Source of the DNA: Ornithinibacillus bavariensis
GTDB taxonomy: Bacteria; Bacillota; Bacilli; Bacillales; Amphibacillaceae
NCBI RefSeq assembly: GCF_018333235.1
Contig: NZ_BORP01000002.1
Coordinates: 496,001 to 560,000 of the forward strand
DNA length: 64,000 bases
Direction of reading: 5' to 3'
Under the pieces are notes generated by a model. It saw only the letters and a list, made by a program, of their open reading frames with translations, was not told the DNA's origin and did no database searches. Positions 1-64,000 of this stretch are shown here, one piece after another. Within the stretch, counting starts at the first letter, position 1. Each line of letters opens with the position of its first letter. The translations under genes were made by a program, and so were the position numbers.

Positions 1-21
1 TCCAGAATAGCTGCCATTCCT

Positions 22-1047
22 CTAGAGCCAAATAAAAACGAGAAGTGCAACCGTTAGAGGAGGACCAATCAGGTAAAGAATACTATACAGTCGTACGACT
101 AGGCTTTCACCTGAAAAGATTTCGGTATTTTCTTTTTGTTTAAGAAACGGAAACCATTTGCTTAAGTAATCTTTACTATTTTCCATGAGGCTATAGCAAC
201 TAGTCATATTTTCGAAAACATAGTATAAATCTGTTTTCATATAAATACAGCATTGGTAAACCGTTTTTATACAAATATCAAAGATGATAATTGTAAGTAT
301 ACTAGTCCAAAAGGTACCGCTTCCATTTAAGAAGATAGAGAGTAGTAAGGTGGTGCTTAAAATCACTTGTTCAAATGCCATACCACCTAGATAAAGTGTA
401 TTTCGTTTACGAGGTGGTAATTTCCAAGCGGAAGTTAAGTCTGTTTCCAGGACAATAAAAATTAGTCTATGTCCCACAGATAGTTTTGTTGGTAAATCGT
501 AAGAACGGATTGCTAAAATATGGCCAAGTTCGTGTATCATAAGAAGTAAAAAGGATATGGCCGCATAAATAAGGACACTAAGAACAATAGAATCAACTAA
601 AAAGATATCACGATAATGTGGAATAAATTCTGGATGAAAGATAATTAATGTAATATTCATGATGAAAAAAGCGAAATACAGTATAGTCGATATCTTATTA
701 AAAAAAAGTTTTCCAAGCTTGGGTGAAATCCACTGCATCCCTTTTATTGAAGGTGCTTTCTTCACAACCGAAGTAGCTTGTCCATCTACTGTTTTAACTA
801 GTCCAAATTCCATTAATTGATAGGCAAAATCAATAACTTCCACTTCTTCAGAAGAATATACTTGTAATAATTGATACTCCACCTCGCTAAGCTTTTTTCC
901 TTGGTTGATTAGCTCGATTGCATCAATGCAAATCTGTGGCATCTCAAAAAACTCTCCAGTAGCTTCATCTTCAATAATGAAGTTCTTTTTATCTGGGTGT
1001 ATTTTTAGTGGATATAAAGTAAGCTTAGACTCTGCATTTAGTTTCAT
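22..1047 (-). CDS. PqqD-domain/M50-like membrane zinc metalloprotease (peptide maturation type)
   Basis: Probable intramembrane metalloprotease that processes or exports a small peptide. The first ~80 residues resemble a PqqD/RRE fold (FEMPQICIDAIELI, then a helix ending LMEFGLVKTVDG), the domain that binds leader peptides in RiPP systems. Several membrane segments follow. One carries HELGH, the M50 zinc motif, then a basic loop (PPRKRNTLYLGG) in place of a canonical DG third-ligand motif, as in peptide-processing M50 relatives. I chose the ATG at 1047; an in-frame GTG at 1062 is also possible, and neither has a strong RBS, which suggests coupling to the 22-codon gene just upstream. The ORF ends at TAG 22-24. 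Partners such as a radical SAM enzyme or ABC transporter may lie beyond the left edge. The family is fairly sure; the substrate is inferred. Confidence 0.75.
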   Translation of the reverse strand: MKLNAESKLTLYPLKIHPDKKNFIIEDEATGEFFEMPQICIDAIELINQGKKLSEVEYQLLQVYSSEEVEVIDFAYQLMEFGLVKTVDGQATSVVKKAPSIKGMQWISPKLGKLFFNKISTILYFAFFIMNITLIIFHPEFIPHYRDIFLVDSIVLSVLIYAAISFLLLMIHELGHILAIRSYDLPTKLSVGHRLIFIVLETDLTSAWKLPPRKRNTLYLGGMAFEQVILSTTLLLSIFLNGSGTFWTSILTIIIFDICIKTVYQCCIYMKTDLYYVFENMTSCYSLMENSKDYLSKWFPFLKQKENTEIFSGESLVVRLYSILYLIGPPLTVALLVFIWL

Positions 1048-1089
1048 GATTGGCACCACCACTTCTCTCTATGTTCATAGAATGCTAGA

Positions 1090-1158
1090 TTAGTTTAGTG
1101 GGAAAAAGATGCACCACCAGCAAGTTGCTTTAACTTTTTTTAGCTTACGGACTTTCAT
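1090..1158 (-). CDS. 22-residue CWWC peptide, candidate RiPP or signalling peptide precursor
   Basis: A very short ORF with an excellent ribosome binding site: AGGAGGTG ends 7 nt before the ATG. The product starts with a strongly basic stretch (MKVRKLKKVKAT) and ends with CWWCIFFPLN and a TAA stop. Two Cys flanking two Trp, followed by an Ile-Phe-Phe-Pro tail, looks like a modified core peptide. It lies 42 nt upstream of, and on the same strand as, the PqqD-domain/M50-like protease, the arrangement expected of a precursor and its maturation enzyme. I recognise no family. A membrane-active micropeptide is the main alternative. Confidence 0.6.
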   Translation of the reverse strand: MKVRKLKKVKATCWWCIFFPLN

Positions 1159-1249
1159 TTTTATACACCTCCTTTCAAATTTCCTATAGAAAAAGGAAAG
1201 CGAATGCCTTCCCACTTTTTTAATGCATTTCCCCTTTGGAAATGCGAAG

Positions 1250-2425
1250 TTATTTTGTTTGCTCATGGTGTTGTTTATAATGTATTTCTTCCCAAGTGGG
1301 ATATACTTGGATAAATATGTCGACTAGTTCAGGATCAAATTGAGTACCTTTTCCTTCTAAAATACGATTATACGCTACTTCATTTGTAAGTGCATCTCGA
1401 TATGCCCTTGATGAGGTCATAGCATCAAAAGCATCTGCTATGGATGTAATTCTAGCAAGAAAAGGGATTTCTTTTTCCTTTAATCCATTTGGATAGCCTT
1501 TCCCATCCCAGCGTTCATGATGGTGTAAGATCACACCGAGGTTATTCGAGATTTCAACCACATCCTCTACAGCCTTAGCGCCAATCACGGGATGTTGTTT
1601 TATTAAATCAAATTCTTCTTTTGTAAGCTTCCCTGGCTTTGTTAGAATGGCATCTGGAATACGAATTTTTCCAACATCATGTAATAGGCAAGCAAAATAA
1701 TAGTATCGAAGTTCTTCTTTATTTAAGCTGCCAGTAGCTTTTGCTAGAGAAAGTGCATATTCTGCCACCCGTTCACTATGCCCACGAGTGTATGGGTCCT
1801 TCATTTCAAGCGTTTGAATTATTGCTTTCACTATACCTTCTAGTCGGTTATCATATTCTTGTTTTACTGCCTCTAAATAACTCATAAAACGATGAAGAAT
1901 GATATAAGAGATTATAGATAAGATAATAACAATTAACAATGGAAGGATTACAATAGAATCCCGGATCACACTACCGATAATTATGTATTTTAATAGGACT
2001 CCACCAGAAACTAAGTAAAAATAAGTTTTGTTAACAAAAATAGGACAAAACAAAACCATTACAATTTCTACTAGATTTCCACTGCTATATGGAACATCCT
2101 TACCTTCATAAACCCAAATATCTCTTGCTATATTCAGAACGATATAGCATATAAAGTAAATATACTTAATCGATTTGGGATTATTTGTTTTTATTAGATA
2201 GAAAGAAAATGGTAATAGTGCAATCATGATAATATATAATACATAATCAAATGGTTTTGTAATAATCATCATTGGAGCATTCCATGGCGTGTTTGGAAGT
2301 AAAAAATTATAAAATATATCATAAACAAAGAATACAATATAAAATAGCCATAAAAACCAAATTGTTGCTCGCTTCTCTTCTTGAATTAATGAAAGATGAA
2401 GTGATTGTTTCATCATTATCTTCAT
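1250..2425 (-). CDS. Membrane-bound HD-GYP domain phosphodiesterase (probable c-di-GMP hydrolase)
   Basis: Residues ~20-185 form about six hydrophobic segments of no recognised sensor family. The C-terminal half is a complete HD-GYP domain: HSERVAEYAL, the metal-binding HD in LLHDVGKIRIPDAIL, KQHPVIGA, HHHERWDGKGYPNG with the GYP signature, and ADAFDAMTSSRAYRDAL. HD-GYP proteins of this form hydrolyse c-di-GMP to pGpG or GMP, so it would oppose the GGDEF protein at 15859. The ATG at 2425 has only a weak upstream AGG. ATGs 9 and 12 nt further in sit behind AGGAATGAAG and may be the true start. It is monocistronic; the 51-bp repeat array lies upstream of its promoter region. Confidence 0.85.
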   Translation of the reverse strand: MKIMMKQSLHLSLIQEEKRATIWFLWLFYIVFFVYDIFYNFLLPNTPWNAPMMIITKPFDYVLYIIMIALLPFSFYLIKTNNPKSIKYIYFICYIVLNIARDIWVYEGKDVPYSSGNLVEIVMVLFCPIFVNKTYFYLVSGGVLLKYIIIGSVIRDSIVILPLLIVIILSIISYIILHRFMSYLEAVKQEYDNRLEGIVKAIIQTLEMKDPYTRGHSERVAEYALSLAKATGSLNKEELRYYYFACLLHDVGKIRIPDAILTKPGKLTKEEFDLIKQHPVIGAKAVEDVVEISNNLGVILHHHERWDGKGYPNGLKEKEIPFLARITSIADAFDAMTSSRAYRDALTNEVAYNRILEGKGTQFDPELVDIFIQVYPTWEEIHYKQHHEQTK

Positions 2426-2716
2426 TCCTGTCTTTAGCTCTTATATATGAGTTTATAATCCAATTGTTATTTCATCCACTAAGAAGTAGTTTTATCACAG
2501 TTAACTAGCAGTTAAAACTCACCGAATGAAGTTTCACTTTAGGGCAATAATTTTGCATTCTATCGCGAATAATCACGATTCCAATTATAATGCTTTTCAA
2601 TATAAGTGTAAAGATGACAGAAAAATGCAATTGTTATAGTGTGATATACAAGAGGCAAGATTTCTATGGAAAAACTTTATCCTTGCTAATCGCTTTCTAT
2701 GGCAGAATCGACTTTT

Positions 2717-3280
2717 GGTAGGTAATGCCTGTTTTGGCTACCGTTTCCCGTGGTTGTCTCGAATTTCGGTAACCAATAGTCGTTTTGCAGCCCCGTTTCT
2801 TATGGTTGTCCCGAAATTTGGTAACCAATAGTTATTTTGCAATCCGTTTTTCATGGTTGCCCCGAAATTTGGTAACCAATAGCAGCTTTGCAGCCCGTTT
2901 TTCATGGTTGTCTCGAATTTTGGTAACCAATAGCAGCTTTGCAACCCGTTTTTCATGACTGCCCCGAATTTTGGTAACCAATAGCAGTTTTACAACCCGT
3001 TTTTCATGACTGCCCCGAATTTTGGTAACCAATAGCAGTTTTACAACCCGTTTTTCATGACTGGCCCGAAATTCGGTAACCAATAGCAGCTTAGCAACCC
3101 GTTTTTCATGACTGCTCCGAATTTCGGTAACCAATAGTCGTTATACCTACCGTATCCCATAACCACACCCAAATTTCGGTAGCTAATATCTGTCTTACCT
3201 ACTATTCCCTATGGCTGTACTGATTTTTGGTAGTCGGTTGCTTTCTTTCCTACTATACAAGTGGGTTGGCGGTGATTGTA
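2717..3280. repeat. 51-bp tandem repeat array (minisatellite), about 10-11 units
   Basis: The core GGTAACCAATAG or a variant recurs at 2768, 2820, 2871, 2922, 2973, 3024, 3075 and 3126, with degenerate copies at 2717, 3178 and 3229. Spacing is 51 bp, twice 52. A unit runs GGTAACCAATAGCAG, TTTGCAACCCG, TTTTTCATGACTGC, CCCGAATTTT. Central units are almost identical and outer units decay on both sides. As 51 = 17 x 3, two minus-strand frames stay open and give 17-residue repeats (frame A with YWLPNFG, frame B with LLLVTK). The 52-bp units break the frame and no RBS is visible, so coding is unlikely. It lies between the HD-GYP gene and mtlA. Confidence 0.9.
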
Positions 3281-3483
3281 TCATTAAATAATCACACTAA
3301 TCAGCATTAGACATATTCTCCTCATTACTATAACTATCCGAATGTGGATTCCTCTAAACCAGAATCTATCAATATTGGCTTGAGACTTCGAGAATTCCAT
3401 GATGTTAACCAATATGTTTTTTGGAGTGAGCCAGGACCTGAAAATAGTAGTATGATTTGCTCATAAAATTCTCCCTATTTAAA

Positions 3484-3509
3484 TTTTGTCAGGAAGAGGA
3501 GTGACAAAA
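3484..3509. promoter_or_regulatory. Perfect inverted repeat upstream of mtlA, candidate MtlR operator
   Basis: TTTTGTCA (3484-3491) and TGACAAAA (3502-3509) form a perfect 8-bp inverted repeat with a 10-bp spacer, about 100 bp before mtlA. MtlR sites described in Bacillaceae have TTGNCACA-N4-TGTGNCAA architecture. The TTGTCA/TGACAA ends match, but the inner bases and the spacing (22 against 20 bp) do not match exactly. MtlR is encoded in this operon, so it is the obvious candidate binder. Confidence 0.45.
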
Positions 3510-3605
3510 ACATATTTAGATTTGGTTGTTTGGTAAGATGAAAGCGCTGTATCATTAAATGTGTAAGGATTTATCTAATTATAATCAAAAATAGGGGTGA
3601 TTACG

Positions 3606-5033
3606 ATGACGGAACAAAAAGGCTTCCGTGCCAAGGTCCAGCGTTTTGGTAGCCATTTAAGCGGTATGATTATGCCAAATATTGGTGCTTTTATTGCTTG
3701 GGGACTTATAACAGCATTATTTATTCCAGATGGATACTTTCCAAATGAAGACCTAGCAGCACTAGTAGATCCAATGATTAAGTACTTATTACCTTTACTA
3801 ATAGGTTTTACTGGTGGACGTATGGTTTATGATTTCCGTGGTGGAGTAGTAGGTGCTATTGCGACCATGGGTGTTATTGTTGGTGCAGATGTACCAATGT
3901 TTTTAGGTGCGATGATGATGGGACCACTCGCTGGTTGGATCATGAAGAAAATCGACAGCGTGTTCCAGGATAAAATTCGTTCCGGATTTGAGATGCTATA
4001 TAACAACTTTTCTGCCGGTATACTAGGAGCAATACTTGCTGGAATTGCGGTGAAGGCTATTGGACCAGTAGTTGCAGGTCTTAATAAGGTTCTAGCTACT
4101 GGGGTTGACTTTATTATTGAGGCAGGTTTATTACCACTTGCCAACATTATTATCGAGCCAGCAAAGGTATTATTCTTAAATAATGCAATTAACCACGGTA
4201 TTTTAAGTCCAATTGGTGTGGAGCAAGCAAATGAAAGTGGGAAATCTATTTTATTCCTCTTGGAAGCAAATCCTGGAGTTGGACTTGGAATTTTATTAGC
4301 ATTTGTTGTTTTTGGCAAAGGTGCAGCTAAGAGTTCTGCATCAGGTGCTGCAGCAATACAGTTTTTAGGTGGGATTCATGAGATTTATTTCCCATATATT
4401 TTAATGAAACCAATGCTATTAGTGGCAGCCATTGCCGGTGGTATTAGTGGGGTCTTTACACTTACACTTTTTGATGCAGGGTTACGTGCTCCAGCCTCCC
4501 CAGGAAGTATCTTTGCAGTATTGGCGATGACAGCTCAGGATAGCTACATTGGTGTTGTTCTTGCAGTAGTTGTATCTGCAGCAGTTTCCTTTGCGGTTGC
4601 TTCTGTAATCTTAAAAACGGATAAATCGAAAACGAATGATTTATCGGATGCTACAAAGAAGATGGAAGATATGAAAGGAAAGAAAAGCTCTGTTGCAGAT
4701 GTATTGAAGCAAAGTAACGAAGAGGCAGCAGAAGAGCTAGCAGCAGTTGTTCAAGAAGAGGTTAAAAAGATTATTTTTGCGTGTGATGCAGGTATGGGTT
4801 CTAGCGCCATGGGTGCTTCTCTACTGAAGAAGAAGTTTAAGGATGCTAATATTGATATTCTTGTAACAAATAGTGCAATCAATGAGCTACCTAGTGATGC
4901 TGATATCGTCATCACACAAAAGGAATTAACAGAACGAGCAAAGGCAAAACTGCCAAATGCACAGCATATTTCTGTTGAGAACTTCTTGAATAGTCCAAAA
5001 TATGAGGAGCTTATTCAACGATTTTCTAAATAA
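3606..5033 (+). CDS. mtlA: PTS mannitol transporter subunit IICB
   Basis: Transports mannitol across the membrane and phosphorylates it to mannitol 1-phosphate. The N-terminal ~340 residues are the IIC channel (SGMIMPNIGAFIAWG, GGIHEIYFPYILMKP). After a charged linker, the IIB domain carries the phosphocysteine loop FACDAGMGSSAMGAS near residue 395. The EIIA domain is separate, encoded by mtlF two genes downstream. The start is the ATG at 3606, 7 nt after AGGGGTG; the in-frame GTG at 3597 lies inside that RBS. First gene of mtlA-mtlR-mtlF-mtlD, the order known from Geobacillus. Expression is expected to depend on mannitol through MtlR. Confidence 0.96.
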   Translation: MTEQKGFRAKVQRFGSHLSGMIMPNIGAFIAWGLITALFIPDGYFPNEDLAALVDPMIKYLLPLLIGFTGGRMVYDFRGGVVGAIATMGVIVGADVPMFLGAMMMGPLAGWIMKKIDSVFQDKIRSGFEMLYNNFSAGILGAILAGIAVKAIGPVVAGLNKVLATGVDFIIEAGLLPLANIIIEPAKVLFLNNAINHGILSPIGVEQANESGKSILFLLEANPGVGLGILLAFVVFGKGAAKSSASGAAAIQFLGGIHEIYFPYILMKPMLLVAAIAGGISGVFTLTLFDAGLRAPASPGSIFAVLAMTAQDSYIGVVLAVVVSAAVSFAVASVILKTDKSKTNDLSDATKKMEDMKGKKSSVADVLKQSNEEAAEELAAVVQEEVKKIIFACDAGMGSSAMGASLLKKKFKDANIDILVTNSAINELPSDADIVITQKELTERAKAKLPNAQHISVENFLNSPKYEELIQRFSK

Positions 5034-5065
5034 ACATTCATGAAACAGGAAAGGGGGTAAGCAGT

Positions 5066-7168
5066 TTGTATCTGACGAGTAGAGAAAGAAAAATAATAGA
5101 ATTTTTGGCTCAAGAACAAGGAGTTGTTTCGGTAAAGGAAATTGCAACTGTTTTAGATGTTAGTGAGCGAACAATCCATCGTGACCTAAAAAATATTGTC
5201 GAGGTTTTATCGGATTATCAACTTGAAATCTCGAAGAAATCTGGAGCAGGTATTAAGCTTTCCGGGTCAATTGAAGCAAAGCATAAACTACTGAAAGCGA
5301 TTGCTGGTTTACCGTTGATAGAATTCACGCCAGAAGAGCGAAGAGCTATCATTTTATCTACACTTCTCGAAGCAAAAGAACCGATCAAACTGTTTACCCT
5401 TGCAAATGAATTGTTTGTTACCATTGCAACAATTAGTCATGACTTGGACCAAATAGAGTTAGAGCTTAAGGAATATAATCTAGAGCTAATTCGTAAACGT
5501 GGGTATGGTGTAGAAATTATTGGTGAAGAGATTAAGAAACGTGCAGTTTTAAGTCAAATCATTACCAAATACGTTGAACCATTTACAATCGTTTCTTTAG
5601 GAAATAAAACCGAAGCTTCCAATAGAAATACGCCCTCGGAATATATTTCGGCTCGCTTACTTGAGTCCATTGACATGAAAAACATTCTAGTCATTCAGTC
5701 TGTAGTGGAAAAGGCAATCAAGAAGCTTCCACATGAGCTTGCAGACAATTCCTATATTGGCCTGGTCGTGCATCTAGCACTAGCAATAGAAAGACTACAA
5801 AAGGGTGAACAAATTACGTTCGGATCCGATTATTTACAGCAAATTGTACAAACGAAAGAGTATGCGATTGCAAAACGGATTATCCAAGACTTAAAGCTGA
5901 CATTATCAATGAATATTCCAGAAGATGAAATTGGCTATATCACGATGCACTTGATGGGTGCAAAGCTGCAGCTTAATCAAGATTTTTTTATTGAAGATTC
6001 CAGTATGGATATTGCAATAAAAGCAGCAGAATTAATTCAATATATCGAAGTACAGTTGGAGCTGAGCTTAAGTGAGAATACGTCCCTGTTAAAGGACTTA
6101 GTTGCCCATTTAAAGCCAGCTATTTATCGATTAAAGCAAGGTATGCCAATAAAAAACCCCTTATTAGATGTAATAAAAAGGGATTATCAGGAATTGTTTT
6201 GGTTAATAGAGCAAGGGGTGAAGGATACCTTTTCTGAATTGGTTTTTCCAAAGGCCGAAATAGGATATCTTGTCCTGCATTTTGCTGCAGCCTTATTAGA
6301 TAAGAGCGATACACCAATTCGTTCACTAGTCATTTGTTCGAGTGGAATAGGTACTGCAAAGATGTTGGCAACGAAGCTATTACAAAAGGTACCTGAGATA
6401 AAGCAGGTGGATCATAAATCCTTATTTGACATAGATGAGCTGAACCTAGAGGAATACGACCTTATCATTTCTACTATTCCATTAATGGATATTGGTCGTG
6501 ATTATATAGTTGCCTCGCCAATGCTTACGGAAAGAGAAATTCAGCAAATCCAGAAAACAATTCGAACAAGGAAAATTCAATCCAGTAAACCAAAGGACTA
6601 CCCTTTAACTAAAACAAGTAATAGGGCTGGACAATATAATTTTATTCACCAACTAAAAGCTACACAGATATATTCGAATATGATTATAGCGCTATTAGAA
6701 GACTTTCAGGTTCAGAGAATTGAAGAAAACCTCCATATGGAGGGAGTATTACTGAATATTTGCAAGCAGCTGGAAGGGTTACATATTGTACAGCATGCTT
6801 CTAGTGTCCATCGTCAATTACTAAAACGTGAAGAAATTGGTGGTTTAGGTATCCCGGGAACAACCTTGGCACTGTATCATGCAAGATCGAAGGAAGTGCT
6901 AAGGCCATGCTTTCATGTTTATCCTTTAAAACAATCGAAACGTATTAAAGGAATGGATGGGGAGCAAGTAGTAGTGAATACCGTTCTATTGATGCTTGCA
7001 CCAGAGAATACAAGTAATGAAGTGTTAGAGATACTGAGTTTTATAAGTAATTTAATTATTCAAAGGGACGAGAATTCCCGTCTGTTTGAATCAGGAAATG
7101 AAGAGAAAATCAGAGAATTTCTAATTGAACAGTTTCAGAAGTTTTTCAAGGAAAAAAATCTATTGTAG
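5066..7168 (+). CDS. mtlR: Mannitol operon transcriptional activator, PRD-containing
   Basis: DeoR/BglG-hybrid activator of mannitol genes. It starts with a helix-turn-helix (TSRERKIIEFLAQEQG...VSERTIHRDLKNI) and a second Mga-like HTH (residues ~85-155). Two PTS regulation domains carry the regulatory histidines (GLVVHLALAIERL, GYITMHLMGAKL). A GatB-like EIIB segment with VICSSGIGTAKML and a C-terminal EIIA-like domain (HASSVHRQLLKREEIGG) follow. PTS phosphorylation of these modules sets activity according to mannitol and HPr status. Its 700 residues are normal for the family. The start is TTG at 5066 behind AAAGGGGG. It sits inside its own target operon. Confidence 0.94.
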   Translation: MYLTSRERKIIEFLAQEQGVVSVKEIATVLDVSERTIHRDLKNIVEVLSDYQLEISKKSGAGIKLSGSIEAKHKLLKAIAGLPLIEFTPEERRAIILSTLLEAKEPIKLFTLANELFVTIATISHDLDQIELELKEYNLELIRKRGYGVEIIGEEIKKRAVLSQIITKYVEPFTIVSLGNKTEASNRNTPSEYISARLLESIDMKNILVIQSVVEKAIKKLPHELADNSYIGLVVHLALAIERLQKGEQITFGSDYLQQIVQTKEYAIAKRIIQDLKLTLSMNIPEDEIGYITMHLMGAKLQLNQDFFIEDSSMDIAIKAAELIQYIEVQLELSLSENTSLLKDLVAHLKPAIYRLKQGMPIKNPLLDVIKRDYQELFWLIEQGVKDTFSELVFPKAEIGYLVLHFAAALLDKSDTPIRSLVICSSGIGTAKMLATKLLQKVPEIKQVDHKSLFDIDELNLEEYDLIISTIPLMDIGRDYIVASPMLTEREIQQIQKTIRTRKIQSSKPKDYPLTKTSNRAGQYNFIHQLKATQIYSNMIIALLEDFQVQRIEENLHMEGVLLNICKQLEGLHIVQHASSVHRQLLKREEIGGLGIPGTTLALYHARSKEVLRPCFHVYPLKQSKRIKGMDGEQVVVNTVLLMLAPENTSNEVLEILSFISNLIIQRDENSRLFESGNEEKIREFLIEQFQKFFKEKNLL

Positions 7169-7182
7169 GGAGTGCATCATGA

Positions 7183-7620
7183 TTGGTTAAAGAAGTGCTG
7201 TCAAAGGAAAATATTCATTTAAATATGGAATTTAACAATAAAGAGAAAGCGATTCGCTATACTGGAGAGATTCTTTATAAAAATGGCCATGTACAAAAAA
7301 ACTACATTGAAAAAATGCTAGAACGGGAGAAACTATCCTCGACCTATTTAGGTAATCATGTAGCTATTCCTCATGGGACAGAAGATGCAAAATTGGAGAT
7401 TGTGGAAACAGGGATTTCGGTTGTAACTGTTCCGAACGGTGTTGATTTTGGAAACGGCAATATCGTCAAAATTTTGGTAGGTATTGCTGGCAAGGGTGAT
7501 GAACATTTAGAGGTGTTATCGAAAATAGCAATTGTTCTTTCGGAGGAATCCAATATTGAGAAAATCCTGACAGCACAAACCAAAAATGACATCTTACGAT
7601 TATTCCAAGAGGTGAATTAA
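7183..7620 (+). CDS. mtlF: PTS mannitol transporter subunit IIA
   Basis: Cytoplasmic phosphocarrier that passes phosphate from HPr to the IIB domain of MtlA. It has the EIIA-mtl/fru fold with active histidine in GNHVAIPHGTEDAK (about residue 64). The length of 145 residues is standard. TTG at 7183 is the only workable start behind TAGGGAGTG; the nearby ATG at 7179 runs into a stop at once. It ends directly before mtlD (TAAATG), so the two are translationally linked. Confidence 0.95.
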   Translation: MVKEVLSKENIHLNMEFNNKEKAIRYTGEILYKNGHVQKNYIEKMLEREKLSSTYLGNHVAIPHGTEDAKLEIVETGISVVTVPNGVDFGNGNIVKILVGIAGKGDEHLEVLSKIAIVLSEESNIEKILTAQTKNDILRLFQEVN

Positions 7621-8784
7621 ATGCTTGCAGTACATTTTGGAGCTGGAAATATTGGTAGGGGATTTATTGGTGCATTGCTTTATCAATCCAGCTTTCATAC
7701 GCTATTTGTAGATGTGAATGGGAAGGTAATTGATGAGATTAATCGTAAGCAAAAGTATGATGTTGTGTTAGCCGATGAAAAAAAAGAAGTACTTACGGTT
7801 CGAAATATTTCAGGTATTAATAGTATGATAGATTCTGAGAAGGTCGTTCAAGCAATTGTGAATGCAGATTTAATTACTACTGCAGTTGGCCCTAACGTAC
7901 TAGAATTAATTTCGGAACTTGTGGCAAGAGGACTTCAGGAAAGGTTGCACAAAAATCCAAAACCAATTAACGTCATTGCTTGTGAAAATATGGTCGGTGG
8001 TAGCGATATTTTGAAGGAGCATGTTTATAAGCATATTGCAGAAAAAGACCATGGAGAATTGAATAGTTTAGTAGGTTTTCCGAATGCAGCAGTGGATCGT
8101 ATTGTTCCAAATCAAATGAATCATGATCGATTAGAGGTCTTAGTTGAGCCATACTTTGAATGGGTAGTTGAAAAAACTGCTTTTAAAGGCAAGATACCAG
8201 AAATTACTGGAATTACTTATGTGGATGATTTAAAACCATATATTGAGCGGAAGCTTTTTACAGTGAATACTGGACATGCAGTTCCTGCATATATTGGTCA
8301 CTTGATGGGATATCACACCATTTATGAGGCTATGCAGGATAGGTCGGTATTAGAAATATTGGAAGGTGCGTTAGGCGAATCAGGTGAGGCAATCATTCAA
8401 ACATATGGGTTTAATAGGGCTGTCCATCAGGAGTACGTTTCAAAAATCATTAACCGTTTTAAAAATCCACATATATCAGATGATGTTGCAAGGGTTAGCC
8501 GGGGCCCTATTCGTAAGCTTGGTCCTAATGACCGGTTAATTCAACCTGCCAAAATGTACTGGGAAATAACCGGTAAAAGTCCAATAATGCTTGCAAAGGT
8601 AATAGCCGCAGCACTGATGTATTCACATGAAATGGATAGAGAGGCAGTTGAACTTCAACAACTGATAGAAAAGCAAGGGTATAGGCATGCGTTAGAAAGA
8701 ATTTCAGGTCTAAAATCAGACCATGCCTTGGTACCAATTATTATGAAAGAAATGGAAAATATAAATGCCTATACACGGGGCTAG
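7621..8784 (+). CDS. mtlD: Mannitol-1-phosphate 5-dehydrogenase
   Basis: Oxidises mannitol 1-phosphate to fructose 6-phosphate with NAD, feeding imported mannitol into glycolysis. The N-terminal Rossmann motif is MLAVHFGAGNIGRGFIG. Family signatures include CENMVGGSD, FPNAAVDRIVP and KLFTVNTGHAVPAYIGHLMG, which contains the catalytic lysine region. Its 387 residues are typical. The ATG abuts the mtlF stop, with AGAGGTG inside the end of mtlF as RBS. Last gene of the operon; no strong terminator follows at once. Confidence 0.96.
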   Translation: MLAVHFGAGNIGRGFIGALLYQSSFHTLFVDVNGKVIDEINRKQKYDVVLADEKKEVLTVRNISGINSMIDSEKVVQAIVNADLITTAVGPNVLELISELVARGLQERLHKNPKPINVIACENMVGGSDILKEHVYKHIAEKDHGELNSLVGFPNAAVDRIVPNQMNHDRLEVLVEPYFEWVVEKTAFKGKIPEITGITYVDDLKPYIERKLFTVNTGHAVPAYIGHLMGYHTIYEAMQDRSVLEILEGALGESGEAIIQTYGFNRAVHQEYVSKIINRFKNPHISDDVARVSRGPIRKLGPNDRLIQPAKMYWEITGKSPIMLAKVIAAALMYSHEMDREAVELQQLIEKQGYRHALERISGLKSDHALVPIIMKEMENINAYTRG

Positions 8785-9164
8785 GAGTATAGAATATTAA
8801 TTATTAATTCGGTGCAAAGAACGCACCAGAAATATATTACGTTCTTATTACCAGAGGCAACATCTGCTCCAAAACTATTAGACTTTGTACTACCCATGTG
8901 GTTGGTGAGCCTCCTTGTTCCTCCCTCCAAAGGGGTCTCACCGATGCCCTTTCTTCCGCTAAATCTTCTTATTTATCCTCCGAAAATACAGTGGATTATT
9001 GGTCATCTGAGTTAATTGTTTTTGTTTTGTCATAGCCTCATCTATATGTTTTATTTTGAAATATAATTGTAATCAAATATGTCATTGCTTTTTGAGTAGA
9101 ATGTTGTATGATTAGTTAGAGATTTTGAACTTCTAACGATAATGAAGACATAGGGTGAACACTT
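8785..9164. other. Intergenic region after mtlD, no gene supported
   Basis: 380 bp. A short hairpin GGTGC/GCACC lies at 8811-8827 with no T-run. A second, imperfect pairing around GGTGAGCC (8905) and GTCTCACC (8934) could end the mtl transcript. A 67-codon plus-strand frame here has no RBS or recognisable product and was not called. Confidence 0.4.
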
Positions 9165-9605
9165 GTGGGACGAATGAATACACGCGAGTTTAATATTGAA
9201 GGATTTAATGACGAGATTTTTGAAGTAGTTCACCAATTAGGTGAACTTCGAGATTTAGAATTAGAGAACTATATTAGTGATTTAATCAGAAGATCCGATG
9301 CTGTTCGATTTGCTAGAGAAATTCTTCGATACCTAGAGATGATAAATGAGATTAGTACAAAGCTATCGGATAAAGATAAGGTAAGAAATTGTACATCGAT
9401 TAAAAGTTTAAGTGAAGGTTTGAAATCAAGGAACCTTACGCCAATGGAGAGGCGCTATATTTACGAGGAGATATCAGATCTTATTCGTGATATGGAATCG
9501 ATACGAAGCTACTGGAAGCAGAAAACAATCACTGGGCTAAAGTATATGGGGGCAGGAAGTGCAGTGATTGCTGCTGGGCTCTTTTTACGAAAGAAAAAGA
9601 AATAA
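9165..9605 (+). CDS. Hypothetical protein with C-terminal hydrophobic tail and Lys-rich end
   Basis: Not recognised. 146 residues; GTG start at 9165 behind AGGGTG. The body is predicted to be all helical and highly charged (LGELRDLELENYISDLIRRSD, then LEMINEISTKLSDKDK), without cysteine-rich or catalytic motifs. The last ~21 residues form a single hydrophobic segment closed by lysines (YMGAGSAVIAAGLFLRKKKK), typical of a C-terminal tail anchor with the body in the cytoplasm. Proline dehydrogenase at 35354 ends similarly. It is alone between mtlD and the riboswitch and has its own terminator. Confidence 0.7.
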   Translation: MGRMNTREFNIEGFNDEIFEVVHQLGELRDLELENYISDLIRRSDAVRFAREILRYLEMINEISTKLSDKDKVRNCTSIKSLSEGLKSRNLTPMERRYIYEEISDLIRDMESIRSYWKQKTITGLKYMGAGSAVIAAGLFLRKKKK

Positions 9606-9608
9606 AAG

Positions 9609-9640
9609 CCATCTTCTAGATATGGAAGGTGGTGTTTTTT
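9609..9640 (+). terminator. Rho-independent terminator after the 146-residue gene
   Basis: CCATCTTC (9609-9616) pairs with GAAGGTGG (9625-9632), with one G-T pair and an 8-nt loop, followed by TGTTTTTT. Confidence 0.8.
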
Positions 9641-9894
9641 ATGTGAATAATAGGATACTAGAATACATGTAGGCGTATCGAAGAAAATTGTTAGTGTAAG
9701 CTATCCCTTGATAGAGGCTCGTTCTTGAAACCAATCAGCAGTGCTAGGTAGTTCCATTTAAACATGAACATATTGATAGATTTCTTGAAACTGTAGATGT
9801 TGATTTAAATAAACAGCTATTTCAGATACTATTTCTATTGCACTATACTACCATTGTATGGTACTTTTTTACTATAGACTAAATATTTTCTACT

Positions 9895-9985
9895 ACTGAT
9901 AAAGGCAAACTATTTGAAAAAATAGGACGCAAAGCCTAGGGTCTAAAGCCATTTTTGGTTATGATCGCCTGGTTACCAAAGAAGT
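9895..9985 (+). promoter_or_regulatory. c-di-GMP-I (GEMM-I) riboswitch before the chemosensory operon
   Basis: Matches the c-di-GMP-I aptamer: AAAGGCAAAC, a P2 stem CTATTT/AAATAG capped by a GAAA tetraloop, GGACGCAAAGCC, a variable P3 arm, then GCCTGGTTACC (9968-9977). The conserved GGCAAAC, GGACGCAAAGCC and GGTTACC blocks are all present in order. An intrinsic terminator starts 27 nt after GGTTACC, so c-di-GMP most likely controls readthrough into cheX and the rest of the operon. Whether the ligand turns it on or off cannot be told by eye. In the ~250 bp before it I saw only a short start-less open frame. Confidence 0.93.
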
Positions 9986-10003
9986 AAAACTGTATAGATA
10001 CAG

Positions 10004-10038
10004 GGCTATTCTTTATCAGAATGGCCTTTTCTATTTTA
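10004..10038 (+). terminator. Riboswitch expression platform terminator
   Basis: GGCTATTC (10004-10011) pairs with GAATGGCC (10019-10026), 7-nt loop, followed by TTTTCTATTTT. It ends ~20 nt before the cheX start, so it must be read through for operon expression. A small CTGTA/TACAG hairpin lies just before it. Confidence 0.88.
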
Positions 10039-10057
10039 CGAACAGGGGGGACACAGA

Positions 10058-10510
10058 ATGCAGGAAGAGAGAAGTAAAGCAATTACAAGCCTTCTTAATG
10101 GAGCAATTACAGCCGTTAAAAATACAATACCCATTCAGCATGAAATTAGCAAACCACAAATGTCTGAGAGTTTTCTAAAGCTTCACTTTGGAGTATTAAT
10201 TGGGATTACCGGAGATTTGAAGGGAAAGCTGATCTTATCTGGGGAGTCAGCTGTCTTTAGTACGATTGGTGAATCGATGTTTGGTATGCCAGTTCAGGAT
10301 GACATGCTTGCCTCATTTAGTGGTGAATTAGGCAATATATTAGCTGGTGGAATATCGACAACCATTATACAAAGTGGCATAAAAACGGACATTACTTCAC
10401 CTACTATTATAGAGGGAAGTACTACAATATCTGGTTATGAAAAAGCAATTCACTTACCAGTTATCTTTAACTCGACAGGTATTTTAAATATTTTCTTATT
10501 AGTAGATTAG
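10058..10510 (+). CDS. cheX: Chemotaxis protein CheX, CheC-family CheY-P phosphatase
   Basis: CheX-like phosphatase expected to dephosphorylate CheY-P in the cytoplasm. 150 residues. The conserved E-x2-N helix is visible as SGELGNILAGGISTTI near residue 90; this is the acidic/Asn pair CheX and CheC use on the response regulator. The first half contains GDLKGKLILSGE, also typical. The ATG at 10058 follows AGGGGGG. It is the first gene after the riboswitch terminator and belongs with the MCP, CheA, CheW and CheY that follow. With no CheR/CheB nearby, it is the only obvious signal-terminating enzyme of the module. Confidence 0.85.
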   Translation: MQEERSKAITSLLNGAITAVKNTIPIQHEISKPQMSESFLKLHFGVLIGITGDLKGKLILSGESAVFSTIGESMFGMPVQDDMLASFSGELGNILAGGISTTIIQSGIKTDITSPTIIEGSTTISGYEKAIHLPVIFNSTGILNIFLLVD

Positions 10511-10583
10511 TCGTAAGAAACGCAAGGTATATTCAAATACATAGGAAATGAAGAATAAACTTACATAAAAGGGGTTTACTAGC

Positions 10584-12326
10584 ATGAAAATCAAGTTGAG
10601 CAGAAAAAGACATGGTGTACAAGGAAAACACCATTTTCGAAATATTTCAATTGGATGGAAATATGGACTAGTATTATCCGTAGTATTAGTATTGTTCGGC
10701 ATATCCTCAATAATAGGGGCAGTACTTGTTTCTAATATTGGAAATAATGTTAACGCACTTGATCAAAGTGATAACCGTGCACTAAATATGACTGAATTAG
10801 GGTCATTAACCCGTGCGAAAAGTATCCGGATTGTAAATTTCTGGGCAACAGCAGATCCCAATCTTATTAGGGAATATGAAGAGTACAGCGAGGAGTTTAA
10901 TGTCTTAGTAGAGAAACTCCGCCAAGAAATCAATGATAAAGGAAACTTGGAGCTACTTGAGCAAATTATCGAAAATGACAAATTACTGAATGAATTATTT
11001 ACAGAAAATATTGTTCCTAGAGTACAGGAAGGTAATTCTACTTCTGCTGAATATCATGTTATTCAAGCCAACAAGATTCGAAGCGAAATGGTAATCATGC
11101 TTGATAACCTTAAGGAAATCACAATAAAAGATCGTAATGAAGTAGTTATAGAGACCCAAAAGAGTCAGCATCTAACCTTTATAGTACAGCTAGTTTCATT
11201 AATTGTATCAACTATCATTGGGATTCTACTAGTTCTGATTATTAGTAGAGCAGTCTCTCGAAACTTAAATAAGGTAGTAAAAGTTAGTGATCAGATTGCT
11301 TCGGGTGATCTTTCTGTGGAGCAAATAGATTATCAAGGGAAAGACGAGATTGGTAGATTATCCCGTTCTATTAATGATATGAGTACAAATCTACGCGAGA
11401 TGATTAAGAATGTTACACATGTTTCTGAATTTGTTACAAGCCAGAGTGAGGAGCTAACACAATCCGCGAATGAAGTAAAAGTTGGTTCTGAACAAGTTGC
11501 GTCTACTATGCAGGAATTAGCAGCTGGAACAGAAACGCAGGCTAATAGTGCAAGTGATTTAGCAAATGGTATGTCACAGTTCTCTGTCAAAGTGAAAGAA
11601 GCAAGTGAAAACGGTGGAGTTGTAAGAGAAAGCTCACAAAAAGTATTGACAATGACAGAGGATGGAACGAAGCTGATGGAAGATACAACTAGACAGATGT
11701 TAAAAATTGATCAAGATGTGAGAGATACCGTTAAAAAAATGAAAGCGTTAGATGATAAGACGAAGAAAATTACTGAACTGGTAACGGTTATTCGTGATGT
11801 TGCCGATCAAACGAACTTGCTTGCCTTAAACGCAGCTATTGAAGCAGCACGAGCTGGAGAGCATGGAAAGGGTTTTGCTGTAGTAGCAGATGAGGTTCGT
11901 AAACTGGCAGAACAAGTTTCCGTATCTGTTACAGATATTACAGAAATTGTGAATGGTATTGAAGAGGAATCTAAGGCCGTATCTGAATCCTTAACGGTTA
12001 GCTACGAAGAGGTAGAACATGGAACTGTACAAATTGCTGCAACTGGGGAAACACTAATGAACATTAAGAAGGCTGTAAATGAAATGACTGATAACATCTC
12101 CACTATTACTAATAATCTGACGGAAATCGTAGCAGGTAGTGAAAAAATGCAACGTTCTATCGAGGAAATTGCAGCAATATCTGAGGAATCAGCAGCAGGT
12201 GTTGAAGAGACCTCCGCATCAACAGAACAAACAAGCAGTATCATGGAGGAAGTAGCAGGAAGCTCGGAGGAACTAGCCAAACTTTCAGAGGAACTATCAG
12301 GTTTAGTGCATAAATTTAAGTTGTAA
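10584..12326 (+). CDS. Methyl-accepting chemotaxis protein
   Basis: Membrane chemoreceptor. A basic cytoplasmic N-terminus precedes TM1 ([20 protein letters not shown], ~residues 26-50). The outer sensor domain of ~140 residues looks like a four-helix bundle and has no recognised ligand motif. TM2 ([20 protein letters not shown]) is near residues 198-218, followed by HAMP and a long cytoplasmic coiled coil. The signalling tip is intact ([37 protein letters not shown]). No C-terminal CheR-docking pentapeptide is present. RBS AAAGGGG. It lies between cheX and cheA, so it is probably the dedicated receptor of this array. Confidence 0.95.
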
Positions 12327-12390
12327 TGATTGATAGATTTAGACATCAGCGCTTAGCTTAAAATATTAAATAGAAGGAAGAGGGACCGTC

Positions 12391-14361
12391 ATGGATACAG
12401 ATCAATATTTAGAAGTATTCTTAGATGAGAGTCGAGAACATCTGCAAGCGATTAATGATAATCTACTAAGATTAGAAAATGAACCAACAGAAATTGATAT
12501 TGTTCAGGAGATATTTCGCTCTGCACACACGCTAAAAGGAATGTCAGCAACAATGGGTTACGAAGATATTGCCTCGCTTACCCATCAAATGGAAAATGTT
12601 CTGGATAAAATTCGCCATCATGAATTAGAGGTATCTACAAAGGTTATCGATATCACTTTTTCAGCGATAGGAGCACTTGAGGAAATGGTTCAGTCTGTCA
12701 GTGATGGGAATGATGGGAAAAAGGATGTTACTGCTTTAGTATCTCAATTACAAGAATTAGAGAATGGGAAGGTAGCAACTACTGAAGTAAGTCTAGAGAA
12801 GGGTGAAGAATTACCTTCTCTTTCTATCCAGTTAGATGAATATCAATCAACAGTTATCTCGCAGGCAATTAGTAGTGGGTATCACCCTTACCAAATCACC
12901 GTTCAACTTAATGAGGATTGTGTATTAAAAGGACCTCGTGCCTATATGGTATTTGACAATCTTGAAAAAATTGGTGAGGTAATTAAAACGAATCCAGAAG
13001 TAGAGGAAATTGAAGAAGGAAATTTTGAAAATACCTTTACCCTTCTTTTTATTACGTCTGAATCAAAAGAAACGGTCAAGAAAACGATAGAACGAGTTTC
13101 TGAGATACATCATGTGGAATTACAAGATGTTTCCCTAGAAAAAAAGACGGAGAAGAAAGAAAATGAAACGACCCAGTCCTCAGAAAAGGGAAAACAAGCC
13201 GAACAGAATAAGCCTAAGCACTCGAAAACAATTCGTGTCAATATCGAACGTATTGATGGATTGATGAATCTATTTGAAGAAGTCATTATAGACCGCAGTA
13301 GATTAGAAGATATATCCCATCGTTATCATGATCAAGAACTTAGAGAAACAGTAGAAAATTTAGCCCGTGTGACAGAGAACATGCAAGGTATGATGCTTGC
13401 TATGCGAATGGTGCCAATTGAGCAAGTGTTTAATCGTTTTCCACGCATGGTCCGTGATTTATCCAAGGAATTACATAAAAAAATAGCTTTGGAAATTGAG
13501 GGTAGTGAAACCGAGTTAGATCGTACGGTCATTGATGAAATAGGCGATCCATTAGTACATTTGATTCGTAACTCTCTTGACCATGGTATCGAATTACCAG
13601 AGGCACGAAAGCAGAGTGGTAAATCGGAAGAAGGAAGAATATCTCTAAAAGCATACCATAGTGGAAACCATGTCTTTATTGATATTGAAGATGATGGTGC
13701 GGGTATCAATCGGGAAAAAGTAGAGGCTAAGGCAATCGAAAACGGCCTTGTTAGTCCTGAGAATTCTAAGCATTTAACTGATGAAGAGGTATATCACCTG
13801 ATATTTGCGTCAGGATTTAGTACCGCTGATCAAATTTCCGATATTTCTGGTCGTGGCGTTGGACTAGATGTTGTAAGGAACAAGATTGAGTCTTTAGGTG
13901 GTTCGATTGAAGTGAAATCAGTACCTGGAAAAGGAAGTAAGTTTTCTATTCAGTTGCCTCTCACACTTTCCATCTTATCAACGTTACTAGTAAACGTTGG
14001 TAATGAGAAATTTGCGATACCACTTTCTTCTATTATTGAGACGGTGGCTCTTGGTGATAAGGATATTAAATATGTACATGGTCAAAAGGTACTGGACTTC
14101 AGAGGACATATTGTTCCTTTAGTGTCCTTGCAAGAGGTTTATGGAGTATCAGGGCAAAGTGAAGCCAGCAATTCTGCTGTCATCATTCAAAAGGGAGACA
14201 AGCAAGCAGGCTTATTAGTAGATTCGTTCTTAGGTCAACGGGAGATTGTTTTGAAATCCTTAGGTAACTACCTAAAGAATGTATTTGCTATTTCTGGCGC
14301 TACTATTTTAGGAAATGGTGAGGTTTGTTTAATTGTGGACCCAAATGCTTTGGTGAAATAA
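12391..14361 (+). CDS. cheA: Chemotaxis histidine kinase CheA
   Basis: Autophosphorylating kinase of the chemosensory array. Domains in order: P1 HPt with phospho-site His46 in FRSAHTLKGMSATMG; a P2-like CheY-binding domain (~residues 145-250); a charged linker; P3 dimerisation; a P4 ATPase with NSLDHGIE, IEDDGAGI and GRGVGLDVV; and P5, the CheW-like domain at the C-terminus. All key ATP-binding boxes are intact, so it should be active. 656 residues, normal length. It ends 18 nt before the cheW ATG. Its likely target is the CheY two genes downstream. Confidence 0.96.
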   Translation: MDTDQYLEVFLDESREHLQAINDNLLRLENEPTEIDIVQEIFRSAHTLKGMSATMGYEDIASLTHQMENVLDKIRHHELEVSTKVIDITFSAIGALEEMVQSVSDGNDGKKDVTALVSQLQELENGKVATTEVSLEKGEELPSLSIQLDEYQSTVISQAISSGYHPYQITVQLNEDCVLKGPRAYMVFDNLEKIGEVIKTNPEVEEIEEGNFENTFTLLFITSESKETVKKTIERVSEIHHVELQDVSLEKKTEKKENETTQSSEKGKQAEQNKPKHSKTIRVNIERIDGLMNLFEEVIIDRSRLEDISHRYHDQELRETVENLARVTENMQGMMLAMRMVPIEQVFNRFPRMVRDLSKELHKKIALEIEGSETELDRTVIDEIGDPLVHLIRNSLDHGIELPEARKQSGKSEEGRISLKAYHSGNHVFIDIEDDGAGINREKVEAKAIENGLVSPENSKHLTDEEVYHLIFASGFSTADQISDISGRGVGLDVVRNKIESLGGSIEVKSVPGKGSKFSIQLPLTLSILSTLLVNVGNEKFAIPLSSIIETVALGDKDIKYVHGQKVLDFRGHIVPLVSLQEVYGVSGQSEASNSAVIIQKGDKQAGLLVDSFLGQREIVLKSLGNYLKNVFAISGATILGNGEVCLIVDPNALVK

Positions 14362-14379
14362 ATGATAGGAGGCCTTGAA

Positions 14380-14841
14380 ATGGAAGAAACAATGAAGGTA
14401 ATTGTATTCAGCTTGAGCGGTCAACGGTTTGGGGCGAATATTCAACAAGTTATTTCAATTGAAAAAATGAAAGAAATTACTAAGGTTCCAGGTACATCTT
14501 CTTTCATAAAAGGGATTTTTAGCTTTCATGGTGAAACAGTTCCAGTGCTTGATTTAAAGGAACGTCTACAAATGGAACAAACAGCACAAACAGATTCCAA
14601 TCGTATTATTGTTGTGAATATCGATAATATTCAGGTTGGATTGATAGTGGATGCTGCAACAGATGTAATAGACATTGAAATGGAGATAATCGAAGACGCT
14701 AAAGCAATGGGTGGCGTTATTCATAAAGATTATATCAAAGGTGTAGCAAAACTTGCGAATGAATTATTAATATTATTAGATTTAGGACGAGTATTAGCAC
14801 TGGAAGAAAAAGAAGAGCTACAAGAAGTTTTAGCTAACTAA
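14380..14841 (+). CDS. cheW: Chemotaxis coupling protein CheW
   Basis: Couples the receptor to CheA. A single CheW domain covers the whole 153-residue protein (FSLSGQRFGANIQQVISIEKM, GIFSFHGETVPVLDLKERL, VGLIVDAATDVIDI). The start is the ATG at 14380, 7 nt after AGGAGG; the in-frame ATG at 14362 lies upstream of that RBS and is rejected. The gene is tightly packed between cheA and cheY. Confidence 0.94.
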   Translation: MEETMKVIVFSLSGQRFGANIQQVISIEKMKEITKVPGTSSFIKGIFSFHGETVPVLDLKERLQMEQTAQTDSNRIIVVNIDNIQVGLIVDAATDVIDIEMEIIEDAKAMGGVIHKDYIKGVAKLANELLILLDLGRVLALEEKEELQEVLAN

Positions 14842-14854
14842 GTGGAGGTACCTC

Positions 14855-15214
14855 ATGGCAAAAGTATTAATTACAGACGATGCTGCATTTATGCGAATGC
14901 AGCTGAAAGATATTGTTACTAAATTAGGACATGAAGTGGTAGGGGAAGCGGAAAACGGCCGTATAGCAATTGAACAGGCGAAGGAATTACAGCCAGACCT
15001 AATAACGATGGATATAACAATGCCTGAATTAAATGGTGTTGAAGCTACTAGAGAAATTAAAAAGCTCTTACCAGGCGTAAAAATTATTATGTGCTCTGCA
15101 ATGGGACAGCAGGGTATGGTAGTGGATGCCATTCAAGCCGGAGCGAATGATTTTGTTGTAAAACCATTTAATCTTGATCGGATTAAAGAATCCTTCGCAA
15201 AAGTATTATCTTAA
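14855..15214 (+). CDS. cheY: Chemotaxis response regulator CheY
   Basis: Single-domain receiver, 119 residues. Acidic pocket DD (8-9), phospho-acceptor Asp53 in ITMDITMPELNG, and the conserved switch Ser/Thr and Lys regions (IMCSAMGQ, FVVKPF) are present. There is no output domain. RBS TGGAGG before ATG. It is the last gene of the riboswitch-controlled operon, with CheX at the front as probable phosphatase. Whether it acts on flagellar FliM or on another target cannot be seen; no flagellar gene lies in this window. Confidence 0.95.
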   Translation: MAKVLITDDAAFMRMQLKDIVTKLGHEVVGEAENGRIAIEQAKELQPDLITMDITMPELNGVEATREIKKLLPGVKIIMCSAMGQQGMVVDAIQAGANDFVVKPFNLDRIKESFAKVLS

Positions 15215-15431
15215 TTTTGGTTTGCTTTTTCATAAGCTGAACTAGATTAGACTATCTTCGTGGAGATTCCAGATAGTCCAGTAATACATAAAAGTACTGT
15301 CTAGATTAGTGAAGAATACAGCTCTCATGAGAAGTGTTGAACAGGATAGTTTTAGGAATATGTAAAAAAATACACTTAGGTAGAAGGTTGTTAAATACGA
15401 TAAAGATTTGAAACCAATAAAAGAAAGTTAA

Positions 15432-15468
15432 ACATCTGGTATTAAAGCCAGATGTTTTTTCTTTTTTC
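15432..15468 (+). terminator. Terminator of the chemosensory operon
   Basis: AACATCTGG (15432-15440) pairs perfectly with CCAGATGTT (15449-15457), 8-nt loop, followed by a long T-rich run. A separate hairpin GACTATCT/AGATAGTC lies upstream near 15250-15280. Confidence 0.93.
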
Positions 15469-15587
15469 TGTAATAGGAATGGCAGAAAGAAATATAGTTA
15501 TACATTATATTAGTATAAACCATTGAATTATCGAAAGATTGATGTAAAATAGGTATTAAGTAGTAGTAATTTAATAATAGAATGTTG

Positions 15588-15677
15588 AAAAAGGCAAACT
15601 ATTCGAAAGAGTAGGACGCAAAGCCGAGGATCTAAGGTGCATCAAGCATGCCTATGATAGCCTAGCTGCCAAAACGT
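15588..15677 (+). promoter_or_regulatory. c-di-GMP-I (GEMM-I) riboswitch before the GGDEF protein
   Basis: Second copy of the same aptamer class. It has AAAAAGGCAAAC, a P2 stem CTATTC/GAGTAG capped by a GAAA tetraloop, and GGACGCAAAGCC, then a P3 arm. The 3' part reads AGCCTAGCTGCC rather than the canonical GGTTACC, so this end diverges. A terminator follows within ~15 nt. It controls a single gene, which itself encodes a diguanylate cyclase domain, so feedback of c-di-GMP on its own synthesis is the simplest reading. Confidence 0.88.
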
Positions 15678-15688
15678 TTGTTTCTTTT

Positions 15689-15720
15689 TGGCTATTCACT
15701 TATTTGAATAGTCATTTTTG
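15689..15720 (+). terminator. Riboswitch expression platform terminator
   Basis: TGGCTATTCA (15689-15698) pairs with TGAATAGTCA (15705-15714), 6-nt loop, followed by TTTTTG. The stem sequence resembles the platform of the first riboswitch (GGCTATTC with GAATGGCC), suggesting duplication of the whole leader. Confidence 0.88.
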
Positions 15721-15858
15721 TTATATAGAGGAAGGTTTATAATATTGTATTTCACATAATTAAAAGTTTACACCCGGTTTCTTACGTAATTACGTTTGAT
15801 TTGAAATGTTTATTATGTTATCCGTGAATAAAGCGGACTCTTTTACCTGGGGGTGAAA

Positions 15859-18800
15859 ATGGTGGAAATAATTAATAACAGATATCGGATAAAAGAGCTA
15901 CTAAAACAAGACAAGCTAGCCACACATTATTTAGTGTATGATATGCGAGATGATAATAAGGTACTTTTATTACACCTATTGAGTTCAGAATACTCACCCA
16001 AATCAATTATTGAATTTTTCATTGATAGGTTTATAGATATAAAGAACTTGACTAATAGAAGAATTGTTAGAAATTATAGCTTTAATTCCTTATCCTATGT
16101 AGATAAAGAAAGACAAGCAGAGCCACAATACTTCTATACTTCTGATTACCATGACAATGCAGAAGAGTTATTTACTGTAATTGGTCGAATAAACTTCCGT
16201 CAAAAGATGGATTTGTTCCTAGATTTATGTTCGGCGGTGTACTATTTGCATCAAAAAGGCTTTGTATATGGGGCACTGAATTGGGATAATTTGAAAGTCT
16301 TAGCAGAAAATGGAGAGTATCATATTCTACTTCAGGATATTGCTACTGTCGAGGGTAGAAAACTTCTCCAGGAAGAAAAGATGGAGTATACGTTCTTGAT
16401 TTCACCCCAGGTTTTAGCGGGGATGAAGCCAAATGTCAAATCAGATATCTATTCCTTAGCTGTTATTCTATTAGCTATGCTTTGTGGAAAGCCATTTTTG
16501 TACAGTCCAATAGATGAGTTATCTCAGTTGTCATTAGAAACGAATGACCCCAATATATTACAATTAATTTCCTTACTTGAAAAATTGCTTCATAAAGAGG
16601 GATTTGAATTCGATTCTGTTTATGACGTTATTGAAGAGTTAAATTTATTATTGCATACGAATTACTCTATCGTTCATAAAGAGGAGTATGAGGGGTTGAA
16701 CATTTACACCAAATTAATTGGTAGAGAAAATCAAGTAAATGCTATTTTACGTGCCTATGAAAAAATGGTTTCTTATCAGTCAGGAAATCGAATCTTTTTT
16801 GTGCAAGGTACCAATGGAATTGGGAAGACACGCTTGCTACAGGAAATTAACTTCTTGTTTGATCTTAGTAAAGCTAGCGTTTATTCGAGTTTTAGCTTGA
16901 ATGGTCTTGCAGATGGCCACAATAAAGTCTGGATAGACATTTTTAAGAAGTTAATAATGGAAACGGATCAACATATTGTTGAAAAATATAGTGTTGAGTT
17001 AGGGAAATATTTTCCAGAATTAACGGAGAAGAATGTAAATGTCCATCATAAGAATGAAGAGATATCCAAGTATCGCTTTTTAAATCGAATTTCAGGCTTT
17101 ATTAGTGAAAGTATCCAAAACCGTCCGACAGCATTTGTTATCGATAATATACATTTAGCTGACGATCTTACCATTGATACATTTCATTATTTGTGTTCCG
17201 AGGTTCTAGAAAATACAAATTTAACATTGATATTTTCGTGTGACGACAGCGAAGCTTCCTGGAATTCTGTTGCCTTGGAATTTGTTAGTAATATGAAAAA
17301 GAGACCAGATTCGGAAACGATTCGGTTAGAGCCTCTTAATGAAGCGGAAACTGGTGATATGATTCAGTGTATATTGACAATGCCGTTTGTTCCGAAGAAT
17401 TTGTCACGTAGAATTTATAGTCAATCCTATGGTAATCCTTTGTTTATCACCGAAATTATGAAGGATCTCTATAGTCGTCATATTATCTATATACATGAGT
17501 CTACAGCTAGATGGAATATTGATTTGCCGGAGGAAAGCAACTATAGCTTACTGGAATTACCAGATAGTGTAGAACAAGCACTAGTAAACCAGCTAAAGGA
17601 TATTGATTCCTTTAGTATAGAGATACTAAAGGTTATTTCTATTTTTCAAAAACCAATTTCCATGGAAATGATTGAGCAGTTTATCTCTTCCTGCAACAGT
17701 TTAGAAGAAAGCTTAGTAATTCTAGGAAAAAGAGGCGTCATCCAACGTCTAATCGGTGATAGCTCCTATCTATATGATTTTCGTAGTAAGGTATTGAAAA
17801 ATATTGTTTATGACAAGGTTTTGCCAGAAGAAAAAATTGAAAAACATCGCAAAGCAGCAGCAATGCTGGAGGAAAGGTTAGAGCCATCAACCCTCACTAA
17901 TTATGATGAACTAATTTATCACTATGGTCAGGCAAATGAGATTTCTAAAGTGAAAGCCTACTATCGATTAAATGCAGCTAAAATGAAGTCTCTCCATAAT
18001 ACGAAGGCTCAAATTGATAACTTAATTTGTATTCTAAATTTAACCGAAAATCAGAAGGAAAAAACAGAGTTATTAATAGAAATTGGTGCACTACTTGCGG
18101 ATACAGGTGATATTCCACTAGCACTTGAATATCTTCATGATGCGGAAGATTTAGCAACCTCTGATAGATTTGCAAGAAATATCGTAGATGTGTATCTAAA
18201 TTTAGCAAATGCTAATCTTCTCTTATATGCCAATGACAAGGTATTGGAGTATATTAATAGAATTGAACAGGTACTGGATAGTAATCCAGATGAAGAGGCT
18301 CGATTAGATATAAAACGTATCCGCGCCCTATTATTATTAGATGAGAATTACCTTGCGGAGGCAAGAGACTTATTAATTGAGGTAATTGAAGAATGCGGAG
18401 AGCGATTTAATAAAGTAAAAGGTAATGCCTATCGAACGTTAGGGTTTATCTATGTCCATACCGGAAAGCCTGAAAAAGCTTTGGCAGCATACCATGAATC
18501 GATTCGTGCATTAGAGAAAATTGACTATACAAGAGGTGTATTACTGGCACTCAACAATATTGGTGCCGTTTACGCGGAGGTTTATGAAGATTTTGATAAA
18601 GCGATGGAATACCATCTGCAAGTTAAAAATTTAAGTGAAGAATACGGCATTTTTACTAGTGAAGTCTTTGGACTTATTAATATTGCCGAAGCTAATTTGA
18701 ATAAATATGATTTTGAAACTGCCTTTGATCATTTCAATATAGCACTTAAAAAGGCAGAGCGCTATAAGATGATTCAAGAAAAATTCATGCTTTTGAACTT

Positions 18801-21237
18801 TTTAACCTTAGTAAGCCTAGAAATGGATCGTTTTTCAGACGCCTTTCATTATTATAACCGTTTAAGACAGGACATAGAAGAAAATCCAAACAAAGGCTTT
18901 GATATTGGTAGTTTTTATAATACTTGTGCAATGCTATTTCAAGTACTTGGCAATTATGAAGAAGCGGATTATTATAACAAGAAGGTAATTGCCTTTCATA
19001 GTGAACATGAGCATATTTCAAAGTATACATCAAGTTTGAATATGCTCATTAATCAACTGAGAAAGAGTGAAGGACGGAATCATTCCTATTTAGTGAAACA
19101 AATCCAGTCCCTATCAGAAAAAATTACAAATAAACAGATGAATATAGAAAGCATATGCGATGTGATCTTCATCCTTTGCCATAAAGGCGACTATACTTTA
19201 GCTAAAGAGCTATTAATCAAGGTTCAACAGAATATTCGGAGGGATTCACCTGGTCGATTAATATCCATTTTTCAGCATGCACAAGGTATCGTAGAGTTTG
19301 GTATAAATCCAAAGATGGCAATACGTTACCTTGAGAGCAGCTTAGAGTTGGCAAAGGAATCTAAAAGTAGAGAGCTTATTTCTCGTATAACAGCTGATTT
19401 AGGTGCATGTTACTATACCTTAGGAAAATATTACGATGCGGCTAACTATTTATTAGAAAGTGTTGAAAGTATAAAAACGTTATTAGGACAACTGCCAAAG
19501 GAAAACCGGGTGAATTTTATTAATGGGCGATATTTTGCTAATGTATTTTATCAACTGGAATTAATTGGAAGGTGGATCTTTTTACAGGAAGAAATTCCTC
19601 AAGAAAGTGATACGGCCCCTAAATTAGTTACTTCACTAGATGAGTTAGAGGATTTACTGCGTACGAATGACATATATGCATTTATTCATAATCATGAATT
19701 TATGTACTATATTCGTACGCAGCATATGGAACGGTTGTCAAGTGGCATTTTGTCAGAGCAAGATATTCTGAGAAATCTGGACAGTGATGACGTGAAAAAC
19801 CTTGATATGATTGGAAAATATCTTGCTGGTGGAACCCTAGCTACGAAGGGATTAATCGTTTCCGCGGAAAATGGACACAATTTAACGGTTCTGTCTTCAA
19901 CAGATGGTAATAAGCAGTTTACGGTGAACATGTCCATATTTAACCGTGTACGCACAACCCAAAAACCATTTCTATTCGCAGAATCGGAGAAGCAGGATAA
20001 AATGGAACATAATTTACTTCTGAATGATAAACGCGCTGTTATGTGTATTCCAATTATTAAGTTACAAGCAGGAAGGTTAGAGGAGCGCAATACAATTCTA
20101 GGCTATATTTATTTAGAAACGGATAAAATGGTTAATAATTTTAACCAACGCGGACTTGATTTGTGTACTGAATTAGTGAGCCTTTTAGCGTTATTATTAG
20201 AGAAACGCCAGTTAATGCTAACGGCATCTATTGATAAGCTAACAGGTGCATTAACAAGAAAATACTTAGAGGATACCTTACAAAATACGCTAGACTTTTC
20301 CAGGAAAAATGGAAGAGAATTTAGTATTATTATGTTTGATTTAGATAAATTCAAGGGTGTTAATGACAGATATGGACACCAAGTAGGTGACAAAGTACTA
20401 AGAGAGGTTTCCTCGATTATTTTAGACAACCTGACTGGAAATCGTACCCTAGGACGCTATGGGGGGGAAGAGTTTGTTATCATATTACCTACAACAGATG
20501 TGCTAGAAGCTAAGGAAGTTGCAGAATCGCTTCGAAAAAAAGTACAAGGTAGGCAGATTCTAGGTGATAAACAAGACATTACCCTTAGCATGGGCATTGC
20601 AACATATCCTGAACATGGACAAACAGTGAGAGAACTTATATTGAAGGCAGACCAGGCACTGTATGTTGCAAAGGAAAATGGTAGAAATAATTCACAAACA
20701 TGGCAGAAAGATTTTGAGAGTAAGGCAAAGCCTGCAAATAAATTAACAGGAATTATGTCTGGTGATGAAATTAGAGATGCTCGGAATGTGTTGGCGCTTG
20801 TGGAGCTGATTCAGCTAACAAATAAAAATATTAGTCAGCAGGATAAAATATACAAGTTCCTCGGTCGTATGATTGAAATAATGGAAGCACAATATGGGTA
20901 TGTTTTCTTAACAAGCAATAATTCCATAACTAAGCAATTTGGTAGAAAGACACAAGTAGAAGAATGGGTAGAAAACGTTGCTTATAATCAAGAAATTATA
21001 CAAAAAGTTATTTTAAGTGGACAGGGACTATACCAGATTGATTGGGAGACAACGGATAAAATTAATATGGTAAACGGACTACCAGATTGGGATTCTATTC
21101 TTGCTGTTCCAATTATGTCAGCCGGGAACATGAAGGGCGTTTTGTATCTTTCTGCCCCGACAAGATTAAAAGAATTTGGTACAGATGAGCTCAATGTATT
21201 AAATGTGTATAGTGATTTAATTGCAACTATATTATAA
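15859..21237 (+). CDS. Giant pseudokinase-AAA-TPR-GAF-GGDEF-GAF diguanylate cyclase
   Basis: About 1792 residues, soluble. Residues ~8-265 resemble a Ser/Thr kinase but lack the catalytic residues: no VAIK lysine (VLLLHLL), HGDLKxxN replaced by YGALNWDN, DFG replaced by DIA. A STAND-type ATPase follows, with Walker A QGTNGIGKTR (~residue 318) and a Walker B-like VIDNIHLAD (~430). Helical TPR-like repeats span ~700-1240, then GAF (~1300-1450) and an intact GGDEF domain with RYGGEEF (~1537). The RxxD inhibitory site is absent (TGNR at that place). A second GAF domain ends the protein. ATG 15859 lies behind GGGGGTG. Known relatives use the pseudokinase-ATPase-TPR part as a sensor scaffold; the role here is inferred. 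Confidence 0.88.
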   Translation: MVEIINNRYRIKELLKQDKLATHYLVYDMRDDNKVLLLHLLSSEYSPKSIIEFFIDRFIDIKNLTNRRIVRNYSFNSLSYVDKERQAEPQYFYTSDYHDNAEELFTVIGRINFRQKMDLFLDLCSAVYYLHQKGFVYGALNWDNLKVLAENGEYHILLQDIATVEGRKLLQEEKMEYTFLISPQVLAGMKPNVKSDIYSLAVILLAMLCGKPFLYSPIDELSQLSLETNDPNILQLISLLEKLLHKEGFEFDSVYDVIEELNLLLHTNYSIVHKEEYEGLNIYTKLIGRENQVNAILRAYEKMVSYQSGNRIFFVQGTNGIGKTRLLQEINFLFDLSKASVYSSFSLNGLADGHNKVWIDIFKKLIMETDQHIVEKYSVELGKYFPELTEKNVNVHHKNEEISKYRFLNRISGFISESIQNRPTAFVIDNIHLADDLTIDTFHYLCSEVLENTNLTLIFSCDDSEASWNSVALEFVSNMKKRPDSETIRLEPLNEAETGDMIQCILTMPFVPKNLSRRIYSQSYGNPLFITEIMKDLYSRHIIYIHESTARWNIDLPEESNYSLLELPDSVEQALVNQLKDIDSFSIEILKVISIFQKPISMEMIEQFISSCNSLEESLVILGKRGVIQRLIGDSSYLYDFRSKVLKNIVYDKVLPEEKIEKHRKAAAMLEERLEPSTLTNYDELIYHYGQANEISKVKAYYRLNAAKMKSLHNTKAQIDNLICILNLTENQKEKTELLIEIGALLADTGDIPLALEYLHDAEDLATSDRFARNIVDVYLNLANANLLLYANDKVLEYINRIEQVLDSNPDEEARLDIKRIRALLLLDENYLAEARDLLIEVIEECGERFNKVKGNAYRTLGFIYVHTGKPEKALAAYHESIRALEKIDYTRGVLLALNNIGAVYAEVYEDFDKAMEYHLQVKNLSEEYGIFTSEVFGLINIAEANLNKYDFETAFDHFNIALKKAERYKMIQEKFMLLNFLTLVSLEMDRFSDAFHYYNRLRQDIEENPNKGFDIGSFYNTCAMLFQVLGNYEEADYYNKKVIAFHSEHEHISKYTSSLNMLINQLRKSEGRNHSYLVKQIQSLSEKITNKQMNIESICDVIFILCHKGDYTLAKELLIKVQQNIRRDSPGRLISIFQHAQGIVEFGINPKMAIRYLESSLELAKESKSRELISRITADLGACYYTLGKYYDAANYLLESVESIKTLLGQLPKENRVNFINGRYFANVFYQLELIGRWIFLQEEIPQESDTAPKLVTSLDELEDLLRTNDIYAFIHNHEFMYYIRTQHMERLSSGILSEQDILRNLDSDDVKNLDMIGKYLAGGTLATKGLIVSAENGHNLTVLSSTDGNKQFTVNMSIFNRVRTTQKPFLFAESEKQDKMEHNLLLNDKRAVMCIPIIKLQAGRLEERNTILGYIYLETDKMVNNFNQRGLDLCTELVSLLALLLEKRQLMLTASIDKLTGALTRKYLEDTLQNTLDFSRKNGREFSIIMFDLDKFKGVNDRYGHQVGDKVLREVSSIILDNLTGNRTLGRYGGEEFVIILPTTDVLEAKEVAESLRKKVQGRQILGDKQDITLSMGIATYPEHGQTVRELILKADQALYVAKENGRNNSQTWQKDFESKAKPANKLTGIMSGDEIRDARNVLALVELIQLTNKNISQQDKIYKFLGRMIEIMEAQYGYVFLTSNNSITKQFGRKTQVEEWVENVAYNQEIIQKVILSGQGLYQIDWETTDKINMVNGLPDWDSILAVPIMSAGNMKGVLYLSAPTRLKEFGTDELNVLNVYSDLIATIL

Positions 21238-21286
21238 ATGGAGATTTTCTTTTAGATTAAGAGGCTTTTACTGTTCAAACTTTATT

Positions 21287-21337
21287 AAAGGCTGTATGAG
21301 AAGGAGATACGTTCACTCCTACCCATACAGCCTTTTT
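21287..21337. terminator. Terminator between convergent GGDEF and TraB-type genes
   Basis: GGCTGTATG (21290-21298) pairs with CATACAGCC (21324-21332), with an inner AGGAG/CTCCT pairing, followed by TTTTTATAAT on the plus strand. It may serve both genes, though the minus-strand T-run is short. Confidence 0.85.
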
Positions 21338-22580
21338 ATAATACTCTTTCTATCGTATAACCCTTTTCCTCTAAAATAGAGCGGATATGTGGCTCTAATA
21401 ATAGATGTAGGCTTCCAACAATAACGAGATAAGTATCTCCACTATCTTCTTCTAAAAATCCCGCAATTTTTTCAGCCATTTTGTAGTTACGCTTGTCGTT
21501 TAATGCTTCCATAAATGCCTGTTCCTCTGCTGAAGGATTTCCATCCTCATCTATTAGGTAGGAAAGCAGCGCCTCACTATCCCCATTCACATACAGGGAG
21601 AATAATTTCTCCATTTGACTACCATAGTCATCGATATCAACTAACGATTCTTCAAGCATTTGTACTTGATATTTAGGAGTTGTATCTGCAAAAAGGCTTA
21701 ACTGCTCTTCTACTGTTTCCAGTGCAATAATTTTCTTTTGATCATGTTCTGCACGATCTAGAAAATACATATCTACCCCTTCAATATAGCCAAGTTCTTC
21801 ATTCATTAATTGTTGTATTAATGTAGAGTGAAACCAGGGCTGATACATACTAAACATATCTACCGAGGAATTTAGTTCGCTATACGTATTCTTCAGTTTG
21901 GCGTAAAGGCTACTAGTAATATTATCTTCAATACTACTTCCGTCAGAATACGTTGCTAGCTCCAAATATAGTGCTTGAGTTTCTATTAGGTTAATATTAT
22001 TTAAATCAATTTCTGGAACAATAATATCCGCTTCCGCATATGCCTCTTCTATTTTTTGATTAAGAGGAAAAAATGCTTCTGTTGCAATATGAATGGTGCC
22101 TTGAAGGTAGACAGTTGTATTACCGTTATCCACCTTCCATAAAAAGCCACCAGGTCCATCTGGCTCCCCTCTTACCGCAACCATTACCTTAGAATGAACG
22201 ACGATATTTTTTGCCTCAAGCTTTGCGATAGTGGATTCATCATAAGGATTTCCGCCAATGCTTACCTCCTTAAGACTATCCATCTTCACTAGTGGTGAAA
22301 AATCTAATATTCTATTATTCTCTAAGTTAAGATTTGTTACTTTATCCAAATACTCAAGACCATCAATAGATTTAATTCTGCTACTGGATAGATTTAAACT
22401 GGTAATTTTCTGTAATGCCTCTAATTGGATATCGCCCTCCGGCTGATTGATTTCTTCACGAATGAGTTGCTCCAGCTGATAATCAGAAAAGAGCACCGAA
22501 TTTTCCTTTTCATTTGCCTGACAGGACACAACAACAAATAGGATTAACAACAGTACAAGATGACTAAAAAAACGCTTCAA
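21336..22580 (-). CDS. Lipoprotein with leucine-rich repeats and TraB/GumN domain
   Basis: Exported lipoprotein: signal peptide with lipobox VVSC at ~residues 17-20. Residues ~40-130 form a short leucine-rich repeat block (LTSLNLSSSRIKSIDGLEYL, VTNLNLENNRILDFSPLV). Residues ~145-414 are a TraB/PrgY/GumN domain (FLWKVDNGNTTVYLQGTIHI at the start, VIVGSLHLLLEPHIRSIL at the end). Some members of this superfamily are metal-dependent proteases or haem-binding-like folds; others are uncharacterised. TTG start at 22580 behind GGGGGAG. Monocistronic. The LRR plus TraB combination on a lipid anchor is unusual; a cell-surface role is inferred. Confidence 0.8.
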   Translation of the reverse strand: MKRFFSHLVLLLILFVVVSCQANEKENSVLFSDYQLEQLIREEINQPEGDIQLEALQKITSLNLSSSRIKSIDGLEYLDKVTNLNLENNRILDFSPLVKMDSLKEVSIGGNPYDESTIAKLEAKNIVVHSKVMVAVRGEPDGPGGFLWKVDNGNTTVYLQGTIHIATEAFFPLNQKIEEAYAEADIIVPEIDLNNINLIETQALYLELATYSDGSSIEDNITSSLYAKLKNTYSELNSSVDMFSMYQPWFHSTLIQQLMNEELGYIEGVDMYFLDRAEHDQKKIIALETVEEQLSLFADTTPKYQVQMLEESLVDIDDYGSQMEKLFSLYVNGDSEALLSYLIDEDGNPSAEEQAFMEALNDKRNYKMAEKIAGFLEEDSGDTYLVIVGSLHLLLEPHIRSILEEKGYTIERVL

Positions 22581-22760
22581 AAAATCTCCCCCAATCTGTT
22601 AAAAAATTACTAGTATTATTTCACATAACTATAACAGCATCAGCAAAAGTGAGCAATAAACTGCAAAATTATTCATGGAATGATGCAGTTATCTTGAGCT
22701 GAGATATGTTTTCAAGTATCATTACACTTTAGTGAAAATTATTGGATCAAGACAGCGGAG

Positions 22761-23705
22761 ATGATTAGATTGAAGGGAATATTTCAAACAAAGTGGTCAG
22801 TAATAGCAATTGCCATTTTTTGTTCATTGCTATGGGGTAGTGCTTTTCCAGTATTAAAGGTCAGCTATGAGGAACTACAAATTGCACAGGATGATGTCAT
22901 TGCAAAAATAGTATTTGCGGGGATGCGATTTCTTCTTGCCGGAGTTATCGTATTAGTATTTTTATTCGTACGTAATTGGAAACAATTATTGGTAACCAAG
23001 AAGCAATTTATTGTATTAATTTTACTAGGGGTTGTCCAAACCTCCTTACAATATTTCTTTTTTTATAATGGTTTAGCGAATGTATCTGGAATGAAAGGAG
23101 CAATATTAAATTCAGCAGGCACGTTTTTTACCGTAATTCTGGCACATTTTTATTATCGTAGTGATCGGATGAATTGGCAAAAAACCGTGGGGCTTCTTAC
23201 GGGATTTATGGGAATAATTGTTGCGAATTGGGGGAAGGATTTTGGAACTACCTTCCAGTGGGACGGGGAAGGCTATATGATTTTATCTGGTCTAACCGCT
23301 GCCATTGCAACAATTATGGCAAAAGAACTAGCTTCTGGCATTCACCCATTCGCGATTACTGGATGGCAATTATCGTTAGGTGGCCTTATCATGTTAATGG
23401 TTGGCGTACCCGTTATGTCTAAGGGTGCTATTATTTTTACGCAGTTTGGCTTTGGATTGTTTATCTATTCGGCACTACTATCCTCTGTAGCATTTACGCT
23501 TTGGTATTCATTACTAAAATACAATCCTGCGGGTGAACTAAGCATGTATAAATTTATCGTTCCTGTGTCAGGAGCAGTGATGTCTGCTATGACTATCCCA
23601 GGAGAAGAGCTAAACTTTTTCATAATCGCTTCTATCGTATTAGTTGCTATCGGAATAATTGTTGTCAATTATCATGGAAAGAATAATATAGGGCGAGCAT
23701 CTTAA
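22761..23705 (+). CDS. EamA/DMT family transporter
   Basis: Integral membrane protein of 314 residues with about ten hydrophobic segments in two EamA repeats (FCSLLWGSAFPVLKVSYEEL in the first; GLTAAIATIMAKELASGIHP in the second). The family exports metabolites or amino acids; substrate unknown here. The ATG at 22761 touches its GCGGAG RBS. A TTG at 22770 has better spacing and could be the true start. Divergent from the TraB lipoprotein gene. Confidence 0.9.
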   Translation: MIRLKGIFQTKWSVIAIAIFCSLLWGSAFPVLKVSYEELQIAQDDVIAKIVFAGMRFLLAGVIVLVFLFVRNWKQLLVTKKQFIVLILLGVVQTSLQYFFFYNGLANVSGMKGAILNSAGTFFTVILAHFYYRSDRMNWQKTVGLLTGFMGIIVANWGKDFGTTFQWDGEGYMILSGLTAAIATIMAKELASGIHPFAITGWQLSLGGLIMLMVGVPVMSKGAIIFTQFGFGLFIYSALLSSVAFTLWYSLLKYNPAGELSMYKFIVPVSGAVMSAMTIPGEELNFFIIASIVLVAIGIIVVNYHGKNNIGRAS

Positions 23706-23921
23706 AAATAGTTATATAAGAGTGAGAATTTTTTCTAATGTCACTTAATGTTGAAAAAACACTAAAAATAATTCTTTTGGACTATTTTTCTGACATTTAT
23801 TGTTAGTTTATTGATTCTAAATACCCCTATTTATAGTGATATTTCCATTTAATGGAATGGTACAATCTGGTAAAAATAAGACTTATTTACTATTAATGTT
23901 GGTATAGGAACTTTTACCCAA

Positions 23922-23949
23922 TTGACACATTATTTTTTTCATTTAAAAT
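23922..23949 (+). promoter_or_regulatory. Putative sigma-A promoter of the 168-residue lipoprotein gene
   Basis: TTGACA (23922-23927), 16-bp spacer, TAAAAT (23944-23949), 35 bp before the start codon. Confidence 0.55.
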
Positions 23950-23984
23950 ACTAAAGAGTACATAAATAAAGGGGAATTGACAAG

Positions 23985-24491
23985 ATGAAAAAAATACTTG
24001 GAGTTATTGGAATTATTTTTATCATGGTGCTTGCAGCGTGTAGCTCACCTGAAGCGGATGAAGTTTTAGAGTACCATAATGCTATGGCAGAAAATATTAA
24101 TCCGAAGATAGACAAAATTGATGAACTTTATACAAAGGTTGCAGCAGCTGCATCTGACGAAGAGGCACTAGAAGTTTTTGATAATGAATTAGTTCCACTT
24201 ATTGGTGAGATAAGAGATTACTATGATTCACAGAAGGTAGAAAGTGATGTTGCAAAGGAATATCATAAGTTGCATTTAGAATTAGTAGATGCGATGGATA
24301 ATGTTGTTCAAAAAGAAAAGGAATATTTGTCTGCATTTCTAGATGAAAATTCTACGGAAGAGGATATTCTTGCACTTGAGGAAGAATTAGATGAATTAAC
24401 GGAAGTTGCAGCAGAAAAAGACAAGGCTGTATCAGATCACTGGGATTCATTAATTGAAAAATATGACTTTATTGAGGAAGAAGAAGAATAA
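23985..24491 (+). CDS. Small acidic lipoprotein, function unknown
   Basis: 168 residues with lipoprotein signal peptide (MKKILGVIGIIFIMVLAAC, lipobox LAAC). The mature part is acidic and helical (YHNAMAENINPKIDKIDELYTK..., ending EEEEE) and resembles uncharacterised Bacillaceae lipoproteins with two or three long amphipathic helices. No catalytic motif. RBS AAAGGGG. It has its own promoter and a strong terminator, so it is monocistronic. Confidence 0.8.
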   Translation: MKKILGVIGIIFIMVLAACSSPEADEVLEYHNAMAENINPKIDKIDELYTKVAAAASDEEALEVFDNELVPLIGEIRDYYDSQKVESDVAKEYHKLHLELVDAMDNVVQKEKEYLSAFLDENSTEEDILALEEELDELTEVAAEKDKAVSDHWDSLIEKYDFIEEEEE

Positions 24492-24504
24492 ACAATTTAT
24501 TTAA

Positions 24505-24557
24505 GAGACTGTTAGTCTGGGAGATACATAGGTAGCTCCTAGCTAATGGTCTTTTTT
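24505..24557 (+). terminator. Terminator after the lipoprotein gene
   Basis: AGACTGTTAG (24505-24514) pairs with CTAATGGTCT (24542-24551), with two G-T pairs, followed by seven T. Confidence 0.88.
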
Positions 24558-24751
24558 TAGTTGAGCAACCATAATATAATACCTATGGATAAAAAGAAAA
24601 TTGAAGCTATAGTTCTTTGCAGGCTATCAAGCATTTGAGGCATGACGATATGACCATCAATATTTCTGAGTATTGATATTTTACTGAAAATGTGGGAAAA
24701 TATGGTTGTAGTCTTTACCTTTTGCTTACGATGATGAAGAGGGGGAATAAA

Positions 24752-25378
24752 ATGTTAGTAAAAAATGATTATGTTAATAAAAAGGATGTCGTTTTTGTAA
24801 GGGAAAATGACAGTTTAGAAGTAGTCACGAAGACACTGGAAGACTCTGGTTACCGCTGCATACCTGTGTTGGATGAAGCAGGTGAGAAGTATGTTGGAAA
24901 TATCTATAAAGTGGATTTACTAGAGTTTGAGATTGACCACTCATTGGTAGGTACACTTCAACAATTAGTAACAGATAAAGAAGGCTACATAAAGGAAGAT
25001 GACCCTTTCTTCAAAGTTTTTTCTTCCATCAAGAAATTACCATACCTTGCTGTCGTAAATGAATCGATGGAGTTCTTAGGAATTCTAACGAATGGAAATG
25101 TCCTTCAAGTACTGGAAAATGCCTGGGGAGTTCATAATGGAAGCTATTCGTTTACCATAGGAACTATTGAGTATGCAGGTGCACTTCAGAAGATGCTGAG
25201 GATAGTAAATAAATACTGTAACGTTCAGAGTGTAATCTCCTTAAATAATAACTCCCAATATGTTCGAAGGGTATGTATTGTACTCCCTATAGAAGTGGAT
25301 GAGGAATTAATGGAAAAAGTAAAGGATGACCTGGAAAAGAATAATTTTACAGTAACAGATGTTGAGAAGCTAAACTAG
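24752..25378 (+). CDS. cbpA: CBS-ACT domain protein, probable c-di-AMP-binding CbpA
   Basis: 208 residues. Two CBS motifs fill residues 1-140 (VFVRENDSLEVVTKTLEDSG, RCIPVLDEAGEKYVGNIYK; LPYLAVVNESMEFLGILTN). An ACT-like domain follows (YSFTIGTIEYAGALQKMLRI). This layout matches the c-di-AMP receptor CbpA known from Listeria; ligand binding here is inferred from that. Start chosen at ATG 24752, 6 nt after AGAGGGGG, not the longer in-frame ATG at 24692, which has no RBS. Monocistronic. Confidence 0.75.
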   Translation: MLVKNDYVNKKDVVFVRENDSLEVVTKTLEDSGYRCIPVLDEAGEKYVGNIYKVDLLEFEIDHSLVGTLQQLVTDKEGYIKEDDPFFKVFSSIKKLPYLAVVNESMEFLGILTNGNVLQVLENAWGVHNGSYSFTIGTIEYAGALQKMLRIVNKYCNVQSVISLNNNSQYVRRVCIVLPIEVDEELMEKVKDDLEKNNFTVTDVEKLN

Positions 25379-25387
25379 GAATGCCCG

Positions 25388-25415
25388 AGGCTGTTGGAAT
25401 AGACTCCAGCAGCCT
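25388..25415 (+). terminator. Stem-loop after the CBS-ACT gene
   Basis: AGGCTGTTGGA (25388-25398) pairs with TCCAGCAGCCT (25405-25415), one G-T pair. The following ATATTTATT is only a weak T-run. Confidence 0.6.
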
Positions 25416-25446
25416 ATATTTATTCCTATATGGAATTTCACAGACT

Positions 25447-25827
25447 TCATATTGCTTTTCGGGCTAACTGATCGGCATGACTATTTTCTTTTTCTGGTAT
25501 CCATTTAATAAAAAAATAAGGAAATTTAGCTGTCAACTCGCGAATTTTCTCAAGGAAGGGAAGAAATGTTTTATTCTTGGTAAAATCGTTATCGATGACA
25601 CGAACAACAGTTTCTGAATCCGAACGAAAAGATAAGATTTCCCCTGGGAATTCCTGTAGACAAATTTCAAGTGCTTTTAATACTGCATAAAACTCAGCTT
25701 CATGATTGGACATTTCCCCAAGTGGAATGCTATATTCAAATGTTTTGTTTTGAGCTTTAATGTAAATACCTGCACCACTAGCACCTGGATTACCTCTCGA
25801 TGCACCATCCGTGTATACCTCTATCAA
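25447..25827 (-). CDS. RNase H-like (reverse transcriptase-like fold) protein
   Basis: 126 residues with the RNase HI fold. The acidic set is visible: Asp in EVYTDGASRGNPG, Glu in NHEAEFYAV, Asp in RSDSETVV and a final Asp in SHADQLARKAI. Such short proteins in Bacillus (YpdQ/YpeP type) lack the basic handle of E. coli RNase HI, and their RNA/DNA hybrid cleavage is not always demonstrated. TTG start at 25827 behind AAAGGAAT. Convergent with the CBS-ACT gene. Confidence 0.85.
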   Translation of the reverse strand: MIEVYTDGASRGNPGASGAGIYIKAQNKTFEYSIPLGEMSNHEAEFYAVLKALEICLQEFPGEILSFRSDSETVVRVIDNDFTKNKTFLPFLEKIRELTAKFPYFFIKWIPEKENSHADQLARKAI

Positions 25828-26083
25828 TATATACCATTCCTTTAAAATATCTTGATTTTTACAATGCAGTCTAATTCTAGCAAGTATTCAAGTCGTAGTC
25901 CAGTATACATGGTGGTCCTCATTTTAAGTGGAATAGTGGAAGTAAAAACACTTTTGTCTTTTTGTAAATATACTGAAAGTTAGGTTGATTAGGTTACACA
26001 TTCAGAAGAAGCGGCTAATTATCGAAATCGCTTAATGATGGGAAAGTGGAACAGCCCTTATTCGTTTGATTATAGATGTGAGG

Positions 26084-26116
26084 GGTACTGGTATAATAAA
26101 TACCAGTACCTTTTTT
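26084..26116 (+). terminator. Strong orphan terminator with no upstream plus-strand gene
   Basis: GGTACTGGTA (26084-26093) pairs perfectly with TACCAGTACC (26101-26110), 7-nt loop, followed by six T. The nearest upstream gene (25447-25827) is on the minus strand, so any transcript ending here starts within 25830-26080. Confidence 0.85.
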
Positions 26117-26128
26117 CTGAAAAATTAT

Positions 26129-26158
26129 TTGACATTGATCCTAATACTTTTTTATAAA
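26129..26158 (+). promoter_or_regulatory. Putative sigma-A promoter of the amidohydrolase operon
   Basis: TTGACA (26129-26134), 18-bp spacer, TATAAA (26153-26158), about 110 bp before the amidohydrolase start. Confidence 0.55.
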
Positions 26159-26266
26159 GTTTGTATGCAGGTATGCTTTTCGTGGTATTGATTTGCAGCT
26201 ATTAACGATATTAGAAAAAAAATTAATTTTGCATAAGATAATATCGAAGGGAGCTTTTGTTACATC

Positions 26267-27397
26267 ATGAATAGGACATATAAAACGATTAAACCAATGC
26301 TTCAAAAGATATATAGACATTTACATCAGCATCCAGAAATTAGCTGGAAGGAATATAAAACAACAGAGTATTTAAAAGTTTTGTTAAAAGAATTGAATTG
26401 TAGGATTAGGACGTTTGAAGACATGACAGGTCTAGTTGCTGAGATAGGTAGTGGGAGACCAGTTATTGCAGTTCGGGCAGATATGGACGCATTGTGGCAG
26501 GAGGTAGATGGAGAATTTAGAGCGAATCATTCCTGTGGACATGATGCCCATATGACTATCGTACTTGGCGTTTTGTTCACTTTGCTCCAAAATGGAGCTC
26601 CTTCCCAAGGTACATTACGTTTTATTTTTCAGCCTGCGGAGGAGAAGGGAGAAGGGGCACTTGCTATAGTGAAAAAGGGTATAATTGATGATGTAGATTA
26701 TTTATATGGGTTACATTTACGACCAATTCAAGAACTGGCCCATGGTCAGTTTTCCCCAGCAATACAGCACGGTGCATCACGTTCACTTGAAGGGGTAATT
26801 ACTGGAGAGGATGCTCATGGTGCGAGACCACATCTAAACGCGAATGCTATTCAAGTAGGGTGTGAGTTTTTTCAACACCTAAATAACATATATATTGACC
26901 CAATCATTCCTCATTCTGTAAAGATGACAAGCTTTCATGCTGGTGGTGAAAGTATGAATATCATTCCAGGAAATGCCACATTTTCTATAGACATGCGTGC
27001 CCAAACCAATGAGGGGATGGAAGCATTGATGGATAAGGTAAACCGCGTGGCAAGGATGCTTTCCGAATACCATGGGGTCGAGATTGATATATCAATTACT
27101 TCCGATGTAGTAGCTGCAGTAATCAATGAAGAGGCTAGTCAAATTATGCAGGAGGCGATTATTGAAACAGTAGGCAAGGAGCATCTTGTACCTATGATAC
27201 GAACGACTGGTGGGGATGATTTCCACTTTTATTCGATAAAAAAGCCATCGATGAAGGCAACCATGCTAGCAGTTGGCTGTGACCTAGAACCGGGTTTACA
27301 TCATCCAAAAATGACATTCAATTATGAGGCTATTGAGCCAAGTGTTAAAATAATGGTACAGGTTTTGTTAAAAACCCTAGAAAGATATCAGGCATAG
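26267..27397 (+). CDS. amhX: M20-family amidohydrolase, AmhX-like
   Basis: Di-zinc amidohydrolase removing acyl groups from N-acyl amino acids. Zinc and catalytic motifs: VIAVRADMDALW, SCGHDAHMT (~residues 89-97), FQPAEEKGEGA, and a C-terminal GGDDFHFY replacing the usual final His region. 376 residues, close to B. subtilis AmhX. Followed 39 nt later by an N-acylamino acid racemase/MenC-type enolase, so the two could jointly convert N-acyl-D-amino acids to L-amino acids. RBS AGGGAG. Confidence 0.85.
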   Translation: MNRTYKTIKPMLQKIYRHLHQHPEISWKEYKTTEYLKVLLKELNCRIRTFEDMTGLVAEIGSGRPVIAVRADMDALWQEVDGEFRANHSCGHDAHMTIVLGVLFTLLQNGAPSQGTLRFIFQPAEEKGEGALAIVKKGIIDDVDYLYGLHLRPIQELAHGQFSPAIQHGASRSLEGVITGEDAHGARPHLNANAIQVGCEFFQHLNNIYIDPIIPHSVKMTSFHAGGESMNIIPGNATFSIDMRAQTNEGMEALMDKVNRVARMLSEYHGVEIDISITSDVVAAVINEEASQIMQEAIIETVGKEHLVPMIRTTGGDDFHFYSIKKPSMKATMLAVGCDLEPGLHHPKMTFNYEAIEPSVKIMVQVLLKTLERYQA

Positions 27398-27436
27398 GAT
27401 TTTGATATAAACAGCATTAAAGTGAGGTTATAAGAA

Positions 27437-28552
27437 TTGGTTATCCCGTTAAAGAAAATTATTATGCATAAGCTAAGGATGCGCCTAAAGGAACCATTTG
27501 CAACTAGCTTTGGAGTAATGCAGGAGAAGGAATTTTATATTATTGAAGTAGTAGATTCTGATGGGAACAAGGGATATGGGGAAACAGTTGCATTTTCTGT
27601 ACCGTGGTATACAGAAGAAACCGTGAAATCGAATCGGGATATTATTGTAGATTGCTTAATTCCAATACTACGCGAACACGAGCTTTATCATCCCGATGAG
27701 GTTTTCCCTCTTTTTGAAAAACTAAGAGGAAATAACATGGCAAAGGCTGCTGTAGAAGGTGCAATATGGGATCTATATGCCAAGCGGAAGGGCATTTCCT
27801 TAGCGACTGCACTTGGAGGAGAAAAGACAGAAATTGGTGTAGGTATTAGTATTGGTATACAACGGACAGTGGGAGAACTCATCTCTAAGATAGAGCAGTC
27901 ATTAGAGGAAGGCTACAAACGTATTAAGCTTAAAATTAAGCCTGGACTAGATGTAGAAATTCTTCGTGAAGTACGAAGGCATTTTCCGGATACACCTATT
28001 ATGGCGGATGCGAATTCGGCCTATTCACTAAAGGATATCTCTCTCTTAAAGGAGTTAGACGATCTGGACTTAATGATGATTGAACAGCCACTGCAGCATT
28101 ACGATATTATTGACCATGCTAAGCTTCAGAATCAATTAAAAACACCAATTTGTTTAGATGAAAGTATTCATTCCTTATATGATGTAGAAAAGGCAATTGA
28201 ACTTGGAAGTTCCAAAGTTATTAATATTAAAATTGGGCGTGTTGGAGGACTTTCCGAGTCAAAGCGGATTCATAATTATTGTAAGAAACAGGGGATTCCT
28301 GTATGGTGTGGGGGAATGCTAGAAGCAGGGATTGGACGAGCCCACAATATTGCATTGTCAGCGCTAGCTAATTTTATACTACCAGGGGACACCTCTGGTT
28401 CATCCAGATATTGGGAAGAGGATATCATTCATCCAGAGGTTATAGCTGAAAAAGGTATCATTAAAGTTCCAACCTCCCCTGGCATTGGATACGAGATAAA
28501 CGAAGATGCTTTAAGAAAATTCCGTGTTGAACGACAGGAATACCAAATATAG
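27437..28552 (+). CDS. Enolase-superfamily N-acylamino acid racemase / o-succinylbenzoate synthase
   Basis: 371-residue enolase-superfamily enzyme of the MenC/NSAR group. Catalytic KxK is in RIKLKIKPG. Metal ligands lie in MADANSAY, MIEQPL and LDESIH, with the second acid/base Lys in NIKIGRVGG. Such enzymes can make o-succinylbenzoate for menaquinone or racemise N-succinyl amino acids. No other men gene is nearby, whereas the preceding gene is an acyl-amino-acid hydrolase, which favours the racemase role. TTG start at 27437 with GTGAGG RBS. Confidence 0.88.
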   Translation: MVIPLKKIIMHKLRMRLKEPFATSFGVMQEKEFYIIEVVDSDGNKGYGETVAFSVPWYTEETVKSNRDIIVDCLIPILREHELYHPDEVFPLFEKLRGNNMAKAAVEGAIWDLYAKRKGISLATALGGEKTEIGVGISIGIQRTVGELISKIEQSLEEGYKRIKLKIKPGLDVEILREVRRHFPDTPIMADANSAYSLKDISLLKELDDLDLMMIEQPLQHYDIIDHAKLQNQLKTPICLDESIHSLYDVEKAIELGSSKVINIKIGRVGGLSESKRIHNYCKKQGIPVWCGGMLEAGIGRAHNIALSALANFILPGDTSGSSRYWEEDIIHPEVIAEKGIIKVPTSPGIGYEINEDALRKFRVERQEYQI

Positions 28553-28587
28553 TAACAGTCATGACGTTCATGAAAGAAATAAAAGGA

Positions 28588-28613
28588 GCACCTGAATCAA
28601 TTGATTCAGGTGC
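28588..28613. terminator. Perfect palindromic stem between convergent genes
   Basis: GCACCTGAATCAA followed directly by TTGATTCAGGTGC, a perfect 26-bp palindrome. On the minus strand it is followed by TCCTTTTATTTC, so it best serves the amidase gene; the plus-strand side has no T-run. Confidence 0.7.
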
Positions 28614-28649
28614 ATATAAATATGGGAGGGCCTATGTCTTGATAGTGTG

Positions 28650-29753
28650 CTAATTCTGATTAAAATAGTTTACTAAGCCATCAGTTATTGCTTTTGCAAC
28701 CTTATCTTGGTATTCTTCGGTTTGAATTTTTTCAAAATCAGTAGGACTTGTCATAAAGCCTAACTCGAGTAATACAGATGGCTTCAGATTATTCACTAAT
28801 ACATAGTAATCTGCTGTCCGTACACCTCTGTCGGCCATAGGAATACCATCCATAAGTGCTGAGTGTATTTCGTTTGCAAGTGCTTTACTAGTTCCGTGAT
28901 TATAAAAATAGGTACTTACACCGTTTGCCTCAGGATCATTAAAGTAATCAAAATGGAGACTAATAAAGGCATCTGTTTGATGGCTATTACTCTTTCTTAC
29001 CCGATTTTCTAATGAAATAAACGTATCATTTTCCCTTGTATAATGTACACTGGCACCAGCCTGTGATAGTTTTTCCGCTACTTTTTTCGCAGTGGATAAT
29101 GCTAGATTCTTCTCGAATATTTTATCTTTTGTTGCCCCTGAATCCTTCCCGCCATGACCCGGATCTAGTAAAATCTCAACACCTTCTAGTTCCTGTTTTG
29201 TTATCATAATCGTATTTTCCGAGATTTTCATTTCTTTAGCTTCTAAATAGCCGGTCGGAATATCGGCATATTCATTATTTTCCTGTTTAATTGAAAATGG
29301 ATTAGTAAAATTCTCTTGTGCATTTTCTGACACTTCTTTTTTATCGAAACTATTACTCTTCTGATGACTCTCTGCAGTAGACTTCTTATCCTCCACTTCT
29401 TTTGTAGCAGCTTGCTCTTCATCAAATTCTGGCTCTATTTCTTCAACATGTACTTGCTCTTCAATTAATGATATGTGCTCTTTCATAACCCATACAGGCT
29501 GTCCAGCGTAAAAAGTCTTTACCCAGCCATTGAATTCTTCAAATGTACGGAGCTTATTTCCTACCACAAGATGGCCGACAATTTCTGCGCCTTCATCAGG
29601 TGCTGTTCGCATCGTTAGAAATTTTGTTTTTACCTCAAATAATTGGTGATCCTCATGCCCGTTTGCCTCAGCATGAACAGATTTGTTTGGAGTAACAAAG
29701 AACAGAGCAAATACTGTTCCAATTAGTAAAAACATCAGTAAAATTTTTCTCAT
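28650..29753 (-). CDS. Secreted N-acetylmuramoyl-L-alanine amidase with SH3 domain
   Basis: Cell-wall hydrolase. Signal peptide at residues 1-28 (ending SVHAEA). A bacterial SH3 domain follows (FLTMRTAPDEGAEIVGHL, GWVKTFYAGQPVWV). An acidic linker spans ~110-180. The C-terminal Amidase_3 domain has zinc ligands in LLDPGHGGKDSGA, the Glu in IFEKNLAL, SLHFDYFN, and LELGFMTSPTDFE. It cleaves the bond between muramic acid and the stem peptide. 367 residues, monocistronic. Confidence 0.93.
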   Translation of the reverse strand: MRKILLMFLLIGTVFALFFVTPNKSVHAEANGHEDHQLFEVKTKFLTMRTAPDEGAEIVGHLVVGNKLRTFEEFNGWVKTFYAGQPVWVMKEHISLIEEQVHVEEIEPEFDEEQAATKEVEDKKSTAESHQKSNSFDKKEVSENAQENFTNPFSIKQENNEYADIPTGYLEAKEMKISENTIMITKQELEGVEILLDPGHGGKDSGATKDKIFEKNLALSTAKKVAEKLSQAGASVHYTRENDTFISLENRVRKSNSHQTDAFISLHFDYFNDPEANGVSTYFYNHGTSKALANEIHSALMDGIPMADRGVRTADYYVLVNNLKPSVLLELGFMTSPTDFEKIQTEEYQDKVAKAITDGLVNYFNQN

Positions 29754-30396
29754 ATTCTATCAATCCTTCTCTTACAAATTATGAAACTAGTAGAAAGGAT
29801 GACCACAAATTAATAGATTTATACTATTAAAATGAAAAAAATTATATAAGTACTGATGCTAGCTTATATATAGGACTTATTAAGGGTTTATTAGGAGTAA
29901 ACCCTACTTTAGTAGGGGGAAATCTATTAAAAAGAATTAATTGGTCTTTGTTATTAGTTCTTTTTATATAATGCTGAAATGGTAGAACTGTCGAACTTCG
30001 ATATATCTTATTTACCTATATTCGTGTAGTTGTCAAATAGTTACTTATTATTAGTTCTTTAGACAATAATTGGTAGCTGACTAACGATAAAGTTAGGGAA
30101 GATAGACTAGTCGATTCGAACTAGTAGTGTATCTAATACTGACTAAGTATACAAATAAGTCATATCAATTATCCAGATTTAATTCTTTTCTCGACGATAA
30201 AGAACAGTTATCAAAGGAACAACGGAAAATTTCTACAGGATATACTGATTTATTCGGAAGGAATTAAATCTATCATCCTATTCAATAAATGGTAGATTAA
30301 TAGGATTTGCAATTCGGACTTTTCTGTTAATATGGGTATACTGAGTCAACATGATGTGAAATGTTGGAAATTTTATGATAGAAAGGTCGGGTGATA
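29754..30396. other. Long intergenic region, no gene recognised
   Basis: About 640 bp, very AT-rich. Short hairpins occur around 29884-29920 (GGTTTA/TAAACC; CCCTAC/GTAGGG). ATTAGTTCTTT occurs twice, near 29952 and 30049. It may hold the control region of the secreted-protein operon that follows. I saw no convincing promoter or riboswitch. Confidence 0.4.
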
Positions 30397-30840
30397 ATGA
30401 GGAAAATACTAGCCGTCATTCTCATATCAATCACAATCCTAATATTTGGAGTCATAACTGTTCAAGCAGAAAAATTCTTCCATAAGGAAAAGCTAGAGAG
30501 CTTAATAGATGCGATTGAAACTATGTTAATGGATCCTAAGGCAGCAGTGTCAGAATTTCTAAAGGGTCGTCGTCAGGAAAAACACTTCAAACGTATGGAG
30601 GAGGAACTAGCTGCTGTGATTAGCAATACAAGAGAGAATACGACTAGCGGTGTCATCCAGTATAAGGGAAATTACGAAATGAGCCTTAAACAATTGGAAG
30701 AAGATATTCTTATGAGCACACAATATGAAGAATATATCAATCAGAAAACGAGAGAAATACAGTTGGAGATAGAAGAGGATATGGAAGATTACCTAAGTGA
30801 ATTACTTGGAGGAGAAGGAAGCAACAATATTATTAAATAG
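30397..30840 (+). CDS. Secreted helical protein, first of a three-member cluster
   Basis: Not recognised. 147 residues with a signal peptide (MRKILAVILISITILIFGVI, cleavage after VQA). The mature part is highly charged and helical (KLESLIDAIETMLMDPKAAV, then LEEDILMSTQYEEYI...) with no cysteines. Start taken as ATG 30397 behind GGGTG; a GTG two codons earlier is possible. It is followed 15 nt later by a second secreted coiled-coil protein, then a third and a signal peptidase, suggesting an extracellular assembly encoded as an operon. Confidence 0.72.
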   Translation: MRKILAVILISITILIFGVITVQAEKFFHKEKLESLIDAIETMLMDPKAAVSEFLKGRRQEKHFKRMEEELAAVISNTRENTTSGVIQYKGNYEMSLKQLEEDILMSTQYEEYINQKTREIQLEIEEDMEDYLSELLGGEGSNNIIK

Positions 30841-30855
30841 AAAGGAAGAAGAAAA

Positions 30856-31632
30856 TTGGAAAAAGGTAAAAAGCTGAAGATGAAGCTGGCAGCGGGAGTT
30901 ATTGCAGTTGGGGTTATAACTGGTTCAGGAATAGCGTTTGCAAATACTGATGCAGGCACAAAGCTTCGTGAGTGGTACCAAGCGATGTTTGGAGAGACAG
31001 TTTCATCCATTGAAGAACAAGTAAACGCATATGGAGAGAGTAAAATCCCAGGCTTAGAGCAAGAATACGAGAGATTAAAGTCAGAAGCTCAGATTGACAT
31101 TGATCTGTCAAGGGAGTTAGCAACTGGCCAGTCACTAGAAGAAATTATTAACGCTAAGTTAAGTCACTTGGATTCTTTAAGTGAAGAAGAACGTGCCATT
31201 TTAGAGGGGATAGGGCAAGAATTCTACAACGTATTCCTCGATGGCTATTTCGAAATTATCCGTCTGAAAGATGAGGGAATACAATTTGCTACCAATGATC
31301 TCACGAATTATACTGGTCAATTAGGTCAAGCAGCTATAAATGAAATGACAGCAGATATTAATACAGCTAGAGATCGAGCTGTTCAAGAACTGGAAGACGC
31401 AATTCGTCAAGCACAAGAGAGACTTGCCATGGAGCTAAATAATCAAGAGGAAATAACGGTTAGAAATTTAAAAAACCAAATTGATTGGCGCATCCAGGAG
31501 TTGAGAGAGGATGTAACAGCATTATTAGACACGCTTGTTGAAGAGCAGCAAGCCATTATTGTGGCAAAAGCACAGGAGCTTGAAGATAATGCAAAGGCTG
31601 TTTTAGATGAGGTTGTAAATAATATTAATTAA
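30856..31632 (+). CDS. Secreted coiled-coil protein, largest of the cluster
   Basis: Not recognised. 258 residues, TTG start behind AAAGGAAG. Signal peptide MKLAAGVIAVGVITGSGIAF with cleavage around AFA. The mature N-terminus reads NTDAGTKLREWYQAMFGE; the third member starts similarly (ADQDIGYMISNWL), suggesting paralogy. The remainder is almost continuous amphipathic helix (DINTARDRAVQELEDAIRQA, KNQIDWRIQELREDVTALLD) without Cys or catalytic motifs. A stalk, fibre or surface-layer-like role is possible, but this is inference from shape alone. Confidence 0.72.
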   Translation: MEKGKKLKMKLAAGVIAVGVITGSGIAFANTDAGTKLREWYQAMFGETVSSIEEQVNAYGESKIPGLEQEYERLKSEAQIDIDLSRELATGQSLEEIINAKLSHLDSLSEEERAILEGIGQEFYNVFLDGYFEIIRLKDEGIQFATNDLTNYTGQLGQAAINEMTADINTARDRAVQELEDAIRQAQERLAMELNNQEEITVRNLKNQIDWRIQELREDVTALLDTLVEEQQAIIVAKAQELEDNAKAVLDEVVNNIN

Positions 31633-31640
31633 TTAAAAAG

Positions 31641-31694
31641 AGGATGTCCCAAACTAGTTACCCCCTTAACTAACGGGACATCTCTCTTCTTTTA
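31641..31694 (+). terminator. Terminator/attenuator inside the secreted-protein cluster
   Basis: GATGTCCC (31643-31650) pairs with GGGACATC (31675-31682). An inner TAGTTA/TAACTA stem lies within, and TCTCTTCTTTT follows. It sits between the second and third genes, and its tail runs into the AGGAGGTG RBS of the third, so it could lower downstream expression relative to the 258-residue protein. Confidence 0.8.
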
Positions 31695-31706
31695 GGAGGT
31701 GCATTC

Positions 31707-32165
31707 ATGAAAAAAAATAAAAAATTATTTCTACGATTAGCAGGAATGTCCCTAATCCTAATGATTATTTTTAGTGGGGTGAAAATTGCCTTTGCCGATC
31801 AGGATATTGGCTATATGATATCCAATTGGCTGGATAGAAAGAGAATAGAATCCTTAAAAGAAATAGACAATACTATTTCTGAAGAACAAGCAACTCAGAC
31901 AAGCCGCTTAAAGAGTGAAATAAATAAAAAAATAAAGGCTGCAGAAGAACAATATCATTCGTTTATTGAAAGCGAAAAGTTAAAACGAGTTCAAGGCTTG
32001 GAAAAATATACCACACAGCTCATTGAAAAATATGAAGCCCCTGAAATATCAAGGGAGGAAACGATTAAGAAGCTAGAATGTATAAAACAAAAAGCAGAAA
32101 TAGAAATGGATATTGTTCTGGGGAAAAAGGGGGAGAATGAGTTAATTAGTTGTAGCAATAATTGA
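31707..32165 (+). CDS. Secreted helical protein, third of the cluster
   Basis: Not recognised. 152 residues with signal peptide (LFLRLAGMSLILMIIFSGVK, cleavage near AFA). The mature start ADQDIGYMISNWLDRK resembles the second cluster protein. The rest is lysine/glutamate-rich coiled coil (SRLKSEINKKIKAAEEQYHS), ending in a short tail with two cysteines (KLECIKQ, ISCSNN). Excellent RBS AGGAGGTG. A signal peptidase gene follows after ~100 nt. Confidence 0.72.
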   Translation: MKKNKKLFLRLAGMSLILMIIFSGVKIAFADQDIGYMISNWLDRKRIESLKEIDNTISEEQATQTSRLKSEINKKIKAAEEQYHSFIESEKLKRVQGLEKYTTQLIEKYEAPEISREETIKKLECIKQKAEIEMDIVLGKKGENELISCSNN

Positions 32166-32262
32166 GAAAGAAGGGAATAAATTCGGCTTAAGAAATCTGA
32201 TTGTCAAGAAGTAGAAAATTGACAACCGAACATAAGAATCGGTATTTGTTCTAGGACGAGAG

Positions 32263-32799
32263 GTGGTTAATATAGCTTCAGAGGTGTTGGTTTTAAAAAA
32301 GGACACAAGGGATAGAGAAAAAGAAAAATTAGGATGGTTAAGCTGGATAGTTTTTCTTCTATTATTAGTAATCGTATTCATAGTTTTTCGTTTCGTTATT
32401 GGTTTTACTGTTATTGCAGGTGACTCGATGAATCCAACGCTAGAAGAAGGGAATGTCATTGTAACTAGTAATATATTCTTCAATATTGAACGTAATGACA
32501 TTATGGTATACCGTGACCAAGACGGTTTTAATGTAATTAAGAGAGTTATAGGCTTACCAAATGATACAATTGCCATTCAAGATGGAGCAGTAATTGTTAA
32601 TGGGAAAGTCTTACAGGAAACTTCTATTATCGGGGTTCCAAATGATTTTCAAGAAGTGATTGTCCCAAGAAATTCTTATTTTGTAATAGGTGACAATCGT
32701 ACACCTGGTGAGAGTTTGGATAGCAGGAGTGAGAATGTTGGTGCCATTCAACAAGAAAATATATTAGGTAAAGTTATGTTCACCCTATTTCCGTTTTAG
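32263..32799 (+). CDS. Type I signal peptidase (SipS-like)
   Basis: Membrane-bound serine protease removing signal peptides. One N-terminal transmembrane helix (WIVFLLLLVIVFIVFRFVIG) is followed by nucleophile Ser55 in AGDSMNPTL, general-base Lys93 in NVIKRVIGLPND, and the C-terminal signature GDNR...SLDSR. It has the Ser-Lys dyad of the bacterial SipS class, unlike SipW. 178 residues from GTG 32263; AGGA spacing supports it, but a later TTG is possible. Its position directly after three secreted proteins suggests it may be dedicated to them, although SipS-type enzymes are usually general. Confidence 0.9.
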   Translation: MVNIASEVLVLKKDTRDREKEKLGWLSWIVFLLLLVIVFIVFRFVIGFTVIAGDSMNPTLEEGNVIVTSNIFFNIERNDIMVYRDQDGFNVIKRVIGLPNDTIAIQDGAVIVNGKVLQETSIIGVPNDFQEVIVPRNSYFVIGDNRTPGESLDSRSENVGAIQQENILGKVMFTLFPF

Positions 32800-32829
32800 G
32801 AAGGATTTTATTTTTGATCACATCTCATA

Positions 32830-32880
32830 GGTGCGTGTAGTAAGGGAAATTGATATTTCCATACTACTCGCACCTTAATT
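32830..32880 (+). terminator. Terminator after the signal peptidase gene
   Basis: GGTGCGTGTAGTA (32830-32842) pairs with TACTACTCGCACC (32862-32874), one mismatch, with inner GGAAA/TTTCC pairing. The T-run is short (TTAATTGTT). Confidence 0.75.
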
Positions 32881-32884
32881 GTTA

Positions 32885-32922
32885 TTGATTTCTACTTGCT
32901 TGTTCGTTTATAATTATGATAA
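32885..32922 (+). promoter_or_regulatory. Promoter with overlapping PerR/Fur-like box
   Basis: TTGATT (32885-32890), 18-bp spacer, TATAAT (32909-32914) before the ABC transporter operon. Overlapping the -10, TTATAAT-T-ATGATAA (32908-32922) matches the PerR box TTATAATNATTATAA with a single mismatch. AT-rich boxes of this sort arise by chance, so the regulator is uncertain. Confidence 0.4.
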
Positions 32923-32986
32923 TCATCCGAATTGTTGGATAATTCCAATTAAATAGATGGTACATGAATGGAGAGGGGAAAATGGA

Positions 32987-33769
32987 ATGAAGTTCGGACG
33001 TAAATTTCTATTGCTTGGTATTTTGATTCTTTCTTTTAGTATATGGTTGCAAGCTTGTGGGACAGGGAATAGTAGTAATGGCTCGTCAGGCTCTAAGGAC
33101 AAGCTAATTGTTGCAACAGATGCTACATATGCACCAATGGAATACATGGATGATGAAGGTAAGATTGTTGGGATAGATATTGATATAGTAAAAGCAATTG
33201 CAGAAGCGGCTGGATTTGAAGTGGAGTTTAAAAATTATGGTTGGGAGCCTTTATTTGCTGCAGTGGAGAATGGTGAGGTTGATTTTGCGGTATCCTCTAT
33301 TACTATCGATCCTGACCGTGAGAAGACCTTCGATTTTTCAGATCCATACTTTGTAGCAAATCAGTTAATTCTAGTACCTGAAGATACGGATATTGAGAGT
33401 TTTGAGGATTTAAAAGATAAAAAGGTATCGGTGCAAATTAATACAACTGGTCATAAGGTAGTAAAAGGTCTTTTAGGAAATACAAGTTTAGACATCGTTG
33501 CAACAGAAACGATGCCACTTGCTATTACAGAGATGCTAAATGGTAATGCAGATGCTGCAGTAGGGGATAACTCTGTTGTGCTAGAATACGTGAAAAATAA
33601 TCCGAATGTTGAGTTGAAAACCATTGAGGATGCAAGTTTCGAGAAGGAGTATTACGGATTAATGGTACAAAAAGGAAATAATGAAGTGGTAGACCTCTTA
33701 AATGAAGGAATTAAAAAGATTAAAGAGGATGGAACGTTAAAAGAAATCACTGGGTTAGACATTGAATAA
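32987..33769 (+). CDS. Polar amino acid ABC transporter, substrate-binding lipoprotein
   Basis: Extracytoplasmic binding protein of the family-3 type. Lipobox WLQAC after a hydrophobic signal; then a Ser/Gly linker and the binding domain (LIVATDATYAPMEYMDDEGK, GIDIDIVKAIAEAAG, SSITIDPDREKTFDFSDPY). The aspartate/arginine motif binding the amino acid backbone (DPDREKTFDFS) is present. Start chosen at ATG 32987 after GAGAGGGG; the longer ATG at 32957 lacks an RBS. First gene of a binding protein-permease-ATPase operon. The substrate (glutamine, arginine or cystine class) cannot be told. Confidence 0.93.
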   Translation: MKFGRKFLLLGILILSFSIWLQACGTGNSSNGSSGSKDKLIVATDATYAPMEYMDDEGKIVGIDIDIVKAIAEAAGFEVEFKNYGWEPLFAAVENGEVDFAVSSITIDPDREKTFDFSDPYFVANQLILVPEDTDIESFEDLKDKKVSVQINTTGHKVVKGLLGNTSLDIVATETMPLAITEMLNGNADAAVGDNSVVLEYVKNNPNVELKTIEDASFEKEYYGLMVQKGNNEVVDLLNEGIKKIKEDGTLKEITGLDIE

Positions 33770-33855
33770 GTATAGCTAGTTCCATACAAAGATACCTTTA
33801 TTTCAAAAGATATATAGCTAAGGGCGTCTGGGCTATACTTCTAAACATACTGGAG

Positions 33856-34587
33856 GTGATTTCCATCGAATTCGATATTAGACTTGATATGATATGGAAT
33901 TATAAGGAGCTCTTTATCACAGGGCTCTGGGTTACACTAGCTTTAACTGCAATCGGATATATTGGTGGTGTGATATTAGGACTGTTCCTTGGATTGGGTA
34001 AGCTCTCAAAAAAGAAATGGGTCTATTATCCTTGTAAGTATTATGTTGATTTTTTCCGAGGAACACCTTTACTGGTCCAAATATTACTTATTCATCTGGC
34101 TCTAATTCCATCAATCTTTGGTCATTCCTTAGGATTCTTTGTATCTGGATCGTTAGCATTAATACTAAATTGTGCAGCCTATAATGCAGAAATAATTCGT
34201 GCTGGAATTCAATCTATTGAAAAAGGACAAATGGAAGCCGCTAGATCCTTAGGTATGCCGAAAAGGGAAGCAATGAAGCATATCATTTTGCCACAGGCTT
34301 TTAGACGAATGATTCCTCCACTTGGAAATGAGCTAATAGCCTTACTGAAGGATTCTTCATTGGTCAACGTAATTGCAGCAACGGACCTTTTGTATGCAGG
34401 TAAAGTCGTTGCAGGTGCCTATGCACGCTTTTGGGAGCCTTATATTACTGTTGCAATTCTTTACTTACTTCTAACCTGGATATTTACAAAAATTATTGCC
34501 TATGTGGAAAATCGATACAGTAATAGCTATGTTCCTCCACAAAGACGACGGGTCTTTTCGTTTGGACGCACTTCAGTGGGTAGGTGA
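33856..34587 (+). CDS. Polar amino acid ABC transporter permease
   Basis: Membrane permease of the HisMQ/GlnP type with about five helices (TGLWVTLALTAIGYIGGVIL). The ATPase-docking EAA loop is visible as EAARSLGMPKREAMKHIILP. The start is unclear: the GTG at 33856 lies within the GGAGGTGA Shine-Dalgarno sequence, the in-frame ATC at 33865 has ideal 8-nt spacing, and the first in-frame ATG is 30 nt further. An unusual AUC or AUU start is possible. It ends 4 nt before the ATPase gene. Confidence 0.92.
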   Translation: MISIEFDIRLDMIWNYKELFITGLWVTLALTAIGYIGGVILGLFLGLGKLSKKKWVYYPCKYYVDFFRGTPLLVQILLIHLALIPSIFGHSLGFFVSGSLALILNCAAYNAEIIRAGIQSIEKGQMEAARSLGMPKREAMKHIILPQAFRRMIPPLGNELIALLKDSSLVNVIAATDLLYAGKVVAGAYARFWEPYITVAILYLLLTWIFTKIIAYVENRYSNSYVPPQRRRVFSFGRTSVGR

Positions 34588-34591
34588 TTAA

Positions 34592-35314
34592 ATGATAAAA
34601 GTTGAAGGTCTTTATAAATCATTTGGCAGCCTAGAGGTTTTAAAGGGCATAGATTGTGAGATTCAAGAGAAAGAGGTTGTTTGTGTTATTGGGCCAAGTG
34701 GGTCAGGGAAGAGTACTTTTTTGCGTTGTATTAACTTGCTTGAAGATATCACCAATGGATCGGTTTTTATTGATGGAGTTCAGGTTAATGCAAAAGAAAC
34801 AGACATAAACGAAATTCGCAAAGAGGTAGGGATGGTATTTCAACAGTTCAATCTTTTCCCACATATGAGAGTGTTAGAAAATATCACGATTGCACCAATC
34901 AAAATACGGAAAATGGATCAAATCGAAGCGAATGATTTAGCGCTTCAATTGTTAGAAAAGGTAGGATTACGTGATAAGGCAGATGCTTACCCTGAGCAGT
35001 TATCAGGTGGGCAAATGCAGCGTGTCGCAATTGCTAGAGCCCTTGCGATGCGACCAAAGATTATGTTGTTTGATGAGCCAACATCAGCTCTAGACCCGGA
35101 AATGGTAAAAGAAGTACTTGATGTGATGAAACAACTTGCAGAGGAAGGTATGACCATGGTCGTCGTTACGCATGAGATGGGATTTGCTAGAGAAGTGGGA
35201 GACCGAGTCTTCTTTATGGATGGTGGTATTATCGTTGAGGAAGGTACACCTGAAGAGGTTTATGGACAGCCGAAGAGTGCAAGAACACAAGATTTTTTAA
35301 GTAAAGTACTATAA
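34592..35314 (+). CDS. Polar amino acid ABC transporter ATP-binding protein
   Basis: GlnQ-type ATPase, 240 residues. Walker [11 protein letters not shown]-loop [10 protein letters not shown], signature [15 protein letters not shown], Walker [13 protein letters not shown] and switch His VVTHEMGF are all intact. It drives uptake by the binding protein and permease upstream and forms a dimer at the membrane. The operon ends in a long perfect terminator. Confidence 0.95.
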
Positions 35315-35353
35315 ATAGAAAAAAGATGCGAGAAAATCGCATCTTTTTTCTAT
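35315..35353. terminator. Bidirectional terminator between convergent genes
   Basis: ATAGAAAAAAGATGCGA (35315-35331) pairs perfectly over 17 bp with TCGCATCTTTTTTCTAT (35337-35353), GAAAA loop. It has A- and T-runs on both sides, so it serves the ABC operon and proline dehydrogenase. Confidence 0.95.
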
Positions 35354-36331
35354 CTATTTCTTTTTACGTTTTGTAAGTCTACCTAATAGGAATGCACCAG
35401 CCGCCACCCCGATTACCGTGTTCGTTTTCTTATTGAATACTTGTTTGACTACTAGATTCATATTTTGTGGGCGCTCTGCTAGGCGACGCATATAATATCC
35501 ATACCAGTCATCACCAAAAGGAACATATGTACAGAAGTTGTATCCTTCTTTTGCAAGCTCGATTTGCATTTCTTTACGGAATCCGTAAAGCATTTGAAAC
35601 TCAAATTTGTCTAATGGAATATTGTTTTCTTGTACGAATTGCTTTACATGATTAATAATGCGATGGTCATGCGTTGCAATCGAAGTGAATTTGCCACTTA
35701 GTAAATGATATTCTATTAGTTTTAGGAAATTTTGATCAATATCCTTTTTATCCTGAAAGGCAACGGTTTCAGGTTCTTTATAGGCGCCTTTTACAATACG
35801 TAAGCGATAGTCCTTATACTTTTCAATATTTTTAATGGACTCATAGAAATAGGCCTGAATAACTGTTCCAATATTGTCATAGTCCTTAGAAAGTTCGTCT
35901 AACAAGTCAAAGGATGGTTTTAAATGGCCATAGTCTTCCATATCAAAGTTAATGAATATGCCATATTCATATGCTTTTGAAACGATTTCTCTCAAATTCT
36001 TCCTACAGAATTCATAGTCTATATCCAGTCCCAATTGTGTAGGCTTTAATGAAATATGGGCATCAATATCATTTATTTTGATAGCTTCAATTACCTCAAG
36101 AATTTGGTTTTTAGCCTTTAAGGCTTCCTCTTCCTCATAAACAAATTCTCCAAGATTATCGATGGTAGCGGAAATTCCCTGCGCATTTAATTCTTTAACC
36201 GATTGAATCATTTCTTGTATATTCGTACCCGCAACAACAGATTGTGCTCCTAATTTTAGACCATATTTTTTTGCAGCACTATTTAAAAATTGATTTTGAG
36301 ACATTCCAATGAAAAAATCCTTTAATGACAT
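35354..36331 (-). CDS. Proline dehydrogenase with C-terminal hydrophobic tail
   Basis: FAD enzyme oxidising proline to pyrroline-5-carboxylate. TIM-barrel signatures: ISATIDNLGEFVY, HISLKPTQLGLDID, INFDMEDYGH, YRLRIVKGAYKEP, SIATHDHRIINH, and the C-terminal active-site helix DDWYGYYMRRLAERPQN. After the catalytic domain comes an extra tail TNTVIGVAAGAFLLGRLTKR ending in lysines, which is hydrophobic enough to contact the membrane. Start taken at ATG 36331 (MSLKD), 9 nt after GAGG; an ATG at 36346 lacks an RBS. No P5C dehydrogenase gene is adjacent. Confidence 0.93.
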   Translation of the reverse strand: MSLKDFFIGMSQNQFLNSAAKKYGLKLGAQSVVAGTNIQEMIQSVKELNAQGISATIDNLGEFVYEEEEALKAKNQILEVIEAIKINDIDAHISLKPTQLGLDIDYEFCRKNLREIVSKAYEYGIFINFDMEDYGHLKPSFDLLDELSKDYDNIGTVIQAYFYESIKNIEKYKDYRLRIVKGAYKEPETVAFQDKKDIDQNFLKLIEYHLLSGKFTSIATHDHRIINHVKQFVQENNIPLDKFEFQMLYGFRKEMQIELAKEGYNFCTYVPFGDDWYGYYMRRLAERPQNMNLVVKQVFNKKTNTVIGVAAGAFLLGRLTKRKKK

Positions 36332-36416
36332 CTCTTCATACCTCATTTATATTTTTTCTTTTATTATATCGGAAAATGTGGGTTTCTGTCACTTTTGATT
36401 TCAGATGCATCGCTTT

Positions 36417-37208
36417 TTATAATGCTTTTACTAGTCCACCGTCAACGAGGAGGGTTTGTCCTGTAACATATGTGTTAGCAGCAGAACATAGAAAGACAAC
36501 ATGCTTTGCAAATTCCTCTGGTAGCCCATAACGACCAATAGGAATACTGTTTTCGGTTTCTTTTCTCACTTCGTCATAGGACTTTCCAAGATTATTTGCA
36601 CGGATTTGGTCAAGTTCTGCTACGCGATCAGTAGCTATTCTGCCAGGACCTATTGTATTAATTAAAATATTATCATGTGCAAGCTCTTGAGAAAGCCCTT
36701 TTGCTAATCCCACAACTCCTGCACGAAAAGTGTTAGAAAGGATAAGATTATCTAATGTTTGTTTGATAGAAGAGGATGTGAAATTGATAATATGACCACT
36801 TTTTTGCTCTTTCATGTATGGGATGACTTCTCGTATGGCTCTTACAAAGCTTAATAGGTTAAGTTCAAAAGCATGCTGCCACTCCTCATCACTAAACTTC
36901 AAAAATTCACCCGCTGGTGGACCACCGGCATTATTAACAAGCACATCCACTCTACTATTCTTTTCTATTGCAAATTGAACCAGTTCTTTAATATCAGTAG
37001 GATTAGTGACATCACAAGTCTTAAAGTAAACATTACGGTTATTCGTCTTGTCCTGAATCGCTAATGCGACTGTTTTAAGTTCCTCTTCATTACGACTGGA
37101 GATAATAATTGATGCTCCTTCTTCTGCAAATGCTTCAGCTGTAGCTCTTCCAAGTCCTTTACTAGCCGCCAGTACAATGACAGATTTATCCTTTAATCCA
37201 AGATCCAT
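36417..37208 (-). CDS. Atypical short-chain dehydrogenase/reductase
   Basis: 263-residue SDR with intact nucleotide-binding motif (VLAASKGLGRATAEAFAEEG) and NNAGG. The active site is altered: after FTSSS, where YxxxK is expected, the sequence reads NLILSNTFRAGVVGLAKGLS, so neither Tyr nor the paired Lys is in place. This matches an SDR subgroup with NLxLSNxxRAG in place of the Tyr motif. Activity is unknown. RBS AGGAGG. Adjacent genes offer no pathway clue. Confidence 0.85.
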   Translation of the reverse strand: MDLGLKDKSVIVLAASKGLGRATAEAFAEEGASIIISSRNEEELKTVALAIQDKTNNRNVYFKTCDVTNPTDIKELVQFAIEKNSRVDVLVNNAGGPPAGEFLKFSDEEWQHAFELNLLSFVRAIREVIPYMKEQKSGHIINFTSSSIKQTLDNLILSNTFRAGVVGLAKGLSQELAHDNILINTIGPGRIATDRVAELDQIRANNLGKSYDEVRKETENSIPIGRYGLPEEFAKHVVFLCSAANTYVTGQTLLVDGGLVKAL

Positions 37209-37286
37209 TCTACCAACCTCCTATGTTAAAAATCATCCAAAGTCCAATATCCATTAGAAAAATCTAATGTAGGGAATCATTTATCG

Positions 37287-37547
37287 TTAGTCATTCTTAA
37301 ATTTGCTACCAGTGCTTTTGGCACGAAGCTTTGCTAATAGATTTGATGTTTTTTCTTTCGCCTCCTGTTCTGCTATTTGATCAATGCCAATGATATGATA
37401 TTTTTCATCAACTTTATCTATGGAGAAGATGGTGTTCACTTTGCTCCCGTTCGGAAGTTCATTCACAGGTACAACAAGCTCTGCTTTTTCTTCTTCTATT
37501 AGAATGACAGCACTGTTTCCCTCTATACGATCGAATACGCCTTTCAT
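37287..37547 (-). CDS. DUF3006 domain protein
   Basis: 86 residues, small beta-rich DUF3006 domain (VFDRIEGNSAVILIEEEKAELVVPVNELP) plus a charged helix. Start chosen at ATG 37547 after GGAGG; the TTG at 37559 overlaps the RBS. It lies 16 nt after the MBL-HhH gene in the same operon, a pairing common in Firmicutes with secreted ComEC-like hydrolases. Function unknown. Confidence 0.82.
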   Translation of the reverse strand: MKGVFDRIEGNSAVILIEEEKAELVVPVNELPNGSKVNTIFSIDKVDEKYHIIGIDQIAEQEAKEKTSNLLAKLRAKSTGSKFKND

Positions 37548-37563
37548 AATTACCTCCAAATAA

Positions 37564-38772
37564 TTATTTTACACAGGCAAGTCCTTCTTCCTCGATATCC
37601 TTTATTCTTGCCGGTCCAATTCCTTTAATTCTAGTAAGATCACTAACAGAACTAAAAGGACGAAGATTAATTAAGTCCTGAGCTAGTTCTGGACCAATAT
37701 GTTTAATACGCTCTACCTCTTCATTAGAAGCCGTATTAATATCAATACAGCTCCCACTCGATGTGGATTGCTTATTATTACTGCTAGAGCCTCCGCTTTT
37801 TTTCCTACTAGAGCTTGAAACTGAAGTAGACGGGGAACTTGCCCTATGTTCGGTGCTTTTTGGTTTAATGGTTCCCTGTTTTTTTGTATCAATCTTGTAA
37901 TTAATACCATCTGTTGTGACGACAATCGTTCCATGAACATCTGTCCCATATAAGTCAATTCCCGCTTTTTGGATACGAGAAACTACTTCTGCATGTGGAT
38001 GTCCATAACTGTTTTCCGCTCCGGCACTATAGATGGCGACCTCTGGACTTACAGCTTGTATAAAGGAGGGACTACTTGACGTATTGGAGCCATGGTGCCC
38101 TAATTTCATTATATCGGCATCTAAATCGATTCCTAATTTCATCATCTGTTGCTCTGCGTTTTGGTCAGCATCTCCAGTTAGGATGAATTTAATATTTCCA
38201 TAGGTTAAAAGCATGGCAATGGATTCCTCATTGGAAGCCCCCGTTATTGATTTGGGATTCAGTATCTTAATATCCATCGAGCCAATCCTATAATGTTCTC
38301 CAGATCTAGGTTCAGCATATTCTGCATCACTAGCTAATATCGCTTCAAGTCCTCGTTGGAAGGTTTGTGAAGTACTTTCGTTTCCTGATAGCCATACTTC
38401 CTCCACCTTAAAGGATTGCATTACATTCGCTAATTGACCAATATGATCAGCATCAGGGTGGCTACCAATAACTAAATCGATTTTAGAAACACCTAGTGAG
38501 GTTATGTAATCTACTACTTCATTTCCGCTCCAATCCCCTGTGTCAAAGAGAATAGCGTGTGTACCAAATTGAAAAAATGTGGCATCTGCTTGACCGACAT
38601 CTAAGAAATGGACCTTTAATTCAGAGAGGTTATCCTTTTCCATCTCCTCTTCTTGCTTTGTAGTTCCCGTATTACTATGGGAATCATCTGCATTAATTTC
38701 TTGATCCATGCTCTGACCACAGGCTACTAATAAGATTGTCATAAGCACAGGAAGTATGAGCCTTTTATACAT
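37564..38772 (-). CDS. Secreted ComEC-like metallo-beta-lactamase fold protein with ComEA-like HhH
   Basis: Lipoprotein (lipobox LLVAC, residues ~14-18) of 402 residues. The metallo-hydrolase domain is of the ComEC/Rec2 type (VHFLDVGQADATFF, SHPDADHIGQL in place of HxHxDH, LTGDAD, KLGHHGSNTSS). A Ser/Lys-rich linker follows, then a C-terminal tandem helix-hairpin-helix (CIDINTASNEEVERIKHIGP, RIKGIGPARIKDIEEEGL), the DNA-binding unit of ComEA. Nuclease and DNA-binding modules fused on a lipid anchor suggest handling of extracellular DNA. ATG behind GGGGGAAA. Confidence 0.88.
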   Translation of the reverse strand: MYKRLILPVLMTILLVACGQSMDQEINADDSHSNTGTTKQEEEMEKDNLSELKVHFLDVGQADATFFQFGTHAILFDTGDWSGNEVVDYITSLGVSKIDLVIGSHPDADHIGQLANVMQSFKVEEVWLSGNESTSQTFQRGLEAILASDAEYAEPRSGEHYRIGSMDIKILNPKSITGASNEESIAMLLTYGNIKFILTGDADQNAEQQMMKLGIDLDADIMKLGHHGSNTSSSPSFIQAVSPEVAIYSAGAENSYGHPHAEVVSRIQKAGIDLYGTDVHGTIVVTTDGINYKIDTKKQGTIKPKSTEHRASSPSTSVSSSSRKKSGGSSSNNKQSTSSGSCIDINTASNEEVERIKHIGPELAQDLINLRPFSSVSDLTRIKGIGPARIKDIEEEGLACVK

Positions 38773-39058
38773 ATATAATTTCCCCCAATAAAAATAAAAT
38801 CCTTATTAATCGTAGCAAAAATACACAGGTAAATCTATATGAAGTAATCATAGCTAATGTAAGGAGAATTAGATATAGCTTCGAAAAAATTTTTAAAAAT
38901 GATTGTTTCAACTGTTTAGTTAATTTTTGAAGGTGAAAATGCACATTAATATTAAGAAAATCAGTCATTTTGAACTGCATACTCCGATAAATTAGTTTTT
39001 TACCAAGATGAGATTTTTCTATCCAACTGCCATACTAATCTAAAAAGGATAAGGAAGA

Positions 39059-39442
39059 ATGGCGATGCGATATTTCATTGAAAATAAATGTCGAGACACA
39101 TGCATAACCACCTTAGTACTTCTTTACATACTTAGTGGATTCGTTAATATTTGTACCGGGAAGACGGTAGAAGTAAATAGGGAAAAATCGTTCAAACGGG
39201 AACATCAGGGAGTGGTTGATCGAATAGAAGAAAAGTTTTACATCATTCTTCTCGAGAATGATAATAGAGAAATCGTAGTTCCAATAGATAAAGTAGAGGA
39301 AGAAATTAATCCAAGTACGTGGGTATCCATATATTTCGAGGATAACCGTGTAAGAGGAATATCTGTTGATGATAATAAAACACGAAAGGAAAGAAGGCGG
39401 TTAACAGTATTACGACAACAACTAAACGAAAAAAGAAAATAA
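39059..39442 (+). CDS. Membrane-anchored or secreted DUF3006-like protein
   Basis: 127 residues. A hydrophobic stretch (TTLVLLYILSGFVNICTG) follows a short Cys-containing N-terminus. The C-terminal part matches DUF3006 (GVVDRIEEKFYIILLENDNREIVVPIDKVEEEI) and a basic tail (RKERRRLTVLRQQLNEKRK). It is thus a diverged relative of the DUF3006 gene on the other side of the MBL-HhH gene, encoded on the opposite strand. RBS AAGGAAGA. Function unknown. Confidence 0.7.
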   Translation: MAMRYFIENKCRDTCITTLVLLYILSGFVNICTGKTVEVNREKSFKREHQGVVDRIEEKFYIILLENDNREIVVPIDKVEEEINPSTWVSIYFEDNRVRGISVDDNKTRKERRRLTVLRQQLNEKRK

Positions 39443-39443
39443 A

Positions 39444-39477
39444 AAAATATGCCTACTAAATTAAAAGGCATATTTTC
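39444..39477. terminator. Terminator between convergent DUF3006 and YitT genes
   Basis: AAAATATGCCT (39444-39454) pairs with AGGCATATTTT (39466-39476), 11-nt loop, with A/T-runs both sides. Confidence 0.88.
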
Positions 39478-39519
39478 CTATATACTGATTACCGTTACAA
39501 GCTTCGATGCTAATAATTC

Positions 39520-40386
39520 TTAGTGGATTGCAGATTTAAATTTTCCACCATGAGCTTCCTGGGCATCCACGATGGTGATGAATGCTTTCGGATCGGTTTC
39601 GTGTACAATTGACTTCAGTTTTGCAATTTCTAGACGGGTTAAGACAACAAAGATAACTTCCTTGTCATTTTCGATATACCCACCTTTTCCATACAATTTC
39701 GTAATCATACGTCCAAGACGATGCTGAATGGCCTCACCAACCTCTTCATGCTCATCCGAAACAATAATTGCTGCTTTTGTATCGCCTGTAAAGCCTTGTC
39801 CAACAATATCTATTGCTTTTGATGCAATAAAGTAGGTGATAATGGATAACATTGCTTGATCCCAGCCAAGTACAAAGCCTGCCCAACCAAAGATGAAAAG
39901 GTTAAAGAACATAATAAATTCTCCAACCGAGAAGGGGAACTTTTTAGATAGAAGAATTCCTAAGATGTCTGTTCCATCTAGGGCGCCGGCATTACGAATA
40001 ACAATACCTACTCCGGTTCCTAAAATAATTCCTCCAAATACAGTAGATAATAACGGTTCATCCGTAACCGGTGGGATAGCGTGAAGTGCTGGTTCAATAA
40101 GTGCAAGTGCAATAATACTAAATAGAGAAGAGAATACGAAGTTTTTTCCAATATGTCGATAACCAGCAAATAAAAATGGAATATTGAAAAGTAAGATTAA
40201 AATACCAAAATTAAGGCCAGTTAGATGGTTGGTTATTAGCGAAATACCGATGACACCACCGTCAATAATTGAATTCGGTACTAAAAATAATTCCAGTGAG
40301 ATGGCAGCAAGTAAAGCCCCAATTAACATCATAAAGTACCGAGCAATCAGCCTGGGAAAATTTTCCTTTCTATGCTGTTTCCCCAT
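39520..40386 (-). CDS. YitT family membrane protein
   Basis: 288 residues. About five to six membrane segments in the YitT_membrane domain (GALLAAISLELFLVPNSIID, GGIILGTGVGIVIRNAGALDGTD) are followed by a C-terminal cytoplasmic DUF2179 domain (FVVLTRLEIAKLKSIVHETD, ending AHGGKFK). Family members are widespread in Firmicutes and mostly uncharacterised, with paralogs YitT, YpjC, YvjA and others in B. subtilis. ATG behind AGAGGGTG. Monocistronic. Confidence 0.92.
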   Translation of the reverse strand: MGKQHRKENFPRLIARYFMMLIGALLAAISLELFLVPNSIIDGGVIGISLITNHLTGLNFGILILLFNIPFLFAGYRHIGKNFVFSSLFSIIALALIEPALHAIPPVTDEPLLSTVFGGIILGTGVGIVIRNAGALDGTDILGILLSKKFPFSVGEFIMFFNLFIFGWAGFVLGWDQAMLSIITYFIASKAIDIVGQGFTGDTKAAIIVSDEHEEVGEAIQHRLGRMITKLYGKGGYIENDKEVIFVVLTRLEIAKLKSIVHETDPKAFITIVDAQEAHGGKFKSAIH

Positions 40387-40778
40387 ATATACACCCTCTT
40401 TATAAAAATATGAAATAAATGGTACTTTTAAAGTATACTAAAAAATGTCATTTTATGTTGTGCTAAACTCTCCATAATCATACTTTTTCTGTTGATTATG
40501 TAGAACTTTTCGTAGTTAGGGTTGGGGGGATAGATTCAATAATTGCTCATTTTATCGACAAATTTCTAGTTACATCCTTATAGTTATTTTTGAATTTTTA
40601 TCTCCTTTGATTAATAGGCTCCCTCCATTATTGATGCAATAGGGAAATGTAAATGATTCCAAGCGTAGTTTAAAGAACTTGTGCTATCTACAATTTGATT
40701 GAAGTGGCTTCGGTTCCTTCCAAGTATTTTGAAAGGAACGAATTGCCCGATTCTAAATTATTATAAAATCTAATAGAT
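40387..40778. other. Intergenic region, nothing recognised
   Basis: About 390 bp upstream of the YitT gene. AT-rich, with no ORF with an RBS and no clear structure. Confidence 0.4.
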
Positions 40779-40814
40779 AATCTGCCATCAGCCTTATAGG
40801 GGTGATGGCAGATT
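40779..40814 (-). terminator. Stem-loop after the lipase gene
   Basis: AATCTGCCATCA and TGATGGCAGATT form a perfect 12-bp stem (40779-40790 with 40803-40814). On the minus strand a weak T-rich stretch (ATCTATTAGATTTT) follows. Confidence 0.75.
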
Positions 40815-40823
40815 TAATGTCTA

Positions 40824-42425
40824 TTATTCTACGTAAACCGAATCAATGAGGGTTCGTTTAAAGGGGATTCCATTTTTAGTGATTCCGTCTATTTCAATGG
40901 TAATATTATATACTTCATCTCGGTTTGGAAAGGTTATTGATTGCGAAAGTGAATTGTTCTTTCCCGAAGTAGTGACTGATTGAGAAATAGTAGGATCGCT
41001 TGATTGGGTAATTTTGTAGGTAGCCTGTAGAGAACCTTCTCGCACGGCTTTCGGATTTCCGTCTATTTGATAAAGGAGGGAGGATTTATTTAGGGTGAAC
41101 TTTTTACTTTGAACGAGTTTAGGTTGTAACTCATCATATGTTGCAACGAATAGGTAAGCATCCTCTTGTTCTGCTGTTACGTATAAGTTCCACTTCCCGT
41201 CTTGTGGAACCTTTAAAGTAATTTTGGTCTGAATAGCACCCTTGAATACTCCTTCTTCCACTTTGTTTACTTGGAATTTTGGAGCAACTTCATCTCCTGT
41301 AGGGGAAACAAGTTTTAACTTCATCCGTTCTGTAGAGGTCATCATATTTAGGTTAAGCTCCTGGACACCGTCTTCTACTACAAATGATATAGCAGCCTGT
41401 TTGTTAGCTGTTAAAGGTCCCCCGTCAACCCATTGATTAAAGGATGGGGAAACTTTGCTGTGAATCGGTTCTTGGAAGGAAGAATGAAAATAATCGTTAT
41501 CAGATAAATAGTTTTGAAAGATAGGGAAGGTTGTACCTGTACGCACAGATGTATGGTTCCAATTATCTATAGCTAGTACTTGCCCATGTGGTAACTGACT
41601 ACTCACAGTAGTCACAACCCCATCATTTGGACCATATTGGGATAAGTAAATGCCTCCAAACCATGTGGAAGAAAACACACTCCCCCAGCTTGTTCCGCCT
41701 AGCGTGTAATAATTATTGTAGTAAGCTTTCGGTTGAATATCAGTTTGGTTACGGTAATCGGCCATATATCCCATTTGCATTGAGAAGGTTCCATCCCCTG
41801 TTGCCCCTATTAAGCGAGCCAACCATCCTGCAGAGGAACTATAAGCTAGGTCTGCTAACTGGGAGCCATGATGTGGACTCGACAATGTAATAACATTATC
41901 CACATATTGCCATGCCCCATAATAGGTAAGGGCTGTTTGTGTATCTACACCACCTTTACTATAAGCGACGACAGTAATCGGTCTTCCTCCAAAGTGATTC
42001 GATATTTCCTTAATTTTATCTGCTAGAAGCTGTCCATTTTCCCACATATCAGCACTTGCTCCTCCAGCATCATAAAGCTGAACAAAGGTAGTTTGATAAC
42101 CAGCATTATATGCTGTTTGATACATATCGTTATCTTCCCAAAAAATCTGTGCGACATTATTTAGTCCAGGAACAAATAGAAGAATAGGGGAATTTGTAAT
42201 CAAATTTGGTGGTGTTTCCCCTATATACCATTCACCAGGAACCTCATTATTTCCATTATTCGCCTTACCAGATACCATGAAGTTCGGTTCAGCTTGTTTA
42301 ACTGGAGTAGGATCAGCAAGTTCTGTAGTTAATATGTTTTTTTCTAAAGCGGATATAGAGCCTGGTATAGTAAAGAAAATGCTAAAAAAAACGAACAAAG
42401 CACAAATAGAAAAACGTCTGGTCAT
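40824..42425 (-). CDS. Secreted lipase/esterase-like alpha/beta hydrolase
   Basis: Exported protein of ~533 residues; signal peptide ends near SISALE. The alpha/beta hydrolase half has oxyanion region ILLFVPGLNN, nucleophile in VVAYSKGGVDT (AxSxG variant of GxSxG), SSPHHGSQLAD, acid YGPNDGVVT and His NWNHTSVRTG. Its C-terminal ~200 residues form beta-rich modules resembling carbohydrate- or protein-binding domains (VEDGVQELNLNMMTSTERMK). True start is ATG 42425; the earlier ATG overlaps the AGGAGG RBS. Substrate unknown, probably an extracellular ester or lipid. Confidence 0.85.
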   Translation of the reverse strand: MTRRFSICALFVFFSIFFTIPGSISALEKNILTTELADPTPVKQAEPNFMVSGKANNGNNEVPGEWYIGETPPNLITNSPILLFVPGLNNVAQIFWEDNDMYQTAYNAGYQTTFVQLYDAGGASADMWENGQLLADKIKEISNHFGGRPITVVAYSKGGVDTQTALTYYGAWQYVDNVITLSSPHHGSQLADLAYSSSAGWLARLIGATGDGTFSMQMGYMADYRNQTDIQPKAYYNNYYTLGGTSWGSVFSSTWFGGIYLSQYGPNDGVVTTVSSQLPHGQVLAIDNWNHTSVRTGTTFPIFQNYLSDNDYFHSSFQEPIHSKVSPSFNQWVDGGPLTANKQAAISFVVEDGVQELNLNMMTSTERMKLKLVSPTGDEVAPKFQVNKVEEGVFKGAIQTKITLKVPQDGKWNLYVTAEQEDAYLFVATYDELQPKLVQSKKFTLNKSSLLYQIDGNPKAVREGSLQATYKITQSSDPTISQSVTTSGKNNSLSQSITFPNRDEVYNITIEIDGITKNGIPFKRTLIDSVYVE

Positions 42426-42510
42426 TATATTCCTCCTCATGAAATAGTCCTTCCATTTTATTCAATTGAAAGGGCTTTCATGAGGGGTTAAGGTTGGGAA
42501 AGTAGAAAAG

Positions 42511-43461
42511 TTAGTCAAACCAGCCTTTTTTCTTAAACCAAATAATCATGAAAATAGTGATTATAGCCATTACAGCAAGAATAATAAAGTAGCCATATTG
42601 CCATTTAAGCTCTGGCATATGGATAAAGTTCATTCCATATATACCAGCAATAAAGGTTAATGGTGCAAATATTGAAGTAATCACGGTTAAAATTTGTATT
42701 ACTTTATTTTGTTGGTAGGAGTTTAAGGAGATAAAATTATCCCGAATATCATTTGTTATTTCACGATTGGACTCTATCATTTCCGAAAGTTTTAATAAAT
42801 GGTCATAGATGTCACGAAAGTATTCCTTTCGTTCCTCAATTCCAACGAGATGATGTGAATTTAATATACGATAAAGTAAATCCCGGATAGGGTGAATCGC
42901 ATGACGTAGTTTTAATAATTGATGACGGAGCTCAAATAAATAATCGAGAAGAATGTCCATCGATAAATCGTGTGGATTTTGCTCAACCTCGTTAATTTTA
43001 TCCTCTAGCTCATAAATTATTGGAAAAAAGTTATCGACTATCTTGTCAAATAGTTCATAAAAAATACGGTATTCATCCCATTCACTTAGATCCTCTATTA
43101 ATAAGAAGTTATTCCATACTTGATTAACCTCATTAAGATCTGACAGATGAAAGGTAACGATATAATTTGGACCGATAAAGAAGTTAAGCTCATATTGATC
43201 AAAATCCGTTGGACCGAGTGTATGGGTGACGATTAATGAATAATCATCATAATAATCTAGCTTCGCTCGTTGTTGGCCAAAAATGCAGTCCTCAATCGCT
43301 AATTGGTGGAAATGTAGCACAGAATCAAGCTTCTTGATTTCGTCTTCTGTTGGATTATTAAAATCAATCCACCACCATTTGAACCTATCAAAGTCAACAC
43401 TCTCAATCGTTAAATCTGTTATTCGTTCATTTTTATTTGAGATAGCAATTACTTGAATCAA
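42511..43461 (-). CDS. corA: CorA family divalent cation transporter
   Basis: 316 residues. Long cytoplasmic domain of helices, then two C-terminal membrane helices. The pore signature GMN is intact in IAGIYGMNFIHMPEL, and the C-terminus is basic (FKKKGWFD). Imports Mg2+ (or related cations) as a pentamer. Monocistronic. The paralog assignment (CorA versus YfjQ-type) is not resolved. Confidence 0.93.
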   Translation of the reverse strand: MIQVIAISNKNERITDLTIESVDFDRFKWWWIDFNNPTEDEIKKLDSVLHFHQLAIEDCIFGQQRAKLDYYDDYSLIVTHTLGPTDFDQYELNFFIGPNYIVTFHLSDLNEVNQVWNNFLLIEDLSEWDEYRIFYELFDKIVDNFFPIIYELEDKINEVEQNPHDLSMDILLDYLFELRHQLLKLRHAIHPIRDLLYRILNSHHLVGIEERKEYFRDIYDHLLKLSEMIESNREITNDIRDNFISLNSYQQNKVIQILTVITSIFAPLTFIAGIYGMNFIHMPELKWQYGYFIILAVMAIITIFMIIWFKKKGWFD

Positions 43462-43680
43462 TGGATTTTCCCCTTCAAACTAAAGTTACTTCATCCTCTA
43501 AGTTTGTGCATTTAGCAGTCTAATTATGTATAAATGCTATTGGCTTTAATTTTTACATTACTGAGCGGTTCTATTATTCAATTGTCATTAGGAAGTTCAT
43601 GGGTGAATGTAAAACACCATATTTAGAAACCATGTACAGGCAAATAGGTGAATTATCATCCTGAGACTTAGAAAAAAGAC

Positions 43681-43712
43681 AAAAAGGAATTTCGTAAATG
43701 AAATTCCTTTTT
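43681..43712. terminator. Terminator after the histidine kinase gene
   Basis: AAAAAGGAATTTC (43681-43693) pairs perfectly with GAAATTCCTTTTT (43700-43712), 6-nt loop; functional in both directions. Confidence 0.93.
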
Positions 43713-43720
43713 GCATATTG

Positions 43721-45457
43721 TCATTCAATTGGTAATGATACAGAAATGGTCGTGCCTTCATTTTCTTCTGATTCCACCTGAAAATCTCCTTTATGGAGCT
43801 TTGCAATCTGTAAAGCAATGCTCATGCCAAGTCCGGTTCCTTCCACTCTTTCATCTGTATTGGTGCCACGATAGAAACGATCAAATAAATGCTGTTTCGT
43901 GCTCTCATCCATACCAACACCATTATCACTAATAGTTATCATTATTTGGTCACTCTCCGTAACATCCACAACATGTATATCAATCGTCGTATTTTTTGGA
44001 TTATGTTTGATTGCATTATAAATGAGATTATCCATCATTCTCTCGAAAAGTCTTTTATTCATAGACAAATAGACTTCATAATTCAATAAGTGGACATTAA
44101 TTGCATAGTCCTCAATGGTTCGATCGTTAAAGTATTTTTCCGTGATCGCCTTCAGGAATGCGTTTAGTTCTACAGATTCAAACAAGAAATGGTTGTTATC
44201 ATTTTTTAAATGAAAACTTAGAGTAAAATCTTCAATTAGCCTAACCATATATTCACTTTTATCATTAATCGTTTTACCGATTTCAGTTAGTTCTTCCTTC
44301 GTCCAATCGTATCCTTCATTTTCTAATAGTTTTCCGTACCCTTGCATTGTGGTTAGCGGAGTACGTAAATCATGAGATATTCCTACCATCCATTCTTCTC
44401 TCGATTTTTCTAACAGTTCCCTTTCCTTTTTCGAGCTATTTAATTTTTCGGCCATAGTATAAAAAGCTTGAAAAACTTCTTTATATAATCGATAGCGAAA
44501 TTTAACTTTTCCATTACGTTTAAAAATTTGTTTCTTTTCACGAGATGTAAGTACTTCTTCATATTGCTCATCTCCAAGCCTACTCAGGAAATTAGTGAAG
44601 ATAAACAAAGGGTTCCCATATCGAAAACCATTCCAAATGGATACTAGGATCGTGATGAAAAGAACAATAAATGCAGTAACTGCAAAGGCAATTAAAACAT
44701 TACGAGCTTCGTTAAACTCAATTTCCTTATTATTCTCATTTGGTGTGTAAAGTACCCATAATACTCCAGAATCTGGATCTTGATAGGTAGTTTCTTTAGT
44801 AGAAAAAGTATCTGGATATTCATCCCTTACAAAAACGTCTATCGGCTTTCCACTATCAATATCTTCGCCGATTGTTAGCTGTAATGTGTCACTTGAATCA
44901 TAAATTTCTAGTTTTCCTTCGTTTTTTTCTAGTATAGCCTGTACGTAGGGGACATCCTTATCTGAAATATATCCCGCTCTACCATAGTTCTGTACAATTT
45001 GATGTAATAATTGATTCGCTCTATCCTCGTAGCCTAAAATAAATAGGTAATTATCTTTATATGTAGTTTCCAAATAAAAAACTAGTGAATATCCATAAAG
45101 CTCCTTCGACTCTTTTAAAGTGATTAAATCATTATGGCTATAAAATTTTGGAATATTGCTTGGCACATTTCCTGAATCAATGACATGTCCATCCTCATTA
45201 ATTATTTGCACCCATACATTATCTTTGGAAAGGTTTTTGTCCCAGCCGTCAGTCATTTCTAATTCGGTGAAAGAATTCCCTGTATCCATGGAAATGGCTT
45301 CAATCATTGCTTGATAGTAATTATGTTGCGAATAATTTTGTGTAAAAAACAATACTGCAAATATTAAGGTGAATAAGATAACAAGCAGCATTGAAGCAGC
45401 AATTAGAATAAATTGCAGTAAAAAATTTAAAAATAAACGCCATCTTAACTTTTTCAT
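43721..45457 (-). CDS. Sensor histidine kinase
   Basis: 578 residues. TM1 at ~8-35, a large extracytoplasmic domain of ~210 residues (ending before VLIAFAVTAFIVLFITILVS, TM2), a linker, and the HisKA domain with phospho-His in VGISHDLRTPLTT (~residue 359). The ATPase has NLIYNAIKHNP, ISDNGVGMD and GTGLGMSIALQIAKLHKG. All boxes are intact. The outer domain fits no named sensor fold I recognise. Its ATG overlaps the stop of the regulator gene by 4 bp. The nearby divergent ABC exporter is a plausible target. Confidence 0.93.
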   Translation of the reverse strand: MKKLRWRLFLNFLLQFILIAASMLLVILFTLIFAVLFFTQNYSQHNYYQAMIEAISMDTGNSFTELEMTDGWDKNLSKDNVWVQIINEDGHVIDSGNVPSNIPKFYSHNDLITLKESKELYGYSLVFYLETTYKDNYLFILGYEDRANQLLHQIVQNYGRAGYISDKDVPYVQAILEKNEGKLEIYDSSDTLQLTIGEDIDSGKPIDVFVRDEYPDTFSTKETTYQDPDSGVLWVLYTPNENNKEIEFNEARNVLIAFAVTAFIVLFITILVSIWNGFRYGNPLFIFTNFLSRLGDEQYEEVLTSREKKQIFKRNGKVKFRYRLYKEVFQAFYTMAEKLNSSKKERELLEKSREEWMVGISHDLRTPLTTMQGYGKLLENEGYDWTKEELTEIGKTINDKSEYMVRLIEDFTLSFHLKNDNNHFLFESVELNAFLKAITEKYFNDRTIEDYAINVHLLNYEVYLSMNKRLFERMMDNLIYNAIKHNPKNTTIDIHVVDVTESDQIMITISDNGVGMDESTKQHLFDRFYRGTNTDERVEGTGLGMSIALQIAKLHKGDFQVESEENEGTTISVSLPIE

Positions 45458-46173
45458 GATATATTTCCTTTTACTAGTTTATAGCCAAGTCCACGAACTG
45501 TAACAAGATACTCAGGATTACTAGGGTCTTTCTCAATTTTTTCTCGAATTCTTCTAATATGTACAGAAACGGTATTATCATCTACATAGCTATCAAATCC
45601 CCATACTGCTTCCAGGAGGGTAGATTTGGATAATACAATATTTGGATGTTTACAAAAATAAAGTAATAGTAAATAGACCTGTGAAGGACAACTGACCACC
45701 TTTCCCGCTACGATCAATTCTCCAGCTGCTTCATCTAATACAAATCTTCCATATTCATATCGCTTCTGTGGAATAGAGGTATTTTGAATCTGACTTTCAG
45801 CCCTTCTGATATACGCTTTAATTCTAGCAGCAATCTCTAAAGGGTTAAATGGTTTGGTAACATAATCATCGCCCCCTGTTGCAAAGCCAGTCAGAACATC
45901 TAAGTCAGAGACCCTAGCAGTCAAAAACAGGATATAAGCGTTCGAAAGCTGTTTTATTTGTGGACAAAATTCAAACCCATTTCCATCAGGAAGCATGACA
46001 TCAAGAATAATAATATCAACGGTATTTCCCTCTAAGAACTTCAATGCATCCTTTCCCGTGTGGGCTTTGTATACATAATGAAACCCCTCTTTATGCAACA
46101 TTGTTTCTAGCATCGTTACGATTGATTTTTCGTCATCAACAATCAGTATAGATATATCTTTCAACTTCCTCAC
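45454..46173 (-). CDS. OmpR/PhoB-family response regulator
   Basis: 239 residues: receiver with Asp13/Asp14 and phospho-acceptor Asp58 in IIILDVMLPDGNG, switch Thr in LFLTARVS, Lys in YVTKPFN; then a C-terminal winged helix (LLEAVWGFDSYVDDNTVSVH, TVRGLGYKLV). GTG 46173 lies within a GGGGTGAGG RBS; TTG 46164 may be the real start. Forms an operon with the kinase and is divergent from the DUF418/ABC genes. Confidence 0.95.
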   Translation of the reverse strand: MRKLKDISILIVDDEKSIVTMLETMLHKEGFHYVYKAHTGKDALKFLEGNTVDIIILDVMLPDGNGFEFCPQIKQLSNAYILFLTARVSDLDVLTGFATGGDDYVTKPFNPLEIAARIKAYIRRAESQIQNTSIPQKRYEYGRFVLDEAAGELIVAGKVVSCPSQVYLLLLYFCKHPNIVLSKSTLLEAVWGFDSYVDDNTVSVHIRRIREKIEKDPSNPEYLVTVRGLGYKLVKGNIS

Positions 46174-46394
46174 CCCAATTTATCATACCATTTGAAGTTT
46201 ACGAGAAGTTGAACAAAAAATTATTACAGTAAGTAAGAATTCCATTAAGAATATGCCAACAACCCATAGAAAAGCAAAGGATCTCTCAATGGCACAGAAT
46301 TATTAATAATTTATCTATTGGTAAACTTTTGTTCAATTTGTAGAAAACTGGAATTGCTACGATAACTTTAGAGATGAAGAAGGAGTAAAGAGAG

Positions 46395-47587
46395 ATGAGA
46401 AGATTACAAATTATTGATGGGTTAAGAGGTCTTAGTTTAATAGGTATATTGATTGCAAACATGCTTATCTTTCAATATGGGATGTTTGGCAAGGATAGTA
46501 TAGCTAGCTTTCAGCTAACAGCATTTGATATGCCTGCATATGTGTGGGTAAAGATATTTGTAGAATCTAGCTTTATGCCTATTTTTTGTTTTTATTTGGT
46601 TATTCTATTATTCTACTGAAAAATAAACTTGAATATCACAATAAAAGAACGATATGGCATCTAGTCCGTCGGTTCTTTCTATTATTGGTTATTGGATTAC
46701 TGCATAGTACGTTTATTTGGGAGGGAGATATTTTATTTGCTTATGGGATGCTAGGTTTTGTGACTTTGTTCTTCTTAAATCGAAAGAAAAGGACACTTTT
46801 CATTTGGGCGATTGTTTTATTTACCCTAACATCTATCTTAGGACTAGGAGAATTTGAAAAATCAGCTAAGGAAATAACAAGTGCTGAAGCATATGTTCAG
46901 AAGGAAACGACAATTTATTCATCTGGAGGATATTGGGAAACCGTTGATTTTCGCTTGAATGCAGATCTTCCTTTAGGTATTCCAGATTATGCTTACTTAT
47001 TTATTCTATTGTTGGCACCGATGATGTATTGTCCAATGCTTTTATTCGGGATGTATGCCGCTAAAAGTGGCTGGTTTACAGATCCTAGTCAGGAAAGAAA
47101 AAGGTATATCCGTTTTGCAGTAATCTTTTTAGTGACTGGGCTTATCTTAAAATCAATCAAATTCGTTTTCCTAGATTTTGCATTAGGTGAGAGTCTATAT
47201 ATGATTGGGGCACCACTTCTTGCAATTGGATATATCTTTCTATTCAGTATTCTATATACCGAAAAAAGGTGGAGCTTTTTATTGTTTTTTGAAAAAGTTG
47301 GGCGCCTATCGATGACCAATTATTTACTTCAAAGCATCATTTGTACCTCTATTTTTTATGGATATGGTATAGGTCTATTTGGCAAGATCGGTGTATTTTA
47401 TGGAATTATATTAGCTATCGGGATATATAGCCTCCAATTTATAGCTAGTTATTATTATTTAAGACTTTGGAAAATGGGGCCATTTGAAAAGCTGTTGAGG
47501 GTTTTCACCTATTTAACATGGAAAGGAAGGGTAAAGACCACTCTAAAGAAAAAGCAACATACGGGACAGAAAGCTGTGGGTAGTTAA
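46395..47587 (+). pseudogene. DUF418-type membrane protein, frameshifted in a poly-T tract
   Basis: The first 74 codons (RLQIIDGLRGLSLIGILIAN...SFMPIF) and the following ~330 codons (FLFGYSIILLKNKLEYHNKR...) together match one DUF418 family protein, but are in different frames. The switch is at six T residues (46582-46587). One extra T would give continuous MPIFLFLFGYS. The rest is intact: eight or more membrane segments and a C-terminal DUF418 domain with RLSMTNYLLQSII. Either a genuine frameshift mutation, a phase-variable or slippage-read tract, or a base-call error. The start is ATG 46395 behind AAGGAG. It lies upstream of an ABC exporter, probably in one transcript. Confidence 0.8.
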
Positions 47588-47658
47588 AAAAGTATGGAGG
47601 GAGGATGGTAGTCCTCTCACAGTCTAACTTTAATAATCGATTTAAGGGGCGATATCTA

Positions 47659-48585
47659 TTGGATAATACAGCAATGAAACTAATAAATCTGAAGAAATCA
47701 ATAGGAAAGAAACAAATCATTAAAGGATTAGAATTTGAAATTAAATCTGGTGAAGTTTTTGGCTTTCTTGGACCAAACGGGGCAGGGAAAACAACAACAA
47801 TCCGTATGATGGTAGGTCTAATGAGAATTACAGAAGGGGATGTGGTTATACAAGGTAAAAGTATAAAACATCATTATAAAGAGGCAATACGTGAGGTTGG
47901 TGCTATTGTAGAGAATCCGGAAATGTATCCGTTTATGACAGGCTTACAAAATTTAAACCACTTTGCTAGGATGATTCCTGGTATTAGTAAGGAGAGAGTT
48001 CAAGAGGTTATTTCCTTAGTAGGCCTGGAAAAAGCGATTAAGCAAAAGGTGAACAAGTACTCTTTAGGAATGCGTCAACGATTAGGAATTGCTCAAGCAT
48101 TGTTACATAAGCCTTCTGTTCTTATTTTAGATGAACCGACTAATGGGCTTGATCCAGCAGGGATAAGAGAAATTCGTCAATATATTCGCAGGCTAGCGAC
48201 AGAGGAAAATGTGGCTGTGATTATCTCTAGTCATCTGTTATCCGAAATAGAATTGATGTGTGATCGGATTGCAGTTATAAAGAATGGGGAGCTAGTCGCC
48301 ATTCAATCGGTGAGTCCTATAGCAGATGACATAGAAGAACTGGTTTGTCGGGTCCAATTAGAAGCAAAACCAGCTAACAAAGCTATTAGCATTATGAAAG
48401 AAGAATTTGGAATGGATGGGGACTTCGATCGTGGATTGATTCATTTTCATTGTCAACGGGAACTCATACCAAACGTCATTCAAAGCTTTGTGAAAAACGA
48501 TATCTCCATTTATCGTGTAGAGGTATCAAAGGCAACCTTAGAAGATAAATTTTTTGATTTGATAGGAGAGAACACAATTGGTTAA
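47659..48585 (+). CDS. ABC transporter ATP-binding protein (BcrA/multidrug type)
   Basis: ATPase with Walker A GPNGAGKTTT, signature YSLGMRQRLGIAQALL, Walker B LILDEPTNGLDP and switch His ISSHLLSE; the C-terminal ~90 residues are the usual regulatory extension. Two starts are possible: TTG 47659 behind AAGGGGC (chosen), or ATG 47605 behind GGAGGGAGG with only 4-nt spacing. Overlaps the permease gene by 8 bp. Exporters of this class often protect against bacitracin or other peptide antibiotics; the substrate here is unknown. Confidence 0.92.
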   Translation: MDNTAMKLINLKKSIGKKQIIKGLEFEIKSGEVFGFLGPNGAGKTTTIRMMVGLMRITEGDVVIQGKSIKHHYKEAIREVGAIVENPEMYPFMTGLQNLNHFARMIPGISKERVQEVISLVGLEKAIKQKVNKYSLGMRQRLGIAQALLHKPSVLILDEPTNGLDPAGIREIRQYIRRLATEENVAVIISSHLLSEIELMCDRIAVIKNGELVAIQSVSPIADDIEELVCRVQLEAKPANKAISIMKEEFGMDGDFDRGLIHFHCQRELIPNVIQSFVKNDISIYRVEVSKATLEDKFFDLIGENTIG

Positions 48586-49531
48586 TTTTTGGCAGCTTAC
48601 ACAAAATGAATTAAAAAAGATTTACATCCAAAAGGCTACTTGGGTGATGTATATCCTTCTTATTGTCATTCTATTTGGGGCAGCATTAATTACAATTACT
48701 AGTGACTTCATAACGAGGGACTACAATGAAGACACTTGGCGTGAAGAGCTACAGGAGGAAAACAATAAATTAACGAAGGAGATGCAAGAAGAGGCAATTT
48801 TTCAGGAGTACAATACCGGTTTAATTGAACAAAACAATTATTATTTAGAACATGATATCATGCCACCAGGCTATGGTGCTTGGCAATATGTACACGAAAA
48901 CATCATTCTAGTATCACTTATCAGCTTGTTCACTATTATTGTAGCGGCTGGGATAGTTGCTAATGAATTTAAGTGGGGAACAATCAAGCTATTGCTGATA
49001 CGTCCTAGTTCTAGAGTAAAGATACTCTTATCAAAATATGTTGCAGTAATATTGTTTGCTTTGCTGACACTTCTTTTTTTAATAGCTTTTTCATGGTTGA
49101 TTGGTGCTTTATTCTTCGGTGTTGATGGATTAAATCCCCATATGGTAATGGAGAAGAATAATGGATTAGCGTATGTATCAATAATAAAAGAAGTTTTAGT
49201 CGGATATGGTTTCAAGATGGTTAATCTAATTATGATGGCTACCTTTGCGTTTATGATTTCGAGTATTTTTAGGAGTAGTGCTCTTGCTATTGGTATAGCT
49301 GTATTTTTAATGTTAGCAGGAAACTCAATTGTCATGTTTTTTGCAGAACATAGCTGGGCAAAATTTATTTTGTTTGCGAATACAGATTTAAGCCAATATG
49401 TAAATGGTAACGAACCTTTCATGGAAGGAATGAGTCTAACATTTTCTATCATCATCCTATTGATTTATTATGCCTTTTTCGCAATCTCATCTTGGATTGT
49501 ATTCGTTAAGCGTGATGTAGCTGGTTCGTAA
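48578..49531 (+). CDS. ABC-2 type transporter permease
   Basis: 317 residues. N-terminal membrane helix (WVMYILLIVILFGAALITIT), then an extracytoplasmic loop of ~90 residues rich in charges, then five helices (LISLFTIIVAAGIVANEF...GTIKLLLIRPSSRVKILLSK). The GTIKLLLIRP loop is the usual coupling motif. TTG start behind GGAGAG, inside the end of the ATPase gene. It forms an exporter with the preceding ATPase. Confidence 0.92.
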   Translation: MVNFWQLTQNELKKIYIQKATWVMYILLIVILFGAALITITSDFITRDYNEDTWREELQEENNKLTKEMQEEAIFQEYNTGLIEQNNYYLEHDIMPPGYGAWQYVHENIILVSLISLFTIIVAAGIVANEFKWGTIKLLLIRPSSRVKILLSKYVAVILFALLTLLFLIAFSWLIGALFFGVDGLNPHMVMEKNNGLAYVSIIKEVLVGYGFKMVNLIMMATFAFMISSIFRSSALAIGIAVFLMLAGNSIVMFFAEHSWAKFILFANTDLSQYVNGNEPFMEGMSLTFSIIILLIYYAFFAISSWIVFVKRDVAGS

Positions 49532-49587
49532 AAAGCTTATTTTAATCATAAAAAACCCTTTTACCCTTATTTACTATGGTAAAGGAT

Positions 49588-49628
49588 AAAAGGATTCTAG
49601 TTTAGAAAGATTTAACTAGAATCCTTTT
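49588..49628. terminator. Terminator after the ABC exporter
   Basis: AAAAGGATTCTAGTT (49588-49602) pairs perfectly with AACTAGAATCCTTTT (49614-49628), 11-nt loop; works in both directions. Confidence 0.92.
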
Positions 49629-49683
49629 GAAAATGTAAGGGGGATAATAAACACAGTAAAATTGTAATCGAGGTACATGTTCG

Positions 49684-50160
49684 CTAATCTGTCTGATCTC
49701 GTCTTGGATCTTTTTTACGTAGCAAGGTTTCCTCGTCCGTCTCTTCGGCAAATTCCGTTTGTAAATTTCTTCCTGGTACATAACGCATATTATCCCTTTC
49801 CTTTTCCTCTCCGTCCTGTATATACGCATGTAGCAAAGGCTCTGTTAGGGCTAGGAAAAATGCAGCGAATAAGGAAGCTAATATAACAGGCATATCTGTG
49901 ACGATTAAAAAGCTTCCAAGTACGGCAAGTGTTGCGAATGCCAAAACAAAATCGGCCAGTGTTGCCATTAGATTATTTGTTCTTGGTAGAATATACTGAT
50001 CCACAACGAAGTAAGAGACACCTGCTGTTAGGATACTGACGACTATTAAATTCATGATATTGGCATGATAAAATATCCCAAAGATAGAGAAAACAACAAT
50101 TGTACTAATGATTAGCTTAATCCCAATTACCTTCCAGTTCAGATTCAAAGCGAAACACAT
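49684..50160 (-). CDS. DUF2512 family membrane protein (YndM-like)
   Basis: 158 residues with four membrane segments in the first ~115 residues (VIGIKLIISTIVVFSIFGIF, NLIVVSILTAGVSYFVVDQY, DFVLAFATLAVLGSFLIVTD), then an acidic cytoplasmic tail. Matches DUF2512/YndM. The ATG at 50160 directly abuts AAAGG; a TTG four codons in may be the true start. Function unknown. Confidence 0.83.
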   Translation of the reverse strand: MCFALNLNWKVIGIKLIISTIVVFSIFGIFYHANIMNLIVVSILTAGVSYFVVDQYILPRTNNLMATLADFVLAFATLAVLGSFLIVTDMPVILASLFAAFFLALTEPLLHAYIQDGEEKERDNMRYVPGRNLQTEFAEETDEETLLRKKDPRRDQTD

Positions 50161-50292
50161 CCTTTAGATAAGTTTTAAAACAATAACTTGTCCACACTAA
50201 AATTAGGCTGGTATTTCTCTTATTATTTGGCAAATCACTTAAAAATATGATATCAATACGATGGAAAATAAAATTAGAAAAGAGGAGTTTAC

Positions 50293-50556
50293 ATGAAATA
50301 TTTTGCTGTATTCTTACCTATGAAGGACGAGGAGAAAAGTAAGATTCACAGGCCAGAGCATTTACGTTTTTTAGAGAAGAAACAACAAGAGGGTCATATT
50401 TTTGCGAAAGGCCCCTTTACCGACGGAGCGGGTGGTCTAGTCATTTATAAGGCACAAAATCGGAATGCTGTCGAGGTGATAGTCAAAGAGGATCCCTATA
50501 TTCAAACTGGTGCAAGAGGCTATGAAATCCATGAATGGGATATGAAACAGGCATAA
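50293..50556 (+). CDS. YciI-like domain protein
   Basis: 87 residues, single YciI/YCII ferredoxin-like domain (MKYFAVFLPMKDEEKSK, HLRFLEKKQQEGHIFAKGPF, VKEDPYIQTGARGYEIHEW). The conserved His of HRPEHLRF and the Asp in KEDPYI are typical of the family, whose activity is mostly unknown. AGAGGAG RBS. Monocistronic. Confidence 0.88.
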   Translation: MKYFAVFLPMKDEEKSKIHRPEHLRFLEKKQQEGHIFAKGPFTDGAGGLVIYKAQNRNAVEVIVKEDPYIQTGARGYEIHEWDMKQA

Positions 50557-50560
50557 ATAG

Positions 50561-50600
50561 GAAGGACTGTCCCTTTAGATGGGTGCAGTCCTTCACGTTT
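50561..50600 (+). terminator. Terminator after the YciI gene
   Basis: GAAGGACTG (50561-50569) pairs with CAGTCCTTC (50586-50594), with further TCCC/GGGT pairing inside; a short T-rich tail follows. Confidence 0.78.
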
Positions 50601-50601
50601 A

Positions 50602-51063
50602 TTAGCCTCTAGCAGCAATTCGCTGATTTTCAATTATTTTAATTGCGACAGATTCTGTAAGCCGCTTTGTTGTTTTGGGAATTAACGATTTTAATACGGG
50701 ATTAACCATTGGCCCCATTAGTCCTTTTGCAGACATCGTAAGATAACCAGTCATTTTCGTTTTATAAGCTGTTATGCTCTCTGCCTCGAAATAACCATTT
50801 CCTGTCACATTTTCACTGATTCCAGTTAACGTAAATCGGACACTCGTTGGTTTTTTCCACTCGGTAATATCAATTCGCATATTAACAGTTTTTTGGATTT
50901 TTCCGATATCTCCTTTAAACTTCCAAGTCGACTGTTTTTCATTAAGTATTTGATGGTCAATATACCCGGGTACTAAAGGTGCCCACTTATTCATATCGCT
51001 AACAAACTCCCAGATTTTTTCAATTGGTAAATCCAATTCCTTGGAATAGGTGCCTCCAGGCAT
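50602..51063 (-). CDS. SRPBCC family protein (CoxG-like)
   Basis: 153 residues. START-like fold with KELDLPIEKIWEFVSDMNKWAPLVPGY at the front and the C-terminal helix (VLKSLIPKTTKRLTESVAIK). Resembles CoxG/SRPBCC hydrophobic-ligand binding proteins. No enzymatic residues recognised. AAGGAGG RBS. Alone on this strand. Confidence 0.8.
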   Translation of the reverse strand: MPGGTYSKELDLPIEKIWEFVSDMNKWAPLVPGYIDHQILNEKQSTWKFKGDIGKIQKTVNMRIDITEWKKPTSVRFTLTGISENVTGNGYFEAESITAYKTKMTGYLTMSAKGLMGPMVNPVLKSLIPKTTKRLTESVAIKIIENQRIAARG

Positions 51064-51493
51064 AGCACAACCTCCTTTATTCTCTTATAACAACCCATAT
51101 AGTAACGAAAGTCTGACATAAACTCCTTCTATTAGCCGCTTTGTTCAACTTAGGGTTTTGAAGAAATTGTTTGTATCCATTGGACAAAAATACAACCTTC
51201 ACTTTAATTCATGTTACAAAGTATATTAGGATTATGGTTAATTATTCACGAAAGTTTTGCTACAAATGAATGAAGTTTAGATATTGTCGAAAAATGTAGA
51301 ACGAATGCAAATAATTAATTTTCTTTGGAATTATTTTATCTAAAATGCCATTATGCAAAAATATTTCCAAGCAAACTTTATTTATTGTGTATTTTACCAG
51401 TCGATTTAGGTCGCAAATTTAAAAAATGAGTATTAGTCACGGTGTTTAAAATATGGTATTTATAATACAAGGGTATGAGAAGGAGGTATGATA
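51064..51493. other. Intergenic region before the 43-residue gene
   Basis: About 430 bp, AT-rich. A TATAAT at 51461-51466 lies 28 nt before the small ORF start, but I see no good -35 for it. Nothing else recognised. Confidence 0.35.
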
Positions 51494-51625
51494 ATGAACC
51501 AAACAGAATTTCTTGAATTAAAAAGGATAGTAGAAAGACATGAAGAAACAATTGTACAGCTAATGGAAATTATTGCCGCAACAAATAGAAGATTGTCTGA
51601 AATTAGTCTAGCTAGATTTACATAA
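51494..51625 (+). CDS. 43-residue helical microprotein
   Basis: Not recognised. AGGAGG ends 7 nt before the ATG, which is a very strong RBS. The product is 43 residues (starts MNQTEFLELKRIVERHEETI, ends RLSEISLARFT), predicted as one amphipathic helix, no Cys. Followed ~75 nt later by a strong perfect terminator. The matched RBS and terminator support a real gene. Confidence 0.65.
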   Translation: MNQTEFLELKRIVERHEETIVQLMEIIAATNRRLSEISLARFT

Positions 51626-51699
51626 TATAGCACTTCTAATCTTATTTCTGCAATAATCCTCTTATAGCCTTTTATGGCCCCTCTCTCCAAGGTTAACCT

Positions 51700-51740
51700 A
51701 AAGGAGTAGTCCATCCTCGGACTACTCCTTTCCTCTTTTT
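51700..51740 (+). terminator. Terminator after the microprotein gene
   Basis: AAAGGAGTAGTCC (51700-51712) pairs perfectly with GGACTACTCCTTT (51719-51731), 6-nt loop, followed by CCTCTTTTT. Confidence 0.92.
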
Positions 51741-51860
51741 TACCATTGTTATAAGAAAATAGTAAATATACGATAAATACTATTTGTAGAAATATAAGGG
51801 GATTTGTCGTACTTTCTCTTGAGAATAAAGCTTGAAATTGATAAAATTATTAGGTATGAA

Positions 51861-51889
51861 TTGATATAGGCTTACTCATACATTATATA
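51861..51889 (+). promoter_or_regulatory. Putative sigma-A promoter of the asparagine synthase gene
   Basis: TTGATA (51861-51866), 17-bp spacer, TATATA (51884-51889), about 60 bp before the start codon. Confidence 0.55.
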
Positions 51890-51947
51890 TAGATAAATAA
51901 TCTTATAGAAAAATGTTTTTCAATCCGAATAAGAGGAGATTATGTTT

Positions 51948-53801
51948 ATGTGCGGTATTGTAGGATTTGCAACTAATTCAAATGATATAGATAAAGCAAG
52001 TGTTATTCAAGAGATGATGAATACCATCGGTCATCGTGGACCAGACAGTGACGGATATTTCGTAGATGGGAATATTACATTAGGTTTTCGTAGACTACAA
52101 ATTATTGACCTGACAACAGATGCTAGTCAGCCCATGTTTAATGAAGATGACTCCATTTCAATAATTTTCAATGGAGAGATCTACAATTACCAAACTTTAA
52201 TGGATGATTTAAAGGAAAAGGGCCACATTTTCAAAAGTCAAAGTGATACAGAAGTCATTATTCATGGATATGAGGAGTACGGAATTGATATTCTTCAAAA
52301 GCTACGTGGGATGTTCGCTTTTGCACTTTGGGATAAGAAGAAGGAATCACTAGTTATTGCTCGTGACTTTTTTGGTATTAAACCACTTTATTATACACAA
52401 AATACTACCGATAATTCTTTACTTTTTGGTTCTGAAATTAAGTCATTCTTGAAGTTTCCAGGCTTCCAAAAAGAATTGAACAAACAAGCATTAAAGCCAT
52501 ATTTAACTTTCCAATACTCTGTTCTTGATGAAACCTTTTTTAAAGGAGTATATAAATTAAGACCGGGTCACTATATGATTTACAAGAATGGTCAAATTGA
52601 TATTAAGCAATATTGGGATATTCCATTTGATACGGAAGAAAATTCATTGGAATATTATGTGGAAAAAATTAAAGAAACGATGGAAGAGTCGGTTAAATAC
52701 CATCGTATTAGTGATGTGAAGGTTGGTTCCTTCCTTTCTGGTGGAGTTGACTCAAGCTATGTTACAGCACTCCTAAAGCCAGATAAGACTTTCTCCGTAG
52801 GATTTAAAGATTATGAGGGAATATTTAATGAGACGAACATCGCAGCAGATTTATCAAAACAGCTTGGGATTGAAAATCATCAAAAGCTTATTAGTGCTGA
52901 TGAATTCTTTGATGTTATTCCAACTGTACAATACCATATGGATGAGCCACAATCTAACCTATCCTCAGTTCCGCTATATTTCTTAGCAGAATTAGCAAGC
53001 AAGCATGCAACTGTACTCCTATCTGGTGAAGGTGCGGATGAAATTTTCGGTGGATATGCATGGTACGAGACATCTAAAGAAATGCGTGCCTATGAAAAGC
53101 TTCCATTCTTCTTAAGAAGAGCAGTTTCTAATATAGCGAAGAAGTTACCTGAAAATAGGATTACAACCTTCTTTACTAAAGGTGGTCAAAGGGTAGAGGA
53201 GAAGTTTATTGGCCAAGCTAAAGTATTTGATGAAAAGGATGCAATACATGTTTTAAAAGATGATTACAAAAATGCACCATCACCAGCAGAAATTGTCCGC
53301 GAATCATATGAAAAGGTTTCAGGAAAAGATAATGTGACAAAGATGCAATATGTCGATATGAAGCGTTGGCTACCTGGAGATATTCTCTTAAAAGCAGATA
53401 AAATGAGCTCTGCTCATTCTATCGAGCTTCGCGTTCCTTTTTTAGATAAAGAAGTAATGGAGATGGCTGGAAAGATTCCTGCACATTTAAAAGTTAATGA
53501 TATTGATACAAAATATGTACTACGGAAAGCTGCAAATGAGGTACTTCCTGACGAATGGGCAAACCGTCCAAAGGTTGGATTTCCTGTACCATTCCGTGAC
53601 TGGATGAAGCAATCCAAATATTATAACCTTGTAAAAGAAACCTTTGAATCCGATATAGCAAAACAGTTTTTCCATACAGAAGAACTTGTGAAATATTTAG
53701 ATGAGCATTATAACGGTCAAGTAAACCGTGCTCGTTATATTTGGACAGTGTATGTATTCCTCGTATGGTATAAGCGATTTTTTGTAGATATAGAAGATTA
53801 A
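51948..53801 (+). CDS. asnB: Asparagine synthase (glutamine-hydrolysing)
   Basis: Makes asparagine from aspartate, glutamine and ATP. Class II glutaminase domain with Cys2 nucleophile: start is the ATG at 51948 giving MCGIVGFATN, since Cys must be residue 2 after Met removal. HRGPDSDG, FRRLQIIDL and FNGEIYNY follow. Synthetase domain: PP-loop SFLSGGVDSSYV, LSGEGADEIFGGY, LPGDILLKADKMSSAHSIE. 617 residues. GAGGAG RBS 9 nt upstream. B. subtilis has three such genes (asnB, asnH, asnO); which one this matches is not resolved. Confidence 0.93.
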   Translation: MCGIVGFATNSNDIDKASVIQEMMNTIGHRGPDSDGYFVDGNITLGFRRLQIIDLTTDASQPMFNEDDSISIIFNGEIYNYQTLMDDLKEKGHIFKSQSDTEVIIHGYEEYGIDILQKLRGMFAFALWDKKKESLVIARDFFGIKPLYYTQNTTDNSLLFGSEIKSFLKFPGFQKELNKQALKPYLTFQYSVLDETFFKGVYKLRPGHYMIYKNGQIDIKQYWDIPFDTEENSLEYYVEKIKETMEESVKYHRISDVKVGSFLSGGVDSSYVTALLKPDKTFSVGFKDYEGIFNETNIAADLSKQLGIENHQKLISADEFFDVIPTVQYHMDEPQSNLSSVPLYFLAELASKHATVLLSGEGADEIFGGYAWYETSKEMRAYEKLPFFLRRAVSNIAKKLPENRITTFFTKGGQRVEEKFIGQAKVFDEKDAIHVLKDDYKNAPSPAEIVRESYEKVSGKDNVTKMQYVDMKRWLPGDILLKADKMSSAHSIELRVPFLDKEVMEMAGKIPAHLKVNDIDTKYVLRKAANEVLPDEWANRPKVGFPVPFRDWMKQSKYYNLVKETFESDIAKQFFHTEELVKYLDEHYNGQVNRARYIWTVYVFLVWYKRFFVDIED

Positions 53802-53827
53802 ATGGTGTATCAGAAATTTATAAAAGT

Positions 53828-53857
53828 GCATTCGCCGAATTTTTTGGCGAATGCTTT
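53828..53857 (+). terminator. Terminator after asparagine synthase
   Basis: GCATTCGCC (53828-53836) pairs perfectly with GGCGAATGC (53846-53854), 9-nt loop, short T-run after. Confidence 0.85.
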
Positions 53858-53913
53858 CAGTACACCTATGTAGATAGTAATTTTTTACTACTCTGTACAA
53901 ATGGAAAAGTGTG

Positions 53914-54058
53914 ACTTACCTACTAATTCCACATATTGCTTTCAAGATGCCTGCGAGATTACCAAGGAAGGTAAGTTGGTGATTCACCGCAAGCAAATAA
54001 ACATTAGATCACTAACTTTCAGTGGGAGAAACCCCTTATTGAATGTTTGTTAATTTGC
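53914..54058 (+). other. Possible structured RNA leader before the C39-like protease gene
   Basis: Several nested inverted repeats. ACTTACC (53914-53920) pairs with GGTAAGT (53970-53976). GCAAATAAACATT (53993-54005) pairs with most of AATGTTTGTTAATTTGC (54042-54058). Inside the latter arm are CACT/AGTG (54010-54024) and GGG/CCC around GGGAGAAACCCC, which would form a three-way junction. No known riboswitch signature is visible. It lies between the asnB terminator and the protease gene. Confidence 0.35.
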
Positions 54059-54130
54059 GGAGAAACTAGTGTTTTTGACCTATAAAGTGGTTATTATTTT
54101 TTAACAATGGACTAAAGGGAGTAGTTCACA

Positions 54131-55171
54131 ATGAAGTTAATTTTGCGAAACTCATTCCTATTATTTATTGCATTCACAGGCACAATCCTCCTGATTACTC
54201 AGGGGGATAAATTATATGCGTTTGTGCATGATATTTTTGATGAATCTAAGGGAGTTATTACCATTGTAAATGTCGATTCTCATAATGGCTACCCGATAAA
54301 TGGAGCAACATTTCAAATAATTGACCCAGAGACAAAGCAGAAAATAACAGAGCTTATTACATCTAGTGATGGGATAGCAGAATCAGAAAAGTTACCACTA
54401 AATAGGCAATATCAAGTAATACAGTCAAATGTCGTCCTGCCTTACCAAGTGAATGACGAAACCCTAATGGTGGAATTGAAAACAGAAAAAGAGACCATTG
54501 AATTTCAAAATGAGATATCCTCTGTAGTTACTGCATTTAAACGAAATGACAACAATGAATTAATACCAACAGAAATGAAACTTCCAGTTGAAGCAACACT
54601 TCAGCAGCCTGAATTGCCTAATGGCTGTGAGGTAACATCTTTAGCAGCTATTTTAACTTATTATGGGTATGAAGCTGATAAAACTGAACTTGCCGATGAT
54701 TATCTTCCAAAGGTACCATTTGAGGTTATAAATGGTAAATTATATGGGGCAAACCCTATGGAAGCTTATGCTGGTGATCCAAGAAGTAAAAACCAAGGCT
54801 TTTATAGCTATGTCCAGCCTATTATTGAAACCGCGAATCAATATTTCAAGTCAGTAAAAGGTGCTCATCAACCAATGGATATTAGTGGGAGTACTGAGAA
54901 AGAATTGCTAAGCTATATTTTAGAAGGTATACCTGTAATCATTTGGACAACCATTGATCAAAGAGATCCATTATTTAATTATTCTTGGTATATCCGCGAT
55001 ACTGATAAACGTATAGATGTACTTCGAAACTCTCATACTGTAGTTTTAACTGGCTTTAGTGAGAATCAAGTATTTGTAATGGATCCACTCAAGGGAAACA
55101 TAGCATACCCTAAAAAGAGATTCTTTGAAATATATGAGATGGCTGGTAGCCATGCAATGATAATACAATAA
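54131..55171 (+). CDS. Secreted C39-like cysteine protease with SpaA-like N-terminal domain
   Basis: 346 residues. Hydrophobic N-terminus (NSFLLFIAFTGTILLITQG). Residues ~40-130 resemble a small beta-sandwich of the SpaA/Cna-B sort (GYPINGATFQIIDPETKQKI). A C39_2/papain-like domain follows (YvpB type), with catalytic Cys ~166 in LPNGCEVTSLAAIL, His ~301 in RNSHTVVLTGF and Asp in VFVMDPLKG. Probable extracellular or cell-surface peptidase. GGGAG RBS. Monocistronic. Confidence 0.85.
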   Translation: MKLILRNSFLLFIAFTGTILLITQGDKLYAFVHDIFDESKGVITIVNVDSHNGYPINGATFQIIDPETKQKITELITSSDGIAESEKLPLNRQYQVIQSNVVLPYQVNDETLMVELKTEKETIEFQNEISSVVTAFKRNDNNELIPTEMKLPVEATLQQPELPNGCEVTSLAAILTYYGYEADKTELADDYLPKVPFEVINGKLYGANPMEAYAGDPRSKNQGFYSYVQPIIETANQYFKSVKGAHQPMDISGSTEKELLSYILEGIPVIIWTTIDQRDPLFNYSWYIRDTDKRIDVLRNSHTVVLTGFSENQVFVMDPLKGNIAYPKKRFFEIYEMAGSHAMIIQ

Positions 55172-55246
55172 TGCTTGCAATAGCTGAATAACCGTAAGAG
55201 TCTTGGACAATTTTATTACCTATACAATAGTCCTAATTATTGAGAG

Positions 55247-55294
55247 ACCAAAATAAGCATACCACGATACTCTATGCTTATTTTGGTTATTTTT
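55247..55294. terminator. Terminator between convergent protease and Cof genes
   Basis: ACCAAAATAAGCATA (55247-55261) pairs perfectly over 15 bp with TATGCTTATTTTGGT (55273-55287), followed by TATTTTT; usable in both directions. Confidence 0.92.
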
Positions 55295-55314
55295 AATACA
55301 AAAAAATAAGTATA

Positions 55315-56178
55315 TTAATCTGATTCACTCAATAGCTTTTCGATAGCATACCCGACGCCATGCTCAGTATTTTTCTTTGTAACCATATCACATTGTTTTT
55401 TAATGTCCTCTTCAGCGTTTTCCATTGCGATACCAATACCAGCATCAAGTAGCATACTTAAATCGTTATAATTGTCTCCAAATGCAACGACGTCTTTCAT
55501 ATTAATTTTTAATGAATCTGCAAAAAACTTTAGAGCAATTCCTTTTTGTGCATGCACATGATTAAATTCAAGATTTATACTCCCAGAGGAAGTGATAGCA
55601 ATTTGATTCTGATCCCTTAAGGATTGCTTCACTCTATTTAAGGCTGCCTCATCTAGTGAAAAAGCAAGAATCTTATATACTTCAATGGCAGGATCGTGAA
55701 ATAATGTATGATAATCCTCGGTAAATTTTACCCTTTCGTCTTGAAAGCGTTGCTCAACAGCAATTTGAATTTCTTCTTTTGTAAATGTTGGGTGGGCGGT
55801 GACCATTATATCTACTAATACATCCCGAAAATGCCCTCGACTTACGGAAAATATCCCTTTGTTTGTAAAAACTTCAAAATACATGTTTTCATTATGACAT
55901 GCCTGTTGAATGGATAGACAAGAGGTTGGATCCATTGGAGTACTTTGAAGTAAATTTTCATGGAGATCGTGGATGTTTGCACCATTAAGGCTAATAATTG
56001 GCAGATTTAAACCTACTTCCTGAAGAGGTTTGTATGCTGCTTCATATGAACGGCCTGTTGCTACAACTACCTGAACTCCTTTATTTAAAGCGTGTTTAAT
56101 AGCGGTACAATTTTCTTCGCTTATTTTCCCATATTCATTTAATAATGTCCCATCCATATCAGTTGCTATTAATTTCAT
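55315..56178 (-). CDS. Cof-type HAD superfamily phosphatase
   Basis: 287 residues. HAD motif I MKLIATDMDGTLLNE, motif II Ser/Thr in VVVATGRSYEAAY, a type IIB (Cof) cap, motif III Lys in HAQKGIALKFFAD and motif IV VVAFGDNYNDLSML. A cytoplasmic sugar- or nucleotide-phosphate phosphatase, substrate unknown. ATG behind AGGAG. Monocistronic. Confidence 0.93.
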   Translation of the reverse strand: MKLIATDMDGTLLNEYGKISEENCTAIKHALNKGVQVVVATGRSYEAAYKPLQEVGLNLPIISLNGANIHDLHENLLQSTPMDPTSCLSIQQACHNENMYFEVFTNKGIFSVSRGHFRDVLVDIMVTAHPTFTKEEIQIAVEQRFQDERVKFTEDYHTLFHDPAIEVYKILAFSLDEAALNRVKQSLRDQNQIAITSSGSINLEFNHVHAQKGIALKFFADSLKINMKDVVAFGDNYNDLSMLLDAGIGIAMENAEEDIKKQCDMVTKKNTEHGVGYAIEKLLSESD

Positions 56179-56506
56179 GTTTTATATCTCCTATATATTT
56201 TTGATGTACATCTATATTATAGCTGAAAAATAAAAAAGACCCAAAGATAGCTGCTGTACATAACCCTAGCCTAATAAAACGCAATTAATAATGTTCTGTC
56301 CAAGAGTACACTTAGAGAAAAGTGAACTTTAATTAATAGGCATTCAGATAACTAATTTCTAAAATGGTTAAAGAGCGTGGTGCTTAGTGAATTAAGTAAT
56401 TAATAATGATTCATTATTAATGGTAAATATAATAAAAGGTATTTACTCAGTTATTAATTTCATATATAATTCTTATGGACTAGTTCAAAAGAAGGGGGGG
56501 ATAATT

Positions 56507-56773
56507 ATGGAGACTAATCAAAATGTAACTGTTTCGAATCAGTCTAATGGTTTAGGAATTACTTCTATGGTACTAGGTATAGTTGGTCTTGTTTTAGTAT
56601 TTGTTCCGGGATTACCATATCCACTTGGAATATTAGCTATTATTTTTGGTTTAATTGCAATGAAAAACCCTGTGAAAAAGGGGTTTGCAATAACAGGATT
56701 AATTACTGGAATCATTACTATTATTTTAAAAGTTCTTTTCTGGGCTGCATTAGCTTCAATATTTACATACTAA
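56507..56773 (+). CDS. DUF4190-type small membrane protein
   Basis: 88 residues with two membrane helices (GITSMVLGIVGLVLVFVPGL, GFAITGLITGIITIILKVLF) separated by the short loop AMKNPVKK, the DUF4190 pattern. Start chosen at ATG 56507 (METNQN) behind GGGGGGG, not the longer ATG at 56420 without RBS. Role unknown. Confidence 0.82.
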   Translation: METNQNVTVSNQSNGLGITSMVLGIVGLVLVFVPGLPYPLGILAIIFGLIAMKNPVKKGFAITGLITGIITIILKVLFWAALASIFTY

Positions 56774-56790
56774 TAATATTTAAACAAAAA

Positions 56791-56826
56791 AGTTCTTCCC
56801 ATTTTAATATGGGAAGAGCTTTTTTA
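56791..56826 (+). terminator. Terminator after the DUF4190 gene
   Basis: AGTTCTTCCCAT (56791-56802) pairs with ATGGGAAGAGCT (56809-56820), followed by TTTTTT. Confidence 0.88.
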
Positions 56827-56995
56827 ATTATGGGTTACAAACTTACAATTCCTAGTTCATATCATACCATTAATAAAATAATATATTTATTTTCGGTCTA
56901 GGTTTATTCACCTATTCACATCCGATAATGAAAAGAATCAATAAGGGTACAACTTCCACCACCTGAATTTCAGTAACAGGTGCATTATTTATTAT

Positions 56996-57294
56996 TCAGA
57001 AAAATCCAATAGTTTTATTATCAAAATCCTTAAGAATACTTTTAATATCTTTTTCATAAAGTATAGAATCAATTTCTTCTGCGATTAAAAGGTATTTTCC
57101 TATACTATCATCTGTTATATAGCTATTTTCTTGTTTTACTAGCATTATTTCTTGATCAGCTACTTTTTGGTGCTAAAGACATTAATTCACTTCATAAATG
57201 TGACTTTATCTTTATTTTTTGCTAGTACTGTAGTTGGCAACGTAGTACTTAGTGATAATAATATAATTATGATATTGAATAGTTTTTTCTTCAT
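56996..57294 (-). pseudogene. Decayed secreted-protein gene
   Basis: An ATG at 57294 behind GGGAGA opens a 35-codon frame with a clear signal peptide (MKKKLFNIIIILLSLSTTLP, TTVLA) that stops at 57187. Beyond a break, a second open stretch reads VADQEIMLVKQENSYITDDS, then IGKYLLIAEEIDSILYEKDI, and stops at TGA 56996. The two parts look like one small exported protein broken by frameshift and stop. Family not recognised. A pairing CACCTG/CAGGTG lies just downstream. Confidence 0.55.
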
Positions 57295-57712
57295 GTAAAT
57301 ATCTCCCTTTTTTGCAAAGAAATTGTATTATAAGGCGCCGCCAGTTACATATTAATTAATTCTCGGATAAGTGGAAAAAGACTTTCTGTTGGGAAATATA
57401 GCAATTGAGAAGCAAAAACTATTATTAAAATGATAGTTTTTGAATAATAAGTTGTGTTCATTTTCTCATATACTCAAACTATTTATTTAAAAAAATATCA
57501 ATAACTTTTTTAATAAATAGAATGGTTTCTTAATCTATATACATTTTTAGCTATAAGAATAGATATTACTTTGGAACTATAGTTGTGATGCGCACTTGCG
57601 ATTCTTATTGTATGCTAACTTAGCAACTGCTAACATTTACAATTTTATAGTAGTAATATTATAGATTTTCAAATAGACAGTTATATAGTAGCTCAACAGT
57701 GGGGGGTACAAT
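57295..57712. other. Intergenic region, nothing recognised
   Basis: About 420 bp, very AT-rich, between the pseudogene and the membrane-anchored protein. A GC-rich spot GGCGCCGCC occurs near 57335. I see no ORF with an RBS and no convincing promoter. Confidence 0.35.
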
Positions 57713-58213
57713 ATGGTGATAAGAAATTATCAAAAGAGATTCCTTATTCTTTTCCTTATTGTGATGATTATAGGTGTGTTAGCGGTTGTTCTGTTCTTCA
57801 CTTTTGTTAAATCTCCCTCCAGTAAAGCAAAAGCCGCAGTTGAGGAATTCTACGCTTATGAACAGGATGGGAACTTTGCAGAGTCATGGAAAATGTTCCA
57901 TCCATTTATGAAGGAACGTCTGGAGAAGAATCAGTATATAGAAGATCGTGTCCAGGCTTTATTTAATGACAATGGTGTACATACATTTTCATTTACAGTG
58001 GACGATCCAGAATTAATTAAAAATTGGCAGGTAGATGAAGACAGTGAGCCAATCGAAGAAGTATATAAAACAGAAGTGAGGCAATTTTTTGAGGGCATCT
58101 TTGGAAACTTTGAGATTGTTCAATCGGTTTATGTTACGAGTCTTGATGGAGAGTGGACAGTACTTTGGGATTATAATGAATCAGAAGATTTCTTGAAAAT
58201 GGATGAAAATTAG
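57713..58213 (+). CDS. Membrane-anchored protein with NTF2-like domain, function unknown
   Basis: 166 residues. A single N-terminal membrane helix (FLILFLIVMIIGVLAVVLFF) is followed by a ~120-residue outside domain of mixed alpha/beta (AAVEEFYAYEQDGNFAESWK, FMKERLEKNQYIEDRV), resembling the DUF4878/NTF2-like families that start with a lumazine-like helix. No catalytic residues recognised. GGGGGG RBS. Monocistronic, ~90 nt before a hydrolase gene. Confidence 0.7.
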   Translation: MVIRNYQKRFLILFLIVMIIGVLAVVLFFTFVKSPSSKAKAAVEEFYAYEQDGNFAESWKMFHPFMKERLEKNQYIEDRVQALFNDNGVHTFSFTVDDPELIKNWQVDEDSEPIEEVYKTEVRQFFEGIFGNFEIVQSVYVTSLDGEWTVLWDYNESEDFLKMDEN

Positions 58214-58300
58214 GTAATTTTCATCTTAACTTTTTAATGACTTTCTCATATGATAGAACAATAACTTGTCTATATTAAAAACGAATAGGAGGAAGGATTC

Positions 58301-59176
58301 ATGAGTCAAAAAATTGCTATCTTGATTCTTCATGGTGCTGGTACTCCTGAGACAAATTTTGCAGATAAGTTAGTCAAGCGGATTAAGGAAACATTTGCAA
58401 GAAAGCTTCCTAAACAAAATGCAGAGGCTGAACTCATTTTTCAACCTGTTTATTGGTCCCAAATTTTTGCACCAGAGCAAGAGAAGTTGTGGGAACTTCT
58501 CCGAAACTATCGAGATTTGGATTTTGCTCGGCTTAGGAAGTTTGTTATTGAGTTCTTAGCAGATGCTGTAGCATATCAACCTACCAAACAAGGTGGACAA
58601 AATTATGATAAAGTACATGCCTTAGTAGCAAAATCAATTCAGCAACTACGAGAAAGAGCAGGGAAAAAGGCTCCTCTATGTGTCATTAGTCATAGTCTAG
58701 GTACGGTTATTGCTAGTAATTATTTTTATGATCTGCAGTATAAAAATCGTTATATTGGCCAAGAGACAAAGGAATGTATTGGCATCGAACCAATCGAACA
58801 ATGTCAAACATTAACTTTGTTTTATACATTGGGTAGCCCAATGGCTCTATGGTCTCTTCGTTATATTGAATTTGGCTCCCCGTTAGTAGTACCTTCCCCT
58901 ACACTAAAAAATTATTACCCTAATTTACAAGGAGAATGGCTAAACTTTTACGATAAGGACGATGTATTAGCCTTTCCATTAAAAGCAATAAATGAAGCAT
59001 ATAATCAAGCGGTTACAAAGGATGTTGCAGTTAATGCCGGTGGATTAATAACTAGCTGGAATCCGTTGTCCCATTTAAAGTATGATACCGATCAGGAAGT
59101 AATTCAGCCTATTGTTGATGGGCTTATACGGACATGGAAGCACGTAAATAAACAAGTGAATATTCCATTTTCTTAA
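58301..59176 (+). CDS. Alpha/beta hydrolase, lipase/esterase-like
   Basis: 291 residues. N-terminal HGAG oxyanion region (ILILHGAGTPE), nucleophile Ser in CVISHSLGTVIAS (GxSxG-like HSLG), a second alpha/beta core strand FYTLGSPMALWS, and a likely catalytic His in PLSHLKYDTD near the end. Soluble cytoplasmic. Substrate unknown. GGAGGAA RBS before ATG. Confidence 0.82.
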   Translation: MSQKIAILILHGAGTPETNFADKLVKRIKETFARKLPKQNAEAELIFQPVYWSQIFAPEQEKLWELLRNYRDLDFARLRKFVIEFLADAVAYQPTKQGGQNYDKVHALVAKSIQQLRERAGKKAPLCVISHSLGTVIASNYFYDLQYKNRYIGQETKECIGIEPIEQCQTLTLFYTLGSPMALWSLRYIEFGSPLVVPSPTLKNYYPNLQGEWLNFYDKDDVLAFPLKAINEAYNQAVTKDVAVNAGGLITSWNPLSHLKYDTDQEVIQPIVDGLIRTWKHVNKQVNIPFS

Positions 59177-59557
59177 ATACCTTACTACAAACTTATAAAT
59201 CTATGAATTAATTAAAACATGTATTTACCTATAACGAAAATGGTTATTAATGTAATCCTATTTTGGTAGTAGAATAATTGAATCTGCTACTCTATCGTTC
59301 ATTATTAGGGCTTTAGATCTATTTGTCCTTATCTCTATATAAATAATTAGGGAATTGAAGTTCACTAAGAATATCGAATAAGGGGAAATATATCCTATTT
59401 TTTATATTTTTATAAAAAATATACTAACGTATACATTACAAAACTCCTAGTTATGTGGTAAGCTTTCTCTTAAATTGATGAGGATTACTAGATTCATTAT
59501 GCATAGATATTAATACGGTCCCCACCGATTAAATATGTTAGTAATGGAGGAATTTTC
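59177..59557. other. Intergenic region with AT-rich palindrome
   Basis: About 380 bp. ATTTTTTATA (59397-59406) and TATAAAAAAT (59411-59420) form a perfect AT hairpin with a TTTT loop. No gene or riboswitch recognised. Confidence 0.4.
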
Positions 59558-60901
59558 ATGGGTCATGATGTAAGAATGCAGAAGACTGGCCAGAAAATTG
59601 AGAGTAATCATCCTTTGTACCATTTCAAGCGGAAAGTTTGGAATGTGCATGTTGACAGGCATCCGGCCATTATTTTTGAATGCAAAAATGAAGCGGATGT
59701 GATCGAAGCAGTAAAATATGCACAAGAGAGGAATCTGAAGATTACTGTCCGTGGTGGCGGATTTCATCCTGCTGGTAAGTCTGTTAAAGATGAGGCTGTT
59801 TTAATAGATTTATCCTTAATGAATCATATTCATGTAGATGAAGTGACTAAGGTTGCGACAGTTGGTGCAGGTGCAAAGATTTATGAAATTGATGAGCTAA
59901 CACAGGAATATGGCCTTGCTGTTCCACTTGGCAGTTGTGCCAATCTTGGTGTATCTGGATTAGCGCTTGGTGGAGGATTAGGTTACTTGAGGGCAAAATA
60001 TGGGCTAACAAGTGATAATGTAATTGCAGTTCATATGGTAACTGCCAAAGGAGAATTAATTTATGTCAATCGCTTTGAACATCCTTCCTTATTTTGGGCT
60101 ATTCGTGGAGCAGGGGCGAACTTTGGAGTTGTAACGAAATTTGAATTGAAGCTGTACCCTGTAGGTCAATATATTTTAGGAATTGATGTTGTGTATGACT
60201 ATAGGGATGTACAGCAGATTCTGGAGAAAGTAGAGGAATATCGTAAATTCGCTGTAGATGATATTTCATTTAATGTGGTCATTACAAATATTGCCCCAAA
60301 TGGAAAGGGGAGCATTTCTACCGTACGCTTAATAGGGATGTACATTGGTGAGTTAAGCCTAGAGGTAGAGGAAAAAATTATTCAACCACTGCTTACATTA
60401 GCAGAACCAATTACAGATAATACTGAAGTAATGACTTATACTGACATGCAAAAGAAATTTGATCCTTTTGTTCAGGAAGGCTTTGCGATTGAAGGTATTT
60501 CTTTATTTTTTGATGAATTAAATCAAGAAGCAATCAATATTCTTTTAGACGAATTTAATAAAACAGACATTCAAGTGACAATACATTTATTGGAGCTTCA
60601 TGGTCAAATAAATCGTATATCAACTTATGAATCAGCTTTTACAATCAGGGATGGTAGCTATCTCTTAATAGTAGACGCAGAAATTGGAGCAAACCCAGAA
60701 CATACATCAAAATGGATCCGTCAAATTTATGAGAAATTACTACCATATTCCTATAACAAGACATCTTATTTAAACAGTTCCCACGAAAATGAGGAAGTAT
60801 ATCGAAATTCTTATAAATGTATTCATAATACCTTAGTAAGGTTGAAAAAAGAGTATGATCCATATAATTTATTCTGTTCTGAACATAAATTAATCGAGTA
60901 A
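59558..60901 (+). CDS. FAD-linked oxidoreductase, BBE/VAO family
   Basis: 447 residues. PCMH-type FAD-binding domain with VRGGGFHPAGKSV at the first flavin site. In relatives this reads RGGGHN/S with the His linked to FAD; here His is shifted by one residue. The second flavin motif is PLGSCANLGVSGLALGGGLG, whose Cys is the position of bicovalent 6-S-cysteinyl linkage. The C-terminal berberine-bridge motif is YDPYNLF. Oxidises an unknown alcohol or sugar-like substrate. GGAGG RBS. Convergent with the STAND-LuxR gene. Confidence 0.88.
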   Translation: MGHDVRMQKTGQKIESNHPLYHFKRKVWNVHVDRHPAIIFECKNEADVIEAVKYAQERNLKITVRGGGFHPAGKSVKDEAVLIDLSLMNHIHVDEVTKVATVGAGAKIYEIDELTQEYGLAVPLGSCANLGVSGLALGGGLGYLRAKYGLTSDNVIAVHMVTAKGELIYVNRFEHPSLFWAIRGAGANFGVVTKFELKLYPVGQYILGIDVVYDYRDVQQILEKVEEYRKFAVDDISFNVVITNIAPNGKGSISTVRLIGMYIGELSLEVEEKIIQPLLTLAEPITDNTEVMTYTDMQKKFDPFVQEGFAIEGISLFFDELNQEAINILLDEFNKTDIQVTIHLLELHGQINRISTYESAFTIRDGSYLLIVDAEIGANPEHTSKWIRQIYEKLLPYSYNKTSYLNSSHENEEVYRNSYKCIHNTLVRLKKEYDPYNLFCSEHKLIE

Positions 60902-60906
60902 CAAAT

Positions 60907-60935
60907 AAAGGTAAGCTGGTCGTAGCTTACCTTTT
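60907..60935. terminator. Terminator between convergent FAD enzyme and LuxR genes
   Basis: AAAGGTAAGC (60907-60916) pairs with GCTTACCTTT (60925-60934), 8-nt loop, TTTT after; usable both ways. Confidence 0.85.
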
Positions 60936-60955
60936 CAATGGTTGAAATGTATACT

Positions 60956-62989
60956 TTATTTTAATAATTGCATGATTCGCTTCGTAAGTTGAATTCTATT
61001 CTTTACATTTGCTTTTTGATAAATACGGCTTAATGCTTTTTTGACAGTAATCTCTGCTATATATAATTCTTTAGCAATATCTAGGATTGTTTTTTCTTCT
61101 AGTAGTAGTTTGACAATTTCTTGTTCTCTTTTTGTCAATGAAAATTCCTCAATAATTACGTCTAATTCGTTTTTCTGTTTGTACTCTTTTAAAAATTGGT
61201 TGAGATAAGGAGCTAGCCTCGGACCACTGACATCCAATAAAAATGTAGGTGTTGGGTTATGTTCACCATAGTCATAATGTACTGCTTTTGGAACGGTTTG
61301 AAAACCAAACTTATATAGAAGATCTTGAAATAGCTTTAAAGGTGTTGATATAATAAGCCTTCCCTTTGAAAATATTAAAGGAAATAAACTATACAACAAG
61401 TGAGCACGAGCAGCACTATCGGATGGATACTTATAATTTTGATAACGAATAAAGTAACCAGCAGGTTTTTCTACTGGCACATTATAGTAACTTTTTTCCG
61501 CTTCTGTTAAACTTTTAAAGTAAGCTCTAGACACAGGTTCATTTTCCAAAAGTGGTAGTGTCTCTTTATGTATAGGGACCACAATGGATATTCCAATAAC
61601 CTCTCCATTAATTCTTTTCAATAAATTAGATCCATCGTAGCCCATCTTTTTTATATATTCAGGTCCTATTAGCTTTAGCTCCTGCTTATTATGTTCTATT
61701 GATGCATCAAACTGAAAGGACAGGTTGGTAGTTCTGTTATAATAATTAGTTATACTTTCCGATATGTTTTCCTTTATGTACTTAAAAAAACTCTCCACTT
61801 CTTCAAAGTTGTATTCACCTATAGGTTCTAAATACATAGATGTATCTAATGCTGTATCTTGAAAAAATACCGATTGGATAACATCATCACCAATGTGATA
61901 AAAAAATGATGCTATATCTTCTTTAGTAGGGTAATTTAAAACTCGATGATAATAATATTGAATAATTTTGTTAGTTAACGTTTCGTAACGCTCTGGATTT
62001 TTATGTTTTAATTCAATTCGAATGGTATCTCGGATTAGCTCTTGAATACTCCATCCTTTCTTTGCTTTATGCACAAAGGAAAGTGATATAAGTTCATTAA
62101 ACTTTTTATTAGAGATTTCTTCTTGAAGAATTGTAGATATGACTTGTTGATCAAACTGATGAAATAATGCTGCAACCTCTATTAAACTTATTATTCGCTC
62201 GTTCGTTGCTTCACTTAACCATCTTTTAGTTAAAGCACCTAATAACTCGGAATCGGATTCATATTTTAAGCTAACCTTTGATGAAATATTGCTCATCGTT
62301 GCTAAAGAAAGTAGTAATGGATTGCCGCTTGTATATTTCCATATTGCTTGTATATCACTACTTTCAGTTATCTCATTTTTCGTGAGGAATAGGAGTGTGT
62401 CATCATAGGTGAATGGATTTAATTGAATTTGCTTTGTAATTTTACGCCACGCAGGAGACTCTACCCATTCGCCAGTCAATGGTTTTCTACCCGCTAAGAT
62501 GATGTAAAAGTTTGGCCTTAAATAGCGTAATAATGTCTCGCGATACCACCTATCTAAAGTAGATAATTGCTCAAAGGAATCAATAACAATAATAATTTTC
62601 TCCCCTAGTTGGTTGAGAATCTGTAAGCTGCTTTCTACTTCTGTTGGTGGAGAATAGTCCAATTCATGTGTTGCAATAAATGTTGTCAGGGAGGCTTGAA
62701 AATGGCTAAATAGTCCTTCGGCTGTATTGGGAAAATCACGAGCATCTAAATGAAGGAAGGGAATATGTTGCGCTTCAGCAATTCGAGCAAACTTGTTAAG
62801 CAAAAAAGTTTTACCAATTCCAGCACTACCGTAAAAATGTATGATCCTCTGTTTAGGGTTTTGTGCTGTTAAAAAATCACAAAAGAACTTCAACTCCTCA
62901 TTTCTACCAACAAAATAAGCATCTTCTACTTCCTGAATAATTTCATTTATTCCTTTGAAAGATGTTGAAGAACCTTCATGTATGTTCAA
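60956..62989 (-). CDS. STAND ATPase / LuxR-type transcription regulator
   Basis: 677 residues. N-terminal ATPase of the STAND/LAL type: VGRNEELKFF, Walker A FYGSAGIGKTFLLNKF, Walker B IIVIDSFEQL, then sensor motifs (TSGNPLLLSLATM) and a helical region. The middle (~residues 430-600) looks GNAT-like (GEVIGISIVVPIHKE, YGEHNPTPTFLLDVS). C-terminal LuxR HTH: LTKREQEIVKLLLEEKTILD then VKKALSRIYQKANVKNRIQL. TTG start behind AGAGGGGG. The ligand is unknown. Position next to the FAD oxidase suggests it as a possible target. Confidence 0.85.
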   Translation of the reverse strand: MNIHEGSSTSFKGINEIIQEVEDAYFVGRNEELKFFCDFLTAQNPKQRIIHFYGSAGIGKTFLLNKFARIAEAQHIPFLHLDARDFPNTAEGLFSHFQASLTTFIATHELDYSPPTEVESSLQILNQLGEKIIIVIDSFEQLSTLDRWYRETLLRYLRPNFYIILAGRKPLTGEWVESPAWRKITKQIQLNPFTYDDTLLFLTKNEITESSDIQAIWKYTSGNPLLLSLATMSNISSKVSLKYESDSELLGALTKRWLSEATNERIISLIEVAALFHQFDQQVISTILQEEISNKKFNELISLSFVHKAKKGWSIQELIRDTIRIELKHKNPERYETLTNKIIQYYYHRVLNYPTKEDIASFFYHIGDDVIQSVFFQDTALDTSMYLEPIGEYNFEEVESFFKYIKENISESITNYYNRTTNLSFQFDASIEHNKQELKLIGPEYIKKMGYDGSNLLKRINGEVIGISIVVPIHKETLPLLENEPVSRAYFKSLTEAEKSYYNVPVEKPAGYFIRYQNYKYPSDSAARAHLLYSLFPLIFSKGRLIISTPLKLFQDLLYKFGFQTVPKAVHYDYGEHNPTPTFLLDVSGPRLAPYLNQFLKEYKQKNELDVIIEEFSLTKREQEIVKLLLEEKTILDIAKELYIAEITVKKALSRIYQKANVKNRIQLTKRIMQLLK

Positions 62990-63070
62990 TTATATTCCCC
63001 CTCTTAGGGCAATTTTGAAGAGTTGGATAATTTAAATGTATTACAGGGGTAGGATAGTGTCAAGACAAGT

Positions 63071-63101
63071 GTATGACTTAGTAAGTATAGATTACATAAT
63101 T
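63071..63101 (+). promoter_or_regulatory. Putative sigma-G promoter of the SASP gene
   Basis: GTATGA (63071-63076), 18-bp spacer, CATAATTA (63095-63102), about 63 bp before the SASP start. It matches forespore sigma-G style elements (G-ATA around -35, CATnnTA around -10), as expected for this gene. Confidence 0.5.
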
Positions 63102-63164
63102 AGTCGTACCTTAATAGAGGAACAGGTAAAACTTCTGTTCAATACCCACAAGGAGTGATCAGTT

Positions 63165-63359
63165 TTGGCAAGAAACAATAGTAAATTGTTAGTGCCAGGT
63201 GCAAGAAATGCAATGGAACAAATGAAAGAAGAAATTGCTAACGAGCTTGGTGTGAGGCCAGGAGCGGATACTACTGCACGAGAAAACGGATCTGTGGGGG
63301 GCGAAATGGTCAAACGAATGATCCAAATCGCCGAACAGAGTATGCAGAATCGAAGATAG
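63165..63359 (+). CDS. Alpha/beta-type small acid-soluble spore protein
   Basis: 64 residues, typical SASP: NNSKLLVPGARNAMEQMKEE, the GPR protease-cleavage region IANELGV, and the second helix VGGEMVKRMIQIAEQSM. Binds and protects spore DNA in the forespore and is degraded at germination. TTG start at 63165 behind AAGGAGTG. Confirms an endospore former. Its own terminator follows. Confidence 0.95.
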   Translation: MARNNSKLLVPGARNAMEQMKEEIANELGVRPGADTTARENGSVGGEMVKRMIQIAEQSMQNRR

Positions 63360-63375
63360 TAGCATACTCGGATAG

Positions 63376-63400
63376 AAAGGAGTCCAATGGGCTCCTTTTT
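63376..63400 (+). terminator. Terminator after the SASP gene
   Basis: GGAGTCC and GGGCTCC pair around an AAT loop (63379-63395), with flanking AAA/TTT, then TTTTTACTTTTT. Confidence 0.85.
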
Positions 63401-63579
63401 ACTTTTTTGAGCTGCATTATAGATTCCTGCTAACAGAAACATTCTGTAGCTGGTTTAACCCCGGTAAAAAGAAATTAAACCATTGAATTTCTAAAAATTC
63501 AAACTACTAATATAATATCTTCATTGGTACAATATAGGAAAACATTTTAGCATACGCTAGAGTAAAGGAGGTTTGAAGA

Positions 63580-64000
63580 TTGAAACCAATTATCGGTATT
63601 ATTACCTCAACAGAGCTTGATGAGCGCACTTTTTATACAGCTAAGGATAATACTTCAGCAATTTCGAATGCGGGAGGAATACCAGTTCTATTGCCGTATT
63701 ATCAACATCGAGATGATCTTTATCAAATGGCTACTTTGCTAGATGGGCTTTATGCGACTGGTGGCTATGATATTGACCCGACCTTATTTGGTGAAGAGCC
63801 ACACCCAAATTTAGGCTCGGTTATCCCAGCGAGAGATGCTTTTGAAATTCAGCTTATTCGAATCATGATGGATATGGATAAACCGATCTTAGGGGTGTGT
63901 CGAGGGTGTCAAACGCTAAATATTGCTGCTGGTGGAGATATGTACCAGGATATTTACTCGCAATTGGCTGGGGAATTATTGCAGCATCAGCAAAATGCCC
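63580..64000 (+). CDS. Class I glutamine amidotransferase-like (C26) hydrolase, partial
   Basis: Runs off the right edge; 140 codons visible. Gamma-glutamyl-GABA hydrolase/PuuD-like C26 family: PIIGIITSTELDERTF, SAISNAGGIPVLLPYY, LLDGLYATGGYDIDPTLFGE, and the nucleophile Cys ~107 in ILGVCRGCQTLNIAAGG. The catalytic His/Glu pair lies outside the window. TTG start at 63580 behind AAAGGAGG. Confidence 0.88.
   Translation, partial: MKPIIGIITSTELDERTFYTAKDNTSAISNAGGIPVLLPYYQHRDDLYQMATLLDGLYATGGYDIDPTLFGEEPHPNLGSVIPARDAFEIQLIRIMMDMDKPILGVCRGCQTLNIAAGGDMYQDIYSQLAGELLQHQQNA

What the first reader, a model, noticed from the sequence alone, without database searches (positions are those of the whole stretch)
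22..1158. Cys-Trp-Trp-Cys micropeptide next to a PqqD/M50 protease: candidate undescribed RiPP locus
A 22-codon ORF with a strong AGGAGG RBS encodes a basic leader-like stretch followed by CWWCIFFPLN. Directly downstream is a membrane metalloprotease with HELGH whose N-terminus looks like a PqqD leader-binding domain. This pairing is the logic of ribosomally made, post-translationally modified peptides. The peptide is too short for default gene callers and matches no family I know. The left edge cuts the locus; a possible further start (ATG at 17-15, minus) suggests more genes.
Basis: partly seen in the sequence, partly recalled or inferred. Interest (0 to 1): 0.8.

Follow-up and report, generated by a model that had tools for sequence, protein, structure and literature searches.

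The report
CWWC micropeptide, protease, c-di-GMP phosphodiesterase module
A peptide of about 20 residues with a Cys-Trp-Trp-Cys motif, a membrane protease with a peptide-grabbing domain and a membrane enzyme that destroys the messenger c-di-GMP occur together as a conserved three-gene unit across many Bacillus-like bacteria, which suggests an undescribed peptide signalling system.

Summary
In 80 named related loci, all 80 carry the peptide (78 found at once, 2 further upstream behind inserted DNA) and all 80 an HD-GYP homolog. In 397 genomes of the order, strong protease and strong peptide matches fall in the same 43 genomes; 42 of these have MASE12 beside the peptide. The leader and CWWC are conserved with mostly synonymous change; the 3-10 residue tail is hypervariable. 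No linked modification enzyme is conserved, and no Pfam or NCBIfam family fits the peptide. Best reading: the protease binds the basic leader through its acidic RRE, cleaves, and releases a short hydrophobic peptide that MASE12-HD-GYP senses, a pheromone-like input to c-di-GMP. Binding, cleavage, export and sensing are inferred. The window copy looks degraded: its protease lacks about 50 C-terminal residues and the conserved intercistronic hairpin is lost.

The parts
1250..2425 (-). MASE12-HD-GYP protein: membrane sensor domain (residues 15-178) plus c-di-GMP phosphodiesterase domain (201-367)
   Evidence: Pfam MASE12 4.4e-48, HD_5 1.4e-37; HD, H278 and HHERWDGxGYP invariant in 44 homologs; model pLDDT 90.4, best PDB matches HD-GYP domains 4r8z and 4mcw; homolog in 80 of 80 loci
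1194..1213 (-). terminator-like hairpin between HD-GYP gene and peptide in the window copy
   Evidence: consensus scan (4 found in 3600 bases, 1.9 expected in shuffles); in 78 relatives the HD-GYP stop and peptide start are a median of -1 nt apart
1168..1173 (-). ribosome-binding site AGGAGG of the peptide
1090..1158 (-). CWWC micropeptide, 22 codons plus stop
   Evidence: homologs in 80 of 80 loci; third-position bias
1123..1158 (-). conserved basic leader-like stretch, codons 1-12
   Evidence: mean net charge +5.6, range 3-6, in 78 peptides
1111..1122 (-). CWWC motif, codons 13-16
   Evidence: exact CWWC in 71 of 78; the other 7 are CWVC, CWIC, CWLC, CFWC or CYWC
1093..1110 (-). hypervariable hydrophobic tail IFFPLN, codons 17-22
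   Evidence: 71 distinct tails of 78, 3-10 residues
1077..1088 (-). remnant of the right arm of the conserved intercistronic hairpin (left arm missing here)
   Evidence: no match to the hairpin pattern in the window
22..1047 (-). RRE-fused M50-like membrane metalloprotease, C-terminally short (341 aa against 374-401 in 80 relatives)
778..1047 (-). N-terminal RRE/PqqD-like domain, residues 1-90
   Evidence: predicted strands and three helices in the relative L040; best PDB matches are leader-bound TbiB1; mean net charge -10 in 80 proteins
520..534 (-). HELGH zinc motif, residues 172-176
   Evidence: H, E, G, H invariant in 33 and in 67 homologs
229..240 (-). MKTD, residues 270-273; D273 as third zinc ligand is inference
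   Evidence: invariant in 33 and in 67 homologs

Best explanation
A leader-guided peptide signalling module coupled to c-di-GMP. (1) The peptide gene follows a MASE12-HD-GYP phosphodiesterase gene and often overlaps its end, so the two are probably made from one mRNA (layout shown, co-transcription inferred). (2) A conserved hairpin after the peptide gene probably acts as a partial terminator, so that more peptide than protease is made (hairpin shown, function inferred). (3) The acidic RRE of the protease binds the basic leader MKIRKLKKxKxT (fold predicted, opposite charges shown, binding inferred). (4) The M50-like active site cuts the peptide at or in the membrane and releases a short hydrophobic CWWC-plus-tail peptide (inferred; the same role has been proposed for YydH in the epipeptide pathway). 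(5) The MASE12 domain of the neighbouring HD-GYP protein senses the released peptide, of its own or of neighbouring cells, and tunes c-di-GMP hydrolysis (inferred from co-occurrence). The hypervariable tail would set specificity, as in other peptide pheromones. In the window genome the unit may be decaying.
For: Peptide in 80 of 80 loci and an HD-GYP homolog in 80 of 80. Over the same order sample of 397 genomes, strong peptide and strong protease matches coincide in 43 of 43, at 49-161 nt, and MASE12 lies 647-734 nt from the peptide match in 42 of 43; 65 of the 78 MASE12 places over cut-off belong to this locus. The peptide start overlaps the HD-GYP end in 40 of 78 loci, in 17 by 4 nt. RRE fold; weak sequence matches to PqqD, WgkC, YydH/LiaK and daptide protease families. 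Protease and phosphodiesterase catalytic residues invariant. Leader +5.6 against RRE -10 mean net charge. Hairpin in 72 of 78 intergenic regions against 7 matches elsewhere in 1.29 Mb. Leader and CWWC conserved, tail hypervariable. No maturase, exporter or immunity gene family common to the loci. Precedent: the membrane protease YydH is thought to process and export (PMC7026026, three passages).
Against: Nothing shows binding, cleavage, release or sensing. The tail-sensor co-variation test was not specific: tail distance correlates with the catalytic domain given the sensor (0.141) as much as with the sensor given the catalytic domain (0.136). MASE12 genes without the peptide exist: 13 of 78 places, and 10 of 52 genomes over cut-off (9 of the 10 looked at). 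MASE12 counts are lower bounds, since at most 8 candidates per genome were scored. A peptide this hydrophobic with two Cys may stay in the membrane. Foldseek gave no match at E <= 0.001 for the protease; the RRE matches have E 0.26-0.72 for the top four and are interleaved with low-probability unrelated hits. The window copy has a shortened protease and lost the hairpin.
Confidence: 0.5

Rival explanations
1. The peptide is not exported. It stays in or at the membrane as a small regulatory subunit or redox/metal-sensing part (CWWC) of the MASE12-HD-GYP protein, and the protease removes it, which sets c-di-GMP hydrolysis by regulated proteolysis.
For: Close coupling of peptide and HD-GYP genes; constant CWWC with hydrophobic tail; no exporter family common to the 80 loci; M50 proteases in general do regulated intramembrane proteolysis (established knowledge).
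Against: The tail is hypervariable where an interaction surface inside one complex should be conserved; the RRE resembles domains that guide maturation rather than degradation.
Confidence: 0.25
2. An antimicrobial or cannibalism peptide matured by a YydH-like protease, with HD-GYP as a regulator of its production or of the stress response.
For: Weak family similarity to YydH/LiaK and daptide proteases; cationic leader, hydrophobic core, variable tail.
Against: No modification enzyme, transporter or immunity gene family common to the 80 loci; tail nearly neutral, mean +0.7 in 78; the constant partner is a signalling enzyme.
Confidence: 0.15
3. An attenuator leader peptide: tandem Trp (or Cys) codons followed by a terminator hairpin control transcription of the protease gene.
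For: Two Trp codons and a following hairpin with a U-rich tail.
Against: Selection on the whole amino-acid sequence of codons 2-16, with 11254 synonymous against 5188 non-synonymous pairwise codon differences in 70 peptides; a Trp is replaced by F, Y, V, I or L in 7 of 78; a 7-base upstream complement of the left arm that could make an antiterminator is found in 0 of 72 loci (weak evidence, since only 0.9 are expected by chance); the downstream product has a predicted peptide-binding fold.
Confidence: 0.05

Closest known systems
Epipeptide pathway YydF/YydG/YydH (EpeX) of Bacillus subtilis
   Same: Short ribosomal peptide and a membrane-bound protease thought to cleave and release it (PMC7026026, three passages seen); weak match of 4 of 33 proteases to NF058609 YydH/LiaK.
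   Different: No radical SAM epimerase and no YydIJ-like transporter as a constant neighbour; constant HD-GYP partner; peptide not visibly related (recalled, not compared).
Daptide biosynthesis intramembrane metalloprotease (NF041824)
   Same: Best NCBIfam match: 23 of 33 members, best E 5.1e-10.
   Different: Window member scores 15.4 bits against a cut-off of 300; other daptide genes were not searched for by model, and none stood out among the conserved neighbours.
RRE / PqqD proteins (TbiB1, WgkC, PqqD)
   Same: Predicted fold; best PDB matches are RRE-leader complexes.
   Different: Fused to a membrane protease; the profile searches give PqqD in 6 of 33 at best E 0.0017; leader is a basic stretch of about 12 residues.
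Peptide pheromone systems such as ComQXPA or AgrBDCA (recalled)
   Same: Small precursor, membrane processing enzyme and membrane receptor in one operon, one part of the precursor conserved and another variable.
   Different: Receptor would be a c-di-GMP phosphodiesterase, not a histidine kinase; processing enzyme is an RRE-M50 protease.

Membership tests
RiPP biosynthetic locus | Ribosomal precursor peptide with conserved leader-like part | tested here: met
   80 of 80 loci; third-position bias
RiPP biosynthetic locus | Leader-recognition domain in a partner protein | tested here: inconclusive
   predicted RRE fold and top matches to leader-bound RREs, probability 0.99-1.00 but E 0.26-0.72; binding itself not tested
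RiPP biosynthetic locus | Linked enzyme that modifies residues chemically | tested here: not met
   no such family common to 80 loci with up to 8 kb each side, none among 9 ORFs in the 12 kb left of the window; an unlinked enzyme cannot be excluded
Pfam PF05402 PqqD | Match at the curated cut-off | tested here: not met
   window protein not matched; 6 of 33 members match, best E 0.0017; family search of the own genome negative
Peptidase family M50 (PF02163) | Score above the gathering cut-off | tested here: not met
   window protein 17.0 bits against 27.2
Peptidase family M50 (PF02163) | HExxH in a helix of the membrane part plus a distal Asp ligand | tested here: inconclusive
   HExGH and MKTD invariant in 67 sequences, HExGH inside predicted helix 154-181; Asp as ligand and membrane position are inference
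YydH/LiaK epipeptide protease (NF058609) | Family match above cut-off and epimerase neighbour | tested here: not met
   4 of 33 match, best 4.4e-6, the window protein not; no epimerase in the left flank or common to the 80 loci
HD-GYP c-di-GMP phosphodiesterase | HD and GYP motifs with metal ligands | tested here: met
   invariant in 44 sequences; fold match to 4r8z and 4mcw; activity not tested
Peptide pheromone system | Released peptide changes behaviour of other cells | not testable with these tools
   needs experiments

The most novel reading that the evidence does not exclude
A peptide signal whose dedicated receptor is a c-di-GMP phosphodiesterase, which I know of in no described system: an RRE-guided intramembrane protease matures a CWWC micropeptide without any other linked modification enzyme, and MASE12 in these bacteria exists mainly to read it.
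Probability: 0.35. Interest if true: 0.9.

Novelty: new variant of a known kind. Interest (0 to 1): 0.78.

Why it matters
It adds a conserved gene family that default gene callers tend to miss, gives a candidate role to the MASE12 sensor domain, and links leader-guided peptide maturation, so far known from natural products, to a bacterial second messenger. If true, it would offer a compact peptide-to-c-di-GMP circuit and a way to find what HD-GYP enzymes of Bacillus relatives respond to.

Tried and rejected
Rejected: a cut-off locus continuing to the left; a full RiPP cluster with radical SAM enzyme or exporter; attenuator leader peptide; an Rfam element for the hairpin (0 matches at gathering score in 4 of 80 loci); phage families (0 matches for 2 proteins); a solved relative by sequence (best E 1.7). 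Inconclusive: tail-sensor co-variation. Plasmid records hold only distant homologs: 28 of 72,556 records, all under 60% identity, the ten listed at 25-28%. Literature: five peptide strings were searched and 1 paper of the held library holds one of them; its title and abstract concern powdery mildew effectors and retrotransposons. Searches for CWWC, MASE12, RRE with M50, RiPP with c-di-GMP, daptide, epipeptide, and peptide pheromone with HD-GYP gave no description of this unit in the listings I saw, several of which were cut to the best 6-20 papers. Only PMC7026026 was opened, for three passages. Subscription papers and preprints are not held.

What was left out of counts: A1 holds 33 of the 36 full-length family proteins (L009, L017, L019 left out); A2 36 peptides (window plus 35 of the 78); A3 67 of 81 proteases; A4 44 of 81 HD-GYP proteins; A5 45 of 78 intergenic regions; the co-variation test 77 of 78 loci (L087 has a cut HD-GYP gene).

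Full report
What is in the sequence. On the minus strand the window holds, in order, a MASE12-HD-GYP gene (1250-2425), a 22-codon peptide gene (1090-1158, RBS AGGAGG at 1168-1173) and an M50-like gene (22-1047 from the likely ATG). The protease ORF ends at a stop at 22-24. The window is G000:C2:496001-560000, so I read 12 kb to the left. The suspected further start opens 6 codons only. Nine ORFs beyond were scanned with Pfam: an SBP_bac_5 solute-binding protein with two permeases (9-12 kb away, the type usual for peptide import), a GDPD protein, a second binding-protein-dependent ABC importer, a HAD hydrolase and a glycerol-3-phosphate responsive antiterminator. No radical SAM enzyme, oxidoreductase or exporter is among them.

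Conservation in the family. A search with the protease found matches in 39 of 159 genomes of the family: 36 full-length loci, one remnant with several stops (G022) and two weak ones (G139, G091). For L009 one search reported a TAA inside the match; it lies before the likely start, and the profile search reported no stop. The G022 remnant keeps a CWWC-like fragment beside a protease fragment.

Named loci. The search for related loci on genome contigs with the protease alignment A1 found 101 relatives and kept the best 80 (L040-L119), from Oceanobacillus, Ornithinibacillus, Paucisalibacillus, Virgibacillus, Gracilibacillus, Aquibacillus, Lentibacillus, Sporosarcina, Solibacillus, Ureibacillus, Neobacillus, Mesobacillus, Alkalihalobacterium and others. 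Several are the same records as the unnamed family genomes, so the two sets are not independent. In 78 of 80 the peptide was found within about 500 nt upstream. In the other two (L053, L089) it lies directly after the HD-GYP gene and is separated from the protease by inserted DNA (in L089 this looks like a group II intron reverse transcriptase, by eye). So 80 of 80 carry it. L6 and T12 are the same in 78 of 78; CWWC is exact in 71 of 78, and the other 7 are CWVC (2), CWIC (2), CWLC, CFWC and CYWC. The tails are 3-10 residues, 71 distinct among 78. Of 36 peptides given to the family libraries 34 were long enough to be scanned: NCBIfam gave none, Pfam two single weak matches (0.022 and 0.17).

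Genome-wide co-occurrence. In 397 genomes of the order the protease profile matches 61: 43 strong (E <= 1e-115), 16 with only a distant group (E about 1e-55 to 1e-76) and 2 weak (G181, G357); two genomes carry an additional distant copy. The peptide profile in the order sample of 397 gives 43 genomes at E <= 1.4e-8, then a gap to 0.009 (120 of 397 match at E <= 1). The two sets of 43 are identical, and the peptide match ends 49-161 nt before the protease match. MASE12 (PF20971) matches 54 of 397 genomes, 52 over its cut-off, and none of 14 control genomes. 42 of the 43 peptide genomes have it near the peptide; the exception (G221) has the peptide 693 bases from a contig start. Of 78 MASE12 places over cut-off, 65 lie within 12 kb of a peptide and 13 do not. 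Ten genomes over cut-off have MASE12 without the peptide; in nine of them that I fetched I saw no CWxC peptide within the fetched stretch. In one (G414, L202) genes that resemble the Neobacillus neighbours flank the HD-GYP gene while peptide and protease are both missing. These searches score a limited number of candidates per genome (4 for the protease, 22 for the peptide, 8 for MASE12), so extra copies may be missed. Across the phylum 3 of 398 genomes match the protease profile: the own genome, G241 of the same order and a weak one, G560.

The peptide is translated, by its pattern of change. In 70 peptides with the motif in fixed position (69 loci plus the window), pairwise codon differences over codons 2-16 are 11254 synonymous and 5188 non-synonymous; differences per codon position are 4814, 2086 and 14395. 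Pairs share history, so these are not independent events. The HD-GYP stop and the peptide start are a median of -1 nt apart in 78 loci, range -29 to 69; 40 of 78 overlap, 17 of them by 4 nt, which suggests translational coupling.

The protease. The model of the L040 protein (alignment A3, 67 sequences) has mean pLDDT 86.7 and pTM 0.80: strands and three helices at residues 9-87, then long helices, with HExGH inside helix 154-181. Foldseek against the PDB gives no match at E <= 0.001. Its four best are the RRE protein TbiB1 bound to leader (probability 0.99-1.00, target TM-score 0.65-0.69, E 0.26-0.72); TigE, a sactipeptide maturase, McbBCD, ThcOx and SkfB, all RiPP enzymes, and RseP at rank 29 (probability 0.60) follow, interleaved with unrelated membrane and helical proteins at probability under 0.1. 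By sequence, 23 of 33 members match the daptide metalloprotease model (best 5.1e-10), 8 WgkC and 4 YydH/LiaK, 30 Pfam M50 and 6 PqqD; the window protein is below the cut-offs of the two models it matched. The first 90 residues carry a mean net charge of -10 (80 proteins) and the leader of +5.6 (78 peptides). That fits electrostatic leader binding but does not show it.

The phosphodiesterase. HD-GYP catalytic residues are invariant in 44 homologs. The model of the window protein (pLDDT 90.4, pTM 0.76) has six helices before the HD domain, the last running into it, and matches HD-GYP structures 4r8z and 4mcw at 4e-11 and 5e-11. The listing gives no ranges, so I cannot say whether any match covers MASE12. 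The cluster of HD-GYP homologs has 130 copies in 80 loci, 128 on the same strand as the protease: one copy in 41 loci, two in 28, three in 11.

The hairpin. Between peptide and protease 72 of 78 loci have GG[AG]TG[CT]...GCATCC followed by a U-rich stretch (T fraction 0.70 in the next 10 nt against 0.35 in the intergenic DNA; hairpin energies on average 5.7 standard deviations below mononucleotide shuffles). The same pattern has 7 matches elsewhere in 1.29 Mb of these loci, one of them the displaced copy of L089. Rfam has no match at gathering score in the 4 loci searched. I read it as a leaky terminator that sets peptide above protease; this is inference.

The window copy. Its protease is 341 aa against 374-401 in the 80 relatives; the nearly invariant PQ and FWD positions and the last helix are missing, and the DNA after the stop does not encode the missing end. 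The intercistronic hairpin has lost its left arm, and a terminator-like hairpin lies before the peptide. The unit may be decaying in this genome, though peptide and HD-GYP read as intact. Assembly error cannot be excluded.

Negative or mixed results. A test whether tail sequence co-varies with the sensor more than with the catalytic domain was not specific (77 loci). HD-GYP and protease distances correlate (Spearman 0.66, 77 loci), consistent with shared inheritance. The distant protease group (18 loci) has no CWWC peptide in the searched upstream stretch and, in 17 of 18, no HD-GYP homolog; L166 has a remote one. A homologous gene stands next to it on the upstream side in 18 of 18, on the same strand in 17; the example from L160 matches ThiF models.

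Interpretation. Shown: a conserved three-gene unit with peptide, RRE-type protease (fold predicted) and HD-GYP enzyme. Inferred: leader binding, cleavage, release, sensing. The strongest argument for signalling is that the only constant neighbours are a peptide processor and a sensor enzyme, and that MASE12 is scarce elsewhere in these genomes. I do not file it as a RiPP, because a linked modification enzyme was looked for and not found, but it works like leader-guided peptide maturation. No description was found in the held library by the searches named.

Noticed in passing
L150-L167, for example L160:4737-7076: A distant group of PqqD/M50-like proteases has a homologous gene of about 380 aa on its upstream side in 18 of 18 loci (same strand in 17); the L160 example is ThiF/E1-like with a weak TOMM leader-binding match. 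No precursor peptide was found: possibly another two-gene peptide modification pair.
   Followed up: partly
L069, L083, L097 and similar loci of Neobacillus and relatives, 1.3-8 kb downstream of the protease: A conserved run of genes follows the protease, its families being in 27-31 of 80 loci: molybdopterin oxidoreductase, FeS protein, Rieske-like Tat protein, then kinase, response regulator and GAF protein that look like NreABC (names by eye, not from a search).
   Followed up: partly
window 2760-3137: Tandem array of a 51-base unit, 7.4 copies, 89% matches, between the HD-GYP gene and a transporter gene that looks like a PTS mannitol component (by eye).
   Followed up: no
L053:7320-8000 and L089:6070-7980: Inserted DNA between peptide and protease genes; in L089 it looks like a group II intron reverse transcriptase, in L053 a repeat-like element (by eye).
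   Followed up: no
L202 (G414:C11): HD-GYP gene with neighbours resembling those in Neobacillus but without peptide and protease, as if both had been lost together.
   Followed up: no
L038 (G022:C52): Decayed remnant with a short CWWC fragment beside a broken protease fragment.
   Followed up: no
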